From NCBI GenBank assembly GCA_963669155.1, contig OZ022588.1:21212092-21276091 (forward strand): DNA of 64,000 nt. Reading direction: 5' to 3'. Both the position numbers and the translations under genes were made by a program. Within the stretch, counting starts at the first letter, position 1, and every line of letters begins with the position of its first letter. This DNA comes from Arbacia lixula (taxonomy: Eukaryota > Echinodermata > Echinoidea > Arbacioida > Arbaciidae). Below, one piece after another: positions 1-64,000 of this stretch. The notes under the pieces are model-generated. The model was not told the DNA's origin. It ran no database searches and saw nothing but the letters and a program-made list of their open reading frames with translations.

Positions 1-1244
1 CCACACTTCCTCTCTTCTTTTCAAACTATTGTTGCAGAATCACACTCTGCCAAATCCTTCATCAACATCCTGTTTGCCCGACCTGATTAACTACTGTTTC
101 TGCTTCATAAATACACCACAGTGTCATAGAACAGAGTAGCATTTATTTTGTCTATGTCTCTTTACTACAGATGGAAGGCCTCTTGTCCTCTTTATCATTA
201 TTCCATTGTCTTCTTTCCTGTGCTTGTCATATCCAGGTTTGGGGTGAATAATAATAAAAATAGATGCTGAATAATAATAATATCTAAACTTAAATAGAGA
301 GCTTTGTACCATTTTTGGTATGATTTATTGTTATGAAAGTGTTTGGTCTCAATCATTCTTGTTTTCATTAAAAAAACATTTTCCTAGGATGTGTTAGTCA
401 ACTTCTAGCCCAAATATTCGACTAATTTTGATCATAGCTATTTCATATAACTGACAAGATCAGCCAGATCAAATAAAACTGCAAATAAATGTATTCTAGC
501 CTCTGCCATCCCCCTGCAATATACACCTATACTTATTTGGTAGTCTGGCAAACACAGATCATTTTATTCCTTTTTGTTTTAATTTTAAAGCTCACAAGAA
601 AATAAAGAATATATAAACCCACAGCTGCCAACATGATTCATCATTGGAGTAATTCGTACATTGCTTACAGCCCAACACCAATAAATTGTACAAGCAATGT
701 GATCTTCAATAATTGATCAATGTCCTTATATTTGATCAGCTACAACACAATTAATCAAAAAGTGAATCTGCTAGTCACCAACAAACATAGAATTGATGGA
801 TGACTGTTGTACAGCCGCACCTGTAATACTGAAATCACAACAAATGAACTAAAAATTAAAGGTAAGAAGTATCGGCAGTAATAATTACAGGCCGTAATCA
901 TGAAAGAACCATTCTGCTGTCATCAACGTATCAAGATTTTCTTTAATATGAATAATTTAAAGCTTTGAGACGATTCATTCCCGGTATCCTCAAACTATTT
1001 TAAAAATTTCATCATTTTGAAATGATCACTTCCAGGTATCCTAAAATAATTTCAACAATTTTATAATTTTGAGATGATTGATTTGAACAATTTCATCATT
1101 TTAAGATCATGATCCCTTCTTGGTATCCTGAACCCAAACAAGAATAGGAGTAAAGGACGTATGGTCATGGCAGAATGGCCCTCCATTGATAACCGGTCCC
1201 GTAGTCCTAATCGCTTCTACTCCTTACCTTTAATGAGCTAGATA
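1..1244. other. 3' flank of the triple-MLLE gene, AT-rich
   Basis: I see no convincing coding exon here. The stretch would hold the 3' UTR and downstream flank of the minus-strand MLLE gene. Around 930-1130 there are three or four diverged copies of a 60-70 bp unit containing TTTCATCATTTTGA and GGTATCCT, an old local tandem duplication. Confidence 0.4.
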
Positions 1245-3771
1245 TCATCTTGTATTTGGTACCGCTAAAGCATCAGCTGCCAACTTGATCTTCTTCTCCA
1301 ACTCTGTCTTGTTCTGTATCACATGACTGAGCTGAGCGTCATCCATTTCAAGCAGCATTCCTGGATTTCAAGAAATGATCACAGGTGGGAAACACACATG
1401 CGTTAACAAAATTAATGTCATCTTTGGAAAGTATACCAGGGTACATTATTTTCTCTCCAAAGCAAACAATTGTACAAGTAGCGTGTGATTGCTAAGATTG
1501 AAGGAAGGAATAAGACTGCAGAGGAATGAATTTGTTTATTACTACATTGTATAATACCTGTACTATACATATTTTTAAGTCACATCATTTACATTTTCCT
1601 TAGTTTCCTGTACATTTTAATAACTGATTACGTTAATCTGTGATATTTCAAACGAGTAACTGATAAGGGTTTGTGCCTGGAAACTAGCCATTCCTCTAAT
1701 CACTACCCACCTGTTATCTTTGCCGCGGAGTCAGCGTCATAGCTGCCTGCCACCAGTCCATACAGCCGCTCTCCGAGCTCTTCTCTCCTGCTGCCTTCAG
1801 ACCTTAGGGATGCCAACGACTTGGCGACGGCGTTCCTGAGGTTTGCTGGTGATGACAACAAGCCTCCGATCACTTCAGCATCCAGCTCCAGCAACATCCC
1901 TGGGATTGGGAGATTCAAGGAGATTGGGTTGCTTCTTGTCATTTAAGGCCACCACAGAAACTTAGAAATTTGCCCTAGCTAATTGTTTTTAAATTTTGCG
2001 GCATTATTCTACATGTGATGTCTGTATAAGTAATAATTTGTAAGTAATGATTTACTTCATAGCAAATCTGTAAGAGAAAACCTATCAAAATCTGGCTGTA
2101 CATGTTGCATACAAACAAATACAAAAAACACACCAACATAGACATAGACATAATTGGACATATATCCAGAATACAACATTTTTAGTAGTATTAGGATTAT
2201 TATTGATAATAATTATCATTACTATCATCATCAATAGTGAGATCTTAATCATCATTGTGGCTGATCAACAACATCTTGGGTCAATAACGTAATGGCTGTG
2301 ACTCTGTGACACTTAATCAAGTGATTCAAAGCGCTGTACAGGCATTTACATAATAAGAAATAGGAACAAAAACATAAAAACTAGAAAGCAACATTAATTA
2401 TAAACAAGAAAAAATATTTCGCCTGCATTGAAAATTAGGAATTAAACAGGAATTAAAGGCAGTATAGAGAATTGTTTCCATGGCTACCTGTTGATAGAGA
2501 CTCAAATCTGGCTAACCTGTGATCTTGGCACACTGAAGGGGTTCTATCTTGGCTACTTCAGCATACAGCGCTTCCCCATAACGCTCCTTCTCTTCGCTCC
2601 TCTCATCCTCCCTGCAAAAAAAGGGGAGATGAATACTGTATACACCGATATTTTCACATTTTAAGAGTAAATCTCACGTTTTGTGAATGCCATTTTTCAT
2701 GATTTTAGAGGTGCTTTCATTTGTGTGAATGGACATGAACCAACAGGGAAATGTTTGCAATAATTGACTTGATAATTGAAAATAAAACTACCTCAAAAAT
2801 TAGCACATATTCAGTAATTGAAATTAACTTGATTCTGAATATATTGTGCAAAAAGGAGATAACATTTGATGGATGGTAATAGAACATTCTCTATGAAACT
2901 AGTAGGGAATACTCCGCTGCTCATCCTCTTTGCTCCTTTATTCTCTCTTTTCTCACCTGGTCTCTGAGCAGCTCTTTCTAGAGCTATACTACAGCTCAAA
3001 GGAATTGGCATTAGGGAAAGGGAAAAAGAAGAAAGGGAAGGACCCACAGTTTTAAACCGCGGTATATTTCGTCCAGTTCAGCATGAAACGATGCTTTTTA
3101 GGCTAAAGCATCGTGTTTCATGCTGAACTGGACAAAATATACTGCGGTTTAAAACTGTGGCTCCTTCCCTTTCCCTATGCCAATTCCTTTGAGCTGTTGT
3201 ATATACCAAACAGTCCTTTTATGGATACACATTATGTACCGTGAACACTCGTGGTAATCTTTTCACCATGCCAGAACCTTCCTTGAAAGAACATATCAAT
3301 TATTTTAATTGTTTGTATCCTTCTCTTTTGTTGTTGAAGTATATCATCATAAGAGATGACTTCATTATTCAAATATAATGCATATTTAAGCTTTGATGAA
3401 GCCTTAGTAACTAAAGTTACAATGTGACATGTAGCAATAAACACTGGCCTATTGTGAGCTACAAGCATTTTTGAGAGTGGCCGACACAAATCAGCAAATC
3501 AATGACTGAAGGTAGACGGAGGTGGCCTGATGTTTGCATACCCTTGAATCACCCTGAGGGCCCCCTCTATTCGCTGCCTAAGAAGCGAATCATCTTCCAG
3601 CATTCTCATGATGTCATCATTCTCCGCCTCCAGCAGCATCCCTGTGATGCAGTCAGCTTTCCCACAATGCACCTCAGACACCTTGGCAAACAGGTGCTCC
3701 CCCAGTACTTGCTTGGTGTCAAGAAGGGGTGTTCTAGTGTTAGACTGGTACATGCTTACAATTGGCTGCAT
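1245..3771 (-). CDS. Protein of three tandem MLLE (PABC) domains
   Basis: Four minus-strand exons join in phase: 3771-3542, 2611-2517, 1899-1711 and 1360-1245 (stop TGA at 1247-1245), giving 630 nt or 209 aa. Three MLLE domains follow one another, at about residues 20-76, 85-140 and 148-205. Each contains the ITGMLLE signature of poly(A)-binding-protein C termini (KITGMLLE in copies 2 and 3, CITGMLLE in copy 1), and LGEHLF or LGERLY-type first helices. MLLE domains bind PAM2 peptides. Copies 2 and 3 are each split by a phase-1 intron exactly between ITG and MLLE; copy 1 is not. The ATG at 3771 follows an in-frame TAG; the ATG at 3753 has a better Kozak context (A at -3). I found no RRM-coding exons upstream as far as DSN1, so this looks like a stand-alone MLLE protein, but spliced upstream exons cannot be excluded. 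The alternative is the C-terminal remnant of a duplicated PABPC gene. Confidence 0.75.
2985..3205. repeat. Long foldback (palindromic MITE) in MLLE-gene intron 1
   Basis: Two arms of about 100 bp are inverted around 3095. The left arm runs from TACTACAGCTCAAAGG through CAGTTTTAAACCGCGG to CATGAAACGATGC; the right arm is its complement, ending CCTTTGAGCTGTTGTA. Mismatches are few. It lies between the MLLE exons ending at 3542 and starting at 2611, so the transcript could form a long hairpin. No coding capacity. Confidence 0.75.
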
Positions 3772-6700
3772 CTACACCTAATCTGCTACCGGTGCAGTTT
3801 CAGTCTGATCAAGAATCACTGGCTAAGGAGAAAGTGAAAAAGGAAATGCGTGAAAATTACAAAAAGAAGCGATATGAAATCCGCAAAATTAAATTGTGTA
3901 TAAATTAAGACAGACAATGAAATACTTCTTCTTCTCGATAAGTTCAGGCCACCTTCAGGTGTATTTTCAAACTGTTGAGGGTGTGGTGTGGGTATATGTA
4001 CAGTGCTCAACATTAAAAGAACTACAGGTGGATACTAGGTGCAGCTAAAAAACATCGAGTACTTAACGAAGCTATATTCTGTACCTCTTGCTTGAAGGCT
4101 GGCAAGGAGGTACATACTGTCCAGATCTAGACGAGAACTCCCCTCACAATACCATTACTGGAATCTGACTAAAATTCAAGTAAAACGATATTGCTCTCAT
4201 GATTTCTGTAGCCTGGTCTATAGAGATCTGAGACCACAATGACACGCGCACTGTTTACGGAGAGCGGTGGGGCTCAGGAGTTTCTGTTCACTGGGACACA
4301 TTTGTGTGCAGTCAGCAGAAGCTGTCCTTGCCAAAACATGCAAAAAGCCAGCGTTGTTTTTGTGCCCAAGTCGAAGACTGTCAACTGTTAAACTGTTAAC
4401 TTTAGACCTAGAGGTGGTCTTGAGAGAACAGCTGATCCGGCACGGTGGATTTGGGAGTATGAACAGGGTCAGGATTAACCGTCTCATTTGGGGCATTCTT
4501 TAATTGAAATGACATTTTTGGACATACCATGACATACCATCGAATAGGGCGTTCTGAGGAGCCAAATGCAATCTAGGCGGATCCAACATCCTACAAAGAC
4601 TGATATTTCAGTCTAATTCGGGAGATGCATACCCGGTAGGTGAAGGTGACAAGACTGAGCTTAGTGCATGGGAGTTGGCTAGAGACGGAGTACAGTCCTA
4701 CAGTACAGAGACTGATTTTGTGGTCCAAGACTTGTGCTATATGCTGTGGCTGTATATTAGTATGATGGGTGGGCCATTCTCGCCGCGCTTACGATTTGAG
4801 ACGAAAACAAATACGTATTTCGATATACTCTTACACTAAATCACACTTACTTTCATGCTTTATATTTTCAAAATCATATTACAGAGACATTTTGAGTAAA
4901 CACTTACGAATAATTGTATTTTCAGTGCAAAACTGTGAGCCTGTCAATATTTGTCGACGATAAAGTTATGGCCCTTAAACGCCGCACCGTTTACGTGCAT
5001 TGTCAATGGGCTTTTCTTGATCGATTATGTGTTCGATTTCATGGTGACTTGGTGATTTGAATAAAAAAGAAAAAAAAAAGAAATTTGTAGTTTGCTTGTT
5101 CATGTGATTTGCGTTTGAAGTAGACTATTGATAGAAGAATTCTATTTTCTTTAAGGCTACCCTAGATGTTAAATGGAACGAGGTCCGAAAAAAAGAGACT
5201 GCAATAATACGAGAGTCTTCATTTCGATCGCATTTTCTCGGAACGCGCATGATGTAGTGCCGAAGGCATGCGCATCACGATCAAACTGACTTCTCCGCTC
5301 GGCTACCGGAGCGATCGCGGTGCGGGTGCGCGGCAGGAATTTCGGAGAAAACGGATTTTCTGGTCGGCAAATAATTTTGACATTTACCGAATAATGTGAT
5401 TTTTTGTAGCTTAAAATTTCAAAAGACGATAATTTAGATGAAACTTGCGTTTTTTTACTCGTAATTGCGTAGCTTGACAGAAACTGTTGTGCCGACGGTC
5501 ATTCTCTAGTCTCACGCGTGATACGCTTACCATTTTGTTCTAATAGTGATACGCATTTTTGCTAGTGCGTCGATTAAGGGCCCCGCGGTGAGAATGGGAC
5601 ACTAGCCATACTCATTTGGAGCCTGGGGCTGGATAGCCCCGGGACTGCTCCCGTGCAGAGGGGGCGTGAGCGGGGCTGGTCGCAGTAAGAGCCTGGAGGG
5701 AGGGCTACACATTACTATTCCTGTAACCCAGAATTATCCGTTATACTTACAGGTGTTTGTGAAGAAATGTTCAGATAACGTTGAGCATGCAGGTACGATG
5801 CTATGCGTGCTATGAATCACCACAACCAGACAGAAAAAGGGAGAGGATCTGTGGCATGCAAGCAACTTACATTCAAATCCGTAATTTGCGTAAATAAGAT
5901 GAAGCTGTTAGCCTACGATCGAGACTTTGTGAAATAATCAATAAGTTACATTTACACTACGTTGGTGTCAGCCTCGAGGGATTTTAATTGTCAACGACCA
6001 AAGGCAAAAAGAAAATCTGGAAAATAAGTGAGCTTGAGGTAATTTATCATCACTTAATTTTTAGTATGACCATCTTTCATCTAGAATGATCAAGGCCTAC
6101 TTTCATCTCGAATGACATTAAAATGCACCTCAAATGAAGTGCTTCAATTTGCATCCGGCCGTTTCATTCGAGAAGGAGCTACTATTTTCATGTGGAGAGA
6201 AACTACCGTTAGGCCTATGCACTATCCCCTATTTCAGCACTAGTTTTTTTTTTCTCATTTTAGTGAAATATTGTTTTACAATTTCTTCTCGCCTTGAACT
6301 AAGAATAGTGCCCAATTGCCGCGATCCACCCGCGCGCGCCCGCGACGTACACATAGTACATGCACAGGAAAACAAGCGGGCTTCTTAAAAATGGACGACT
6401 CTGCTGCAGCGAGAGTGGAAACTACGTTCGTTTTAAAACCTTGATTTTTCTCAACATGCTTAGATTTTAAATTTATCATGCAAATGTTAATAGAAGTGCT
6501 AATCTTATGAGAAATAATTGCTCAATTTGTGTGTCTTTTAAGCATTAGCAACGTGTTTTGGAAGTTGACTTACGGTTACGCCGTATTACATTCATTATCG
6601 TAGACCGGTACTGCGGTAGGCCAGATCCTGAAGTAAACCCTGCCTACGCTCCTGGCGGGCCGCCATGAGCGTGTGGGGTAGCCGCTGATTTTTCTTCTCG

Positions 6701-6925
6701 CGGCTGAGCAGCCAGAAGTCTTGTTATGATTGGAAAATTACAACTTTATTTATGATGCCTGGGGACCCATTCTTCTCGATTCAGGGTTATTTTCAAAAAT
6801 GTAATTTTGATTAAAGAATGAGAGTATTGACCATGATGACGTACACGATTAATTCCTGTCTAGCCAAGTTTCAGGTTAGATTAAACTTTAAAGCTGTCAG
6901 CCTGCCATCCTCTTTCTGCATTAGA
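3772..6925. other. Divergent intergenic region between MLLE gene and DSN1
   Basis: No exon with recognisable protein similarity is visible on either strand. A relatively CpG-rich patch spans about 5220-5700, including an NRF1-like GGCATGCGCA at 5265-5274. With one gene leaving on each side, this could be the shared promoter region, which is inference. A second CG-rich patch lies near 6320-6420 and holds an ATG (6391) that opens only a 17-codon frame. Confidence 0.35.
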
Positions 6926-9835
6926 ATGCCAGCGACATCTGATTTAGAACTCAGGTTAGCGGCAGAGCTAATGATGCTAAACCGATTCTTGAAGAGAATG
7001 CTAAGTTGGATATCAGTGACATTTCATGTATTGATACGTGATCAGAATTGTCTGACAAATTGATAGCCTCTCACGAAACTTCCCAATAATTGATATTCAG
7101 GTTGAAATGATGATGATTATGTTCAATATTGTTTAAAATGTTAATTAGTCTATGGTTTGAAGTATAAAGCATCATGTTCATGAAGATTGGTGCTATCAAT
7201 CTCTCATTTTCTTCTGTGATTTCAACTCTTCAATTTTCTTTAATGCTTTCCATTTTGGTCATATTTGTGTTGAAAGATACCATGTAAATGATTATGATAC
7301 ATGTGTAGTCTACGCAAACATGCCATTCTTGAAATAAATGCCTGAATATTGAAGAAAGAGGTAATTACATGCATGTGTTGATATTCACAACTGATGTAAA
7401 AATCTCAATCACACGTAGACTTAATCATTCAAAAATTAATAACCGAACATGAGTGAATTTTCAACATTAAACAGTGTTAGAATGTTGGCCGGCTTGCTTA
7501 GAGTTAGATTAGCCCTCTGATCTACAGAATGCTCAAATGACACTCAACATTTTAAAATATTTATTAACCTTTTTCATGAATCTTGCCTTCAATGGAGTGA
7601 TGTTAAACAAGCAAACCCCTTTCCCCGTCACAGCTGATTTTATGCTTACTGGTAGCAAATTCTGACATAATGCAGCAGAAATGTTATCATGGAACGCGTA
7701 ATGCTAATTCATTCACTTTTCACAGTTACGCAACTCAGCTTTCCATAAGCCACTATTGTTCTCAAGGATTGTCCGATCGAGAACAATAGATGCGACAGGG
7801 TCCAAGTAGTTCCAGAGAGCTGAGGTTAGAGTTGTAATAGCTTTGAGAATCACCTCAGTGCTAACTATCAGAGTTTAGAACTGAGGTTAGAGTTGTCATC
7901 GTGTCGAGAAACGCGCCCCAAATACACTGTACTCCGAAATCCGAATACCATCTGTCATATATTTTGCGAGTCCAATTATGTGCGAATCTGGACTTCGTGA
8001 CAATTTCGCGGGAGGTTAAATTCGCGATCGTGGAGTGCTAGTCATGCTAGTGCTAGTACTACTAGTCCTCGAGCACATCAATCACTGATTTTTTGGTCTA
8101 GCCCAGAACCAGAGGTCAAAGTCAAATTGTAAAATCATTGTCGACATGAAACCCAGATTGTGAAGTGCAGCAGCAGGCTGGACGATGTACCCCTCATCTC
8201 GCAGTAGTTGATGAGTTTAGACCACAATGTATTCATGAGTCAAAACAAGCCATTTTAGACTACAGTGCCAGTATTATTTGTAATGTTTAATGACCCAAAC
8301 TGGAATGTGCATTTCTCTTTCCTTTTATTTTGTCTTCCAGATCAGCTAGAAAGCGCAAGGCGGATGATGACCCAAATAATGTGGTATGCCAACATTAATA
8401 TTAAGAGTGATGTTTTACTTGGAATGTGTAAAGCCTTAGAAAATATGCTATAGGTCACAATCCATATCAAACAACTAAGATGTCATTACTCAGAAGAACA
8501 TATTTTTGATATCCATATTTGTATGGACAATTATTCACTGGCAAATGTGAGATAAAAGGTGAAAAACTTAAAACCCTCACTGCTGTGGAGGAAAAGGGTT
8601 TGTCACAAATCAGGCATGTTACTTCATATAATTTATTTGCATTTCAGTAGTAACAGTCAAAAAATTACATTGGAATTAGTTGAAACCAAAATTTTTAGAA
8701 AGGTTTATCCCCATAAATCCAGTGTAATGTAACTAACAAAAATATTTACTTTATTTTTCCTGAGAAAAAGCAAGTAAAAATTGTTTAATATGAAGACATT
8801 ATTTTCCACTGCTGTAGATACCATCGACTATCTCCAAGCACAAGAAAAGGCAGAAGCGACGGTCAAGCTTCATGAGAGGGCGGTCAAGGAAGTCCTTACC
8901 TCCGGTCAACATCGAGATCTCAGGTAGTGCTTGACCAATCCATTTGTGTGATTGACTATCTTGCTAGTCTGTGAATTCAGCTCTTGTTCTGTAATGCAAG
9001 CATTTTGCAGTAATTCAAAGTAGAGTTACATCATTATTTTGATTGATTCAAAGTCAGCAGCTGGTGCAGACTAATATTAGACATATTAAATTAAATAAAA
9101 ATTTACACAAAAGAAGCTGTAATCCTTACATCTCACTCAATGCATTAAGTCAAGGTATGTTTGACAACATTTAGTAGAGGCAGTTCATTGAATGTCTTTT
9201 GGCTTTGGTATTCCAAAGGTCAAGGGAAATTCAATTAATATCTTAGACAAAGATGAAGATTAATAGTAAATAGCAATGTTTACAGGCCATTTGGCAATGA
9301 AATGTTACCATGAGGATTGAGAGATAATGGTAATACTTCCTGTCTGCCCAGAAATGTGGAGGCATACCAGTAAACTGCTAGTAGTTGAATTTCTCTAGTT
9401 TGATGACCTATGGTAGTGAGACATGGGCAACAAAATCATCTAATGTGGAGCAAATTGGAAAGGCTGAGATGAGGATGGTCAGATGGATGTTCGGGGTATC
9501 ATTGTGTGAGATATAGAGAAACGAAGACCTCCTCCAGTCAATAGGCCTGGTAAGAATGGGACAGGTGATGAGAGAGAGAGAGAGCAGGCTGAGATGGTAT
9601 GGTTATGTCGCTAGGAGAGAAGAGACCCACTGGCTCCAGATAATACAAAGTTTCGCAGTTGTTGGGAGGAATCCATGGGGGAGACCTTGTAAGACATGGA
9701 AGGAAACAATCGGAGAAGACAGAAAAGTGTTGGACATTAGCCACATTGACCCAAATGACAGGACAGTATGGAGGAGAGCCATCAAGGAAATGAACTGTCT
9801 AATCCCACAAAGAGGGAAAAGCTGCCTTTAAACAT

Positions 9836-9886
<51 letters not shown>

Positions 9887-12800
9887 CATTCATGTATATG
9901 AAGGGTTTTTCTTTTATCTACCCAAACTTAGAGCTTCACAAGAGAATCCCGTGGGATATTCCAGAGGAGAAGAGATTGGAACTCCTCAAGCAGGCAGCCT
10001 TTGAGGTAAGTACAGGCATCTCTTTGTGGCTGCTGACATCATGTTGCTTGCTTATCCTTTGTACCTCGTTGAAGTGTTACCTTTGACCAACTCTCCCCAA
10101 ACCTGGTACAATCAAAATATGACAGATCTCTTTCAGTTAACATGACATAACCAAATATTAAGATTAACAACCAATATATTTCCCAAGCAATACCAGGTAT
10201 ACCAGTCAACTGTTATATTTCTCTAGGTCATATTAAAAAAAAACTACAGTGAAATTTGCTTTAGTAACCACTGTGTATAAAAAACAACAACAACAGCTTA
10301 TCAAGACCACATTTGGTGTTTCCCTTGAAAAAAGTGTTTGTTATTGAAATTTGTAATGTTGAAATATTTAGGTAACCTGTAAATGAATGCAACCTGCTCA
10401 TAAAAAACACATTTCTTGTCTCTCTTGAGTGGTCTTTATGTACAGGTTTGTGTGTAAAAAATGATGAGTCTAATGATATATCAAGTGGTAAATATCCTTT
10501 TGAGTAAATGGACATTTTCAACAAAAATTGTACATAACATATGGGAGAGCACCTCACATGTGTTTCACAATATCAAACCTTTAAAATCTGATAATTTTCT
10601 TTTCCTTTGACTGATTTTTGTCAAACCTTCACTAATATGTTTCTTTATGTTTCTGCTTTTATCAAAGCCAACCTAAGTTCAGGGTGGACGATCCCTTTAA
10701 CTTCCATCTGTTCTTTCTTCTCCTCTTAGTACACCATGCAGAAGCTGCAGACTGAGGTTCCTCTCCTTGACTCAGACCTGGACCTCCAATGCAAGTGTGA
10801 GTTGCCTTCAGGAGTAGAGAGAGGGGATCATGCAAATATGACAACCCCATAGATTAGATCAAAGACACATTTTTTTAATAGAAAATGATCTATAAAATGT
10901 TAGATTAGATGGTGGTAATTAATTAAACCTAAACAAAATTGTATAACCCAGAAACTAGTGAACAGCTCTCAGTTTGTTTTTTACTGTTCACCAAACATAT
11001 AAACTGCAGTGTGGCTCACCATGTTTTTGTTGGTGCAGTATGAAGATTTATTGCACAAAGGCTTATATTAAATGACTTGCCATGACACTAGCAATGTTGT
11101 GATTGACACACTTTGTTTCAGATGCACAGAATTTGAGGAAAAGCTCGGAGCAAAGATTTGTTGTTTCTTTGCCTGTCCATTTCATGTGAAGTAACAACCG
11201 GTAACCAAAATGTTAAATTCTTGTTCTTACATTAAGAAATGTGTCTCATGAGTTTATTTTGATACCGATCTGACTTATATTGTACATGTATTGATAGTTC
11301 TGACTGAAGTCAAATAAAGCTAAGTGATATCAATGCAAATTCTGAAATTGCCAAATATATTTGTATTTGAAATGTATTTGAAATGTAACATAATGTATAC
11401 GGAATGGCCTGTATGTTTTTTGTTCCATTTGCCTTTGCACAGTGAACAAAGCCTTTGTAGATACTTTGGCTGATGTGAAGGGCTCCGGCATACTTACTCA
11501 TGCGTGCAAGAAGAACAGGTTCGACTTTAATTGGATGACTTATATTGCAAAACCACATATCATCTGCAGTCAATGTATACAATTTAAACATGGGTATTGT
11601 GCAAGATTTGCTTTTCAATATAGTTAGAAACTTGATATATAAATTGCTTGTCAAGCTTTTTATACTTGTCACAATTGTACATTGAACCCAATTCAGCCTT
11701 CAGACTGTGATGTTTGGTTTTAATAAAACCTTTCAATTCAATTCATACATTCATTCATTCGATCATAGGTCCATGCAATTAGTGTTATTTCGATTAGGCA
11801 AAGTACCCTAGTTTGATCACCTTTTGGGACCCTTCTACTATTACAAGAGCCCATATTTTTGTGGTTTAACTTTCAGGTGTGAGTAGAGTCCACAGAAAAA
11901 TCTGATTGAATATTCCATGGAGAGTGCAAATGAAAACAAATCATGCACTTGTGCTAGCACAGAGTTCCTTGCCGTGTCATGATCATTTCATTGCACACAT
12001 TGCCTGCACATACACCAATTTTCAGGAAGTGCCATAGTCCTAGAAGCTATTCCATAATTCATTGCGATTCTTTTGCGAAGCCTGCGTCTCAGCACTTGCC
12101 ATATTGTTAATAGTGAGAACAGTCTTTTTGCCTGGTGTATTAAAGGCTTGATATACATCATGACCTATTGAACTCATGTACATGTATCCAGCTATATAGA
12201 GACAGGCAGTGGTCTTTAGTCAGATATGCCATTTATGCTCAACCAGCTGTATTTCTTGTTAATTTTCCTGAAGAATGCATTTGATGCTGCAGTATTCCTT
12301 TCCTATGATTGTGCGTAACCAACTCAGGTTTTATTTTCTCACCATACACTCAGATTTGAGTGATCATTATCCCATATTTCATCTGTCTTCTGTTATTGAT
12401 TCTAACCAAGGTTGTAAAAATAATTCTTCATTTGTTCGTCATATTACCCCTTCTGCTTTGCAGTTTTTGTCGCGTGATTTGTCAAATACTAATTGGTCTT
12501 TTATTTTGAAAGAGAATGACGCCAGTCTTGCCTATGATTTGTTTCTAAAATACTATGTTTCTCTGTTAAACAAATACATGCCACTAAGGGAGAAGAAATT
12601 AAAAACTAAGATTAAAAAACCATGGATTACGCGTGCAATATTGAAGTCAATTAAACAAAAAAATCGTCTTTTTAAAATTCATCGTTGTAATCCTAACAAT
12701 TGTAATGATGAGTCAAAATATAAGAAATACCGTAATAAACTCAACTCTGTAATACGTGAAGCAAAAAGAGTATATTACTTTGAAAAGTTTCAAGAAGTAA

Positions 12801-15800
12801 AACATGATGTGAAATTAACTTGGCAGTTTATTAATAATACATTGGGAAGATATAATGCCAAATTACCGCAATCTTTTTTACAAGGTAATGATATAATTCA
12901 CGATCAAGTTGCTATTGCTAACATTTTTAATAAGCACTTCGTAAAAATTGGTCAAGATTTGTCTGACTCGACTAATAATCTTCTTACGCCAACCTGTTAT
13001 TCTGACTTCTTAACAGATAATTATGAACAAAGTTTATTTCTCAAGCCTGTTACTAGGTCTGAAATATGCAATATTGTTAAGCAATTTGATAGTAAAAAGA
13101 GTGCTGGTCACGATAATATTAATGCTTCTATTGTAAAATCAACTATTAATTTTATCATAGAACCATTTATTCATATTTGCAATGTATCGCTGAATACTGG
13201 TATTTTTCCATCGAGTATGAAATTGGCAAAAGTCATACCTGTGTTTAAAAAAGGAGATCAGAATAATTGTAATAATTACAGGCCTATATCGATATTACCC
13301 ATATTTTCCAAAATTTTAGAAAGAGTTGTTTATAATAGATTGTATTCTTTTCTTCTCAAAAACAATATTCTCTGCAGCAATCAGTATGGTTTTCGTTCAA
13401 ATTATTCTGTTGAGTTTGCTCTTATTAACTTGCACGATAAGATTTTAAATCTGATTAATAAAAATAAGCACGCAGTTGCAATATTCGTGGATTTATCTAA
13501 AGCCTTTGATACATTATCCCATTCAATACTATTATCTAAGATGCAATATCATGGAGTCCGTGGTATACCTCACAAATGGTTTTATAGTTACTTGACTAAT
13601 AGAGAACAATACACTGTATACAATTCACATTGCTCAGAGAATCGTCTTTTAACATGTGGTGTATCTCAAGGCTCAATACTCTGCCCCCTTTTATTTTTAA
13701 TCTATATTAATGATATAATCAAGTGTACACCATTTTTCCACTATGTATTATTTGCAGACGATACTACTCTTGTTGCTTCTCATTGGAACTTTCCATTTTT
13801 GATTGATGTTATTAATGAGCATCTACAATTTGTCAATGTTTGGCTTTTATGTAATAAGTTATCATTGAATGTATTGAAAACGAAATACATAGTGTTTCGC
13901 AATGCTCAAAATGATTCGGACATTTATCATGATACGTCAATTTATATTAACAATACTGAAATAGAAAAATGTTCATTGATTACATACCTAGGAGTTGTCC
14001 TGGATGAACGTCTATCGTGGGATCCTCATATTGATTGTATTTCTTCGAAAATTTCTCGTAACATTGGTCACATGAAACATTTTATTCCAATACGAATCTT
14101 ATTTTGTATGTATAATGCCTTTATTCTACCACATATTATGTATTGTATTATTGTTTGGGGTAATCCCTACCCTTCAAAGCTGATTAAGCTACATCGTCTA
14201 CAAAAAAAGGCATTACGCATTTGTTCAAATGCAGACTATTTAGCTCCATCACGACCCTTATTCTATGAATTCAAAACACTTGATATTTTTGATATTAACA
14301 TACTAAAAATTGGTATCATCATGCACCGTTACTTTTTAGGTACATTACCAGAATACTTGATGAATATGTTTTCTTTGAATATCCATGTCCACAGTTATAA
14401 CACGAGACATAATCAGTTATTCCATCAATCAAAGGTCTCATCTCAATCTCTTTTTAAATCTATTCGGTTTGTTGGTCCTATCTTATGGAATGCATTACCC
14501 CCCGAGTTACGCAATATTCAATTTGGAAACTCTTTCAAAAATAAATACAAACACCATCTATTGTCACAGTATATTTAAGTTCAATTTTGTAACCGTCAAC
14601 TATCTACATGATCTAAATTCTTGATATTTTTTTTTTTTGTTCTTTTGCATTCATTGCAATGGGTGTATCAACTTGTCAAGCCACATAGGCTTTTACTGAC
14701 ACACCCTATTTCACTTTCCAACAATTTGTATAATTTGCTTTACATTGTTTTACATATTTTAATGTATGATTATATTTATATGTACTTTGTAAATATGTTT
14801 ATATGTTTTTATGCTGAATCTGAAATAAAACAAATCAATCAATAGATTGTACGGAAGTCAAAGTGATTTTGATGAACCATTACAACCATTAGTCTATAAA
14901 ATCTGTAAAATCAATGATTTCAAGTCACATTATTAAGTATGTAATATTTGCAAATTGTCAGCATTGGAGGATAGTTCATATTTAATGATGTGATTCACTC
15001 AAGTAAATAAGAGAAAGTTATCATTAGTATTGTCCGATGGCCCGAGTGGAGTATCAGACCCCTTAACCTCCAGACTGGTAACACTCTCTTCTCCAGCTTT
15101 GAGCCCAACCCCATGAACCTAGGGATGAATGAAGTCGTGATCAAGATGCAGTCTCACATCAGGAGATTGGCTGAGGAGGGAGAGAAGTGGGACAAGCTGT
15201 TAGAAGACCAATCACAGGCAGCCGTGGAAGCTGAGAAGTAAGTCCTACTTCCATGTCAAAGGTGGGAGCAGCTATTTATGCAAGGATTTCAAAGTCAGTG
15301 TAAATGATGTGCAAATCAAAGTCACTGCCAGCACCAAAAAAGCTAAAATTGTGCATTTAGGTTAAGAATATTATAAGTGTAAAATGGAAGTGTTTTTCTA
15401 CTGTCAGAGAGAAAATTTATGAATGAATTGATTTGATATTTAAAAAATACCTGTAACTGATGAAAGGTGAAAAAATTGAAAAGTATTTGTATCAATAGGC
15501 CATGTTATATGTTCAAGTTTGTATTTAAGCTCTGCACAAGGGATATGCTACCCAATCTCATGATATTTGTAGTCTTTCATTGTAGCTTCTCTGTATGTAA
15601 AGCAACATGATATGTTGACATGTTATTGGTTGAATTGTTATAATGTTGTTATAATTGCTATAATGATTGTGAACTGTGACTGAAGGTCTTGAGGACCCAG
15701 GTTCAAGCCCACCGATGGCACTTACGTCCTTCAGCAAGATACTTGATGCACACTGTTGCTCTCCATCCAGGTGTGTGTGAATAGCCGGTAGGAATGGGAT

Positions 15801-17503
15801 GAGTGCACCTCAGTGGCTGCCATGATTCTTAAATGATCCCTTAGGATTGAACAGGTGCCACAAAACAAGCATCCCATTACTGGTGTAATAATATTGGAAA
15901 GCGCTTCGAGATGATAATGTTTCGTAATATGAGCTATATAAATACTATTATATGTGTTGCAGACAGAGTGCTGCCTGTCAGGAGACTAAGCCAGTCACCA
16001 AGGTGCCTGACAGTCTGAGCATGAAGCAGAGGAGAGTCCTCTCAGACCTGCCTGACCTAGCAGCGATCGCTGAATGGGCCCATACATCGGCAGAAGAAGT
16101 CCACCTACAGGTAAGGTGTGAGATCATGCAGGAGCTTCACTACCGCATCGTATTTCCCCTTTCGTCATCCTCTTTGTCTTCTTCTCCTCTTTCTTCTTCG
16201 AACACACAAAATTATTTCCTTATTTATCATTTTTGGAAATTCATTTGGCAGTGTTGGCCCAATGAAAACTAATATCAGAGGGAATTTCAGTTTTAGATTA
16301 AATCAAATATAAAACAGTGTCAACAAAATTAAAATAAACTTGGAAGATTAGTTCCGTAGTGATTAAATGTAGATTGAATGATGGATTGTTAAAGTCAGTA
16401 TTGCACGCTTGTAGCCAAATTTATGCTTTGCTCTGTGCTTTTAACTTTGTAGATTGGCCAAATTCACCAAACAACGCGACAGATGTCTGCATTCACCAAG
16501 ACCATGAACGGCTACCTACAGCATGAACTTAAACAGTTTGGTAAGGAGATTTGGTTTCAGACTAACTCAATGTGAGCTGCCTAGAGAGCTGTTCCAAGAG
16601 CATGCAATCAATAGAAAGAATTCAGTGACTGTTTATCCCCTTACATCCCCTCGGGATTTCTAGTCCAGGGAATTATGGAAAAGCTGGGCCGTGTTGCAAA
16701 TAGGTTTTCAATTATTGTAACTTACCATCAGTGGTAACTACCATGGCAACAGGTGCAATAATGACAGCTCATTGGCTATTGCCATGGTAGTTACCATTGA
16801 TGGTAGGCTACAATAATGATAAATCTACATGCAACATGACCCTGGTGTTTTGAGATACAGGTAAACCCCGTTATAACGAGGGGGACGGGACCCATACTTT
16901 TTCCTTGCTATAGCCGATTGCTCGCTATACCAGTACATGATCAAAACATACAGAAACAAATGGATCTATAGGACTAGACAAACAATAATATATTTACCGC
17001 TAGGACTGTAATATTTAAATGGCTTTGCAAGTATTTTAAACCGAATTCATTGGCTAGAATTTCACTAAAATATCTAACCGCACAGTTGAAAAGGAGGTCC
17101 ATGGAAGAAAAATCGGGACCCAAGAAATGTCCTCGTAATAGCAGGGTTCTTGCTATACCCGTGCTCGTTTTAACAGGGTTTCCCTGTATATCCTTCTGTC
17201 GGGTATACTCCAGTTTACTTAATATTTTATTTGTGTGGACTGATTATATCCCTGGACGTTGAGCCGAAGAGGCCCATATTCTAAACAGTGGTTAAAAGCA
17301 AAGAGTGTACATACCAAGATGTAGCAGCTTTGAAAGTAGAGAATGACTTCAAATGTCTTGCACTTTACATCTTGTTTTCAGCCCTAGAATCATTTCAAGG
17401 ATACCAAGATATCACCGACCCGAGGACACTCCTTCTCAAGGCTGGCAGTAAAATGGAAGAACGGTCTGGGAACGCTCCATCCACCATGGAGGTTGGGCAG
17501 TGA
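6926..17503 (+). CDS. DSN1: DSN1 kinetochore protein, MIS12 complex subunit
   Basis: Exons: 6926-6954, 8341-8383, 8818-8923, 9932-10005, 10730-10796, 11443-11518, 15097-15237, 15963-16110, 16453-16540 and 17382-17503 (stop TGA). All junctions are GT-AG and phases agree, giving 894 nt or 297 aa (human DSN1 is about 356). DSN1 is part of the MIS12 complex, which links centromeric CENP-C to NDC80 and microtubules. The basic stretch with KRRSSF and SRKSLPP (about residues 35-53) matches the two Aurora B sites of vertebrate DSN1 that control CENP-C binding. The later helical region (WDKLLEDQSQAA, then DLAAIAEWAHTSAEEVHL) aligns with the human coiled-coil part in order and spacing. The tiny first exon is the least certain: its ATG follows an acceptor-like TTTCTGCATTAG and its donor phase fits. 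Introns hold non-LTR fragments, a SINE and two MITEs. Orthology confidence is high from exon 2 onward. Confidence 0.8.
6955..8340. other. DSN1 intron 1 with a small perfect hairpin
   Basis: No further exon was recognised. CTATTGTTCTC at 7753-7763 and GAGAACAATAG at 7779-7789 form an 11-bp perfect stem around a 15-nt loop. Nearby, a GAGGTTAGAGTTGT motif is present twice (7820-7880), a short local duplication. Confidence 0.4.
9397..9888 (+). mobile_element. 3' end of a non-LTR retrotransposon with (GAT)n tail
   Basis: Translation shows the typical C-terminal region that follows reverse transcriptase in many non-LTR elements: TYGSETWATKS, then RLRWYGYVARRE, NPWGRPCKTWKE and VWRRAIKEMN. A stop occurs at 9512-9514 in the leading frame, so this is a dead 5'-truncated copy. 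It ends in about 17 GAT triplets (9836-9886), a microsatellite tail of the sort left by 3' priming. It sits in the DSN1 intron just before the exon at 9932. The exact clade is not assigned. Confidence 0.7.
11523..11760 (+). mobile_element. Possible 3' tail of a non-LTR element
   Basis: Directly after the DSN1 exon ending at 11518 is an AT-rich segment ending in AATAAAACCTTTCAATTCAATTC-type and CATT repeats (11725-11760), like retroelement 3' tails. There is no coding evidence, so the call is weak. Confidence 0.25.
12275..14578 (+). CDS. Non-LTR retrotransposon endonuclease end / reverse transcriptase
   Basis: A single open frame of 767 codons. The endonuclease catalytic SDHYPIF motif is at about residues 30-36. 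The reverse transcriptase follows, with VIPVFKKGD and NYRPISILP (fingers), FVDLSKAFDT (motif A), GVSQGSILCPLLF (motif B) and the catalytic YVLFADDTTL box (motif C, about residues 490-500). The pattern fits the CR1/L2/Daphne group rather than RTE or L1. No frameshift or stop interrupts it, so the insertion is probably young, but the missing N-terminal endonuclease makes it non-autonomous. The true retroelement frame may start upstream of the first ATG. Confidence 0.85.
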   Translation: MHLMLQYSFPMIVRNQLRFYFLTIHSDLSDHYPIFHLSSVIDSNQGCKNNSSFVRHITPSALQFLSRDLSNTNWSFILKENDASLAYDLFLKYYVSLLNKYMPLREKKLKTKIKKPWITRAILKSIKQKNRLFKIHRCNPNNCNDESKYKKYRNKLNSVIREAKRVYYFEKFQEVKHDVKLTWQFINNTLGRYNAKLPQSFLQGNDIIHDQVAIANIFNKHFVKIGQDLSDSTNNLLTPTCYSDFLTDNYEQSLFLKPVTRSEICNIVKQFDSKKSAGHDNINASIVKSTINFIIEPFIHICNVSLNTGIFPSSMKLAKVIPVFKKGDQNNCNNYRPISILPIFSKILERVVYNRLYSFLLKNNILCSNQYGFRSNYSVEFALINLHDKILNLINKNKHAVAIFVDLSKAFDTLSHSILLSKMQYHGVRGIPHKWFYSYLTNREQYTVYNSHCSENRLLTCGVSQGSILCPLLFLIYINDIIKCTPFFHYVLFADDTTLVASHWNFPFLIDVINEHLQFVNVWLLCNKLSLNVLKTKYIVFRNAQNDSDIYHDTSIYINNTEIEKCSLITYLGVVLDERLSWDPHIDCISSKISRNIGHMKHFIPIRILFCMYNAFILPHIMYCIIVWGNPYPSKLIKLHRLQKKALRICSNADYLAPSRPLFYEFKTLDIFDINILKIGIIMHRYFLGTLPEYLMNMFSLNIHVHSYNTRHNQLFHQSKVSSQSLFKSIRFVGPILWNALPPELRNIQFGNSFKNKYKHHLLSQYI
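12275..14845 (+). mobile_element. 5'-truncated CR1/L2-like LINE in a DSN1 intron
   Basis: The element lies between DSN1 exons 11443-11518 and 15097-15237. It retains the end of the endonuclease (SDHYPIFH), a full reverse transcriptase and the C-terminal region, then a 3' UTR and a short AATC repeat tail near 14830-14842. The 5' boundary is not sharp and probably lies near 12275-12340. It is in the sense orientation relative to DSN1 and adds about 2.6 kb to the intron. Confidence 0.8.
15665..15955 (+). mobile_element. tRNA-derived SINE in a DSN1 intron
   Basis: The 5' part carries a B-box-like GGTTCAAGCCC, followed by GGCACTTACGTCCTTCAGCAAG and CCATCCAGGTGTG blocks. The 3' part has GGAAAGCGCTTCGAGATGAT and the tail GAGCTATATAAATACTATTA. 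This order is typical of SINE2-type elements common in invertebrate deuterostomes. The tail ends about 8 nt before the DSN1 exon starting at 15963. Confidence 0.65.
16686..16842. mobile_element. Foldback MITE, family with GGGCCxTGTTGCAA ends
   Basis: Inverted ends GGGCCGTGTTGCAAAT and ATGCAACATGACCC flank a palindromic interior with CTTACCATCAGTGGTAACTA and its complement. No coding capacity. A relative lies at 17517-17675 in the DSN1 3' UTR. Confidence 0.65.
16858..17186. mobile_element. Tigger/pogo-like MITE with TA duplication
   Basis: The element begins CAGGTAAACCCCGTTATAAC and ends GTTTTAACAGGGTTTCCCTG, the inverted ends typical of pogo/Tigger elements, and is bounded by TA at 16856-16857 and 17187-17188. 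About 329 bp with no transposase. It lies in the last DSN1 intron. Confidence 0.75.
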
Positions 17504-17516
17504 GCAGTGGAAACCA

Positions 17517-17675
17517 GGGCTCTGTTGCATAAAACTGACCTTTAATGGTAACTTTGCTACCAATGGTAATTTCTATGGAAACCTTGAATGTGATTGGGTA
17601 TCGAGCTGTGTTATCATGGTAGTTACCATTGATTGCAGAGTTACCACTAATAGTAAGCTATATGCAACAGGGCCC
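17517..17675. mobile_element. Foldback MITE in the DSN1 3' UTR
   Basis: The ends GGGCTCTGTTGCAT and ATGCAACAGGGCCC are inverted, and the interior has repeated GGTAACT/AGTTACC blocks. It belongs to the same family as 16686-16842. It starts only 14 nt after the DSN1 stop codon, so it is very probably transcribed. Confidence 0.65.
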
Positions 17676-17784
17676 AGGTCTGAGACGAGGACCAATGATG
17701 TGGACCTTCCATCAAGACCCATCTCGTTCACCCAACCACCCTCATCAGACAGTAAACGTTATCCCTTTCACTGGTAGGGCTGAA

Positions 17785-18480
17785 CATATGTTCTTTGAAA
17801 TGATAGGCATGAAAACATTTGTGCCCCTATGTTCTATGAAATGAAATGAAATGTTATATCTGTGAATAAATAGACAGGAGAACATATGTGTATCGGTGTT
17901 TGTGAAATTATAGACATAAAAAAATGTGCATCCCTATATGTTCTGTGAAATGGTAGATTTAAGGAAATCTGTGTCCCTATGTTCTGTGAAATAATAGACA
18001 AGAACATTAGTGTTTCTTTATTCTGTGAAATGATAGATATTTGAGTCCCTATGGTCTGTGAAATGGTACACATGAGAACAGTTGTGTCCCTATATGTTTT
18101 GTAAAATTATAGACATAACAACATTTGTGTGCCTATGTTCTATGAAGTTGTAGACATAACATTTGTGTGTCTATGTTCTATGAAATGATAGACATAAGAA
18201 CATTTGTGTCTTAATGTTTTGTAAAATGATAGACGTAAGAACATTTGTATCCTAATGTTTTGTAAAATGATAGACATCAGAACATGTGTGTCCCTATGTT
18301 CCGTGAAATGGTAGACATAAGAACATTAATGTCATAACATTTTGTAAAATGATAGTCATAAGAACATTTGCATCCTAATGTTTTGTAAAATGATAGACAT
18401 TAAGAACATGTGTGTTCCTATGCTCCGTGAAATGGTAGACATAAGAACATTTGTGTCCCTATGTGTTTGTGTTGCTTTGT
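17785..18480. repeat. Minisatellite, unit about 45-57 bp
   Basis: A variable unit containing GACATAAGAACATTTGTGTCCCT, ATGTT and TGTGAAATGATA recurs about 13-14 times with substitutions and length changes. It lies downstream of the DSN1 stop codon, within or after its 3' UTR. Open frames here are by-products of the repeat. Confidence 0.75.
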
Positions 18481-19792
18481 GTTTATTCATGAAGTTTGAA
18501 CTATATGCGACTGACTGTTACCCATATAGGTATTTAATACAGCGTCCTTATTTAAACAACCCAGCCATCCTTAAATTTGCGTGAAAATATAATGCTTTGG
18601 TGTATTTTAGTTATTGAAAGAGTACACATTCATTTATTCTGCATTGATTGGTAGTTTTGCCTGTGTTGATGTGATCATGTTACTTAAACAATTTGGTAGT
18701 GGGATGAGAAGTCATGTAGAGGAGGAGGCAGAATTGAAAGTATAAAAAGGTTCCAATATTGTTTTGTTGAAATAATTTAGTTGCTATTACTGTGTGTTAC
18801 AAAAGAAAATGAAATTTTAAGTTGATTTAAGATACAATAGAGCACTTTATTAAGTTGTACATATGTGAACACTGTATCTATATTGACACTATTTTCTACT
18901 TGATAATTAGTACTACAGTATGATTTTAAAATCATGTGCCTTGATGAAAATGATCCTTTACAAAAATGTAATTCATCATCAGAATCCCCGGTTGAAAAGC
19001 TGAAATGTATCGGGTATACATGTAATTTATGAGTTGCATACATTTTGAGTTTATGATGTTGGAACAACACAAACACACAACAAACATGTGATATGAAACT
19101 AGTCCATGCATGCTGTAAAATCATAGTGTAAATATAATGTAAATACAATGTAAATACATGTACATGTACATGACAGCTAGTACAGCTGTAGATATACATT
19201 CAAATTCATTAAAGACAATGATAAATGTACAGTCTTAAACTTTATCAAAAGTGTTGAGGATTTGTACTTTCATTTATTTGTGTATTACTTCTGGAAGAAA
19301 ACGGAGAGGAGAAAAGAGAATAAAGTGGTCTAAGAGTTAGTGAAGAGTGTCAGAATAGATGGAGGAGAGAAAGAGGGTGAAGGAAAACTACCAAAATATA
19401 TCGTGAACATGTAATTAAATACTCAAACTTAGAACAAGTAACAATCGAAAAGTGGGGACATGTTTTCTGGCTCGCTCTGTAGAAGATCATTGAAAAATAC
19501 ATGTAGCTAAAAAGTGTTTCTTTGAGAGATACCCTAGTATGTCTCGCGTCTTGGGCCAACCTTTGACCAGAGGATCCCCACATATGCCCCGCGAGTGGTA
19601 GAACGATGAATAATGAATGTTACATTCAAATACATGTTATGAGAGTCCAGCTTTAAGTGCCAAATAATTTGCTCAGCTGTTGGACGTGATAGAAACTAAG
19701 CCACGCCATGAAATGAATGAGCAAGAAACAGGTCCAATAATTGGAGCCTCACTAGAAAAACTGACAAAGAAATAATTGGTTCACAAAATCAA
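18481..19792. other. Intergenic, no recognised gene
   Basis: AT-rich sequence. A 140-codon minus-strand frame (19199-18777) has no recognisable motif and low-complexity composition. From about 19680 the sequence reads like decayed coding DNA of unknown origin and continues after the palindromic insertion at 19806. Confidence 0.3.
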
Positions 19793-19844
19793 CAATAAGG
19801 ATATTGCTACTGATAATCGTTTGTCTCGCAATGTAAGGTAACCG

Positions 19845-19904
19845 GTATCGAAAAGATCACGACGTTTCATGTGCCGCGCTGCAACACTTCGTCAGGTGTG
19901 ATAC
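19845..19904 (-). ncRNA. Hammerhead-ribozyme-like motif, minus copy
   Basis: On the minus strand the order is GTATC, CACA, CTGACGA, a stem-II segment, GAAAC, GTC, GTG and GATAC. CTGACGA and GAAAC match the conserved hammerhead cores, ACGT can form a very short stem III, and GTATC/GATAC plus CAC/GTG make a two-part stem I. Compared with the plus copy, stem II has two extra bases and ends ACAT rather than ACAC. One extra nucleotide lies between CTGACGA and stem II, which departs from the standard core. Activity is untested. Confidence 0.45.
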
Positions 19905-19979
19905 AAAATTGTAGTAAGCAGGGGTTTAAATACCCTATGGTCAGTGCAGGGTATTTAAACCCCTGCTTACTACAATTTT

Positions 19980-20037
19980 GTATCACACCTGACGAAGTGT
20001 TGCAGCGGCACACGAAACGTCGTGATCTTTTCGATAC
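19980..20037 (+). ncRNA. Hammerhead-ribozyme-like motif, plus copy
   Basis: The core blocks CTGACGA and GAAACGTC appear in order. Stem II can pair GTGT with ACAC; stem I pairs CAC with GTG and, beyond an internal loop, GTATC with GATAC. The stem III sequence ACGT is self-complementary, as in minimal hammerheads that act as dimers. An extra A lies between the CTGACGA core and stem II. Predicted cleavage would follow GTC at about 20019-20021. Confidence 0.5.
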
Positions 20038-20118
20038 CGTTTACCTTACATTGCGAGACAAACGATTATCAGTAGCTATCTATCCGCACTGAGTAACATA
20101 TTTAGCAATAAGGATATT

Positions 20119-21126
20119 ATAAAGAGAAAATTTGCATATGAAGCAGAAAAGCTAGGAAGTACAGTATCAAAATGGAAAGAGAAGTTTAAGAGAGCAATAC
20201 AGGACAAAAATATCAGCAAAAACTTTGATGGAGGAAAGAACATTTAATCGCAATTTAAGCTAAAGATGTTTGATTTGGATTCTTAGTACATGTAATGACT
20301 GAAACAACGTGTGTCAACTCGGTCAGCCCTCGACTCCTTTTTTTTTTTTTGTCTTTCACCTATACCATATCGTCAGACGTCGGCGTCGCACAAAGGAAAT
20401 TCAACGAAATTTGGCTAAAAAGACGATTCAATTTTGTCCCTTTAAAGATAGAGAAATTGAATTTCAAGTAACTGGTATGTAGCGTAATGTTATTTCAGCA
20501 TGTGTCATTACTAATAACAGTGGGTAAAATTCGCTTAATTTTCTGACATGACGAAAAATGACACGGGTTACACGGCCCGGACTCCTGTTCTTGATTCGGT
20601 CGCACCGGATGGTAATGCCACTCTGCCGGAGTTCCGGGCGCCTGTGTGACGGCGGGTCGCTATACCGTGTCTGCGGCTAGCTTATCTCACTTTAGTGTTA
20701 GTGATTCATCAACACTAACAGTCAAACCAAATGGGTTATTTTGTACTTCATCGTACCGTGATTTTCCTCATTTTTATACAATTTGATCATAATTGATGGT
20801 TTCTTCAGTGAATTAACAGCAGCTGTCCAATCACTGAAGAAACCATCAATTTATGATAAAAACGTATTCTGTATCAATTTTTTTTTGTAAACGGAACACA
20901 CACATTGTTAAATTAACTTACAAACAATGAAATATTCATGACGTTCATGGATCATCTTTCTCACTCAATCCAACTCTTTCTATTCTGACCATTCCCAAAA
21001 TGACATATTTTGAAATCCATTTTTTCCCCATCTACTTTCAAGCTCCAAACTTCACAAGAATTGTATTTCTTGTCCAATTTACAATGTGTTATTTTAAATA
21101 TTTCTATTTTTTTTTTTATTTAGAGC
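20119..21126. other. Intergenic with coding-like remnant and a hairpin
   Basis: 20106-20250 reads as a continuous peptide (KRKFAYEAEKLG, then KWKEKFKRAIQDKN) ending at TAA, with no family recognised; it is the right half of the sequence split by the palindromic element. At 20786-20857 two arms of about 25 bp (ATTGATGGTTTCTTCAGTGA and complement) form a hairpin. 20560-20690 is GC-richer without a clear gene. Confidence 0.35.
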
Positions 21127-21541
21127 AATTCATTTTTTAATTGTTCTTTGAATGTTTCCATGGTGAGAGTGTACTAATAAATACTATTTAGAAAATAGCA
21201 AAACTTTCGGTAACACCATGTGGTTGTATTCTTTCGGATAATTGGCCCACTTATGGGGTGAAGAAAGGAAAGGAAAGTGAAAAGTGAAAAGGAGAGGTGA
21301 ATTTTTATATTTTATAACACTTACACAAGACTATTTTTAGCTTTAGTTTTCGGTGTTTTAAACCGAAAATAAATGGGATGGAATGGAGGTAGAAGAAGAG
21401 GGTGGGTGTTGATGAAAGTTGTGAACTAGTCACAAAGTAGTGATAAAGAGAAAAGAAAAGAAAAGAAAATGAGAAAAGTGTAGAAAAGTTATAGTCAGTT
21501 CTGCAACTAACTATAGATTTCTTTCAAAATCTGAAAGAGGG

Positions 21542-21597
21542 AGTATCAGTCTCGACGTTTCGGGCAGTGTGCTCTGTCCGTCATCCGGAGAATAACT
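21542..21597 (-). ncRNA. Degenerate hammerhead-like motif, left arm
   Basis: Mirror copy of 25714-25769. The blocks CGGATGA, a stem II GGACAG/CTGCCC, GAAAC and GTC occur in order. Position 4 of the core is G instead of the conserved U, which should abolish or weaken cleavage. It lies 3' of the GIY-YIG frame, where Penelope-like elements carry their ribozyme. Confidence 0.35.
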
Positions 21598-21807
21598 TGA
21601 AGAAACCAACGAGCGCGCCGGGTATTTATGTGATCCGAAGGGATCCGAAATAACCCGAGAGTGTCCGAAATCAGCCAATAGGAATAGAGCGTTTCGGCGC
21701 GAATGTGCTGTGTGCACTAGAGCGTGAAACAGCTGAATAGGTGCGAAAGTGCGGCGCGAATGCGCGGTGTGCACTGGAGCGTGAAACGGCGCGAAAGTGT
21801 GGCGTAT

Positions 21808-22378
21808 TCAATTCCCCGAGCTTTCGGGTAGGTCGTCGTCCCGTGTGCGTTGTGCGTGGTGGTGCTGCCGGTGTGCGTGGTGAAGAAGTGGCATCCAGAT
21901 ATCGTTGATCACAAGTCCACTCTCCTGTGGTACCGTGTCGTGTTGAAGAATCTCGATGGCTTCTCTCACGCGCCGGGTGTGCCAGTGCTTAATGGATGTG
22001 ATGAGTTCTGCGTTGGACCAGTCGATGCGATGATTCTGTTGCTGAGCATGTTTGACGATAGCTGATTTCTCCCACTCGTTCCGTCTAAAGCTGGTCTGGT
22101 GTTCCTTGAGTCTGGTCCTAAGGCTTCTTCCGGTTTCTCCAACGTAGAACTGACCGCATTCACACGGTATCTTGTAGACTCCTGGTTGAGTGTCCGGCGG
22201 CTTCCTGTCTTTGTGGGTGAAGAGCTTGGAGTGCAGCTTACCTGAAGATCGGTGCCTGACCTGGATGTTGACGTTCTTGAGAATCCGCTGAATCTTGTGA
22301 GAAGCTTGTCCTATGTAAGGGAGAAAAACTGAAGCTAAATGTGGCGGAGCAGGAGTGCGCGGACGAGGTAGAGATGTC
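21808..22378 (-). pseudogene. Penelope-like RT end + GIY-YIG endonuclease, left copy
   Basis: Inverted twin of 24942-25503 and identical at nearly every base. It is open from the array boundary at 22378 to a TGA at 21810-21808, about 189 codons. It lacks the N-terminal reverse transcriptase and is therefore a fragment. The one difference noticed changes a single residue (Thr here, Ala in the right copy). Confidence 0.75.
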
Positions 22379-22383
22379 TACCT

Positions 22384-24919
22384 CGTTCATTTACAGGATG
22401 GAGCACGCTATCCTTACTACTGGGTGTATGCCTGAAATTTCTTTGTAAATTTCAATTACCCCAGAAAGCCTTTTCAATAAAATCTAGCCAAATTGTCCCT
22501 ACGGCGGACTACTCATGAATATTAATGAGTCAGATGAAATGAGACTCTTTCGGGTATTTGTTTCCATGTTTGTCGTGTCTTGACCCGTGAACTAGAAATA
22601 GCTTGCGTGGTTAAGTCGCTGCCCGGTAAGCAGTAGACTGCAGGTTCGAATCCCGTCTGGTTCCAAGATTTTTGTCTGACTTGTTTTTCGTTCATTTACA
22701 GGATGGAGCACGCTATCCTTACTACTGGGTGTATGCCTGAAATTTCTTTGTAAATTTCAATTACCCCAGAAAGCCTTTTCAATAAAATCTAGCCAAATTG
22801 TCCCTACGGCGGACTACTCATGAATATTAATGAGTCAGATGAAATGAGACTCTTTCGGGTATTTGTTTCCATGTTTGTCGTGTCTTGACCCGTGAACTAG
22901 AAATAGCTTGCGTGGTTAAGTCACTGCCCGGTAAGCAGTAGACTGCAGGTTCGAATCCCGTCTGGTTCCAAGATTTTTGTCTGACTTGTTTTTCGTTCAT
23001 TTACAGGATGGAGCACGCTATCCTTACTACTGGGTGTATGCCTGAAATTTCTTTGTAAATTTCAATTACCCCAGAAAGCCTTTTCAATAAAATCTAGCCA
23101 AATTGTCCCTACGGCGGACTACTCATGAATATTAATGAGTCAGATGAAATGAGACTCTTTCGGGTATTTGTTTCCATGTTTGTCGTGTCTTGACCCGTGA
23201 ACTAGAAATAGCTTGCGTGGTTAAGTCGCTGCCCGGTAAGCAGTAGACTGCAGGTTCGAATCCCGTCTGGTTCCAAGATTTTTGTCTGACTTGTTTTTCG
23301 TTCATTTACAGGATGGAGCACGCTATCCTTACTACTGGGTGTATGCCTGAAATTTCTTTGTAAATTTCAATTACCCCAGAAAGCCTTTTCAATAAAATCT
23401 AGCCAAATTGTCCCTACGGCGGACTACTCATGAATATTAATGAGTCAGATGAAATGAGACTCTTTCGGGTATTTGTTTCCATGTTTGTCGTGTCTTGACC
23501 CGTGAACTAGAAATAGCTTGCGTGGTCAAGTCGCTGCCCGGTAAGCAGTAGACTGCAGGTTCGAATCCCGTCTGGTTCCAAGATTTTTGTCTGACTTGTT
23601 TTTCGTTCATTTACAGGATGGAGCACGCTATCCTTACTACTGGGTGTATGCCTGAAATTTCTTTGTAAATTTCAATTACCCCAGAGAGCCTTTTCAATAA
23701 AATCTAGCCAAAATTGTCCCTACGGCGGACTACTCATGAATATTAATGAGTCAGATGAAATGAGACTCTTTCGGGTATTTGTTTCCATGTTTGTCGTGTC
23801 TTGACCCGTGAACTAGAAATAGCTTGCGTGGTTAAGTCGCTGCCCGGTAAGCAGTAGACTGCAGGTTCGAATCCCGTCTGGTTCCAAGATTTTTGTCTGA
23901 CTTGTTTTTCGTTCATTTACAGGATGGAGCACGCTATCCTTACTACTGGGTGTATGCCTGAAATTTCTTTGTAAATTTCAATTACCCCAGAAAGCCTTTT
24001 CAATAAAATCTAGCCAAATTGTCCCTACGGCGGACTACTCATGAATATTAATGAGTCAGATGAAATGAGACTCTTTCGGGTATTTGTTTCCATGTTGTCG
24101 TGTCTTGACCCGTGAACTAGAAATAGCTTGCGTGGTTAAGTCGCTGCCCGGTAAGCAGTAGACTGCAGGTTCGAATCCCGTCTGGTTCCAAGATTTTTGT
24201 CTGACTTGTTTTTCGTTCATTTACAGGATGGAGCACGCTATCCTTACTACTGGGTGTATGCCTGAAATTTCTTTGTAAATTTCAATTACCCCAGAAAGCC
24301 TTTTCAATAAAATCTAGCCAAATTGTCCCTACGGCGGACTACTCATGAATATTAATGAGTCAGATGAAATGAGACTCTTTCGGGTATTTGTTTCCATGTT
24401 GTCGTGTCTTGACCCGTGAACTAGAAATAGCTTGCGTGGTTAAGTCGCTGCCCGGTAAGCAGTAGACTGCAGGTTCGAATCCCGTCTGGTTCCAAGATTT
24501 TTGTCTGACTTGTTTTTCGTTCATTTACAGGATGGAGCACGCTATCCTTACTACTGGGTGTATGCCTGAAATTTCTTTGTAAATTTCAATTACCCCAGAA
24601 AGCCTTTTCAATAAAATCTAGCCAAATTGTCCCTACGGCGGACTACTCATGAATATTAATGAGTCAGATGAAATGAGACTCTTTCGGGTATTTGTTTCCA
24701 TGTTGTCGTGTCTTGACCCGTGAACTAGAAATAGCTTGCGTGGTTAAGTCGCTGCCCGGTAAGCAGTAGACTGCAGGTTCGAATCCCGTCTGGTTCCAAG
24801 ATTTTTGTCTGACTTGTTTTTCGTTCATTTACAGGATGGAGCACGCTATCCTTACTACTGGGTGTATGCCTGAAATTTCTTTGTAAATTTCAATTACCCC
24901 AGAAAGCCTTTTCAATAAA
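22384..24919 (+). repeat. 305-bp tandem array, 8 full copies plus a partial
   Basis: Units begin at 22384, 22689, 22994, 23299, 23604, 23910, 24214, 24518 and 24822 (partial, about 98 bp). The periods are 304-306 bp and copies are about 99% alike; the last three full units share a one-base deletion (CATGTTGTCG). Each unit starts CGTTCATTTACAGGATGG and contains an AATAAAATCTAG segment, a palindromic CTCATGAATATTAATGAG and a tRNA-like cloverleaf at about +205 to +281. The cloverleaves start at 22589, 22894, 23199, 23504, 23810, 24114, 24418 and 24722. Each is followed by TTTTT, a Pol III stop. Homogeneity suggests recent expansion or gene conversion. Confidence 0.9.
22589..22665 (+). tRNA. tRNA-like cloverleaf (first of eight in the array)
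   Basis: Acceptor arms GAACTAG and CTGGTTC pair over 7 bp (one G-U). The D arm is GCTT/AAGT with a GG-containing loop. The anticodon stem is GCTGC/GCAGT with a 7-nt loop CCGGTAA, which places GGT at the anticodon (threonine if genuine). The T arm is GCAGG/CCCGT with loop TTCGAAT and one A-C mismatch. The B box GGTTCGAATCC is perfect, and TTTTT follows at 22669-22673. Against a functional tRNA: position 33 is C rather than U, and about five nucleotides instead of two separate the acceptor and D stems. It is best seen as a tRNA-derived Pol III unit, SINE-like. Confidence 0.45.
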
Positions 24920-24941
24920 ACTACTACATCTCTACATCTCT

Positions 24942-25503
24942 ACCTCGTCCGCGCACTCCTGCTCCGCCACATTTAGCTTCAGTTTTTCTCCCTTACATAG
25001 GACAAGCTTCTCACAAGATTCAGCGGATTCTCAAGAACGTCAACATCCAGGTCAGGCACCGATCTTCAGGTAAGCTGCACTCCAAGCTCTTCACCCACAA
25101 AGACAGGAAGCCGCCGGACACTCAACCAGGAGTCTACAAGATACCGTGTGAATGCGGTCAGTTCTACGTTGGAGAAACCGGAAGAAGCCTTAGGACCAGA
25201 CTCAAGGAACACCAGACCAGCTTTAGACGGAACGAGTGGGAGAAATCAGCTATCGTCAAACATGCTCAGCAACAGAATCATCGCATCGACTGGTCCAACG
25301 CAGAACTCATCACATCCATTAAGCACTGGCACACCCGGCGCGTGAGAGAAGCCATCGAGATTCTTCAACACGACACGGTACCACAGGAGAGCGGACTTGT
25401 GATCAACGATATCTGGATGCCACTTCTTCACCACGCACACCGGCAGCACCACCACGCACAACGCACACGGGACGACGACCTACCCGAAAGCTCGGGGAAT
25501 TGA
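24942..25503 (+). pseudogene. Penelope-like RT end + GIY-YIG endonuclease, right copy
   Basis: Open for about 186 codons to TGA at 25501-25503. It reads VFLPYIGQASHKIQRIL and KLHSKLFTHKDRKPP (the linker after the Penelope reverse transcriptase), then PGVYKIPC and YVGETGRSLRTRLKEHQ, which is a GIY-YIG nuclease core with GVY, YVG and the conserved Arg/Glu-containing helix. The enzyme nicks target DNA for retrotransposition. The RT domain is missing, so the copy cannot move by itself. Confidence 0.8.
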
Positions 25504-25713
25504 ATACGCCACACTTTCGCGCCGTTTCACGCTCCAGTGCACACCGCGCATTCGCGCCGCACTTTCGCACCTATTCAGCTGTTTCACGCTCTAGTGCACA
25601 CAGCACATTCGCGCCGAAACGCTCTATTCCTATTGGCTGATTTCGGACACTCTCGGGTTATTTCGGATCCCTTCGGATCACATAAATACCCGGCGCGCTC
25701 GTTGGTTTCTTCA

Positions 25714-25769
25714 AGTTATTCTCCGGATGACGGACAGAGCACACTGCCCGAAACGTCGAGACTGATACT
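25714..25769 (+). ncRNA. Degenerate hammerhead-like motif, right arm
   Basis: Order: AGTTAT, TCTC, CGGATGA, stem II GGACAG...CTGCCC, GAAAC, GTC, GAGA, ATACT. Stem I can form as TCTC/GAGA plus AGT(T)AT/ATACT across an internal loop. The core base U4 is G. As in the motif at 19980, one extra nucleotide separates the core from stem II. Confidence 0.35.
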
Positions 25770-26147
25770 CCCTCTTTCAGATTTTGAAAGAAATCTATAG
25801 TTAGTTGCAGAACTGACTATAACTTTTCTACACTTTTCTCATTTTCTTTTCTTTTCTTTTCTCTTTATCACTACTTTGTGACTAGTTCACAACTTTCATC
25901 AACACCCACCCTCTTCTTCTACCTCCATTCCATCCCATTTATTTTCGGTTTAAAACACCGAAAACTAAAGCTAAAAATAGTCTTGTGTAAGTGTTATAAA
26001 ATATAAAAATTCACCTCTCCTTTTCACTTTTCACTTTCCTTTCCTTTCTTCACCCCATAAGTGGGCCAATTATCCGAAAGAATACAACCACATGGTGTTA
26101 CCGAAAGTTTTGCTATTTTCTAAATAGTATTTATTAATTCATTTTTT

Positions 26148-28092
26148 GTCTCGCCCACCGGAGGTGAAGGCGAGACTAAGGGATCCAAATGGCGTCCGTC
26201 CGTCGTCCGTCCGTCGTCCGTCGTCCGTCGTCCGTCACAAAGGTTAAAGTTTACCTGCAAGACTCTCTTATGATCCATAACTTCACATGGGTTGCTTGGA
26301 TTACAACCTAACTTGGGTCATAGATGCACTGGGGGTACCTTCATGTTATGGTGGCATTGGAGGTCACAGGATAAGGTCAAAGGTCATTTGAGGTCATACG
26401 TTAAAGTTTACCTGCAAGACTCTCTTTTGACAAATAACTTCACATAGGTTGCTTGGATTACAACCTAACTTGGGTCATAGATGCACTGGGGGTACCTTCA
26501 TGTTATGGTGCTGTTGGAGGTCACAGGATAAGGTCAAAGATCATTTGAGGTCATACGTTAAAGTTTACCTGCAAGACTCTCTTTTGACATATAACTTCAC
26601 ATGGGTTGCTTGGATTACAACCTAACTTGGGTCATAGATGCACTGGGGGTACCTTCATGTTATGGTACCGTTGGAGGTCACAGGATAAGGTCAAAGGTCA
26701 TTTGAGGTCATATGTTAAAGTTTACCTGCAAGACTCTCTTTTGACAAATAACTTCACATGGGTTGCTTGGATTACAACCTAACTTGGGTCATAGATGCAC
26801 TGGGGGTACCTTCATGTTATGGTGGCGTTGGAGGTCACAGGATAAGGTCAAAGGTCATTTGAGGTTATATGTTAAAGTTTACCTGCAAGACTCTCTTTTG
26901 ACAAATAACTTCACATAGGTTGCTTGGATTACAACCTAACTTGGGTCATAGATGCACTGGGGGTACCTTCATGTTATGGTGCTGTTGGAGGTCACAGGAT
27001 AAGGTCAAAGATCATTTAAGGTCATACGTTAAAGTTTACCTGCAAGACTCTCTTTTGACATATAACTTCACATGGGTTGCTTGGATTACAACCTAACTTG
27101 GGTCATAGATGCACTGGGGGTACCTTCATGTTATGGTACCGTTGGAGGTCACAGGATAAGGTCAAAGGTCATTTGAGGTCATACGTTAAAGTTTACCTGC
27201 AAGACTCTCTTTTGACAAATAACTTCACATGGGTTGCTTGGATTACAACCTAACTTGGGTCATAGATGCACTGGGGGTACCTTCATGTTATGGTGGCATT
27301 GGAGGTCACAGGATAAGGTCAAAGGTCATTTGAGGTTATATGTTAAAGTTTACCTGCAAGACTCTCTTTTGACAAATAACTTCACATGGGTTGCTTGGAT
27401 TACAACCTAACTTGGGTCATAGATGCACTGGGGGTACCTACATGTTATGGTGCTGTTGGAGGTCACAGGATAAGGTCAAAGGTCATTTGAGGTCATACGT
27501 TAAAGTTTACCTGCAAGACTCTCTTTTGACAAATAACTTCACATAGGTTGCTTGGATTACAACCTAACTTGGGTCATAGATGCACTGGGGGTACCTACAT
27601 GTTATGGTACCGTTGGAGGTCACAGGATAAGGTCAAAGGTCATTTGAGGTCATACGTTAAAGTTTACTTGCAAGACTCTCTTATCACACATAACTCATCA
27701 CATGTTGCTACAATGGCAATCAAACTTGGATGATGGATGCACTGGGGGAACCTGCATGTTATTGTGCTGTAAGAGGTCACATGATAAGGTCAAAGGTCAT
27801 TTGAGGTCATACATTAAAGTTTACTTGCAAGACTCTTGGTGAAGGCTTCCTAACTTGTGCACAGAATTGTGTGAGCATGTGTGAGCATTACTGATGTAGA
27901 TTTAGGCAAACATTACTCATGCACATTTATGCAAATATATTCAAAGTCACTATTTTGCACCTGATTTTGATGTAGTCTGTTTAAAGTTGCTTATTTATTT
28001 GTTTCAGTTTTCTTTTGCGTAGCAACGGAGATCGCGATATTTCTGGTTATTTTCGCAAGTGGGCGAGACACAATATTGCTAATGCCTTGTTT
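26148..28092 (+). mobile_element. Satellite-bearing repeat with nuclear-receptor half-site array
   Basis: The element begins GTCTCGCCCACCGGAGG and ends with GTGGGCGAGAC followed by ACAATATTGCTAATGCC; the outer GTCTCGCCCAC and GTGGGCGAGAC are perfect inverted 11-mers. After a GTCC/CCGT-rich stretch come about ten units of 157 bp (26250-27840). A typical unit contains AGGTCA, 7 nt, AGGTCA, 1 nt, AGGTCA, 4 nt, AGGTCA. In the second and fifth units the third half-site is AGATCA. The right end (27840-28092) is non-repetitive. A second, inverted copy with four units is at 42285-43105. The right edge lies 199 bp before the MED22 ATG. No transposase is present; the family is unknown to me. Confidence 0.75.
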
Positions 28093-28290
28093 AAATCAGA
28101 ATTTCTTTTTAAAATTGTGTGTCATGGTCATTTAAATCTAGTCAAAATACTCCTTTTTTCAGGCAGTGGACAAGGTCATTTTATAGTGAGAAATTATAAC
28201 AAAACTTCAGTGTTTGTGCATGAAGGGAGAGGTACATTTCTCTAGCTTTTCTTATTGTCAATTGTCAGGACAGAGATATTTGAGTGATCG

Positions 28291-29058
28291 ATGGTCAAGA
28301 TGTCCCTCGGACAGCCTGGCCAGCAGCAAACACAGAGGGCACTAACACAGAGCAAGGACACGCAGCTCAAGTCATACAAGCGTCGATTAAGGGATGATGT
28401 GCAGTCAGTCCTGGACAACTTTACAGAGATTCTCAAGCTGGCAAAGGTGGGACTTTGCTTCAACTGGTTTATGCAACCAAGCAAATATTGAATGAATGAA
28501 TGAATGGATAGAGCAATCAACGGACCGATAGGAATTAATTTAAAAGTCACCACAAAGGTCAGTTGATATAGATGTGGAGAAAAGAGGCTAACTGGGAAGT
28601 GTTGCACATTTGAATCTTTCTTGAGACCAGTTTCAAGCATAAATGACAGAAATTTTGGTAAAAATTAAGAAACATTTGAGCTGCTTTAATAGTTACAGCA
28701 AGGTATTCCAAAGATAAGTTAATCTCATCATGTTACCATACTCCGAAGGCTCGTTATTCTGAAAGTTAATTTTCAGACTCCCAAGCTCCCAGGTAAAAAA
28801 AAATTATGTCTTTAGAATAACGTAAATTTGTTTTTTGTGGTGATGCGCCACATGTATACCAATTCAAACTGAATGATCTGTTTGATCAATAAAACATGCC
28901 ATCTTTCCCCTCTTCCCTTCCCCCTCTCCTTCTCTCCCTCGGTCTATCCTCTTCCTTTTCCCTCTGTCTCTGTCCATATCCCCCCTTCCTTCTCTCTCTC
29001 CCTCTCTCTTCCTCAATATGTCCTGTTCCTTTTCTCTCCTCTGTCTGTCCATCTTCCC

Positions 29059-29106
<48 letters not shown>

Positions 29107-30402
29107 TGTACATCCTCCCTCACCAGGTTGAGGATGAGACCCAAGTCTCCAGACAGGCTCAAGGAGAGCAGGATCAGGCTGAGATGCAAGTCAGAGCTGC
29201 AAACATTGTGAGTGGCCACTGTGTTATAAGATACAATTCTCTATACTGCATATTGGACGAAAATTTCCCATAATTCACCAATCAGCGTCATTAGCATTCG
29301 TTTGCAGTCATGTCCATTTATGGTCTCCTACAGCGGAAGCAAACGTGACTGGAAACAAATCTGAATATGGCAATGTGGAACTTCATGGGAAGACTCTTCC
29401 TTATTTGTGGAATTGGAATCCATTATTATCCATGCTATTAATCAAATATACCATGCACTGAGAAGTTCCAGTGAAATTCCAAGGTGGCAGGAATAGTACT
29501 ATTCCAGCCACTGAGGAATCCATAATTTCACCTGGTACTTCGAAAAAATGCATGGTATATTTGAGTTATATCCTTCAATTATCAAAACAGAGAAAACGAG
29601 ATGTCAACTTGTGATTTTTCTTTGTCACACAAGCAAACGATGAAAAAGGATGTTGTTTATGTTTGCTTGCACAGCTGATCGACGACCTTTCACTGCAGCG
29701 GCTGCGCAAGCTCAGTACAAAAATTAAGCGATCGATTGACGGATATCGATAGCAAAATATCCTGTTTTCTGAAATAGTGACATCAGAATATTGGTATAGT
29801 GAAAAATATTTCGAGGTCTGACATCACGCAACATCATAGTTGAAATATGTTTGATCACATGATGCTGTTTGAACCAATCACTTACGGTATACAGGATTCG
29901 ATCTATGTAGGATATAATACGAAATGGAATGTGTATTACTTTGTCAAATCTCCCTTAGCCCAGCAGAAGATGAGTCAGGGTTAGAAGATTGGATGCTCAA
30001 TATCACTTTATTGAAGACAGACATTCACTAAACAAAAGAAGAAGATTATACAGTATTTACATTGTTGAATGTCGTGCAGGCTTTCAGACTAGTCTATTAA
30101 GCATTCAAACATGTTAATTGGTTGTTCTATTCTGCCTTTGCTACTGTCTGCCCCGTTGCCCTCCCTCATCTCTTTCTCAGGTACGAGCTGGTGAGTCACT
30201 CATCTCCCTGGTGGCTGACATCAAGCAGTTTCTCATCCTCAATGACTTCCCTCTCGCCAACGAGAACATTGAGAAGCGGGCTCAGTTCCTGGGCAAGGTG
30301 CAGAAGAACTACGACACCAAACTTGTGCAGCTCCGGGACGAATTGTCCAACGACCTCTACGAGATTGAGGAAGAGTATTATTCATCAAGGTACAAAAAGT
30401 GA
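28291..30402 (+). CDS. MED22: Mediator subunit 22 (SURF5)
   Basis: Three exons: 28291-28446, 29127-29207 and 30181-30402 (TGA), all phase 0, 152 aa; human isoforms are about 140 and 200 aa. MED22 is part of the Mediator head module, which bridges activators and RNA polymerase II. The match to human MED22 is close throughout: [17 protein letters not shown] and [11 protein letters not shown] in exon 1, [16 protein letters not shown] and VRAANI in exon 2, and [19 protein letters not shown] and [19 protein letters not shown] in exon 3. A second ATG at 28300 is an alternative start. The frame ends RYKK-stop after YYSS; the AAG|GTACAA there could also be a donor leading to a longer isoform. Intron 1 ends in a 200-bp CT tract (28902-29103). 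Confidence 0.93.
28902..29103 (+). repeat. Polypyrimidine (CT)n tract before the MED22 exon 2 acceptor
   Basis: Almost pure C/T, including about 20 uninterrupted CT pairs at 29062-29102. It ends 23 bp before the exon at 29127. Open frames across it on both strands are composition artefacts. Confidence 0.85.
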
Positions 30403-30424
30403 CACAAAATTTGTGTAGCACTGT

Positions 30425-30506
30425 AACGAACTACAACACTAAACTCTTGTAACTCTATGATGGATGGACTCTCCAATGATTGAGGAGGAGTATTACAAAA
30501 AGTGAC
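30425..30506 (+). pseudogene. Decayed tandem duplicate of the MED22 last-exon end
   Basis: AACGAACTACAACACTAAAC, then CTCTCCAATGA and TTGAGGAGGAGTATTACAAA, then AAGTGA, repeat in order the final part of the MED22 terminal exon (AAGAACTACGACACCAAAC, TTGTCCAACGACC, TTGAGGAAGAGTATTATT, AAGTGA). Substitutions and deletions break the frame. It directly follows the real stop codon, so it lies in the 3' UTR. Confidence 0.65.
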
Positions 30507-31217
30507 CTAGTCTGTTTGTCTTTCATCAAGAACACCGGTGAGAGAAAAGTGATGTATTGTCCATCCTGGTAGGCTGACCTGGTAGGCTACCCTGAGTGCT
30601 TTGAGATGTGTCCTCTCTGTCACGCCCTGCAGCTAGAATGACCCAGAGTCTCATCGCTCTCGGTCTGCCGTCTGCTATCAGACTTCCACTCCATGGAAAT
30701 ATCTCCTTGCAGCAGTGATCCCTTAATACTCATTCCAGAGATTGAGTGAGTCTGATGAAATGCAGGGAAATTGCCCAACTGGAAGAAAGGAGACTGATTT
30801 CTGTGTAGTTAACAAGTGTGAACCGTAGTTTAGTCATGTTTAGTCCAGTAGGAGGAAGGATAGCCTGCTCCATTCTGAAAATGAATGAAAAAAATTCTGA
30901 TTTTGTTTGCCAAGCAAATTTCTTCCGAGGGAGACTGCTGCATATAAAGTCCCTTCATCGTGATGCCAAATTTGTTCTTTGTTTCTTTTTTCTTTCAATT
31001 TGGTTGTGCTAAACACGACATCAGCAGCATTCTAGCATAAAAATGTACAGAGCTTTGGGGCTATTACTTTTAAAGTATTAAAAATAGTATGGGATGCTTT
31101 ACCTGAAGGGGTATGAAGTTATGCACAATATTTATCAATATTTGTTGTTAAGTGAGTAGATTACCTTTGAGTGATTTATCAATGCCAACGATGATAAATT
31201 TTGCTCTGCAAAAAGCC
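30507..31217. other. MED22 3' flank, nothing recognised
   Basis: Probably the rest of the MED22 3' UTR and intergenic DNA before the Harbinger element. No exon, RNA gene or repeat family is apparent. Confidence 0.35.
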
Positions 31218-31703
31218 TTAGGGTGGTATTCCAGAAGTTATTTTAAGTTTTCTCTTAAGTCCCCAACTTAATAGGTGCCTAAGAGAAGCAAGAAATTGTT
31301 ATTCCAGAACGTCCTCTAAGGACTCTCTTAATGCAAATTAGGGAGGGTTTGACCCCACCCAGTGAGCATTTATAAGCCAATAGAGGGAAATGTTTCATTT
31401 ATGAACAGCCAATGACAATGAAGGGAGGAGAAAGTTAGGAGGAAACTAACGAAAATTTTCTGAATATCAACACATGTCTGGAAATGAAAACAGATGGCAT
31501 TTATGAGTATGAAAATATAATTTTGTTGTGTTTAGAAATGAATCAATAACGAAAGTGATAATGCTGGGAGTGTTGTCTTCACTTCACTCTTCCGAACATG
31601 AGTTCAGCAGGAAATGGCAAGCGTGTGTGAGGTGTTGCTCGGAGATGCAATAATGCTTCTAGGACATCCTGTCCTGTCTGACTGCATTTCTTCCTTAGTG
31701 ATT

Positions 31704-33119
31704 TCACTGTGCGGACCATTCTTTCTGCGAGACCGTTTGAACGAGGATATCACGGTGAAGAAGTTGTGTGTTTAATGTTCCACTTTGCACATTGAACTTG
31801 GGTCCATTGTCGGAGACTATCTCTGCAGGTGCTGTGAACATGCTGAATGCTTCCTTCATGACCGTGGAGACTGACGTGCTCGATGTGTTGTGCATCCTCC
31901 TGATAACCGGAAATTCCGAGTGGTAGGCAGTGATGAGGAGAACATCTGTACTACATGTATCTAGATGGAAGAGGTCTGCACCGAGCTTCGTCCACGGTGT
32001 TGGAGGAACTTCATGAGGCTCAAGTGGTTCCTTTCGCTGCTGGTCCTGATTCTGCTGACATGCTCGGCAGGTTTTGACCATCTTCTCTATGTCTTTGTTT
32101 ATGACTGGCCGATACACACAGTCTATGGCAAGCCATCTGGTTTTCTCAATACCCATGTGACTGGTGTGCAGTTGGTTCAAGATGTCAGCTTGAAGTGACT
32201 TGGGTACGACTACTTGTTTTCCTTTGAAGATAATTCTGTTGATGTTACCAAGTTCGTCTCTGTCCTAATGCTGTTAGGTACTTATTTGATCTCTTCTGGC
32301 CATCCATCTTGAATGATCGTGCCCAATAGGTTCATAGTCGGAGCACTTACTGTTTCTCTCTGCAGTTGTGTTTGCTTGGTCTTGGAGAAACTTGACAGGT
32401 CATCATTGGTGTCCTGTACCATCAGTGCTTCATCGATATGAAGATCAATTGGGACATCTTCCTTCTTGTCGGGGTTAGGAAGCCTACTCAATGTGTCTGG
32501 CAGAGTCATCTGACTGCCTGGTTTGTACAGAACGTTGCAGTCATATCCTTGAATCTTGACTAACAGTCTCTGTAGCCTTGGTGGGGCACTCCTCAGGGGC
32601 TTGCGACAGATGATTTCCAACGGTTTGTGATCAGTGTGGACAGTGAAGCTACTGCCAAACAAGTACGTGTGGAACCTGGTGATGCCGAATACTAGAGCGA
32701 GTGTCTCCCGTTCGATGTTCGAGTAATTGGATTGTGTTTCCGAAAGACTCTTGGATGCAAAGGCACTGGGTTTTCCTTCCTGAAGTAGGCAGGCTCCCAA
32801 TCCTTTGCCTGATGCGTCTACCTCCAAGACAGTTGGGGCATAAGGCTTGTAGTATTGTAGACATGCTCCATTTGAGATTTCAGACTTCAGGGACTGAAAC
32901 ACTTGTTCCTGATCCTCATGCCATAGAAATGGCACATCCTTCTTTAGCAACTCCCGCAGGGTTTGCTGATTTCTCTGCATAGTTTGGGATGTAGGTCGTT
33001 AGGTATGTCATCATTCCAAGGATCCTCTGGAGTTCGTTCAACATTCTACTCCATTCCGGGCCACCATACTTTGTATGGGAGATTCTACTTTGTGCCGACA
33101 ACTCCCAGATGACCTTCAT
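31704..33119 (-). pseudogene. Ty3/gypsy pol fragment: RT end, RNase H, integrase
   Basis: Read from high to low coordinates: LNELQRILGMMTYLTTYIPN (RT thumb), FLWHEDQEQVFQSLK, VLEVDASGKGLGACLLQEG and FTVHTDHKPLEII (RNase H), LYKPGSQMTLPDTLSRLP, then in another frame NQLHTSHMGIEKTRW and CRACQQNQ (integrase zinc finger), GADLFHLD and IVSDNGPKF (integrase catalytic Asp residues). Frameshifts near 33000 and between 32282 and 32180 inactivate it. There are no LTRs in place, so it is a truncated insertion within the Harbinger element. Confidence 0.85.
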
Positions 33120-34054
33120 GAGCCAATGCTATCATCCTTGGTCTCAACTGAGTTGGTACTACTAGTTGACTCCCTCACAACACACCAATGATCTCCCAAT
33201 GATGCAAAGTTCATTCCTGATGGCTGAATACACCTTGCAAGGACATGTATTCCAATCACCCTTTTGGATTCTTCCTCTGACATCTAGCAACTCTGGATCA
33301 TTTTCAGATTCTTCCTCTATCTCTCTTGTCCTCATCACCCTTGGAGTAGAGTGTGTATAGTGACAAATCTGACAAACGACTCTGCTTCATCCTCGTCGCT
33401 AATGTCAAATCCTGACATCGGATTTGTAGATTATATGAATGAAATTCAACACTGAAATAACAGAGCCTCTGAGTTATTTATTCCATGCTTGCTGCACGCA
33501 ATGTATCCCGGCAAACATGCTGTATTTGCCCTCTTGACCTTGTATCAATATGTTATCGGACATCATGACAGCGCTTGCCTACAGCTAGCTGCTACGCGTA
33601 TGGAGCGAGCGGTGCGCACCATAGTTGTGTTGTGCGCGTCGCACAGTGATAGGTATGGTACAGTTGCATGATACGTACGTCCAGCTTGTTCATATCTTAA
33701 ATGTTATCCAAGATAGGCCAATATATATGTGATATGATAAATAGTATAAGAGTATGGGTTTCGTGTTTATTTTAACCCCTATAACTATTATGTAATCTAG
33801 TCTGTCCTTGCTCTCAGAGCATTATCGAATCATCATTCGCTCGATAACGCGTAACACAAATCTATGTGCAAAATTATTGTTTGTACATATGTGCGATAAT
33901 TGCAGAGCTTGCTTAGGCAGGCTAGCTAGGCGCGTGCCATCCAGCTATCTTGCGTACGTCCGTATGTGTATATATGTATATATATATATATATATATCAA
34001 CAGAAAAAAATAAAGGCATTATCTTGCTCGATTGTTAACATAAGTATCATCACA

Positions 34055-34528
34055 CTAACAAAACTCACCGATCAACCACCCAGCCAGCAACCGTCCTACC
34101 CGAAAGTCCGCGCATACGTCACTGTTCTCCCAAATGAACGAGTCATGAGTGCACCCAGGCCATTTGACGACTAAATTTGTGAATTGCAGATCCGCATTCA
34201 CGATCACCTGTACGTTGAGACTGTACCTTCCCTTTCGATTCACGAAATTATGCGGATTTTCTGCGGGTGCGCGTATGTAGATATGCGTGCAATCAATAGC
34301 GCCTAATACGTTAGGCATTCCTGCCATAGTAACAAATTTCTGCTTGGTGGCTGTCATCGTTCCGTACTGAACCATGTTGATCAACTCGGGCACCCTTGTC
34401 GATAGCGCATCGGTGACGGATTTTATAGCCAAAAACCGTAAGCAACTAGCTACCTGTAACTCAACAGGCAGCGTCCTCCCACCAGCCCTTATGCGAGAAA
34501 TACCATTGTCGTCTTGCAGAGCTCGCAC
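34055..34528 (-). pseudogene. PIF/Harbinger (HARBI1-like) transposase fragment
   Basis: About 157 codons. MAGMPNVLGAIDCTHIYIRAP contains the first catalytic Asp; KWPGCTHDSFIWENS contains the second. Upstream, IPPEFSEAVRALQDDNG and LRFLAIKS match the N-terminal helical part. The frame stops after WLIGEFC, before the last catalytic Glu region, so the enzyme is truncated. It reads inward from the right end of the element. Confidence 0.8.
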
Positions 34529-34887
34529 AGCCTCTGAAAACTCTGGCGGAATTTGTCTGGTGACAGATTACTAACACAAAGACGATCTCGGAAATCAATC
34601 CTTTGCCTTTCCCTGAGCCCTCAACATAAAACCAGCCATGTTGTTGTTTGCGTGTGTGTTATGAATGGACTTAGGAGAGGGGATGGCTGTCTTTAATATT
34701 CTCTTTAGTTTACTCCTAAGTTCTCTCCTAAGAGTGTTCTGGAATACCAATCCTCCTAACTTTACGATTTGCATTAATTTGCATAAAGATAAGAGAGAAC
34801 TTAGGAGAAATATTAAGATCGTTCTGGAATACCGCTTAGGAGAATCTCCTAAGATTTCTCCTAAGATTTCTCCAAATACCACCCTTA

Positions 34888-37800
34888 GTCCATAATGAGT
34901 TTAAGTCAAGTAAAATGATTGTCACTACCATAACAACAGCTGCAATGTCATTGGATGTCTTCAGTCCTCATCAAATGTAATTGTGATTTTTATCAAACGC
35001 TGTGCTAAATAACTCTCCTCTTATACTGTGGACTCATACTGTGTTTATGAAGAATGAATATAAAGATATGTTGTAAATTTGTAATTACACTCACCTATTA
35101 AATGAACTCCGTTGAAAGCAGGGTCTACTGATATGTACTTCCTTTTTGTTTTTAATATGGAATTTCCTTTTGTTTGTAATACATGTATAATAAAATGTAC
35201 GAAGGTATACAAGACAAAAAACATCAATTTTGTTCATTTAGACTTTATTGTAGTCACAATTTCACATAGTGATTGCCAATGTCAATTTGCACATTTACAA
35301 ACTTGGTGTATGAGTGGGAACGGATAACAATGGACACAAGCATGTACACAAGCATCTCAGGTCCAGTCAAACTGACACCTGTAGAACTAGTAATGCATGT
35401 ACTTCACAGTACACAAAAAACTGGTACATTGGAATCAACTGGAACATGAATGGTGCATGAAAGAGATGCGCTATATGTTCTGGAATAGAGTTACAAAGTG
35501 GTGTAGTCCTGATCATTTTTCGCGCTGAGTTCTGGTTCTAAACAGCATCACTCAAGTTAGACTCTGATTGGTACGCGTAGTCTGGTGGGCTAGTGCCGGG
35601 AACTCCCAATGAGAGTCCCCGCTGAATGATTTGATCAGCAATGTTTGCTCTACCCACAGAGTTTAGAACCAGTTGTCTCGACAACATGCTCATATGACGT
35701 CACACTTCGTTACTCGATAGAGAAATTAACATTTGTGTGTGTGTGTGTAGGGGGGGGGGGGCATGGGGTTATACTCCTTCACCATATATTAACAAAAATA
35801 AAATGAAAGGTCTATTTTGGCAAATTGAATGTTCTCTTGACTCCCTTACAAAAAAACAACTTTTTGATATGAAAAAAAAACATGTTTTTTATGCTTTGAC
35901 ATTACCAGGGTTGGTTGATATGGTAGAATGGTTGCCACAGCAACTACCCCCCCCCCCCCCCCCCAATTTCCCCAGCATTACAGCTCAAACTACTTATACC
36001 TTTTCCCTTGGTTAATATGTCAAATAAATAAAAAGAGAAATAAGGAGAAACAATAGGATTTACTGGCAAAACTCCCATAATTGCACAAGATTACATAATA
36101 ACGCAAACATAAGGTAGCACCAATGATAATTTACAAGACAAATGAATGTGGGCAACAAACTAAGGACTATAAATAAAATCAAGTGTACACCATAATATGC
36201 GAAGTACAGTTTTGAAGCAAAACAAGAAAATTTATATTTTCAGTTACCTCATTGTATGAACTAAATGGACAGAATTCATAATGTAGTGTTTATATATAAT
36301 GATGATCACTAGGAGAACATTCAGACCATTCTGGCAGAAAGCATACATTGTTTCATCAATATTGTGCTCAAGAAAAACAACATTAATTAAACATGATCCC
36401 ATGGGTTGAAAGATCCAATAGCACAGTTAGCAACACATCCCCAGGGCATGATATAAGTCATTGAGAGATATCACAGACAAGGCAGTGAGAGAAGTTAAGG
36501 AATATTGATTCATAACCTCAAGATAGAGCCAAGAATTGAATCTTATCATCACTGGTACTTTAAGGAGTGAGAAATAAAGAGCGTGCTGAAAGATATCAAG
36601 GAGAAGGCAGTGAGAACTTTGGAAAGCTGTAGATGTGTAACTGTGCAACTTATCACCCCAAGATGGAGCCCAGAATTCTGGCTTGTCTTTGTTAGTTTCC
36701 TAAATGCATTTTATTTAATTCAGTGGCCCACATATCACCAGCCAAGTTAAACGCTTACATTGCATTCAATACTTGTCTAATCCTCGACTGCCAAATGTAG
36801 TAGTTTATGAAAGGTTGGGTTTGGCTTAGTCAAAACTTCTGTGATGTCAAGCGCACAAACATTGCAGCAGCTATCTATAGCTGTCAAAAGCAGCATTTAT
36901 ATTATTTTGTGCTAGACCATGCTGCCAGCTTTCTGTAGGATATTTTAGGAAAACTTTACAAATGTCTTGTAGGAGATAGCCAACTGCCAATGCTCAGTTG
37001 TTATGGGTGTCTCAACTGTGCATGGACAATGGAAGTAGAACAGAGATTTTCAAAAGGCAAAGTTACACCTTCCTTAATCCAGGGTCTGAGGGAGCTCTCC
37101 AACGTAGCCCAGTTTGAACCCACAAGAGTTGCAAGTTGAACTAGCAGGACTTGCAAGTTGAGATTTGTAATGTGCCTTCACATAAAAGTGTATTGTTGAT
37201 GCAATTTGGAAGCACAGCCACTCCCACAGATGATCATAACATTGTCAAACTTGAATATCCATACATGAACATGCCATACATCTCACACGAAACATAGATT
37301 CTCTGATGAATGCAATATGTACAGAACAATTTACTTTCAAAGTGACAACCTGTGTTGACTGCTTGTGTAGAAGACATTTTTTCATTTTCATTTCATTTCA
37401 CATATTAATCAGTCAGGAAGGCAGAGCATGAAGACAAGCTTTTAAAGGGCAATGGCACCCTGATTAATAAATGTGATTGAATAAAAGAAGATAAAAAGTG
37501 GGTAAAGTGGTCTTGGGCAAAAACAATACCAAAAGTACAACTTGCACCACAGATAGTGATATGTCTGTTTTTTTCTTCTTTTATTCAACTTATTTTCAGG
37601 GTTCCATTCCTCTTGAAAGCATGTCACTTTTGTGGAATACAATGGATTATAATTCATTCACTTCATTACTTGATGAGAGAAATCTGTGAGTGCGAGATGT
37701 CTAGCAATGGACTCATCAGTAAGATTTTGTACGGATGGGTCATAGAAATGATGTGGTGGTGTTCTGAGGTCACAATGAAAACAAACCTCACATTTGTTGC

Positions 37801-38224
37801 AAGTAGCGCAGCTGCATTTGTGATCTAGAACTGCTCACACAAACATTGTACATTAAAGAGGGTCTGCTAACCCATTGAGAATTTCATGAATTCCTCTCAG
37901 ATCTATACATTGTATTTTAAAAGCATGAGGCTTTCCAGATTAAACAAATCAAGAGTACACAGTGTGGACAGCAAGATACCACACTGGCTCTGAAATAAGC
38001 TTCATGCGGTGCATGATCACTTGTTTGTTTTACAAACGTTGCAAATATGTCATACACTGATGTCAAGTTGTTTTACCAACAGATCCAGGTTTTAAAACAC
38101 ACACCACAATGTGTTGATCCCTTTACAAACATAGGACTAGAAGCTTTCTTGCTGCAACGTATCACATCGTTGACAGCTACAGAAACATAACTGGTCATTC
38201 ACCCTTAGAGGGTGGGGTACATAT
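34888..38224. other. Intergenic / TSC1 3' UTR and downstream region
   Basis: No additional gene recognised. The TSC1 3' UTR should occupy the upper part; an AATAAA on the minus strand at about 37577-37582 is a candidate poly(A) signal. Homopolymer runs (G12 near 35750, C18 near 35948) and a foldback element (35488-35715) are present. Confidence 0.4.
35488..35715. mobile_element. Foldback MITE with GAGTTACxAAGTG ends
   Basis: The right arm (complement: GAGTAACGAAGTGTGACGTC, then ATGAGCATGTTGTCGAGAC and GGTTCTAAAC) pairs with a more diverged left arm (GAGTTACAAAGTGGTG and GGTTCTAAAC). The same family is found at 54394-54616 within TSC1. Confidence 0.6.
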
Positions 38225-41200
38225 TCACCAGTGTGAGAGTCCACGTTCCTCTACACTGGTGTCTAGCTCAAGCAATGAAGCAATACCCTGGCTCCCCACT
38301 CCTGGACCCACAATGTCCACCACTGCTGTCCTTTCTGGCTGATCCCCACTGGATTCAGCCCCCTCACTGGGGTGTGTGTGCACCCCTACCTCGCCCCCCT
38401 GTTGATCCCCTTCTGAATGAGTAGCCTCTAGCCCAGCTCTGCCTGGAGTCCTGCCAGCAGCAGGCACCTGAAACTGCTTCTCAAAGTTTGGGCAGGACTG
38501 GCTGCTACTGGACGCTGACTGGGCGTAGCCAGGGGCAATCCCCTTGGTGCAGGTGGTGGTGGTGGTGGCTGCTGCTGGGTTAGCGGGTGCACTGGCGCTG
38601 GGCTGGAACCGCTGGAATGGGGACGCTTGACTGAAGTGGATGGCTGGACTCTGGACCGTGCCTGTGGTGTTCTCACTGCCTGCTGAGTCCTGGGCAGCAG
38701 CCTTGGGGCACCTCACCGTGGAGTCATGGCCCTGTTTCTTTAGAAGCTCCCCTCCATGCTGCAAGGCATGCCTGGCAGTGGGGACTGACCCCTGGTGCAT
38801 GACACCAGATGCTCCCCTAGAGTTACTCTGCTGTGTAAACGCTCCCTCATCGCCCAACGGGGTCTGTCTCTTGACCAGGTCGGGCTTGTCACTCCTCACG
38901 CTCCCCTGAACGTCGGCGCTGGCACGACGGTCAAACACCTTCTGCGGACTGTTTGAGCGGCTCCTTGGGACTCCAGGGTAGGTCAGGGAGTCGTCGAGCT
39001 GAGCTCCGTCTGGGTTTGACCGCTGTCTGACCAGGTCCGAGCGCACATTGCTCTTCTCGCTGAGCCTCTTGGTGACCTTGAGGATGTGTACTTCTAGTCT
39101 CTGGTTGACCTTCTTCAGAGACTTGTACTTGGCCTCCATTGCCTGGGGACACAAAGGCACAAATACAGGTTAATTTTTTCATGTTTATGTCGGTTTGCAT
39201 TAATAAACATATAAATATATAAAAAAATAGACAATAATCAACTTAAGAAACTATGTGTTCTTGAAGACAAGGTTGCCGTTTTGCAGGTCAATAAGAGGCC
39301 GCCAAATGATTTGACAGTTTTACGCAAAATTGTCCTAAAAATGCTGATTCAATTTAACCATTTGAACAGTCTTGCAGAGGTATACCATGTGTCTTTGGTG
39401 TGCCCTGGTGTCTTCTACTGCTCTTGGCCGTTTCTCTGCTGATCTTGGGTACTCTTTGCTGGTCTTTGGCAGCTTTAAGTAGGACCGCAAAGGATTACAT
39501 GCACCGACATTACATCGGATCATAAGAAGTACTCACCTCAACTTTGCCATTTGAAAGACTCTTCACGCTCTCTAGGTACCTCTTCTGTTCTGCTATTGAA
39601 CGTTCCTGCACAGAAAGAAGAATTATTGAAATAATAAGTGTGGTAACATCTTGATCAGCCAACATGAACCTCTATCACATGTGCAGGAGAACACCACAAA
39701 ATCATATCCAGGGAGCAGATCGAAGGAGGGTCAGGGAAAAATGAACACAGAATTAGGAAGTAAACAAATAACTAGAAATTTTAACTAGAGAAATTTGACT
39801 GTGCTCAGTGAACTGGTATGCCACTGCCCTCCTGCACAGACACACAGCAACATTTTACAATTTGACCTTGACCTTTCTGACCCACAGTAGAATCCCTAAA
39901 TTGTCCTGTTGTGTATCATCACTGAAGTTTGATTATTTCTCAAGTTATGTAAAAACTTACATTTCAGGATTTGATTTTGACCTTCAAGGCTTGGTTATGT
40001 AAGGGATAACTCTCTCATTACCATTGGCATGAAGCTGTCTACTAAGCCAATGGGGTTTTCAAGGCTTGGCAATGTACAAGTTAAGGTCCATGTAATGATT
40101 TCCTGGTTGTTGATAGCTAACATCTGTGAATATTAACTAACTGTGATTGGGAAAATCAATGGGAACGTACCATTAAACCACTTTCATTATGTATGCATAT
40201 TTCATTCATGTAGTTCAAACCATACGTTACTAATGGTAACCTCAAAGCTTGCCCGAGGATTGAGTAGCAACAACTAATAGATTCAGAGTGCGATCATCCG
40301 TTGAAACTGAATCACAAAATACGGGTGAATGTAATAATGCGTCACCACGCAGTTAAGGGGAAAGTTGTGAATACATTATGAAAATGGTTTATTGTGCTGT
40401 AAACTATCCTTATGCTTACCTTCTGTGTGAGCAGGGCTTCAAGCTCTACAATTCTAGCCTTGGACGCTTCTAGCTGAACGCTTTTCTGCCTCTTCGCATC
40501 ATGACAGTCTGACAAACCAAGACAGGATCAATCAATCAATTGATTAATACAATCATGACTAAATCAATGAATCAATTCTCCCCATCCCATATAGCCGATA
40601 TCAAGCGATATCACCTCACGATACCGATATCTGATCGATTGCTCTTGGGACGTATACCTCCGGTAAGAGTTTGGTATGGATTTAATTCACGCAATAATGC
40701 ACAGAATCTGTAATTTTGACCCTTGTAAACTTCGTAATATTAAAATGAAAGGGTTGTTACATGGACGAAGGACTTGAAAAAAATACCACCAATCACTCAC
40801 AGCAATGTTTTTGCCTACCTCAACATTGATTGTGGATGACAGAATGAAAAGACACAAGAAAGACGATGGCTATAGAATGTTCATGAACCGGAAGTTCATA
40901 TCCCAAGTATTAAAGGTAAAAAATTAGAGCGCCACACGTGTTCAGATTCGGAGAGCTATATGCGATAGGGAGAATTGATCAATACAATCATAAATCAATC
41001 AATCAATGAATCTTTAATATAATAATATGTCATAATTGTAAGATTTAATATTTCTTACACTTCGGGCTGTTAACCATGTTGTAAAACATTTCTATTACAT
41101 ATCATTCTCAATCTAGAAAACATCACTAACCAAAATATTACATAAAAAGTAGTTTGTATAGATCAGAACGGAGGTAATAGGAGCAATTTGATGGCATGTT

Positions 41201-44200
41201 GTCACAACCTCTGATCTTCAATGATTGGCCTAGAAAAAGGAATCACATAATCAAAATCGTCAGTGTGTCTCACCAGCGAGTTCTTTGTCCAGCGTTGCTC
41301 TCCTGCGAGCGTCCTCCTCAGACTGTGCGTTGCCCAGCTTGGTCTGAGAGAGACTCTCCTTGTACTTAACATTGGCCTCGCCCAGGAGTAAGACCTCCTT
41401 GTTCAGTCTGCCGATCTATGGTGGGAGAGAATGAGTGATAACATCCATTGCAAACAGACAAAAACTATGCAGCCACCTCTAGTCTTTAATCTCTAAGTCT
41501 CCCGATCTATGGTGGGAGGGAGTGCTTGATTAAAACGAGAGCAAATCCATTAAACAGAGGCAAAAAACATGCAGCCACCTCTAATCTTTCATTGCTTAGT
41601 CTCCCAATCTATGGTGTGAGGGAGTGATCAATTGAAACTAGAGCAAATCCATTAAACACATGTGAGAAACATGCAGCCACCTCTAGTCTTTAATCGCTTA
41701 ATCTCCTGGGGCCATATTCATGATACCTTACTAGGCCTAGTTAGTTGCCAAAGTGCATTCATCTACATGCATTTTAGTAACCAACTAGGCTAGTAAGGTT
41801 TCATGGATATGGCCCCAGATTTATGGTGGGGAGTGATTGATTGAACTTAAAGAAAATCCATTCCAAACAGACAAAAAATATGCAGCCATATCTAGTCTTT
41901 TATCTTTTAGTCTCCCGATCTATGGTAGGGAGTGATTGATTGAAACTAGAGCAAATCCATTGCACTACAAAGTATGCAGCCTACTAATCTCTTAGTTTCC
42001 CAATCTATGGTGGAAGGAGTGATCAGGAGGGAAAAGAAAAACTAGAGCAATTCAATTGCACAGACGAGGATTCATCTCAGAAAAGCTTCACAGCTTAGGC
42101 TTTCAATTATCGAAATGAGATCTTTGTAATGACTGGAAAGGAGCAAAGAGAGGCTGGCTGACTGACCTCATCCTTGAGATGTCTGTTGGTGGCAATGTCG
42201 GCCTTAGTACTGGTCAGCTCCTGCTCCCGGTCAAACAGCACTGCATGGGTGCTCCGCAGCTCCTGATAATCAATAAAAATAATAACAAGGCATTAGCAAT
42301 ATTGTGTCTCGCCCACTTGCGAAAATAACCAGAAATATCGCGATCTCCGTTGCTACGCTAAAGAATTGTATCCCTGACCTCAAATGACCTTTGACCTTAT
42401 CCTGTGACCTCCAACGGTACCATAACATGAAGGTACCCCCAGTGCATCTATGACCCAAGTTAGGTTGTAATCCAAGCAACCTATGTGAAGTTATTTGTCA
42501 AAAGAGAGTCTTGCAGGTAAACTTTAACATATGACCTCAAATGACCTTTGACCTTATCCTGTGACCTCCAACGGCACCATAACATGAAGGTACCCCCAGT
42601 GCATCTATGACCCAAGTTAGGTTGTAATCCAAGCAACCCATGTGAAGTTATTTGTCAAAAGAGAGTCTTGCAGGTAAACTTTAACGTATGACCTCAAATG
42701 ACCTTTGACCTTATCCTGTGACCTCCAACGGTACCATAACATGAAGGTACCCCCAGTGCATCTATGACCCAAGTTAGGTTGTAATCCAAGCAACCCATGT
42801 GAAGTTATTTGTCAAAAGAGAGTCTTGCAGGTAAACTTTAACGTATGACCTCAAATGACCTTTGACCTTATCCTGTGACCTCCAACGGCACCATAACATG
42901 AAGGTACCCCCAGTGCATCTATGACCCAAGTTAGGTTGTAATCCAAGCAACCCATGTGAAGTTATTTGTCAAAAGAGAGTCTTGCAGGTAAACTTAAACA
43001 TTTGTGACGGACTTCGGACGACGGACGACGGACGGACGACGGACGGACGACGGACGGACGCCATTTGGATCCCTTAGTCTCGCCTTCACCTCCGGTGGGC
43101 GAGACAATAACTTATATGCATTTACCACTTCATAATCTTGATGCAAGTAATGACTGAACAATATATGACAAGAGAACAAAACTGAAAACAAGGTGGTTCA
43201 CGAACCACAAGTCTTGCCTGATTTCATGATCAATAAACATGCAGAAATAAAGAAATGAGAGCAAGTTAAACCAAAACATGAACATTTTGTAACAAACTAA
43301 CAGACCAACAGACTAACAGGAAAAGTGATTACTAGGTCTCGGCTGAACTTTGCTCAGGCGAGACAACAATGTCAACAAGATGTAAACTAGGTTGACTATG
43401 CCTTTTCCATTAGATGGAACACAACAAGAACATATCAAGCAAGATAATATCATAAAGACAATTCCATACAGACAGAACAATATATTCTTAACTTGGATAT
43501 AACCTGTAATCCACAAAACAACACAATCTTCAACTTAAATGTTTAGGTAAGTTTACCCCTTTTCCTAAAAATATAAAGAATGTTATGACACTTGAGTGTC
43601 ATGAACATCATCACTATGGTATATTGCTGCTCCATGCCCAGTTTTTGCAAAACGGACACACCAGTTGACCATTCCTACCTTCTTGACCTTGTCCACCTCC
43701 AGCTTGTGAGTGACCAGCAGTTTGTTGAGCTCCTCGTTGCTCTCCCTCAGCTGGATCTTCTCTGACGCAAGCTTCCTGCAGGCAACAAATCAACAAGAGG
43801 CTCAGCAAATAAGTGTAATTCTCCCTATCGCATATAGCCGATATCACTTCGCGATACCCATATCTGATCGTTTGCTCTTGGGACGTATACTTCCGGTGAG
43901 AGTTTGGTACGTAAATTAGTTCGGCTCAATAACGCACAGAATCTGTAATTTCAACCCTCGTAAACCTCGTAATATTAAAATGGAAGAGTTAATACATGGA
44001 CGAAGGACTTGAAAAAAATATCACCACTCACTCACGGTGATGTTTTTGCCTACCTCAACATTGATTGTGGATGAAAGAATGAAAAGACGCAAGCAAGACG
44101 ATGGCTATAGAATGTTCGTGAACCGGAAGTTCATATCCCAAGAATCAAAGGTAAAAATATTAGAGCACCACACGCATTCATATTCGGAGAGCTATATGTG

Positions 44201-47200
44201 ATAGGGAGAATTGATAAAAGGTTACACGCAAGCACAAGTTCCAGATGTTGCAATTGTCACGGAACTGTATGATTCTGATTTAGTTCCACAGACAGATACG
44301 TGTATTACATCCAAAAGAAGTTGATCAGCACTCTTGAAGTAATTGAGCATTATAAACGATGTGTACTATCATGATTAAACATGAAGAAAATTATATTTCA
44401 CTGAAGGATCCATTGAGAGGGAGAGAGGTAGAGAGGGAGAGAGGGAGAGGGAGATAGGGAAAGGGAGAAAGACGGAGAGGGAGGGGGAGGGGAAGAGAGG
44501 GAGGGGAGAGGGAGAGGGAGAGAGGGAGAGGGAGAGAGTGAGAGGGAGAGAGGAGAGGGAGAGAGGGAAAGGGAGAAAGAGGGAGAGAGGGAAAGACGGA
44601 GAGGGAGAGATGGAGAGAGGGAAAGGGAGAAAGAGGGAGAGGGAGAGAGGGAGGGGGAAAAGGAGTGAGGGAAAGAGGGAGAGTGGGAGAGAGGGAAAGA
44701 GGAAGAGGGAGAGAGAGGAAGAGAGGGAGAGAGGGAGAGAGAGAGAGTGAGAAGGAGGTGTAGACTCACTGAACGGCTTGCTGTAGCTGCCTGTCCCTCT
44801 GGCTACATTCCTCTCTCAGCTGTCTGTTCTCTCTCCTCAGCTGCTTGGCTTCATCACTCAGTCTAAACACCTCATTCTCCTGTAGTCTCAGCTGGTCCTT
44901 CATCGCACTGTTCAGTTCCTCATATGCCTTGGCCTACAGCAGAGGATCAGGTGTGAAATGCTTAAAATGACTGCTATCATGCATTCAGCTAAGAATGTTG
45001 TGCATTAATTGTGATTTATTGTGATTAATGTGTGTCAGGGGAATTAAGCTCTATCATTTTCTGCATCAGAAAACTTTGAGATAGGTGCATATTTTGATTA
45101 ATTTATGTGTTTGATTTGCCTGCAATGTTGACAAACCACAGCTTGTTGTGCTACCTCCCTCCTTACCCCTCCCTCCGTCCCCTACCTTACCTTATCTCCC
45201 CTCCCTCTATTCCCTCTCCCCCTGTCCCCCCTCTCTCCATCCCCCCTCCCTCCCTCCCCTTCCTTCCTCCCCCTCCCCCCCCCTCCCTCCCCCTCCCTCC
45301 CCTTCCTTCCTCCCCCTCCCTCCCTCCCTCCCCCTCCCTCCCTCCCTCCCCCTCCCTCCCTCCCTCCCCCTCCTTCCCCTTCCTTCCTTCCTCCCTCCCT
45401 CCCTCCCTCCCTCCCTCCCTCCCTCCCTTCTCCACCTTCCTCCCTTCTCCACCTTCCTCCCTTCTCCCCCTTCCTCCCAGGGTACAGCCTTTTACAAACC
45501 TTGTGAGTCTTGCCGAGCAGCCTCCTGTTCCTCCCAGCATGCACCTCCCTCTTGTGGCGCTCGTAGAGCAGCTGGTTGTGCAGCAGCTGCACCTGACCTT
45601 TCAGCAGGTTGATCTCATCGGCTGGAGGGGAGCCCCCGTAGTGTGTCCAGTTCACTGACCGCTGACTGGTCAAAGGCAACCTGGTATGGACAGACAGGCA
45701 GGGGTGAGAACTGTTGCCCAGTGATGCACAATAGACCAGTTTATAATGACACCATGGGTGGACAATCCACTGAATAAATATTACTATACTGCAAACTCGG
45801 TTTTGTTCATGAAGCAAAAACAGCCCCCCCTCGACATTTCGCAATAAATTTGTAACGCGAAAAGATTGCGCCGCAACGTTTCATTACTTTTTTCCTCACG
45901 CAACTTTTAACACCAAATTTGCGACAAGAGGGTACGCAGTTCCGAAATTACGTAACGTTTTGTACGTGCATGTCAGACCCAAAATTGCTCAAAAATGTGA
46001 TTTCATGTACAAATCCAATGCAAATTCTGTATCTAGACAAAATTCATAAATGCATCATTGTTTTGATTTTCACTGATGAGTAAACAATAGATTTCATGTT
46101 ATTTATGACTGAAATAGTGTTGCCAAATATTTCCATTGAAAAACAATGAAAAATATAAAGTCGAAGAAACAAAGAAATACATAAGAAATTAAAAAAACAA
46201 TAAAATACATACCGAAAAGAAAAAATTCGATCTTGCCATTTTTTTAAATCCTAATTTGATAATAATCCTAAGAAGAGTGTCCGGGCTGAAATCTAGCCGT
46301 TATGGGGCAAGATATAAAGATTTACAGCCAAATTATGATTTTATGCATTTATTAGCATAATGAATTAATTAAAAATAAATTTGAATAATTTTGGTGCAAT
46401 TGACAATTGAATTGTGGAGATTACATCATGGGCGATGTACGTGCCAATTTTCGTCGCGATCGCGCAACCAACGGTCAAGATCTTGACCCCCCCCTCCCCC
46501 CCGCGCTATGCGATTTCAAAATAGCCTGTCTAGGGTTAATGCTCATCCGTCTTAGATGTAAATTGTTGGATATCCTTCAAATGCCACTTTTGAGTGATTT
46601 GTTACCTTTGAAAGTTCATCAGTTCATGTACATGTGGTGATTTACCTATGTAGCATGCTTAGTTGACAATGGTAAATTGCATCTCAAAGTCTGAAAAAAA
46701 AAATTTTTTTGAGGAGGCAAGGTTCACTGACCTAAAATCTCAGCAGTTTATCTCCATGTAGTGCTTTATTACAACAAAACCAATGTTCAATGATGTCTTG
46801 TAATAAAGCTTGTTTAAATGGAGAAGTACAATGCCTTTATTTTTTTTGTGTTTTCTGTCAGGACATTACACAAAGATACATATGCAATGACTTACAGGGT
46901 GAAAAGAGCTACAAACTTATTTGAATCAAGAGTGTTCATGCCTTGCTTTCATTCCACAAGTTATCCATGCATTTTCACATCACAGGTTAAGGTGCTTTTC
47001 TTGTATTTTTCAGTCATGACATAATAAAGATGAACACACAAGAATATTAATGTCTTCATAAGAATGACAAACCTATTTGAAGTGTTTTCATGCCTTTCTG
47101 CCCTCCGAACAATTTTCCTTGCAAAATTATAAAACTTGTGTTTTTAACTTGCTGAACAATTTTAAATGAAAACGTGATAAGAACCACAGATTAATGGGGA

Positions 47201-50200
47201 TGAAACCGTGATAATGTTTAGGGCTGAATTTTCATGCAAAAAACTGAAATTCATTAATATTACCAACAACATTGTTCTTTTCGGGATAATTTTTCTACGT
47301 GGCTGTTTTCTATATGTGTATGTTTGCTCATTTCACTTCCTGAAATGTGATGTCTGTTACCAGAGCATTACCTTGATTTACATTAATGTATCAGCTCATT
47401 TACAAGGCTCAATCCTGTTTTGCTGTTCCCACTCATAGAGTATGTGCATGCATCTCTTCTGCTCATCAAAATTCTCATTCTGATCATATTGTAAGTCTTT
47501 TCCATGTATCTATATGATTTTGTGTTATCAACATTTGTTGTGCAGATTAAATCAATGAACTTGACTTGGAGAATTCCCAAAACATAAGAATGAAATGTGT
47601 TCATGCCTTTCTGCTGCTCATCTAAGTTTCCATGCAGAGAGAAACTCATCAATTCCACCCAAAACTACAAATAATTCCAAACATGAGAATGAAATGTAGT
47701 CATGCCTGTTTCTGCTCATCCACGCTCCCAAGTAAAAGGGAATAAAAATGGCCAATTTGAGAGTGAAATGTATTCATGCCTGTTTTTGCTCATCCACGTT
47801 CCCATGCAGAAAGGGAATAAAAACAGGCATTTTACTTTTTGACTGTGGGTGCTGACCTGCTGAGCTCCTTGTGGTGGATGTCATCGCTCATGGAGATGTG
47901 TCTGTCTAGGATCTCTGCAGGGGAGAGGGCAGCGTGCAGTGGAAGCGCCCTCGCCTGACCATGGCTGTCCAGGGATGAGGCTAGTGAGACGTCATCCCCC
48001 CTGTCCTGGGACGCCAGCAGCTCCTCTGCGGTGGCCTGGCGGGAGTAGACGGAGTGAGGGAGCACTAGGGGGAAGAGCTGGCTGATGGAGAGGTATGCCT
48101 GCTGGGCAGCGGTGGTGCTGGCTTCGCTGGCCGGAGTCAGACCACCGGTTACCGTGTATGGCGACTCCCCAATGTCCAGCGAGTGGTCTCGGATCGGTGT
48201 GAACCTCTGATTCAAGCTCGGCTGCCGGGGAAGGGCGCCGCTAGCCCCCTTAGGTGATGGATCGCACATTCTTTCATCTGTGGTCCCACCTGCCGATTCC
48301 TGCGTTGGCTTATCATCCCCAAATAGGTTCTGACTGACAGTCTTTGCAGCCTTCTCGCCAGGGCTGCTCCCATTGAGGACTAGCCCCTGGATGGAGTTGC
48401 TATTCCCAGTACTGATCACATCGTCCCTCCTGCCCTTCTTCTCCTCCTCCTCCACCCCCATCCCATACCCTGAGTCTACCTTCTCGGCAGCCTTCTCTGC
48501 TCCCTCTGCCGTGCCCCTGACCATGTGCCCAGGCAGCTGGGCGTGGCTCTCCTCAGCCTTGTACTTGGGTGTGCTGTTGCGCAGGAAGCCTGCAGCCCCA
48601 CCCAGCTCCTCCTTGTGTTGGTGCAGGCCTGCGATGACCTGAGACACAAACTCATTCTGGGGGCTGTTCACTATGGAAGACACCTCTGCATTCATGGCAT
48701 CCTCTACAGACAGGATTGGCAGAGAAATGCAGTTTGGAGATGTTACAGCAAAACTAATCCCTATTGTACTTTCATATTTCGTAACATTCTTTATTTTTCA
48801 ATAAGATTTCTTATGTAAAATGGAATGGACATTCAAGTGAAAAATATGAATGTCATGTGAATATGATTCATATTTTTCAGAAATGTATAAAAAATTAATT
48901 TACATTTGCACATATCATACTTGATGTCAAAAATGAAAGTCATGTTCTGCATTATACACTACATGATAAAACTTGAATTTGCACACGGGGCATGAATGGC
49001 AGAGAGTTGATAGGATGTAGAGCAAGAGACGCATCTGACCTGATCTAGGGTGTCCATCAGGAAGGTTCTTGATGACGTTAGGCAGGTCTTTGAGAGAGAG
49101 CGAAGTGTCCCCGTCCTCCTCACACTCCTTTGGTTTCTGTTTCGGGCATGGTCTGGCATCTTGAACCATCTCTACTGAATCCTCCAGCACAGATTCCTCG
49201 ATGCCGGACCCCTTGCCCGAGGACTGCCTAGACCGCACCGACGACCCACAGCTGGTGTTCTCCGCCCCTCTCCTCTCCCCTTGCTGTTGTTGAGCTGCTG
49301 CATGGCCACTGCCCCCGAAGCTGAACATGGACCTATCGATGCTGTACTTGCGGATGGGGGAGGCAGGCAGGCGTGGCCCGGCAGCGTCGTAACCGGGCGT
49401 CGATGGGGCAGAGGTAGTCCGCTGAAGGATGGTCTGTGGGTGGCGCTGCAGGGCTCCTGGCACCTTCCCACGTGACTTCCTGCCGGACTTATTGGGCGTG
49501 CTGCTGTCACTGGTATTAAGGCTTCGGTGGGGCTGGTCGTCAGCGTAGATGGCTGAATGGGGGGAGTCCCTGGGCGTGGTGAGGGAGCTGGAGGGGTCAC
49601 CGTACCCCATCTGGAGGGAAGAGGTCAGGCTGATGTCCATCATGCTACCCCCAGGGGACGGGGGGTGTGAGGTGGGTGGGGTGGTGAGGCCACAGTCCAC
49701 CGATGGGCTCCACATGGCAGACAAAATGGCCTGGGATGAGATCAGGGTGGAGGTGAGCTCAGGCCTCCTCATTGGGTAGCTCGGAGTCTGCTGGTTGCTA
49801 GAAGTGGACTGGGCGTCCGCACTACCAAGCGTGTCTGTACAAGTGACAGCAAAAACAGCATTTTAACAGAGTAATTTGTCTCATAGATAAACAGCATAAG
49901 ATTTAGAAGCCCTCATAGCTAATAGCGTTCTCATATCAGTAGAAATTAACCGCAATATCATTCCCCTGAGATGAACATTAGGCAATTCTTTTTTACAAAT
50001 TTGCAGACAAAACTTTAAAAACATTACAGAGACAACAATAATATCATAAAAATAAAGTTTGTGAGATATGACACACCTAACGGTGTTGAATAATTCAAAC
50101 AAATCGTGAAAAACATGTTATTTTGTGGTTTGCCACTTAGGCCCAGCTTCTTTTGCAAATGAAATATAAAAGATCAAGCTGATAATTATATGTTCCATTT

Positions 50201-53200
50201 CATTTCTCAATGATGACAGATGTTCCCTTCTCACTTGCAGGGGAAGCCATGTTGTAGAGAGTGGAGGTGTTGCCCCTGGAGACGGAGGGGGCGTGGCTAA
50301 GGCAGCTGCCTGTCTCTGAGCAGGACAGGCCAAGGGTGGACTGGTCGTCGTGGGCGTCCTGAGCGGATGACTCGGTGGTATCCAGGGAGACCCGGGCACA
50401 CTCCACTAGAATGTCATGTACCTCCATTTTACGCCACCTGCACATGCCACATAGAGAAATTCCGCAATTTATTATGTTAGTTATGTTTGCCCACTGGAAA
50501 AAAACAACAAAAAAACTTGCTGTTTGTTTATTTGCGGTCTGTTCGATTGTAATTCTGTTTAAAACCAAATAATATCGTGTATTCTTTCAGGCTAGATCAC
50601 TTCCTTTTCAAACTTATTCTTTTAAATAACAAGCCATTATCAAAGCCCCAGTCCCATATGTTAATTTTTAGGTGAAGTTCAAAAAACCTGTTCAATACCT
50701 CCTGAACGACAGAGATTTGATGTTTAAAATAGGCGTAAAATAGTGAAACAGAACCTCTCAAAAATATGAACTGACACTTGAAGGGTTAATAATAAAGTTG
50801 TTAACAGGGGTTAGAAATTAGCACAAGTGCTAGTCGAGTCTCATTCTTTAAATTCTTTCATATGATAATTCAAATTATGTTTGATCAGTGACTGCTTTAA
50901 TTATCATATACACTTAAAATGATAATGATAATGTTTATCAAGGGAAGCAACATCGTAGGAGCTGGAGAAATATAACACAGGGGCTCAGAGTATTAAGCCC
51001 TTGGGGCAAACTAGAGCCCCCTTCCCCTTCCCCTAGCAAATAACTTGAGTCCCTGTGAAAAGTTAATTTTCCTCATATGGTAGAAAAAGAAACATTCTGG
51101 CAGGTCATTGTATTTTTCATTCCCTTAACACACTGGGGTGATTAATTCATAGAAGTTACAGCAGACAGCACAGTGTATTTCAGTTCTTTGACATTTAATG
51201 ATTACTATGGGCATCCCAAGAGCTAAACAGGATGGCTCTATCATAAAACACTACTCCATTTAAAAACAAATGTGTTCACCTAATTGATACAATATTTGAA
51301 GTCAAAGTAGCCCGAGACAGTATAATTGCTACATTATTTATGTTATCTACAGTCAAGCTATATGAAAGGCAATTTACCACAATTTGAACAAACTTGCTAA
51401 TGGTTACATCATTCTGACAACAAATCTCCAGTTTGCTTTGGCCAACCTTGATAACTCTGTCTCCTTTGCTTTCTGTCCAACTATCAGCTGTGGGTGCATG
51501 CGAACTCTCTCTAGCATCGGCTGGAAACATCAACGAAAAAGGATCATCATCATTATCATCGTCTTCATCATATCATTATCTTCATCATCACTATTATCAT
51601 CACCATATTATTCTCATCAATATCATCATTACCAAAATGTTGTAAGCTTCATTATCATCGCCATCATTATTTTCGTTATCATCGTTATCATTATCTTCAT
51701 TATCATCATCTTCATTATCATCATTGCCATCATCATCTTCATTATCATCATGTCGTCGTCTTCATTATTGCCATCATTATCATCGTCATCATTATTTTTG
51801 TTATCATCGCCATCATTATCTTCATTATCACCATCTTCATTATCATTATCATGTCATCATCGCCCTCATCATCTTCATTATCATCTTATTGTCGTCTTCA
51901 TTATTGCCATCATTATCATCGCCATCATGGTGTCTTCATCACCGTCATTAATTTTCATTATCATCATGTTGTCATCTTCAATATCTTCTTCATCAATATC
52001 ATAACCATCATTATCTTCATTATCATCAATCATCTTCAGTATCATCACCATCATTTTCATCAGCATCATTACCTTCATTTTTTCATCATCTTCATTATCA
52101 TCACCATCCCCATCATTATCACATCATTGTCTTTATCACCACCATCCCCATCCTCCTGATCATGGCCAGTCACCACAACCACCCTTGAACTCACCAGGAT
52201 GGAGGCAGTAAACTCCTTCTCCCTGCTGGCATAGTGTGTCTGCAGGAACTCTAGGAAGTTCCATGGATACATGCCGTAGAGGCGGTGGAACAGGGCGTAG
52301 ACCGCGGCCTGCAGATGCAGCTGGTACACATCATGAACATCCCCTGCTGATAAGGAGGAATGGTACAGTGGTTTCAAGGATTTTAATGGAATTTCATACT
52401 TTTCCTTACACTTTTAGTCAAGTATTTTGACTATTATCATTATTCTTATCATATAACGATGTCATCATCATTGAATCTTTTCAAGCACTTGACATGACAT
52501 TGAGATACGGGATATTAATTAATGTTGTTTTGGGTTTATCTGTTACTCTCTACGCTCGTTTACGACTATGACGTCATACTGATTTATAGTTTGGAGAACA
52601 TCAATAGAAGACATCCTGAAACAATGATCTAAGCCCCATGGTAGATGTGTTCACATTGCGGGGCTGGAACCTGGGTCCCGTAACATAAAGGTCTGCAATC
52701 AATCGCAAAATGGCAATGGCCAATCAACACCATTGTCACATGTGCTTTGTGTTCAAAAGACTGACCGGCAGACCAATCAGAATTCCGTCTTTCAAATTTG
52801 CAATTGATCGCAAACCTTCATGTTACGGGGCCCTGTACATTGTAAGGTGACAACATACCTGGTTTGTGGACGTTCCAGGAGGCGAGGCGAGCAAAGATCT
52901 GAAAGATATCGTGCAGGTATGGCCCCACCTGGCTAGGAATCATGGGAAGGAGCGTTGTCACAGACAGAATCCCACACATCAAGATCGGGATATCGGTATC
53001 GCTCTGAAAAAAACAGTATCAACACGTTAAACAATCTTGTGCCAACACACGTAGCAAAATTTAAGGTTTCCTTAGGTTTCCTTTTTTTGGTTTGATCTGT
53101 TTGGTTCCTGTACATCACATACATGTTTCTATTAAGACATATATTGAACATAATTGTAATAAATGTAATAATTCACAATGGTATATCAAAGGTATCAAAG

Positions 53201-56116
53201 TGTATCAAAGGTATCAATGGTAAAATATTTACTAGTGGAAGTTCCATGATCATATCTTATCATATACTTATCATGAACAGTAATTCTTTCCACCTTCTCG
53301 TCTACACTCCCCTCCATACATAGACTTAACTTTCACTTGTCCTTGCAATTTGTTGCCATCCACATCAATTCACTTTTGACTTGGCACCTTCTGACTACTT
53401 CACATAGTTCATGGAAAGGCATCATCTATCACATTGATTATGCCATCATGTGACGCTGTTATCTGTGAAAATATTAACTTATATACTTCTGTATAAGCCT
53501 ATATTTTGTGAAGTATATTATACAAATATACCAAGCTGTGAGATTGTATAGTGGAAATTATCCATCTGAGGAGGGACTGGCATAGAACTATTTTTTCCGA
53601 GGGGCGAAGCCCCCGAGGAAAAAATAGTAACTTATGCCAGTCCCTCCGAAGATGGATAATTTTCACTATACTTTCGAACTCAATGCTTGGTATATTTGTT
53701 TTATATCCCTTTTGTAAAACAATAACTAATAAATACTATTTAGAAAATATTAAAACTTTCGGTAACACCATGTGGTTGTATGTCGCCTTTTTTTTCTCTG
53801 TCTCGATATCGGTTCATCGAGTAAATGCGCAACACACCGCGCACTGCATTCATGCGCGCACTAATTTACGCCCGCTCAGGTAGAGAGCATGCGCAGTAGT
53901 CCCAAGGAAGGAAATAGTAAATAGAGCATGCGCAGTCCTCCCCAGGAAAAAATAGTGAAAAATATCCGGAGCTCTTCGAGCATCAATTGACCAATCACGT
54001 TCCTAGAATACTCATGAATATTCATAGAAGGGATATAAAAGCCAATATTTTGTGTACAGATATTTTCGAGAAGGAAGGGGTTGCAGACATTTTGCATTGT
54101 CTTTTTGCTGTTTTGCTTTTTGCTGTTGTTTTCACAAATGACACCCAACATTTGCGCTATGATATGCATACACTGCTCCGCTATCATACAAATGGGAGAA
54201 AACAACTGTACTTGTTATCACAACGCTCGATTGTGCGCTGCAATACTATGCTACCTGTAGCTAGCGTGCAATCGCATGCAACGGCCATAGTTTATATGGC
54301 ACCCCATACCCCAGCATGAGATACACAGCACTTCTACAGTACTTCTACGCACGGATTGGTGTGAGGCGTATGTGCTTAGTGATCAGGTTTATAGAGTACC
54401 GAAGTGTGATGTCATTTGAGCATTATTGTCAAGAAAACTGGCTCTAAACAATATGGGTAGAGCAAGCAGCGGTGATCACAGCTGGGACTGCAATTGGGAA
54501 TGCCCGTCACTAGCCTGATAGACAACATCAGACCGCTGAACCTTTCGCTGGAGTGAGTTTGTTTAGAGCCAATTGTCTTGACAACATGCTCATATGACGA
54601 CACCACTTCGGTACTCAATGAGGCAATAATTTTTGTGTGTTATTTAATTCGCAACCCTATACTGACTTGCAAAATTTGTGAAAATATGAGCTCATACAGT
54701 ACCTTGAGGCAGGATAGCAGAGAGGCAAAGAGAGGAGCCTGGACGATCTTGTGCAGCCAGGACGGCTGGCGTCTGACGATGTGGCTGAGCAGGGTCAGGG
54801 CCGGCAAGCGGCACTGGGAGGTACGCAGGCATTCTGTCAGCTTGTCTAGCAGCGGCTGTGCAGGAAACAAATCAGAGGGGAATATACTGATAAATAGTCC
54901 AAATAAATTCACATTCAGATATTATAGAACCATCATCATGGACATACTGTCATTATATTCACATCCAACATTGCAGCCAAAAGATGCATCATGATGGACA
55001 GACATGAGACATGACTACAGACAGACATTTCAGTAGGTTGTAAATAGTACTTGACTTACAATGGCGCTTGCTAGGACACTTTGAGGTCCCACAATGGTCT
55101 TACAAGAAGAGTTTTCCCAATGTTGGGCCTGATTGTGCATACCTTGTCTAAGGGCTCCCTGATCCCTGCCAGGATATCCTGAGCCTGAGTAGAGTGAGTA
55201 CCGATGTAGAAGTCTACCAGAGCATACAGGAAGGATGGGTCACGTGCTGCTAAAAGACAATGCAATATATAAAAAATAACAGTTTGTCGTATTTATCATC
55301 TCGAAACACTTAATAACATCACCCCCTGGTCATCAGATGCTTTGTGTCTTTGTCACACCTGTTCAATCCGAAACGTATCATTTTAGCATCATTAAGGCTG
55401 TCAGTAAGGCACACTTATGTGGATTAAGAATCTTGCTGGAGGACACAAGTGGAAAACGGTCGGCTTGACTCTGGCAAAAGGCCAACATATGGAACAGCAT
55501 TGTCTGTGCGCGAATACCCCTTCCTGAAGACAGTCATGATTTAATAAAAGTAACTTCTGGAAAAGCATTCTGAAAAGTTGTGTTGATTCTCAATAACAAG
55601 TCGAATACATGTACCAGAACATAAATAAATGCAAACTGAAATCTGCTGATTATAAAGAACTCTGAAAGAAGCTAAACAACAAATCAACTCAATTTGACTC
55701 AGGTTATTATCCTGAGAGTATTTAAGATGGTGTTTTGAAAACAAAGTTAGAATTGGACTGAAGTCAGCTTTCTTTCATCACAATCATCATGAGGCCACCA
55801 AGGTTTTACAAAAAACCCTTCTAAAATACGTATTTATTCAGGAGAGCAACTCATTTCAACATTTTCCCAGACGTCTACAGGTTGTCATTTGCTGTTCTTG
55901 GAAGCTCCTTTGCTGATTTTTTACTCAAGTTTTGACTACTCTTGGCTGTTTTTTTTTTTGTGTTGGCCCTCTTGCAGCTTTTAGAAGGACCGGTGAGATG
56001 AGAGTACCTGATGTGAGGTTGTCTTGAATCAATGCCTTGAACTCCTTCACAGTGTGCAGGTCACTGGACTCTAGGTGAGGGAACAGAGCCGTAGGTTCTG
56101 CAACATGCTGAGCCAT
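38225..56116 (-). CDS. TSC1: Hamartin, TSC complex subunit 1
   Basis: Seventeen coding exons, high to low: 56116-56008, 55249-55143, 54855-54703, 53003-52859, 52343-52195 (or 52346), 51520-51447, 50437-50235, 49834-49040, 48703-47857, 45680-45500, 44933-44770, 43775-43679, 42262-42167, 41415-41274, 40508-40420, 39605-39537 and 39142-38225 (TGA). All phases agree: 4338 nt, about 1445 aa (human about 1164). Hamartin stabilises TSC2; the TSC complex is the GAP for RHEB and restrains mTORC1. Residues 1-290 are the HEAT-like core ([41 protein letters not shown]). Residues 300-870 are a low-complexity linker with [32 protein letters not shown] opens the coiled coil (about 890-1190; [29 protein letters not shown]). 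The last 250 residues are Ser/Gln/Ala-rich. The 847-nt and 795-nt linker exons are much longer than the rest. A 5' UTR exon probably lies upstream. Confidence 0.95.
40572..40978. mobile_element. 400-bp MITE, first copy (TSC1 intron)
   Basis: Inverted ends TCAATTCTCCC and GGGAGAATTGA, extending into CATATAGC / GCTATATGCG. The interior has CGATATCTGATCG and GAACCGGAAGTTC. No coding capacity. It shares most of its sequence, in the same orientation, with 43817-44212. Confidence 0.8.
41420..42020 (-). repeat. Tandem copies of a TSC1 splice-acceptor region
   Basis: A unit of about 100 bp containing CCACCATAG|ATCGG on the minus strand, plus AGAGGTGGCTGCAT and GGATTTGCTCTAG, is repeated about five more times upstream of the true acceptor at 41416. 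Copies of the acceptor motif lie near 41505, 41605, 41820, 41920 and 42005 (the coordinates where CCGATCTATGGTGGG or a variant occurs). One copy is interrupted by the foldback at 41707-41817. Confidence 0.7.
41707..41817. mobile_element. Small foldback MITE, TGGGGCCATAT ends
   Basis: TGGGGCCATATTCATGA and TCATGGATATGGCCCCA are inverted, with inner CTTACTAGGCCTAGTTAGTT and complement. 111 bp. It is inserted into one copy of the surrounding acceptor-containing tandem repeat. Confidence 0.7.
42285..43105 (-). mobile_element. Inverted copy of the half-site satellite repeat (TSC1 intron)
   Basis: Same family as 26148-28092 in opposite orientation: it ends in GGTGGGCGAGAC at 43105 and carries the shared ACAATATTGCTAATGCCTTG flank at its other end. 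It has four 157-bp units, each with TGACCT half-sites in the 4-1-7 spacing, and the CGGACGGACGACGG stretch at 43015-43060. It lacks the 170-bp unique segment of the first copy. Confidence 0.75.
43817..44212. mobile_element. 400-bp MITE, second copy (TSC1 intron)
   Basis: Ends TAATTCTCCCTATCGCATAT and GATAGGGAGAATTGA. About 90% like 40572-40978 across its length and in the same orientation. It lies between TSC1 exons 44933-44770 and 43775-43679. Confidence 0.8.
44410..44760. repeat. Polypurine GGGAGA tract beside a TSC1 donor
   Basis: Nearly pure A/G on the plus strand, so C/T in the TSC1 transcript. It begins a few nucleotides inside the intron after the donor at 44769. The long frames read from it on both strands are artefacts. 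Confidence 0.85.
45170..45478. repeat. Polypyrimidine CCCT tract beside a TSC1 donor
   Basis: Nearly pure C/T on the plus strand; the TSC1 transcript reads (GGGA)n and GGGGGAGGGAGG here. It starts about 20 nt inside the intron after the donor at 45499. Repeated GGG runs could form G-quadruplexes. Overlapping open frames here are not genes. Confidence 0.85.
46840..47830. repeat. Diverged 90-bp tandem repeats in a TSC1 intron
   Basis: Blocks of the form AGAATGAAATGTxxTCATGCC, then TTTCTGCTCATC, then CCATGCAxAxAGGGA and AATAAAA recur at about 47580, 47690 and 47765, with more decayed copies at about 46920 and 47080. This fills the intron between exons 48703-47857 and 45680-45500; 45845-46800 holds nothing recognised. 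Confidence 0.5.
51540..52160. repeat. Long ATC/CAT imperfect microsatellite
   Basis: About 600 bp of TCATCATTATC-type triplet-rich DNA in the TSC1 intron between 52195 and 51520. It produces Ile/His/Ser/Asp-rich open frames in every phase, none of which is a gene. Confidence 0.85.
52673..52833. mobile_element. Foldback MITE with GGGxCCCGTAACAT ends
   Basis: Left arm GGGTCCCGTAACATAAAGG and right-arm complement GGGCCCCGTAACATGAAGG, continuing through GCAATCAATCGCAAA. About 160 bp, in a TSC1 intron just after the donor at 52858. Confidence 0.7.
53522..53699. mobile_element. Foldback element in a TSC1 intron
   Basis: Two arms of about 80 bp: ATATACCAAGCTGTGAGA, GATTGTATAGTGG, AATTATCCATC, GGAGGGACTGGCATA and CTATTTTTTCC, followed by their complements, meet at GAGGGGCGAAGCCCCC. 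A near-perfect hairpin; no coding capacity. Confidence 0.7.
53727..53780 (+). mobile_element. 54-bp stub of the Penelope-like 3' end
   Basis: TAATAAATACTATTTAGAAA, then ACTTTCGGTAACACC and ATGTGGTTGTA match the outermost part of both arms of the 21-26 kb unit with only two or three differences, then the match stops. It is either a very short truncated insertion or a shared terminal sequence of a related element. Confidence 0.6.
54394..54616. mobile_element. Foldback MITE with GAGTACCGAAGTG ends
   Basis: Left arm GAGTACCGAAGTGTGATGTC ... GGCTCTAAAC and right arm GTTTAGAGCC ... CACTTCGGTACTC pair over about 55 bp around a 110-bp interior. Same family as 35488-35715. Confidence 0.75.
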
Positions 56117-58324
56117 GTCTGCCTGATGGAGGGCTGGGGGAGCTAGCTAAGGGTGGTGGTGGTGGTGGGTGGGACAGGGTCTGAGACGTCTTCTCCTGAA
56201 CGGTCTGGTCTCATGGGCTGGATGAGCTCACAGGAACGTCTACAAACCATCAGGGTGGAATCCTGGCTCCCAAACCTACACAGAAAACCAGAGACTTCAG
56301 GAAAGGCTATATTTTTCATTTGAAATAGGCGTGGCGGCATTTGTTTAATACTAATTATTTGTGGCTCAGTTTTAGGGAAATCACAGAATGCGTGGCGGCA
56401 CCACCACGCGTTCTCAACGGTTGGCGAGAGGCTTGGCCTGGAGTACAGAGCCAACATTTCACCAGTATTGTATCTCGATTATGTTCTTTTGAGTGGAATG
56501 AAAAAAGACTGCAATCGATGGGAAAGTCACAGAAGTCATGGAAGCATAAACGCAAGTTGAAACACAGTGATATTTCGGATAGAAATGCACAATTGTCAAA
56601 TAATCCAACATGTCCACATTTTGGCTTATTTTTCTTCCTAAAATCTTGCATTTTTTTTCAATATTGCTTTACGTTAAACAAAACGTGCATCCAACCTTCG
56701 ATGACGTGCATTGAGCAGAAATGCCCGGGGGCCAGTTTGTCAACCACCCACATCTCAAGCCTCAAGCATGCTAAGCCATAAGATCAAGCTAGATTTCTTC
56801 ACAATCAAAATCATATCCCATCATTAGGATGATTATGGTGGTGTGACCTAATTTCGCGCATGTCCTTATTTTGCGCACTGACACTAAATAGTGAAAAAAC
56901 GAGTGAAATGAGTTAAAAAGAGGAATAGGATACACAATGCATACGTGGGACTATGATACTGTATTCTTCGAACAGTCAACCAAGCCAAGATACCTCGTTG
57001 AAACTTCCATAAAATAAATAAAAACTAATAGTATTACCAATTTTGAAGTATTTACTCAAATGGCTGGTATGTGCTTGACAATATGAGTTAGTTTTCGAAC
57101 ATTTTGACAGTCGTTGTCGACCACAGGCCACAAGAGGGCAGCGAACTTACTGCGCAAAATTAGGTCACACATGTAAGCGGACGGCGGAGTCAGTCAATGT
57201 TGCTAATTTCTCGAAATTACATTTATTTTACTCTGAAATTTGAATTCCAGGTCATGAAATGTGATTCTATTCTTGTTCTTTTGAGGTATTGAACGTTACA
57301 GGTGTCTTTGAATCAAGAAAACCAAAATGTGTGCAAAATATGGTCACCCCATCATATAATCTTATAGTTTGCTTGTAGCAGAAGAAGTTGTTTTGTTTAG
57401 GAGTAAGAGAGCCGTCATATTACTTGGACTAGCATTACCAGCATTTTGTTATCAAATCATGTCAGGCGAATGAGACACACCATGCACTACACAGTCACGT
57501 CAATGCAGCTCTGAGCTGTGCGCGCGAGCCTGCCGCGCCCCGCTGTCGCGCCCGGACCTCGGCGCAGTGCTGTTCAGTAATGCTACCTCAGCAAGCGATG
57601 CACCCATAAATTGGAAATGGGTAAACTTGGGATTCGCGGTCTTCGATCTAAATCACTTGCTATGGAAACTATACAAACACATAATTCCAAATCAAACTTG
57701 CAGTTTCCTTCTCCTTCACCTTGTGCTTGAAGTACAAGCTGACAAAACACATGGAAATCATTGAAACATGGGTAATTTAATAATGATACTGGCTACCGAC
57801 CTCCGTTGAATATGCCGTGCGAGTCGCCATCATGAATCATGTGATAGTATTCACGTCGATGTGATGCTAGTCTCGTTTACAGGATTTGGACCTAGTTTAT
57901 AGATGGGTGGGTATGTGTACAATCCTACTAACCCATTGACGCGTGGATTGATATAAGTGTGATAATAAAGCTGACAATTACACATTGAAAAGCCGGACGA
58001 TATCAAATCTTATGACATTTCACATTCTTGCAATATGTATCTCTTTGAATATTGGGTTTCACTTCACTTATGGACAAATCAGGCGAAGATATGCATGCTC
58101 ATGTCACAAATATATTAAGTTGTGGATATGGTAGAGTCGTAGGAGTGGTAGGAAATGTGTAGGTGTGGTGGGAGTTGTTCGTGTGGTGAAGTGGTAGGTG
58201 TAATGACAGAGTAAGTTAATTGGTATAGACAGGTGTACTAGGTGTGGTAGGAGCGTCCTGGGTGGGTGTGCATGGTGAAGTGGAAATGGTGGTGCAGATC
58301 GAGTGGAGGATGTGGTGGAGTTTA
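56117..58324. promoter_or_regulatory. Presumed TSC1 5' region
   Basis: A short CpG-dense patch at 57515-57570 (GCGCGCGAGCC, CGCGCCCCG, TCGCGCCCGG) is the best candidate for the TSC1 promoter or non-coding first exon; this is inference. At about 56830-57357, diverged inverted ends (GATTATGGTGGTGTGACC and GGTCACCCCATCATATAATC) suggest an old non-autonomous DNA transposon. Nothing else is recognised. Confidence 0.35.
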
Positions 58325-59740
58325 AGATGTACTAGGTGTGGTGGAGTGGTAGGTGTGGTGGAGTGGTAGGTGTGGTGGAGTGGTAGGTGTGGTGGAGTGG
58401 TAGGTGTGGTGGAGTGGTAGGTGTGGTAAAGGGATAGGTATGGTGGAATGGTAGGTGTGGTGGAGTGGTAGGTGTGATGGAGTGGTAGGTGTGGTAAAGG
58501 GATAGGTATGGTGGAGTGATAGGTGTGGTGGGGTGGTAGGTGTGGTGGAGTGGTAGGTGTGATGGAGTGGTGGGGTGGTAGGTGTGGTAAAGGCCCAAGA
58601 GATAGGTGTGGTGGAATGGTAGGTGTGGTGGAGTGGTAGGTGTGGTGGAGTGGTAGGTGTGGTAAAGGGAAAGGTATGGTGGAGATAGGTGTGGTGGTGT
58701 GGTAGGTGTGCATGATGGAGTGGTAGGTGTGGTGGAGTGGTAGGTGTGGTGGAGTGGTAGGTGTGGTAAAGGGATAGGTGAGGTGGAGTGGTAGGTGTGG
58801 TGGAGTGGTAGGTGTGGTGGAGTGGTAGGTGTGGTAAAGGGATAGGTGAGGTGGAGTGGTAGGTGTGGTGGGGTGGTAGGTGTGGTGGAGTGGTAGGTGT
58901 GATGGAGTGGTAGGTGTGGTGGAGTGATAGGTGTGGTGGAGTGGTAGGTGTGATGGAGTGGTAGGTGTGGTAAAGGGATAGGTGAGGTGGAGTGGTAGGT
59001 GTGGTGGAGTGGTAGGTGTGGTGGAGTGGTAGGTGTGGTAAAGGGATAGGTGTGGTGGAGTGATAGGTGTGGTGGTGTGGTAGGTGTGATGGAATGGTAT
59101 GTGTGATGGAGTGGTAGGTGTGGTAAAGGGATAGGTGAGGTGGAGTGGTAGGTGTGGTGGAGTGGTAGGTGTGGTGGAGTGGTAGGTGTGGTGGTGTGGT
59201 AGGTGTGATGGAGTGGTAGGTGTGATGGAGTGGTAGGTATGGTAGGGTGGTAGGTGTGGTGGAATTGTAGGTGTGGTGGAGTGGTAGGTGTGGTAAAGGG
59301 ATAGGTATGGTGGAATGGTAGGTGTGGTGGAGTGATAGGTGTGGTGGAGTAGTAGGTGTGGTAAAGGGATAGGTATGGTGGAATGGAAGGTATGGTGGAG
59401 TGATAGGTGTGATGGAGTGGTAGGTGTGATGGAGTGGTAGGTGTGGTAGAGTCGTAGGTGTGGTGGAGTGATAGGTGTGGTGGAGTGGTAGGTGTGGTAA
59501 AGGGATAGGTATGGTGGAATGGAAGGTATGGTGGAGTGATAGGTGTGATGGAGTGGTAGGTGTGATGGAGTGGTAGGTATGGTAGGGTGGTAGGTGTGGT
59601 GGAATTGTAGGTGTGGTGGAGTGGTAGGTGTGGTGAAGGGATAGGTGTGTTGGAATGGTAGGTGTCGTGGAGTGACAGGTGTGGTGGAGTGGTAGGTGTG
59701 ATGGAGTCCTAGGTGTGGTTGAGTGCTTGGGTTTGCAGTA
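58325..59740. repeat. 17-bp minisatellite, about 1.4 kb
   Basis: The unit GGTGTGGTGGAGTGGTA and variants (GGTGTGATGGAGTGGTA, GGTGTGGTAAAGGGATA) repeat about 80 times. Since 17 is not a multiple of 3, the stop-free minus strand reads the same Thr/His/Pro-rich 17-residue cycle in every frame, giving spurious frames of 546 and 554 codons. A single stray copy lies near 62600-62630. Confidence 0.9.
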
Positions 59741-60188
59741 GGAGTTTGGGGAGGAGTGGGTGTAGTAGAGTGGTAGTGTATATGCGGAAGTTGTAATGGC
59801 AGAATATATAGAAGTTGAGGTGGGAGTAGTAATGGTGGCTTGGTAGATGTGGTAGGAGGGTGGTAGTTGGGGTAGTGCATGGTATAAGAGTTGTGATAAG
59901 TGTGCTGATAGAAGTTGAAGGAGTTGTAGTGTTAAAAGTTTGGTATTCATGAAACAACCCAAAATTAATATGAATTCAAATGCTTTTGTTTTTCATTTCA
60001 TCTGGTCCTGAATGCTGAGCCCATTTTCTCCAGTGAAAGTCAACCACTGCACTGCCATCTTCTTTCTTGCCATCCCAAGGATGAAATGTTCACACATTTT
60101 GCAAGTGACAAATCAAATGCATTCCTTTGGGAGCAATAAAAAAAATGTTGAATCTGAATGCAAAATCAGAAAGCTTCTCTTTCACCTA

Positions 60189-60190
60189 TT

Positions 60191-60238
<48 letters not shown>
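60189..60238. repeat. 50-bp poly(T) run
   Basis: An uninterrupted T run next to the CA-rich microsatellite at 60248. It may be the poly(A) tail of another minus-strand insertion, but no element body was recognised beside it. Confidence 0.7.
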
Positions 60239-60243
<5 letters not shown>

Positions 60244-60247
60244 CCCA

Positions 60248-60716
60248 AACCACTCACATACACACACACACACACACACAAACACTCACTCACACAGACA
60301 CACACAGTCACAGTCACACACACACACACACACACACAGATACACACAGTCACACACAGCCACACACAGTCACAGTCACACACACACACACACACACACA
60401 CACACCGATACACACAGTCACAGTCACACACACACAGTCACTTTTTTTTTTTTTTTTTTCATGTTTTTATTGGGGATTTCATTCAAAATAAGCATCAATA
60501 CATCCGTATATAAATCAGTATAAGCAAAATAATATAATACAAGTCTTCATTTTGTTTCTACAGCATAATTTTCTTTGATAAAACATCAGTTAATGAGCAA
60601 AACAAGGAAGAATGAAACCCCTTATATACACATATATATGAAAAAGAAAACAAACAAAAAAAGAAGACATGCATGCACACATAAACCTTTATCACCCCGA
60701 CCCGACCCCCCCCCCC

Positions 60717-60748
<32 letters not shown>

Positions 60749-61618
60749 CTGCACACACATCCCTCGACCACACGACACACACCCACACACACCAGCACCC
60801 ACCGACTGCTTTCAGTCTTGATGAATTGAATCTGAAGATAAATGTCTTGACACTGGTTGTAATTTGATACTTTCCCATTTTTGTAGATGTTTACATAGTT
60901 TGTTTCTTTTTATAGCCAACTCTTTTTCCTCATCCTTATATTCCAATATTATTTTAAACAATCTATCTAAGTTAGGAACTGCACCCTCTGACCTTGACCG
61001 ATATATGATATACTTAATTGTAAAAATTAATGTATTGCAGCACTTAATCCTAAATGAGTTTCCTAGTATTCCAACATGAACATTTTCCCACTTTACGTTT
61101 TGTAGTTCTACAAGCCCAAATCTTTCAATCACTCCCTGCCATAGGGGCTTGACATATACACAGTCCCAAAATAAATGCAAATATGACTCCGTCATTTGTT
61201 TACAGAAAGAACACTGGTCGTCTTCAACAAAACCAAATCTTAATAGATGTTCTTTTGTATAAATTGCTCCGTGGAGTAATTTGTACTGAAATTCCTTAAT
61301 CTTTAACAAAAGCGTTGTGATTCTGGGTTTTATAAATATATCTTTAGTTTCCTTTTTTGAGAATTCAAAATCATTTTGACCATCCCGAATTTTTAAAGTG
61401 TATAAACGTTGCAAATCTGTTATAAAATGATCGTAGACCTTTCTTGATACTAGGTCTCTCAAAAGGATCACAGTCACACAGTCACACAGTCACAGTCACA
61501 CAGTCACAGTCACACACACACAAACACTCACACACACAATCACAGATACACACACACACACACAGTCACACACACACACAGACACACAGTCACAGTCACA
61601 CACACACACAAACACACA
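60248..61618. repeat. CA / CAGTCA microsatellite split by a LINE
   Basis: 60248-60441 and 61471-61618 are both mixtures of (CA)n with CAGTCA, CACTCA and CAGATA variants. They are interrupted by a Tx1/L1-like fragment at 60442-61470, and the composition of both sides is the same. Confidence 0.8.
60442..61470 (-). mobile_element. 5'-truncated Tx1/L1-type LINE inside a microsatellite
   Basis: The minus-strand element ends in a poly(A) tail (T run at 60442-60459). It is bounded by ACAGTCAC at 60434-60441 and 61471-61478, a possible 8-bp target duplication, though the target is itself repetitive. The coding part, 61470-60812, is the region after reverse transcriptase: KIKEFQYKLLHGAIYTKEHL, then the zinc-finger-like CSFCKQMTESYLHLFWDC. 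That region is typical of Tx1/L1-clade elements. The RT itself is missing. An internal C-run/A-run lies near 60708-60743. Confidence 0.7.
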
Positions 61619-62654
61619 TGTATACCAAACCCATGTACACATCTATAACATCATAAGGACACCATAGCTTGCACAACAGATACATATCACAGGGTTTTTC
61701 TTGGTTTACTTAAAAAATCCTCAAAATGCTCGGGCCAAACAATTTGAAGACTTGTGATTTGATCACTAATTACTCCAAATGTTGATCATTTGAGGGCATA
61801 TAACTTTCAGCAAGTTTCCAAAATGGGCAAAACTTGAATTTAAGACCATTGGCAAGAATATTGCTCACAATCACCTTTTGAAGGCTTTTGTCATCTCAGT
61901 ACAGTATGTGCTAACAGCTTCATTTCACTCATGAATACATGTGCAAGCAAATGCATTTTCATAATATTTTAGTCAATTCAGCTTTACTTCTTTGTAATGG
62001 TGCAAACATAAGCAAACAACACATGTGAAACACAAATGTTCTCTTTGTAAGATATTTTAATTTTAATGTCCATTTCAACAATAAGCTCAGACAGAGGGGG
62101 ATGATTTGCAAAAATGAGGAACATAGACACAAACAATATGATGTCATAAAGCATTGTGACTTGGCTGAGATTAACAGTACATACCGCTTCACACTCTTAT
62201 TATACAGTTGGACAAAAAGACTCTGTGGTAACAGAAAGACTTCACAACTGTACTTCACTTAGCTGATTTGCTAGATTCACAATTGAATCAATGTTCATGA
62301 ATTAACAATTCTCCCGTCCATCTTTTATAATGAGATATAGTAAAATAAAATGTTTGTCTCCACAATGTTAACACATAAATACGTGTAAATGTCAAATAAA
62401 ATATTGGAAGGCCAATAACATTCTCATTTTGATTAGGCCCTTCAAATACTTTGAGGACTTGTCAAGGCTTCCAGTATTGCTCATTCAATTATCCTCAATT
62501 CTTCCATAAACAGGATATCTGTTCAGAAGGCAAGTTCAATCATGCAGCAACATAAATTACTTTATATATTATGGATGGATGGACAGATGAACGGATAACC
62601 TGGGTGTGGTAGAGTGGTACATTATGTGGTAGGCGCGGATAAGTAGTCGGAGTT
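61619..62654. other. Intergenic, nothing recognised
   Basis: AT-rich DNA without exon-like or repeat structure that I can identify, apart from a stray minisatellite-like GGGTGTGGTAGAGTGGTA near 62601. Confidence 0.35.
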
Positions 62655-63287
62655 ATATAGGGGTTTGTATTGGTCAGTGCACTTGGATGCAGAAAGCCAA
62701 CTGCTGACCATGTTCAACAGCCCGTTCGGACACTATCGCAGTTGAAGTGTGTCATAGGCCAAGGATGGCCAGAGCGTATGAAGGACCTTCCATCTCAGCT
62801 CAGCTCAGACCATACTGGTCATTCCGCGATGAGCTGTCAGTTGCAGATAAAATCATCATGAAAGGTCTCCGTGTTGTAGTGTAAGTCGATGCATGAGTAT
62901 GTGTTAGGAAAGTTGCATGAAGGCCATCAGGGTTCTACGAAAACGAAGCTACGTGCACGCGATTGTGTGTATTGGTTGAATATCAATAGCGACATAGAGA
63001 GCGTTGTAAGCCAGTGCGCAATGTGCCAAAAGCACCAGAGATCACAGCCTAAGGAGGAGCTACTCCCTCATGAGCTTCCAACACGACCTTGGCAGATTTT
63101 AGGCACAGATCTGTTCCATTTCGAAGGTCGCAAGTACCTGATCATAGCAGATTATTACTCCAAGTTCCCATTTGTCCCCAGAATGCCAGTCGAGTGTAAT
63201 AGGAAAGCTGCCATTGAAGCTACGCAACAAATCATCTCTGAGCACAGCATGAGAATTGAGCTCGCTTTACGACATGGATCTGAGTAA
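62655..63287 (+). pseudogene. Ty3/gypsy remnant: RT scrap joined to integrase
   Basis: VHLDAESQLLTMFNSPFGHY (RT) runs into a stop, then VIGQGWPERM and YWSFRDELSVADGIIMKGLR precede the integrase zinc-finger region GKLHEGHQGSTKTKLRARD, CAMCQKHQ and the core TDLFHFEGRKYLIIADYYSKFP. The last block ends at TGA (63285-63287) before the later catalytic residues. RNase H is deleted. It is a different copy from that at 31704-33119. Confidence 0.8.
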
Positions 63288-64000
63288 ATGGCAGCGAATC
63301 AAAGTAAAAAGAAGAGAACACATGCAGATTTCAGAAATTAGAGATGCAGAGGCCCTGAAGACACCCAACGACAAATATGAATATGAATATCGATTTTAAA
63401 TCAATCTCACAAATTCTACTCTTGTTGTTCCTCATTCATTGCCATCTGCAATTTGGTTGCGGAGACAGATAAAATGTTTGTGCGTATTCATGCATGTGAT
63501 AGTGTGTCAAGATGAATCCTTCAAAATGTGAAGCATTTTAATGGAGAATATGGATGTAGGTGTGTCTAAACAAGGAAGAGATGGTTTTAATAGAAGTCAT
63601 GGAGAGGAGGTAATGCTTAATCTTGCTATCTATCATTATTATTTATGGGACTCAAATATCCATGGTAACCAGAGAAGGAAGAAGATCAGAGCAGGCGTGT
63701 AGTCTCATACTTAAAATGTGATTGATTCATATCTGGATATTTAACCCCTTTGTATGTCAGATAGTGCTGGTCTGTAGGATATATTTGAGTATTACTTGTC
63801 CAAAAAATACATCAGTGACTTAAAACAGTTCTAGAAGTTCATTAGTTTTGATTCAATGTCATGAGAAAAAAACCCCAATGTCAATAGAAAGAAAAAGAGA
63901 CAGAGAATTAAAAGATTAATGAGAACACAACTGTGCAGGACTCAACTATTGAAGTAAAAATAAGTATTATTGATGTTGCATATTAATCTTCCATTTCCAG
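63288..64000. other. Intergenic, nothing recognised
   Basis: No exon, RNA gene or clear repeat. The window ends at CCATTTCCAG, which could by chance be a splice acceptor for a gene beginning outside the window. Confidence 0.3.

Follow-up and report, generated by a model that had tools for sequence, protein, structure and literature searches.

A Two-Armed Penelope-Like Insertion Joined to a 305-bp Tandem Repeat in the Sea Urchin Arbacia lixula

One stretch of the Arbacia lixula genome (64,000 nt of contig OZ022588.1, positions 21,212,092 to 21,276,091, hereafter the window) contains a 5-kb inverted block that is most probably the product of one recent integration event, in which a Penelope-like element (PLE) was copied into each side of a break by an enzyme that switched to the RNA of a partner element with a 305-bp unit. 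Two 5′-truncated PLE copies in inverted orientation enclose a tandem array, and all of it lies within one target-site duplication (TSD). The same layout, including the TSD, was found in 20 other two-armed insertions of the PLE family to which the arms belong, and this recurrence makes a chance arrangement untenable.

Architecture of the block and identity of its arms

The first-pass annotation had described two nearly identical outward-facing arms of 1.2 kb, a 2.5-kb array between them and a 12-bp repeat bracketing the whole, and all these features were recovered (Table 1). The arms pair in inverted orientation over 1208 nt (21170-22377 with 24934-26141) and leave 2556 nt between them; they are 99.917% identical over 1203 nt, with one mismatch (BLAST). 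The reading frame runs on the minus strand in the left arm and on the plus strand in the right arm, so that both arms point outward, and the array units match at 99%. As the same annotation had noted, unpaired nucleotides occur at one arm only, namely the 37-nt tail on the left, and its view of the block as a single insertion agrees with the one 12-bp TSD around it.

Table 1. Features of the two-armed block and of the small palindrome, in window coordinates.
Feature	Position	Strand	Remarks
TSD, left copy (AATTCATTTTTT)	21127..21138	.	direct repeat, 12 bp
Left arm, 5′-truncated PLE copy, tailed	21139..22379	-	ends at long start site, reads outward
Tail, 37 nt	21139..21175	-	no counterpart in right arm (sequence comparison)
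PLE frame, C-terminal part	21808..22377	-	GIY-YIG-type endonuclease region by motif; no Pfam match for GIY-YIG
Left inner junction TCTACCTCGT	22377..22386	+	3 nt of natural PLE and nt mirroring the adjacent arm, then array
Array of 305-bp partner element	22383..24920	+	8.3 tandem units; right end at unit position 100
tRNA-like module, first 305 unit	22599..22656	+	Rfam tRNA, 20.8 bits, under the 29-bit threshold
Junction filler CTACTACATCTCT	24921..24933	+	13 nt, in part repeating the adjacent arm end
Right arm, 5′-truncated PLE copy, untailed	24934..26135	+	ends at short start site
TSD, right copy (AATTCATTTTTT)	26136..26147	.	direct repeat, 12 bp
Small two-armed insertion, another PLE-like family	19793..20118	.	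TSD CAATAAGGATATT at 19793-19805 and 20106-20118; 29-nt tail at 20077-20105

The 10-bp sequence of the left inner junction flanks the array on both sides as a direct repeat, and we infer that the mirrored nucleotides within it are snap-back-like. Because the exact 33 nt of the left junction occur only once in the genome, the arm-array-arm block appears not to have copied itself as a unit, and a mobile unit of this composition was ruled out on that ground. An inversion made by the assembly is unlikely because it would yield neither the tail asymmetry nor the TSD. The array was also considered as a plain satellite, which was ruled out by the TSDs that 305 arrays bear in their own right.

Judged by their sequence, the arms are 5′-truncated copies of a PLE, a known element class with a known architecture. 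A search of the genome (607 Mb, 590 contigs) with the arm family gave at least 46 matches, the best 40 of 2822 candidates being scored. A stop-free frame of 813 aa is present in three relatives (L020, L023, and L025), and in L023 it matches RVT_1 (E=2.2e-11, 44.3 bits); the window arms carry only part of the frame downstream of this reverse transcriptase domain. In complete copies, approximately 410 nt of the 3′ region are directly repeated upstream of the ORF (pLTR), and the 37-nt tail stretch corresponds to the ORF start (ATG GAA ACA TTC AAA GAA CAT). Members of the family have the 37-nt tail at one end and TSDs of 9-14 bp, and tandem copies lie 3069 bp apart in L023. The RVT_1 match and this architecture of pLTR, tail, and TSD support the initial annotation of the arms as Penelope-like. 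The arm stretch CGQFYVGETGRSLRTRLKEH resembles, and may be, a GIY-YIG motif of the PLE type; no Pfam match to a GIY-YIG endonuclease domain was obtained in the arm frame or in the 813-aa frame, and the structure predicted for the endonuclease part of the arm (pLDDT 34.9) was too poor to use.

A degenerate hammerhead-like core (CGGATGA...CGAAA) occurs in the L023 pLTR at reference position 3048 and in both window arms as a pattern match only, and Rfam gave no hammerhead match in the window block. Elsewhere in the window, a 57-nt fragment at 53725-53781 matches the 3′ end of the arm family with 96% identity.

The small palindrome, for which the same asymmetric plan at a second scale had been claimed, does possess a TSD and a one-ended tail. 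Its family is abundant (best 40 of 1783 candidates scored), and many matches stop near query position 262 or 293-296. Since the matches end at two places, the tailed/untailed plan seems common to both families, and the tail asymmetry would thus be shared by more than one PLE-like family. A motif resembling a hammerhead core was seen in the small palindrome by pattern only, and an Rfam hammerhead was not found there.

Other repeats were noted as well. Two inverted copies of a large repeat occupy 26143-28091 and 42284-43110 of the window, with a GTCTCGCCC... end, a CGTCCGTC tract, 157-bp tandem units, and an 82-bp far end, and the PLE block adjoins the edge of this repeat. An end resembling that of the large repeat (GTCTCGCC) is found beside the PLE of L035 and also in L057. 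At 20791-20851 lies a small hairpin with arms 90% complementary and 1 nt between them, whose sub-threshold microRNA matches were taken as chance; likewise, sub-threshold Rfam microRNA hits in the palindromes were regarded as hairpin artefacts.

End rule, target, and truncation in the PLE family

The best 40 of 2822 candidates represent 32 PLE places, of which 30 were read (the window and 29 others); the unread two are on C5 near 1.02-1.03 Mb and on C22 near 10.84 Mb. Nineteen are two-armed insertions with a TSD, four have a single tailed end (L011, L013, L018, and L020; repeats of 9-11 nt), and two have a single untailed end (L034, with a 12-nt repeat, and L032, with a weak repeat of 8 nt only). 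One is a joint single-ended insertion (L023 on C4), and four are unresolved or exceptional: L025 lies beside N, L031 is cut at the sequence edge, L035 lacks a TSD, and L027 (G000:C13:1710400-1716800) is a two-tailed PLE palindrome that lacks a direct TSD and whose flanks are inverted too. L027 may be a fold-back product, a local inverted duplication, or an assembly hairpin. With two insertions added from the 305 search (C542 and C5), the two-armed total is 21, and among the matches listed every one of these 21 has one tailed and one untailed end. An apparent short-plus-short exception at L033 was dropped once the full C22 insertion had been read.

Twenty sites at which the repeat measures precisely 12 bp gave the target motif; 14 are two-armed PLE insertions, two are single-ended PLE insertions, and four belong to 305. 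C precedes the repeat in 16 of 20 and G follows it in 19; AC precedes it in 15 and GT follows in 17. The shared target, read from these sites as AAC[12]GTT, is a near-palindrome, as expected for a dimeric endonuclease. The window site, GAC[12]GCT, matches this motif only in part.

Truncation was analysed at 15 plain two-armed junctions, including L031; these remain from 17 after L033 and L036 were dropped for an extra PLE piece, and the set is without L021 and L024 (rearranged arms), L035, C4, C5, C20, and C542. All 15 junctions join different truncation points, the nearest pair being 16 nt apart (L010), and these unequal points argue against fold-back of a single copy. At least 2 nt are common to both sides at eight of the 15, compared with a chance expectation of 0.156 (p=8e-4).

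Arms within a unit are more alike than arms of different units. Across 16 two-armed units, five informative differences were counted within units versus 41.8 expected between units, and none of 20000 resamplings gave so low a value. Because the arms of one unit share source variants, they would mostly have a single RNA or a single locus as their common source. Four of the five differences belong to L028, whose arms differ at 4/12 informative sites, which suggests that two different RNAs can be used. Private differences between the arms are also present in two-armed units. The family-wide evidence supports copying from both nicks over fold-back as the probable route.

The 305-bp element and its joint insertions

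A genome search with the 305-bp unit gave at least 189 matches (best 40 of 1804 candidates scored), and 11 places were fetched. Eight of these are two-ended tandem arrays with a TSD, and the other three are joined to PLE sequence. The eight arrays have direct repeats of 12-15 bp and outer ends at unit position 67-72 on one side and 100-110 on the other; one end is thus approximately 37 nt longer in all eight, the same stagger and tail asymmetry as in the PLE. GT follows the repeat at 8/8 sites, and C precedes it at 3/8 as cut, the longer repeats leaving the register open. Among 55 units from 14 arrays, the mean number of substitutions is 1.46 within an array, 1.46 across opposite sides, and 6.14 between arrays.

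The tRNA-like module of the unit scores 20.8-25.6 bits against RF00005 (22.2 in the second unit of the window), below the 29-bit threshold, and ARAGORN found no tRNA. Rfam returned no hammerhead match in 305 sequence at E up to 10 (three units) or up to 1 (seven arrays), and a pattern search for the hammerhead core motif was negative on both strands of the unit. BLAST detected no similarity between the unit and the PLE copy used here. Homology between the 305 and PLE start regions was considered and was not significant (81/1000 shuffles as good). Beside one PLE insertion (L009:2281-2467), two inverted 305 fragments of 63 and ~106 nt resemble a miniature two-armed 305 insertion.

PLE and 305 sequences lie together within one TSD at six places: the window, C4, C20, C5, C22, and C542. 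The first-pass annotation had suggested a search for further arm-X-arm units, and such units were found (e.g., C5, C22, and C542). Its idea that the arms capture unrelated DNA is not supported, since the array represents an element family of its own that shows the PLE insertion signature and is joined to PLE at five other places. In the window, the order is PLE arm, 13 nt, and 305 from unit position 100. The C4 case (L023 with L057; G000:C4:20825.6-20837.1 kb) is a single insertion of ~11.4 kb with a 12-bp TSD (ACAGTGGTTATT), in which approximately three tandem PLE copies are followed by 2 nt, 305 from unit 100, and a second switch to unit 98. In C20, PLE runs to reference position 635 and then 305 starts from unit 98 (TSD AAAAAATGGTCTA). 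C5 comprises an untailed arm to 1638, 305 from unit 100, and a tailed arm from ~3232, and C22 has a tailed arm to 2434, 305 from unit 26, a PLE copy from the untailed start site, and an untailed arm from 2436 (TSD ATATCTACCATT). In C542, a tailed arm to 253 is followed by a reversed 305 piece (unit 110 to 11), 305 from unit 99, and an untailed arm from 251 (TSD AACACCAATATT).

The seven switches in PLE-to-305 polarity, a count that excludes the opposite-orientation C542 piece, land at unit 100, 100, 98, 100, 98, 99, and 26. Six of them fall at 98-100, within or beside the 100-110 range of the long ends of 305 itself. Under uniform phases, six of seven entries in unit 98-110 would have a probability of 4e-8, with the range chosen after the data had been seen. 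Half of the six joint places (C542, C20, and C5) were found by searching with 305 and so carry that bias.

The two arms stop within 2 nt of each other in the window (reference 2256/2258), C22, and C542, with C5 as the exception. Near-equal arms thus occur in 3/4 joint versus 0/15 plain insertions (p=0.004), and in 3/4 versus 1/18 (p=0.01) when L021, L024, and L036 are added to the plain set, both tests being post hoc. L021 has equal arms around PLE-derived sequence and contains no 305.

Integration model, alternatives, and relation to known elements

The mechanism that we propose is drawn from end products alone. A PLE protein, probably a dimer, would cut both strands with a 12-nt stagger, and each 3′ end would serve as primer for a reverse transcript, both being templated by one PLE RNA or by RNAs of a common source locus; one copy would begin at the long start site and the other at the short one. 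In the window, the two copies would have ended within 2 nt of each other on the RNA, most simply explained by a broken 5′ end, so that both enzymes might run off one RNA before either jumps. The right-hand enzyme would then jump to the 305 start site on a multimeric or circular 305-nt RNA and copy about eight units, and the free end would be joined to the left copy via a short templated filler. As the PLE enzyme would enter the 305 RNA at its start site, the best reading of the 305 element is a non-autonomous partner that uses the protein of the arm PLE.

Several observations count against parts of this scheme. The unequal arms of C5, one of four two-armed joint insertions, indicate that stopping at the same RNA 5′ end is not general. 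The landing at unit 26 in C22 is away from the start site, and the extra 305 piece in C542 runs in the opposite direction. Also unfavourable are the equal arms of L021 without 305, the differing arms of L028, the lack of significant similarity between the 305 and PLE start regions, the 10-bp repeat around the array, the partial motif match of the window target, and the C before the repeat at only 3/8 305 sites. The available portion of a study of PLE integration in vitro (PMC11167929) reports no start-site difference between strands.

Nested insertion, in which a near-equal-armed PLE palindrome formed first and a 305 array later entered its centre, is an unlikely alternative. It would fit the right end of the array, which falls within the range of usual 305 long 3′ ends, the 10-bp repeat on both sides of the array, the fairly close arms of L010, and L048, a 305 array with a TSD of its own that lies nested inside PLE sequence. 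However, a 12-bp repeat was not found at the array edges, where the longest is 10 bp; 18 non-305 nt separate the 305 end from that repeat, and snap-back of one inverted arm would yield the repeat unaided. For C4 and C20, nesting is excluded: PLE sequence adjoins one copy of the outer TSD and the 305 5′ end adjoins the other, an arrangement that nesting cannot produce.

A chance uptake of satellite DNA through end joining, at the time the two cDNAs were connected, seems very improbable. The filler at both junctions does look templated, and host DNA caught between Penelope repeats has been described (PMC3846280, in the part available). Nevertheless, the only non-PLE inserts longer than 13 nt in the 19 listed two-armed insertions with TSDs are 305 arrays (the window and C22), and six of seven entries coincide with the range of 305's own long ends. 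Least probable of all is fold-back, in which one PLE cDNA or DNA end would have formed the palindrome by copying itself (self-priming is proposed for Penelope in the same portion of PMC3846280): near-identical arms and the tailed palindrome of L027 with its inverted flanks would agree with it, but for this family it is contradicted by the unequal arms at all 15 plain junctions and by direct TSDs, the second end being untailed in 21/21 and abutting a direct rather than an inverted target repeat. At the window locus, fold-back should have left two tails and an inverted flank.

Copying from both nicks with a switch to the partner RNA, the reading preferred here, has parallels in known retroelements. 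tRNA-derived SINEs have a tRNA-like module, are non-coding, and rely on the reverse transcriptase of a partner. The 305 element would resemble them in these respects, its tRNA match being sub-threshold, whereas its tandem two-ended arrays have a PLE-type tail and target. In LINE-1 twin priming, both nicks prime reverse transcription and the inverted junction shows microhomology. In contrast, both outer ends here are element 3′ ends that start at two defined sites.

Penelope/Poseidon-type PLEs are closest to the arms. In the portions of the sources available, their plan includes a pLTR copy in inverted orientation, TSDs of 8-10 bp and, optionally, a one-ended tail of ~31 nt (PMC3846280); two adjacent internal sites at which reverse transcription starts on the RNA delimit this tail, and both strands are cut and extended by the protein of an anole PLE (PMC11167929). 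The A. lixula family shares the single ORF with a reverse transcriptase, the pLTR, tandem copies, an inverted copy with a one-end tail of ~31-40 nt, and short TSDs (9-14 bp here), and it would also share the two adjacent start sites and the cutting and extension of both strands. Since the asymmetric plan of tail and inverted pLTR is thus known for Penelope elements (PMC3846280; PMC11167929), the palindrome-building mechanism suggested in the first-pass annotation is not a new one. The family differs in the one-tailed/one-untailed rule, the AAC-N12-GTT target, arms of common source, and apparent switches onto the RNA of a partner, none of which was seen in the available portions of these two papers. 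Four features seem to be new, namely the counted end rule, a palindromic target, same-source arms, and most notably a tandem partner that is fused to the PLE at the partner's own start site.

Metazoan retrozymes are, like 305, non-coding tandem repeats of ~300 bp dispersed in the genome, and the available part of PMC7229834 proposes PLEs as their likely mobilising element. In contrast to them, the 305 unit has no hammerhead match by Rfam or core motif and has a weak tRNA-like module, and PLE involvement is visible in its joint insertions. Short non-autonomous Penelope elements of Heliconius are mentioned, with no structure, in the portion available of PMC6685494; they too are non-autonomous and are filed under Penelope, whereas BLAST finds nothing similar between the 305 unit and the PLE copy analysed here. 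A limited literature search, mostly without subscription papers and without Repbase, found no description of a partner element of the 305 kind; its novelty is not established, and, having no hammerhead match, the partner may be new. We give roughly even chances to the 305 repeat being a new kind of non-autonomous retroelement, namely a tRNA-like tandem RNA, multimeric or circular and lacking a ribozyme, which a dimeric PLE protein would copy once per target strand, the target being palindromic and each strand using one of the two RNA start sites.

Later steps of PLE integration are yet to be validated, according to the part of PMC11167929 available. The locus and its relatives offer one consistent reading of PLE integration and of how short tandem retrozyme-like repeats move. 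Several predictions of two-strand copying with a partner lend themselves to in vitro tests and to counts across genomes that contain such elements. If the 305 repeat is indeed a new non-autonomous retroelement of the kind outlined above, the PLE-305 fusions would be direct genomic evidence of PLEs mobilising retrozyme-like tandem repeats.
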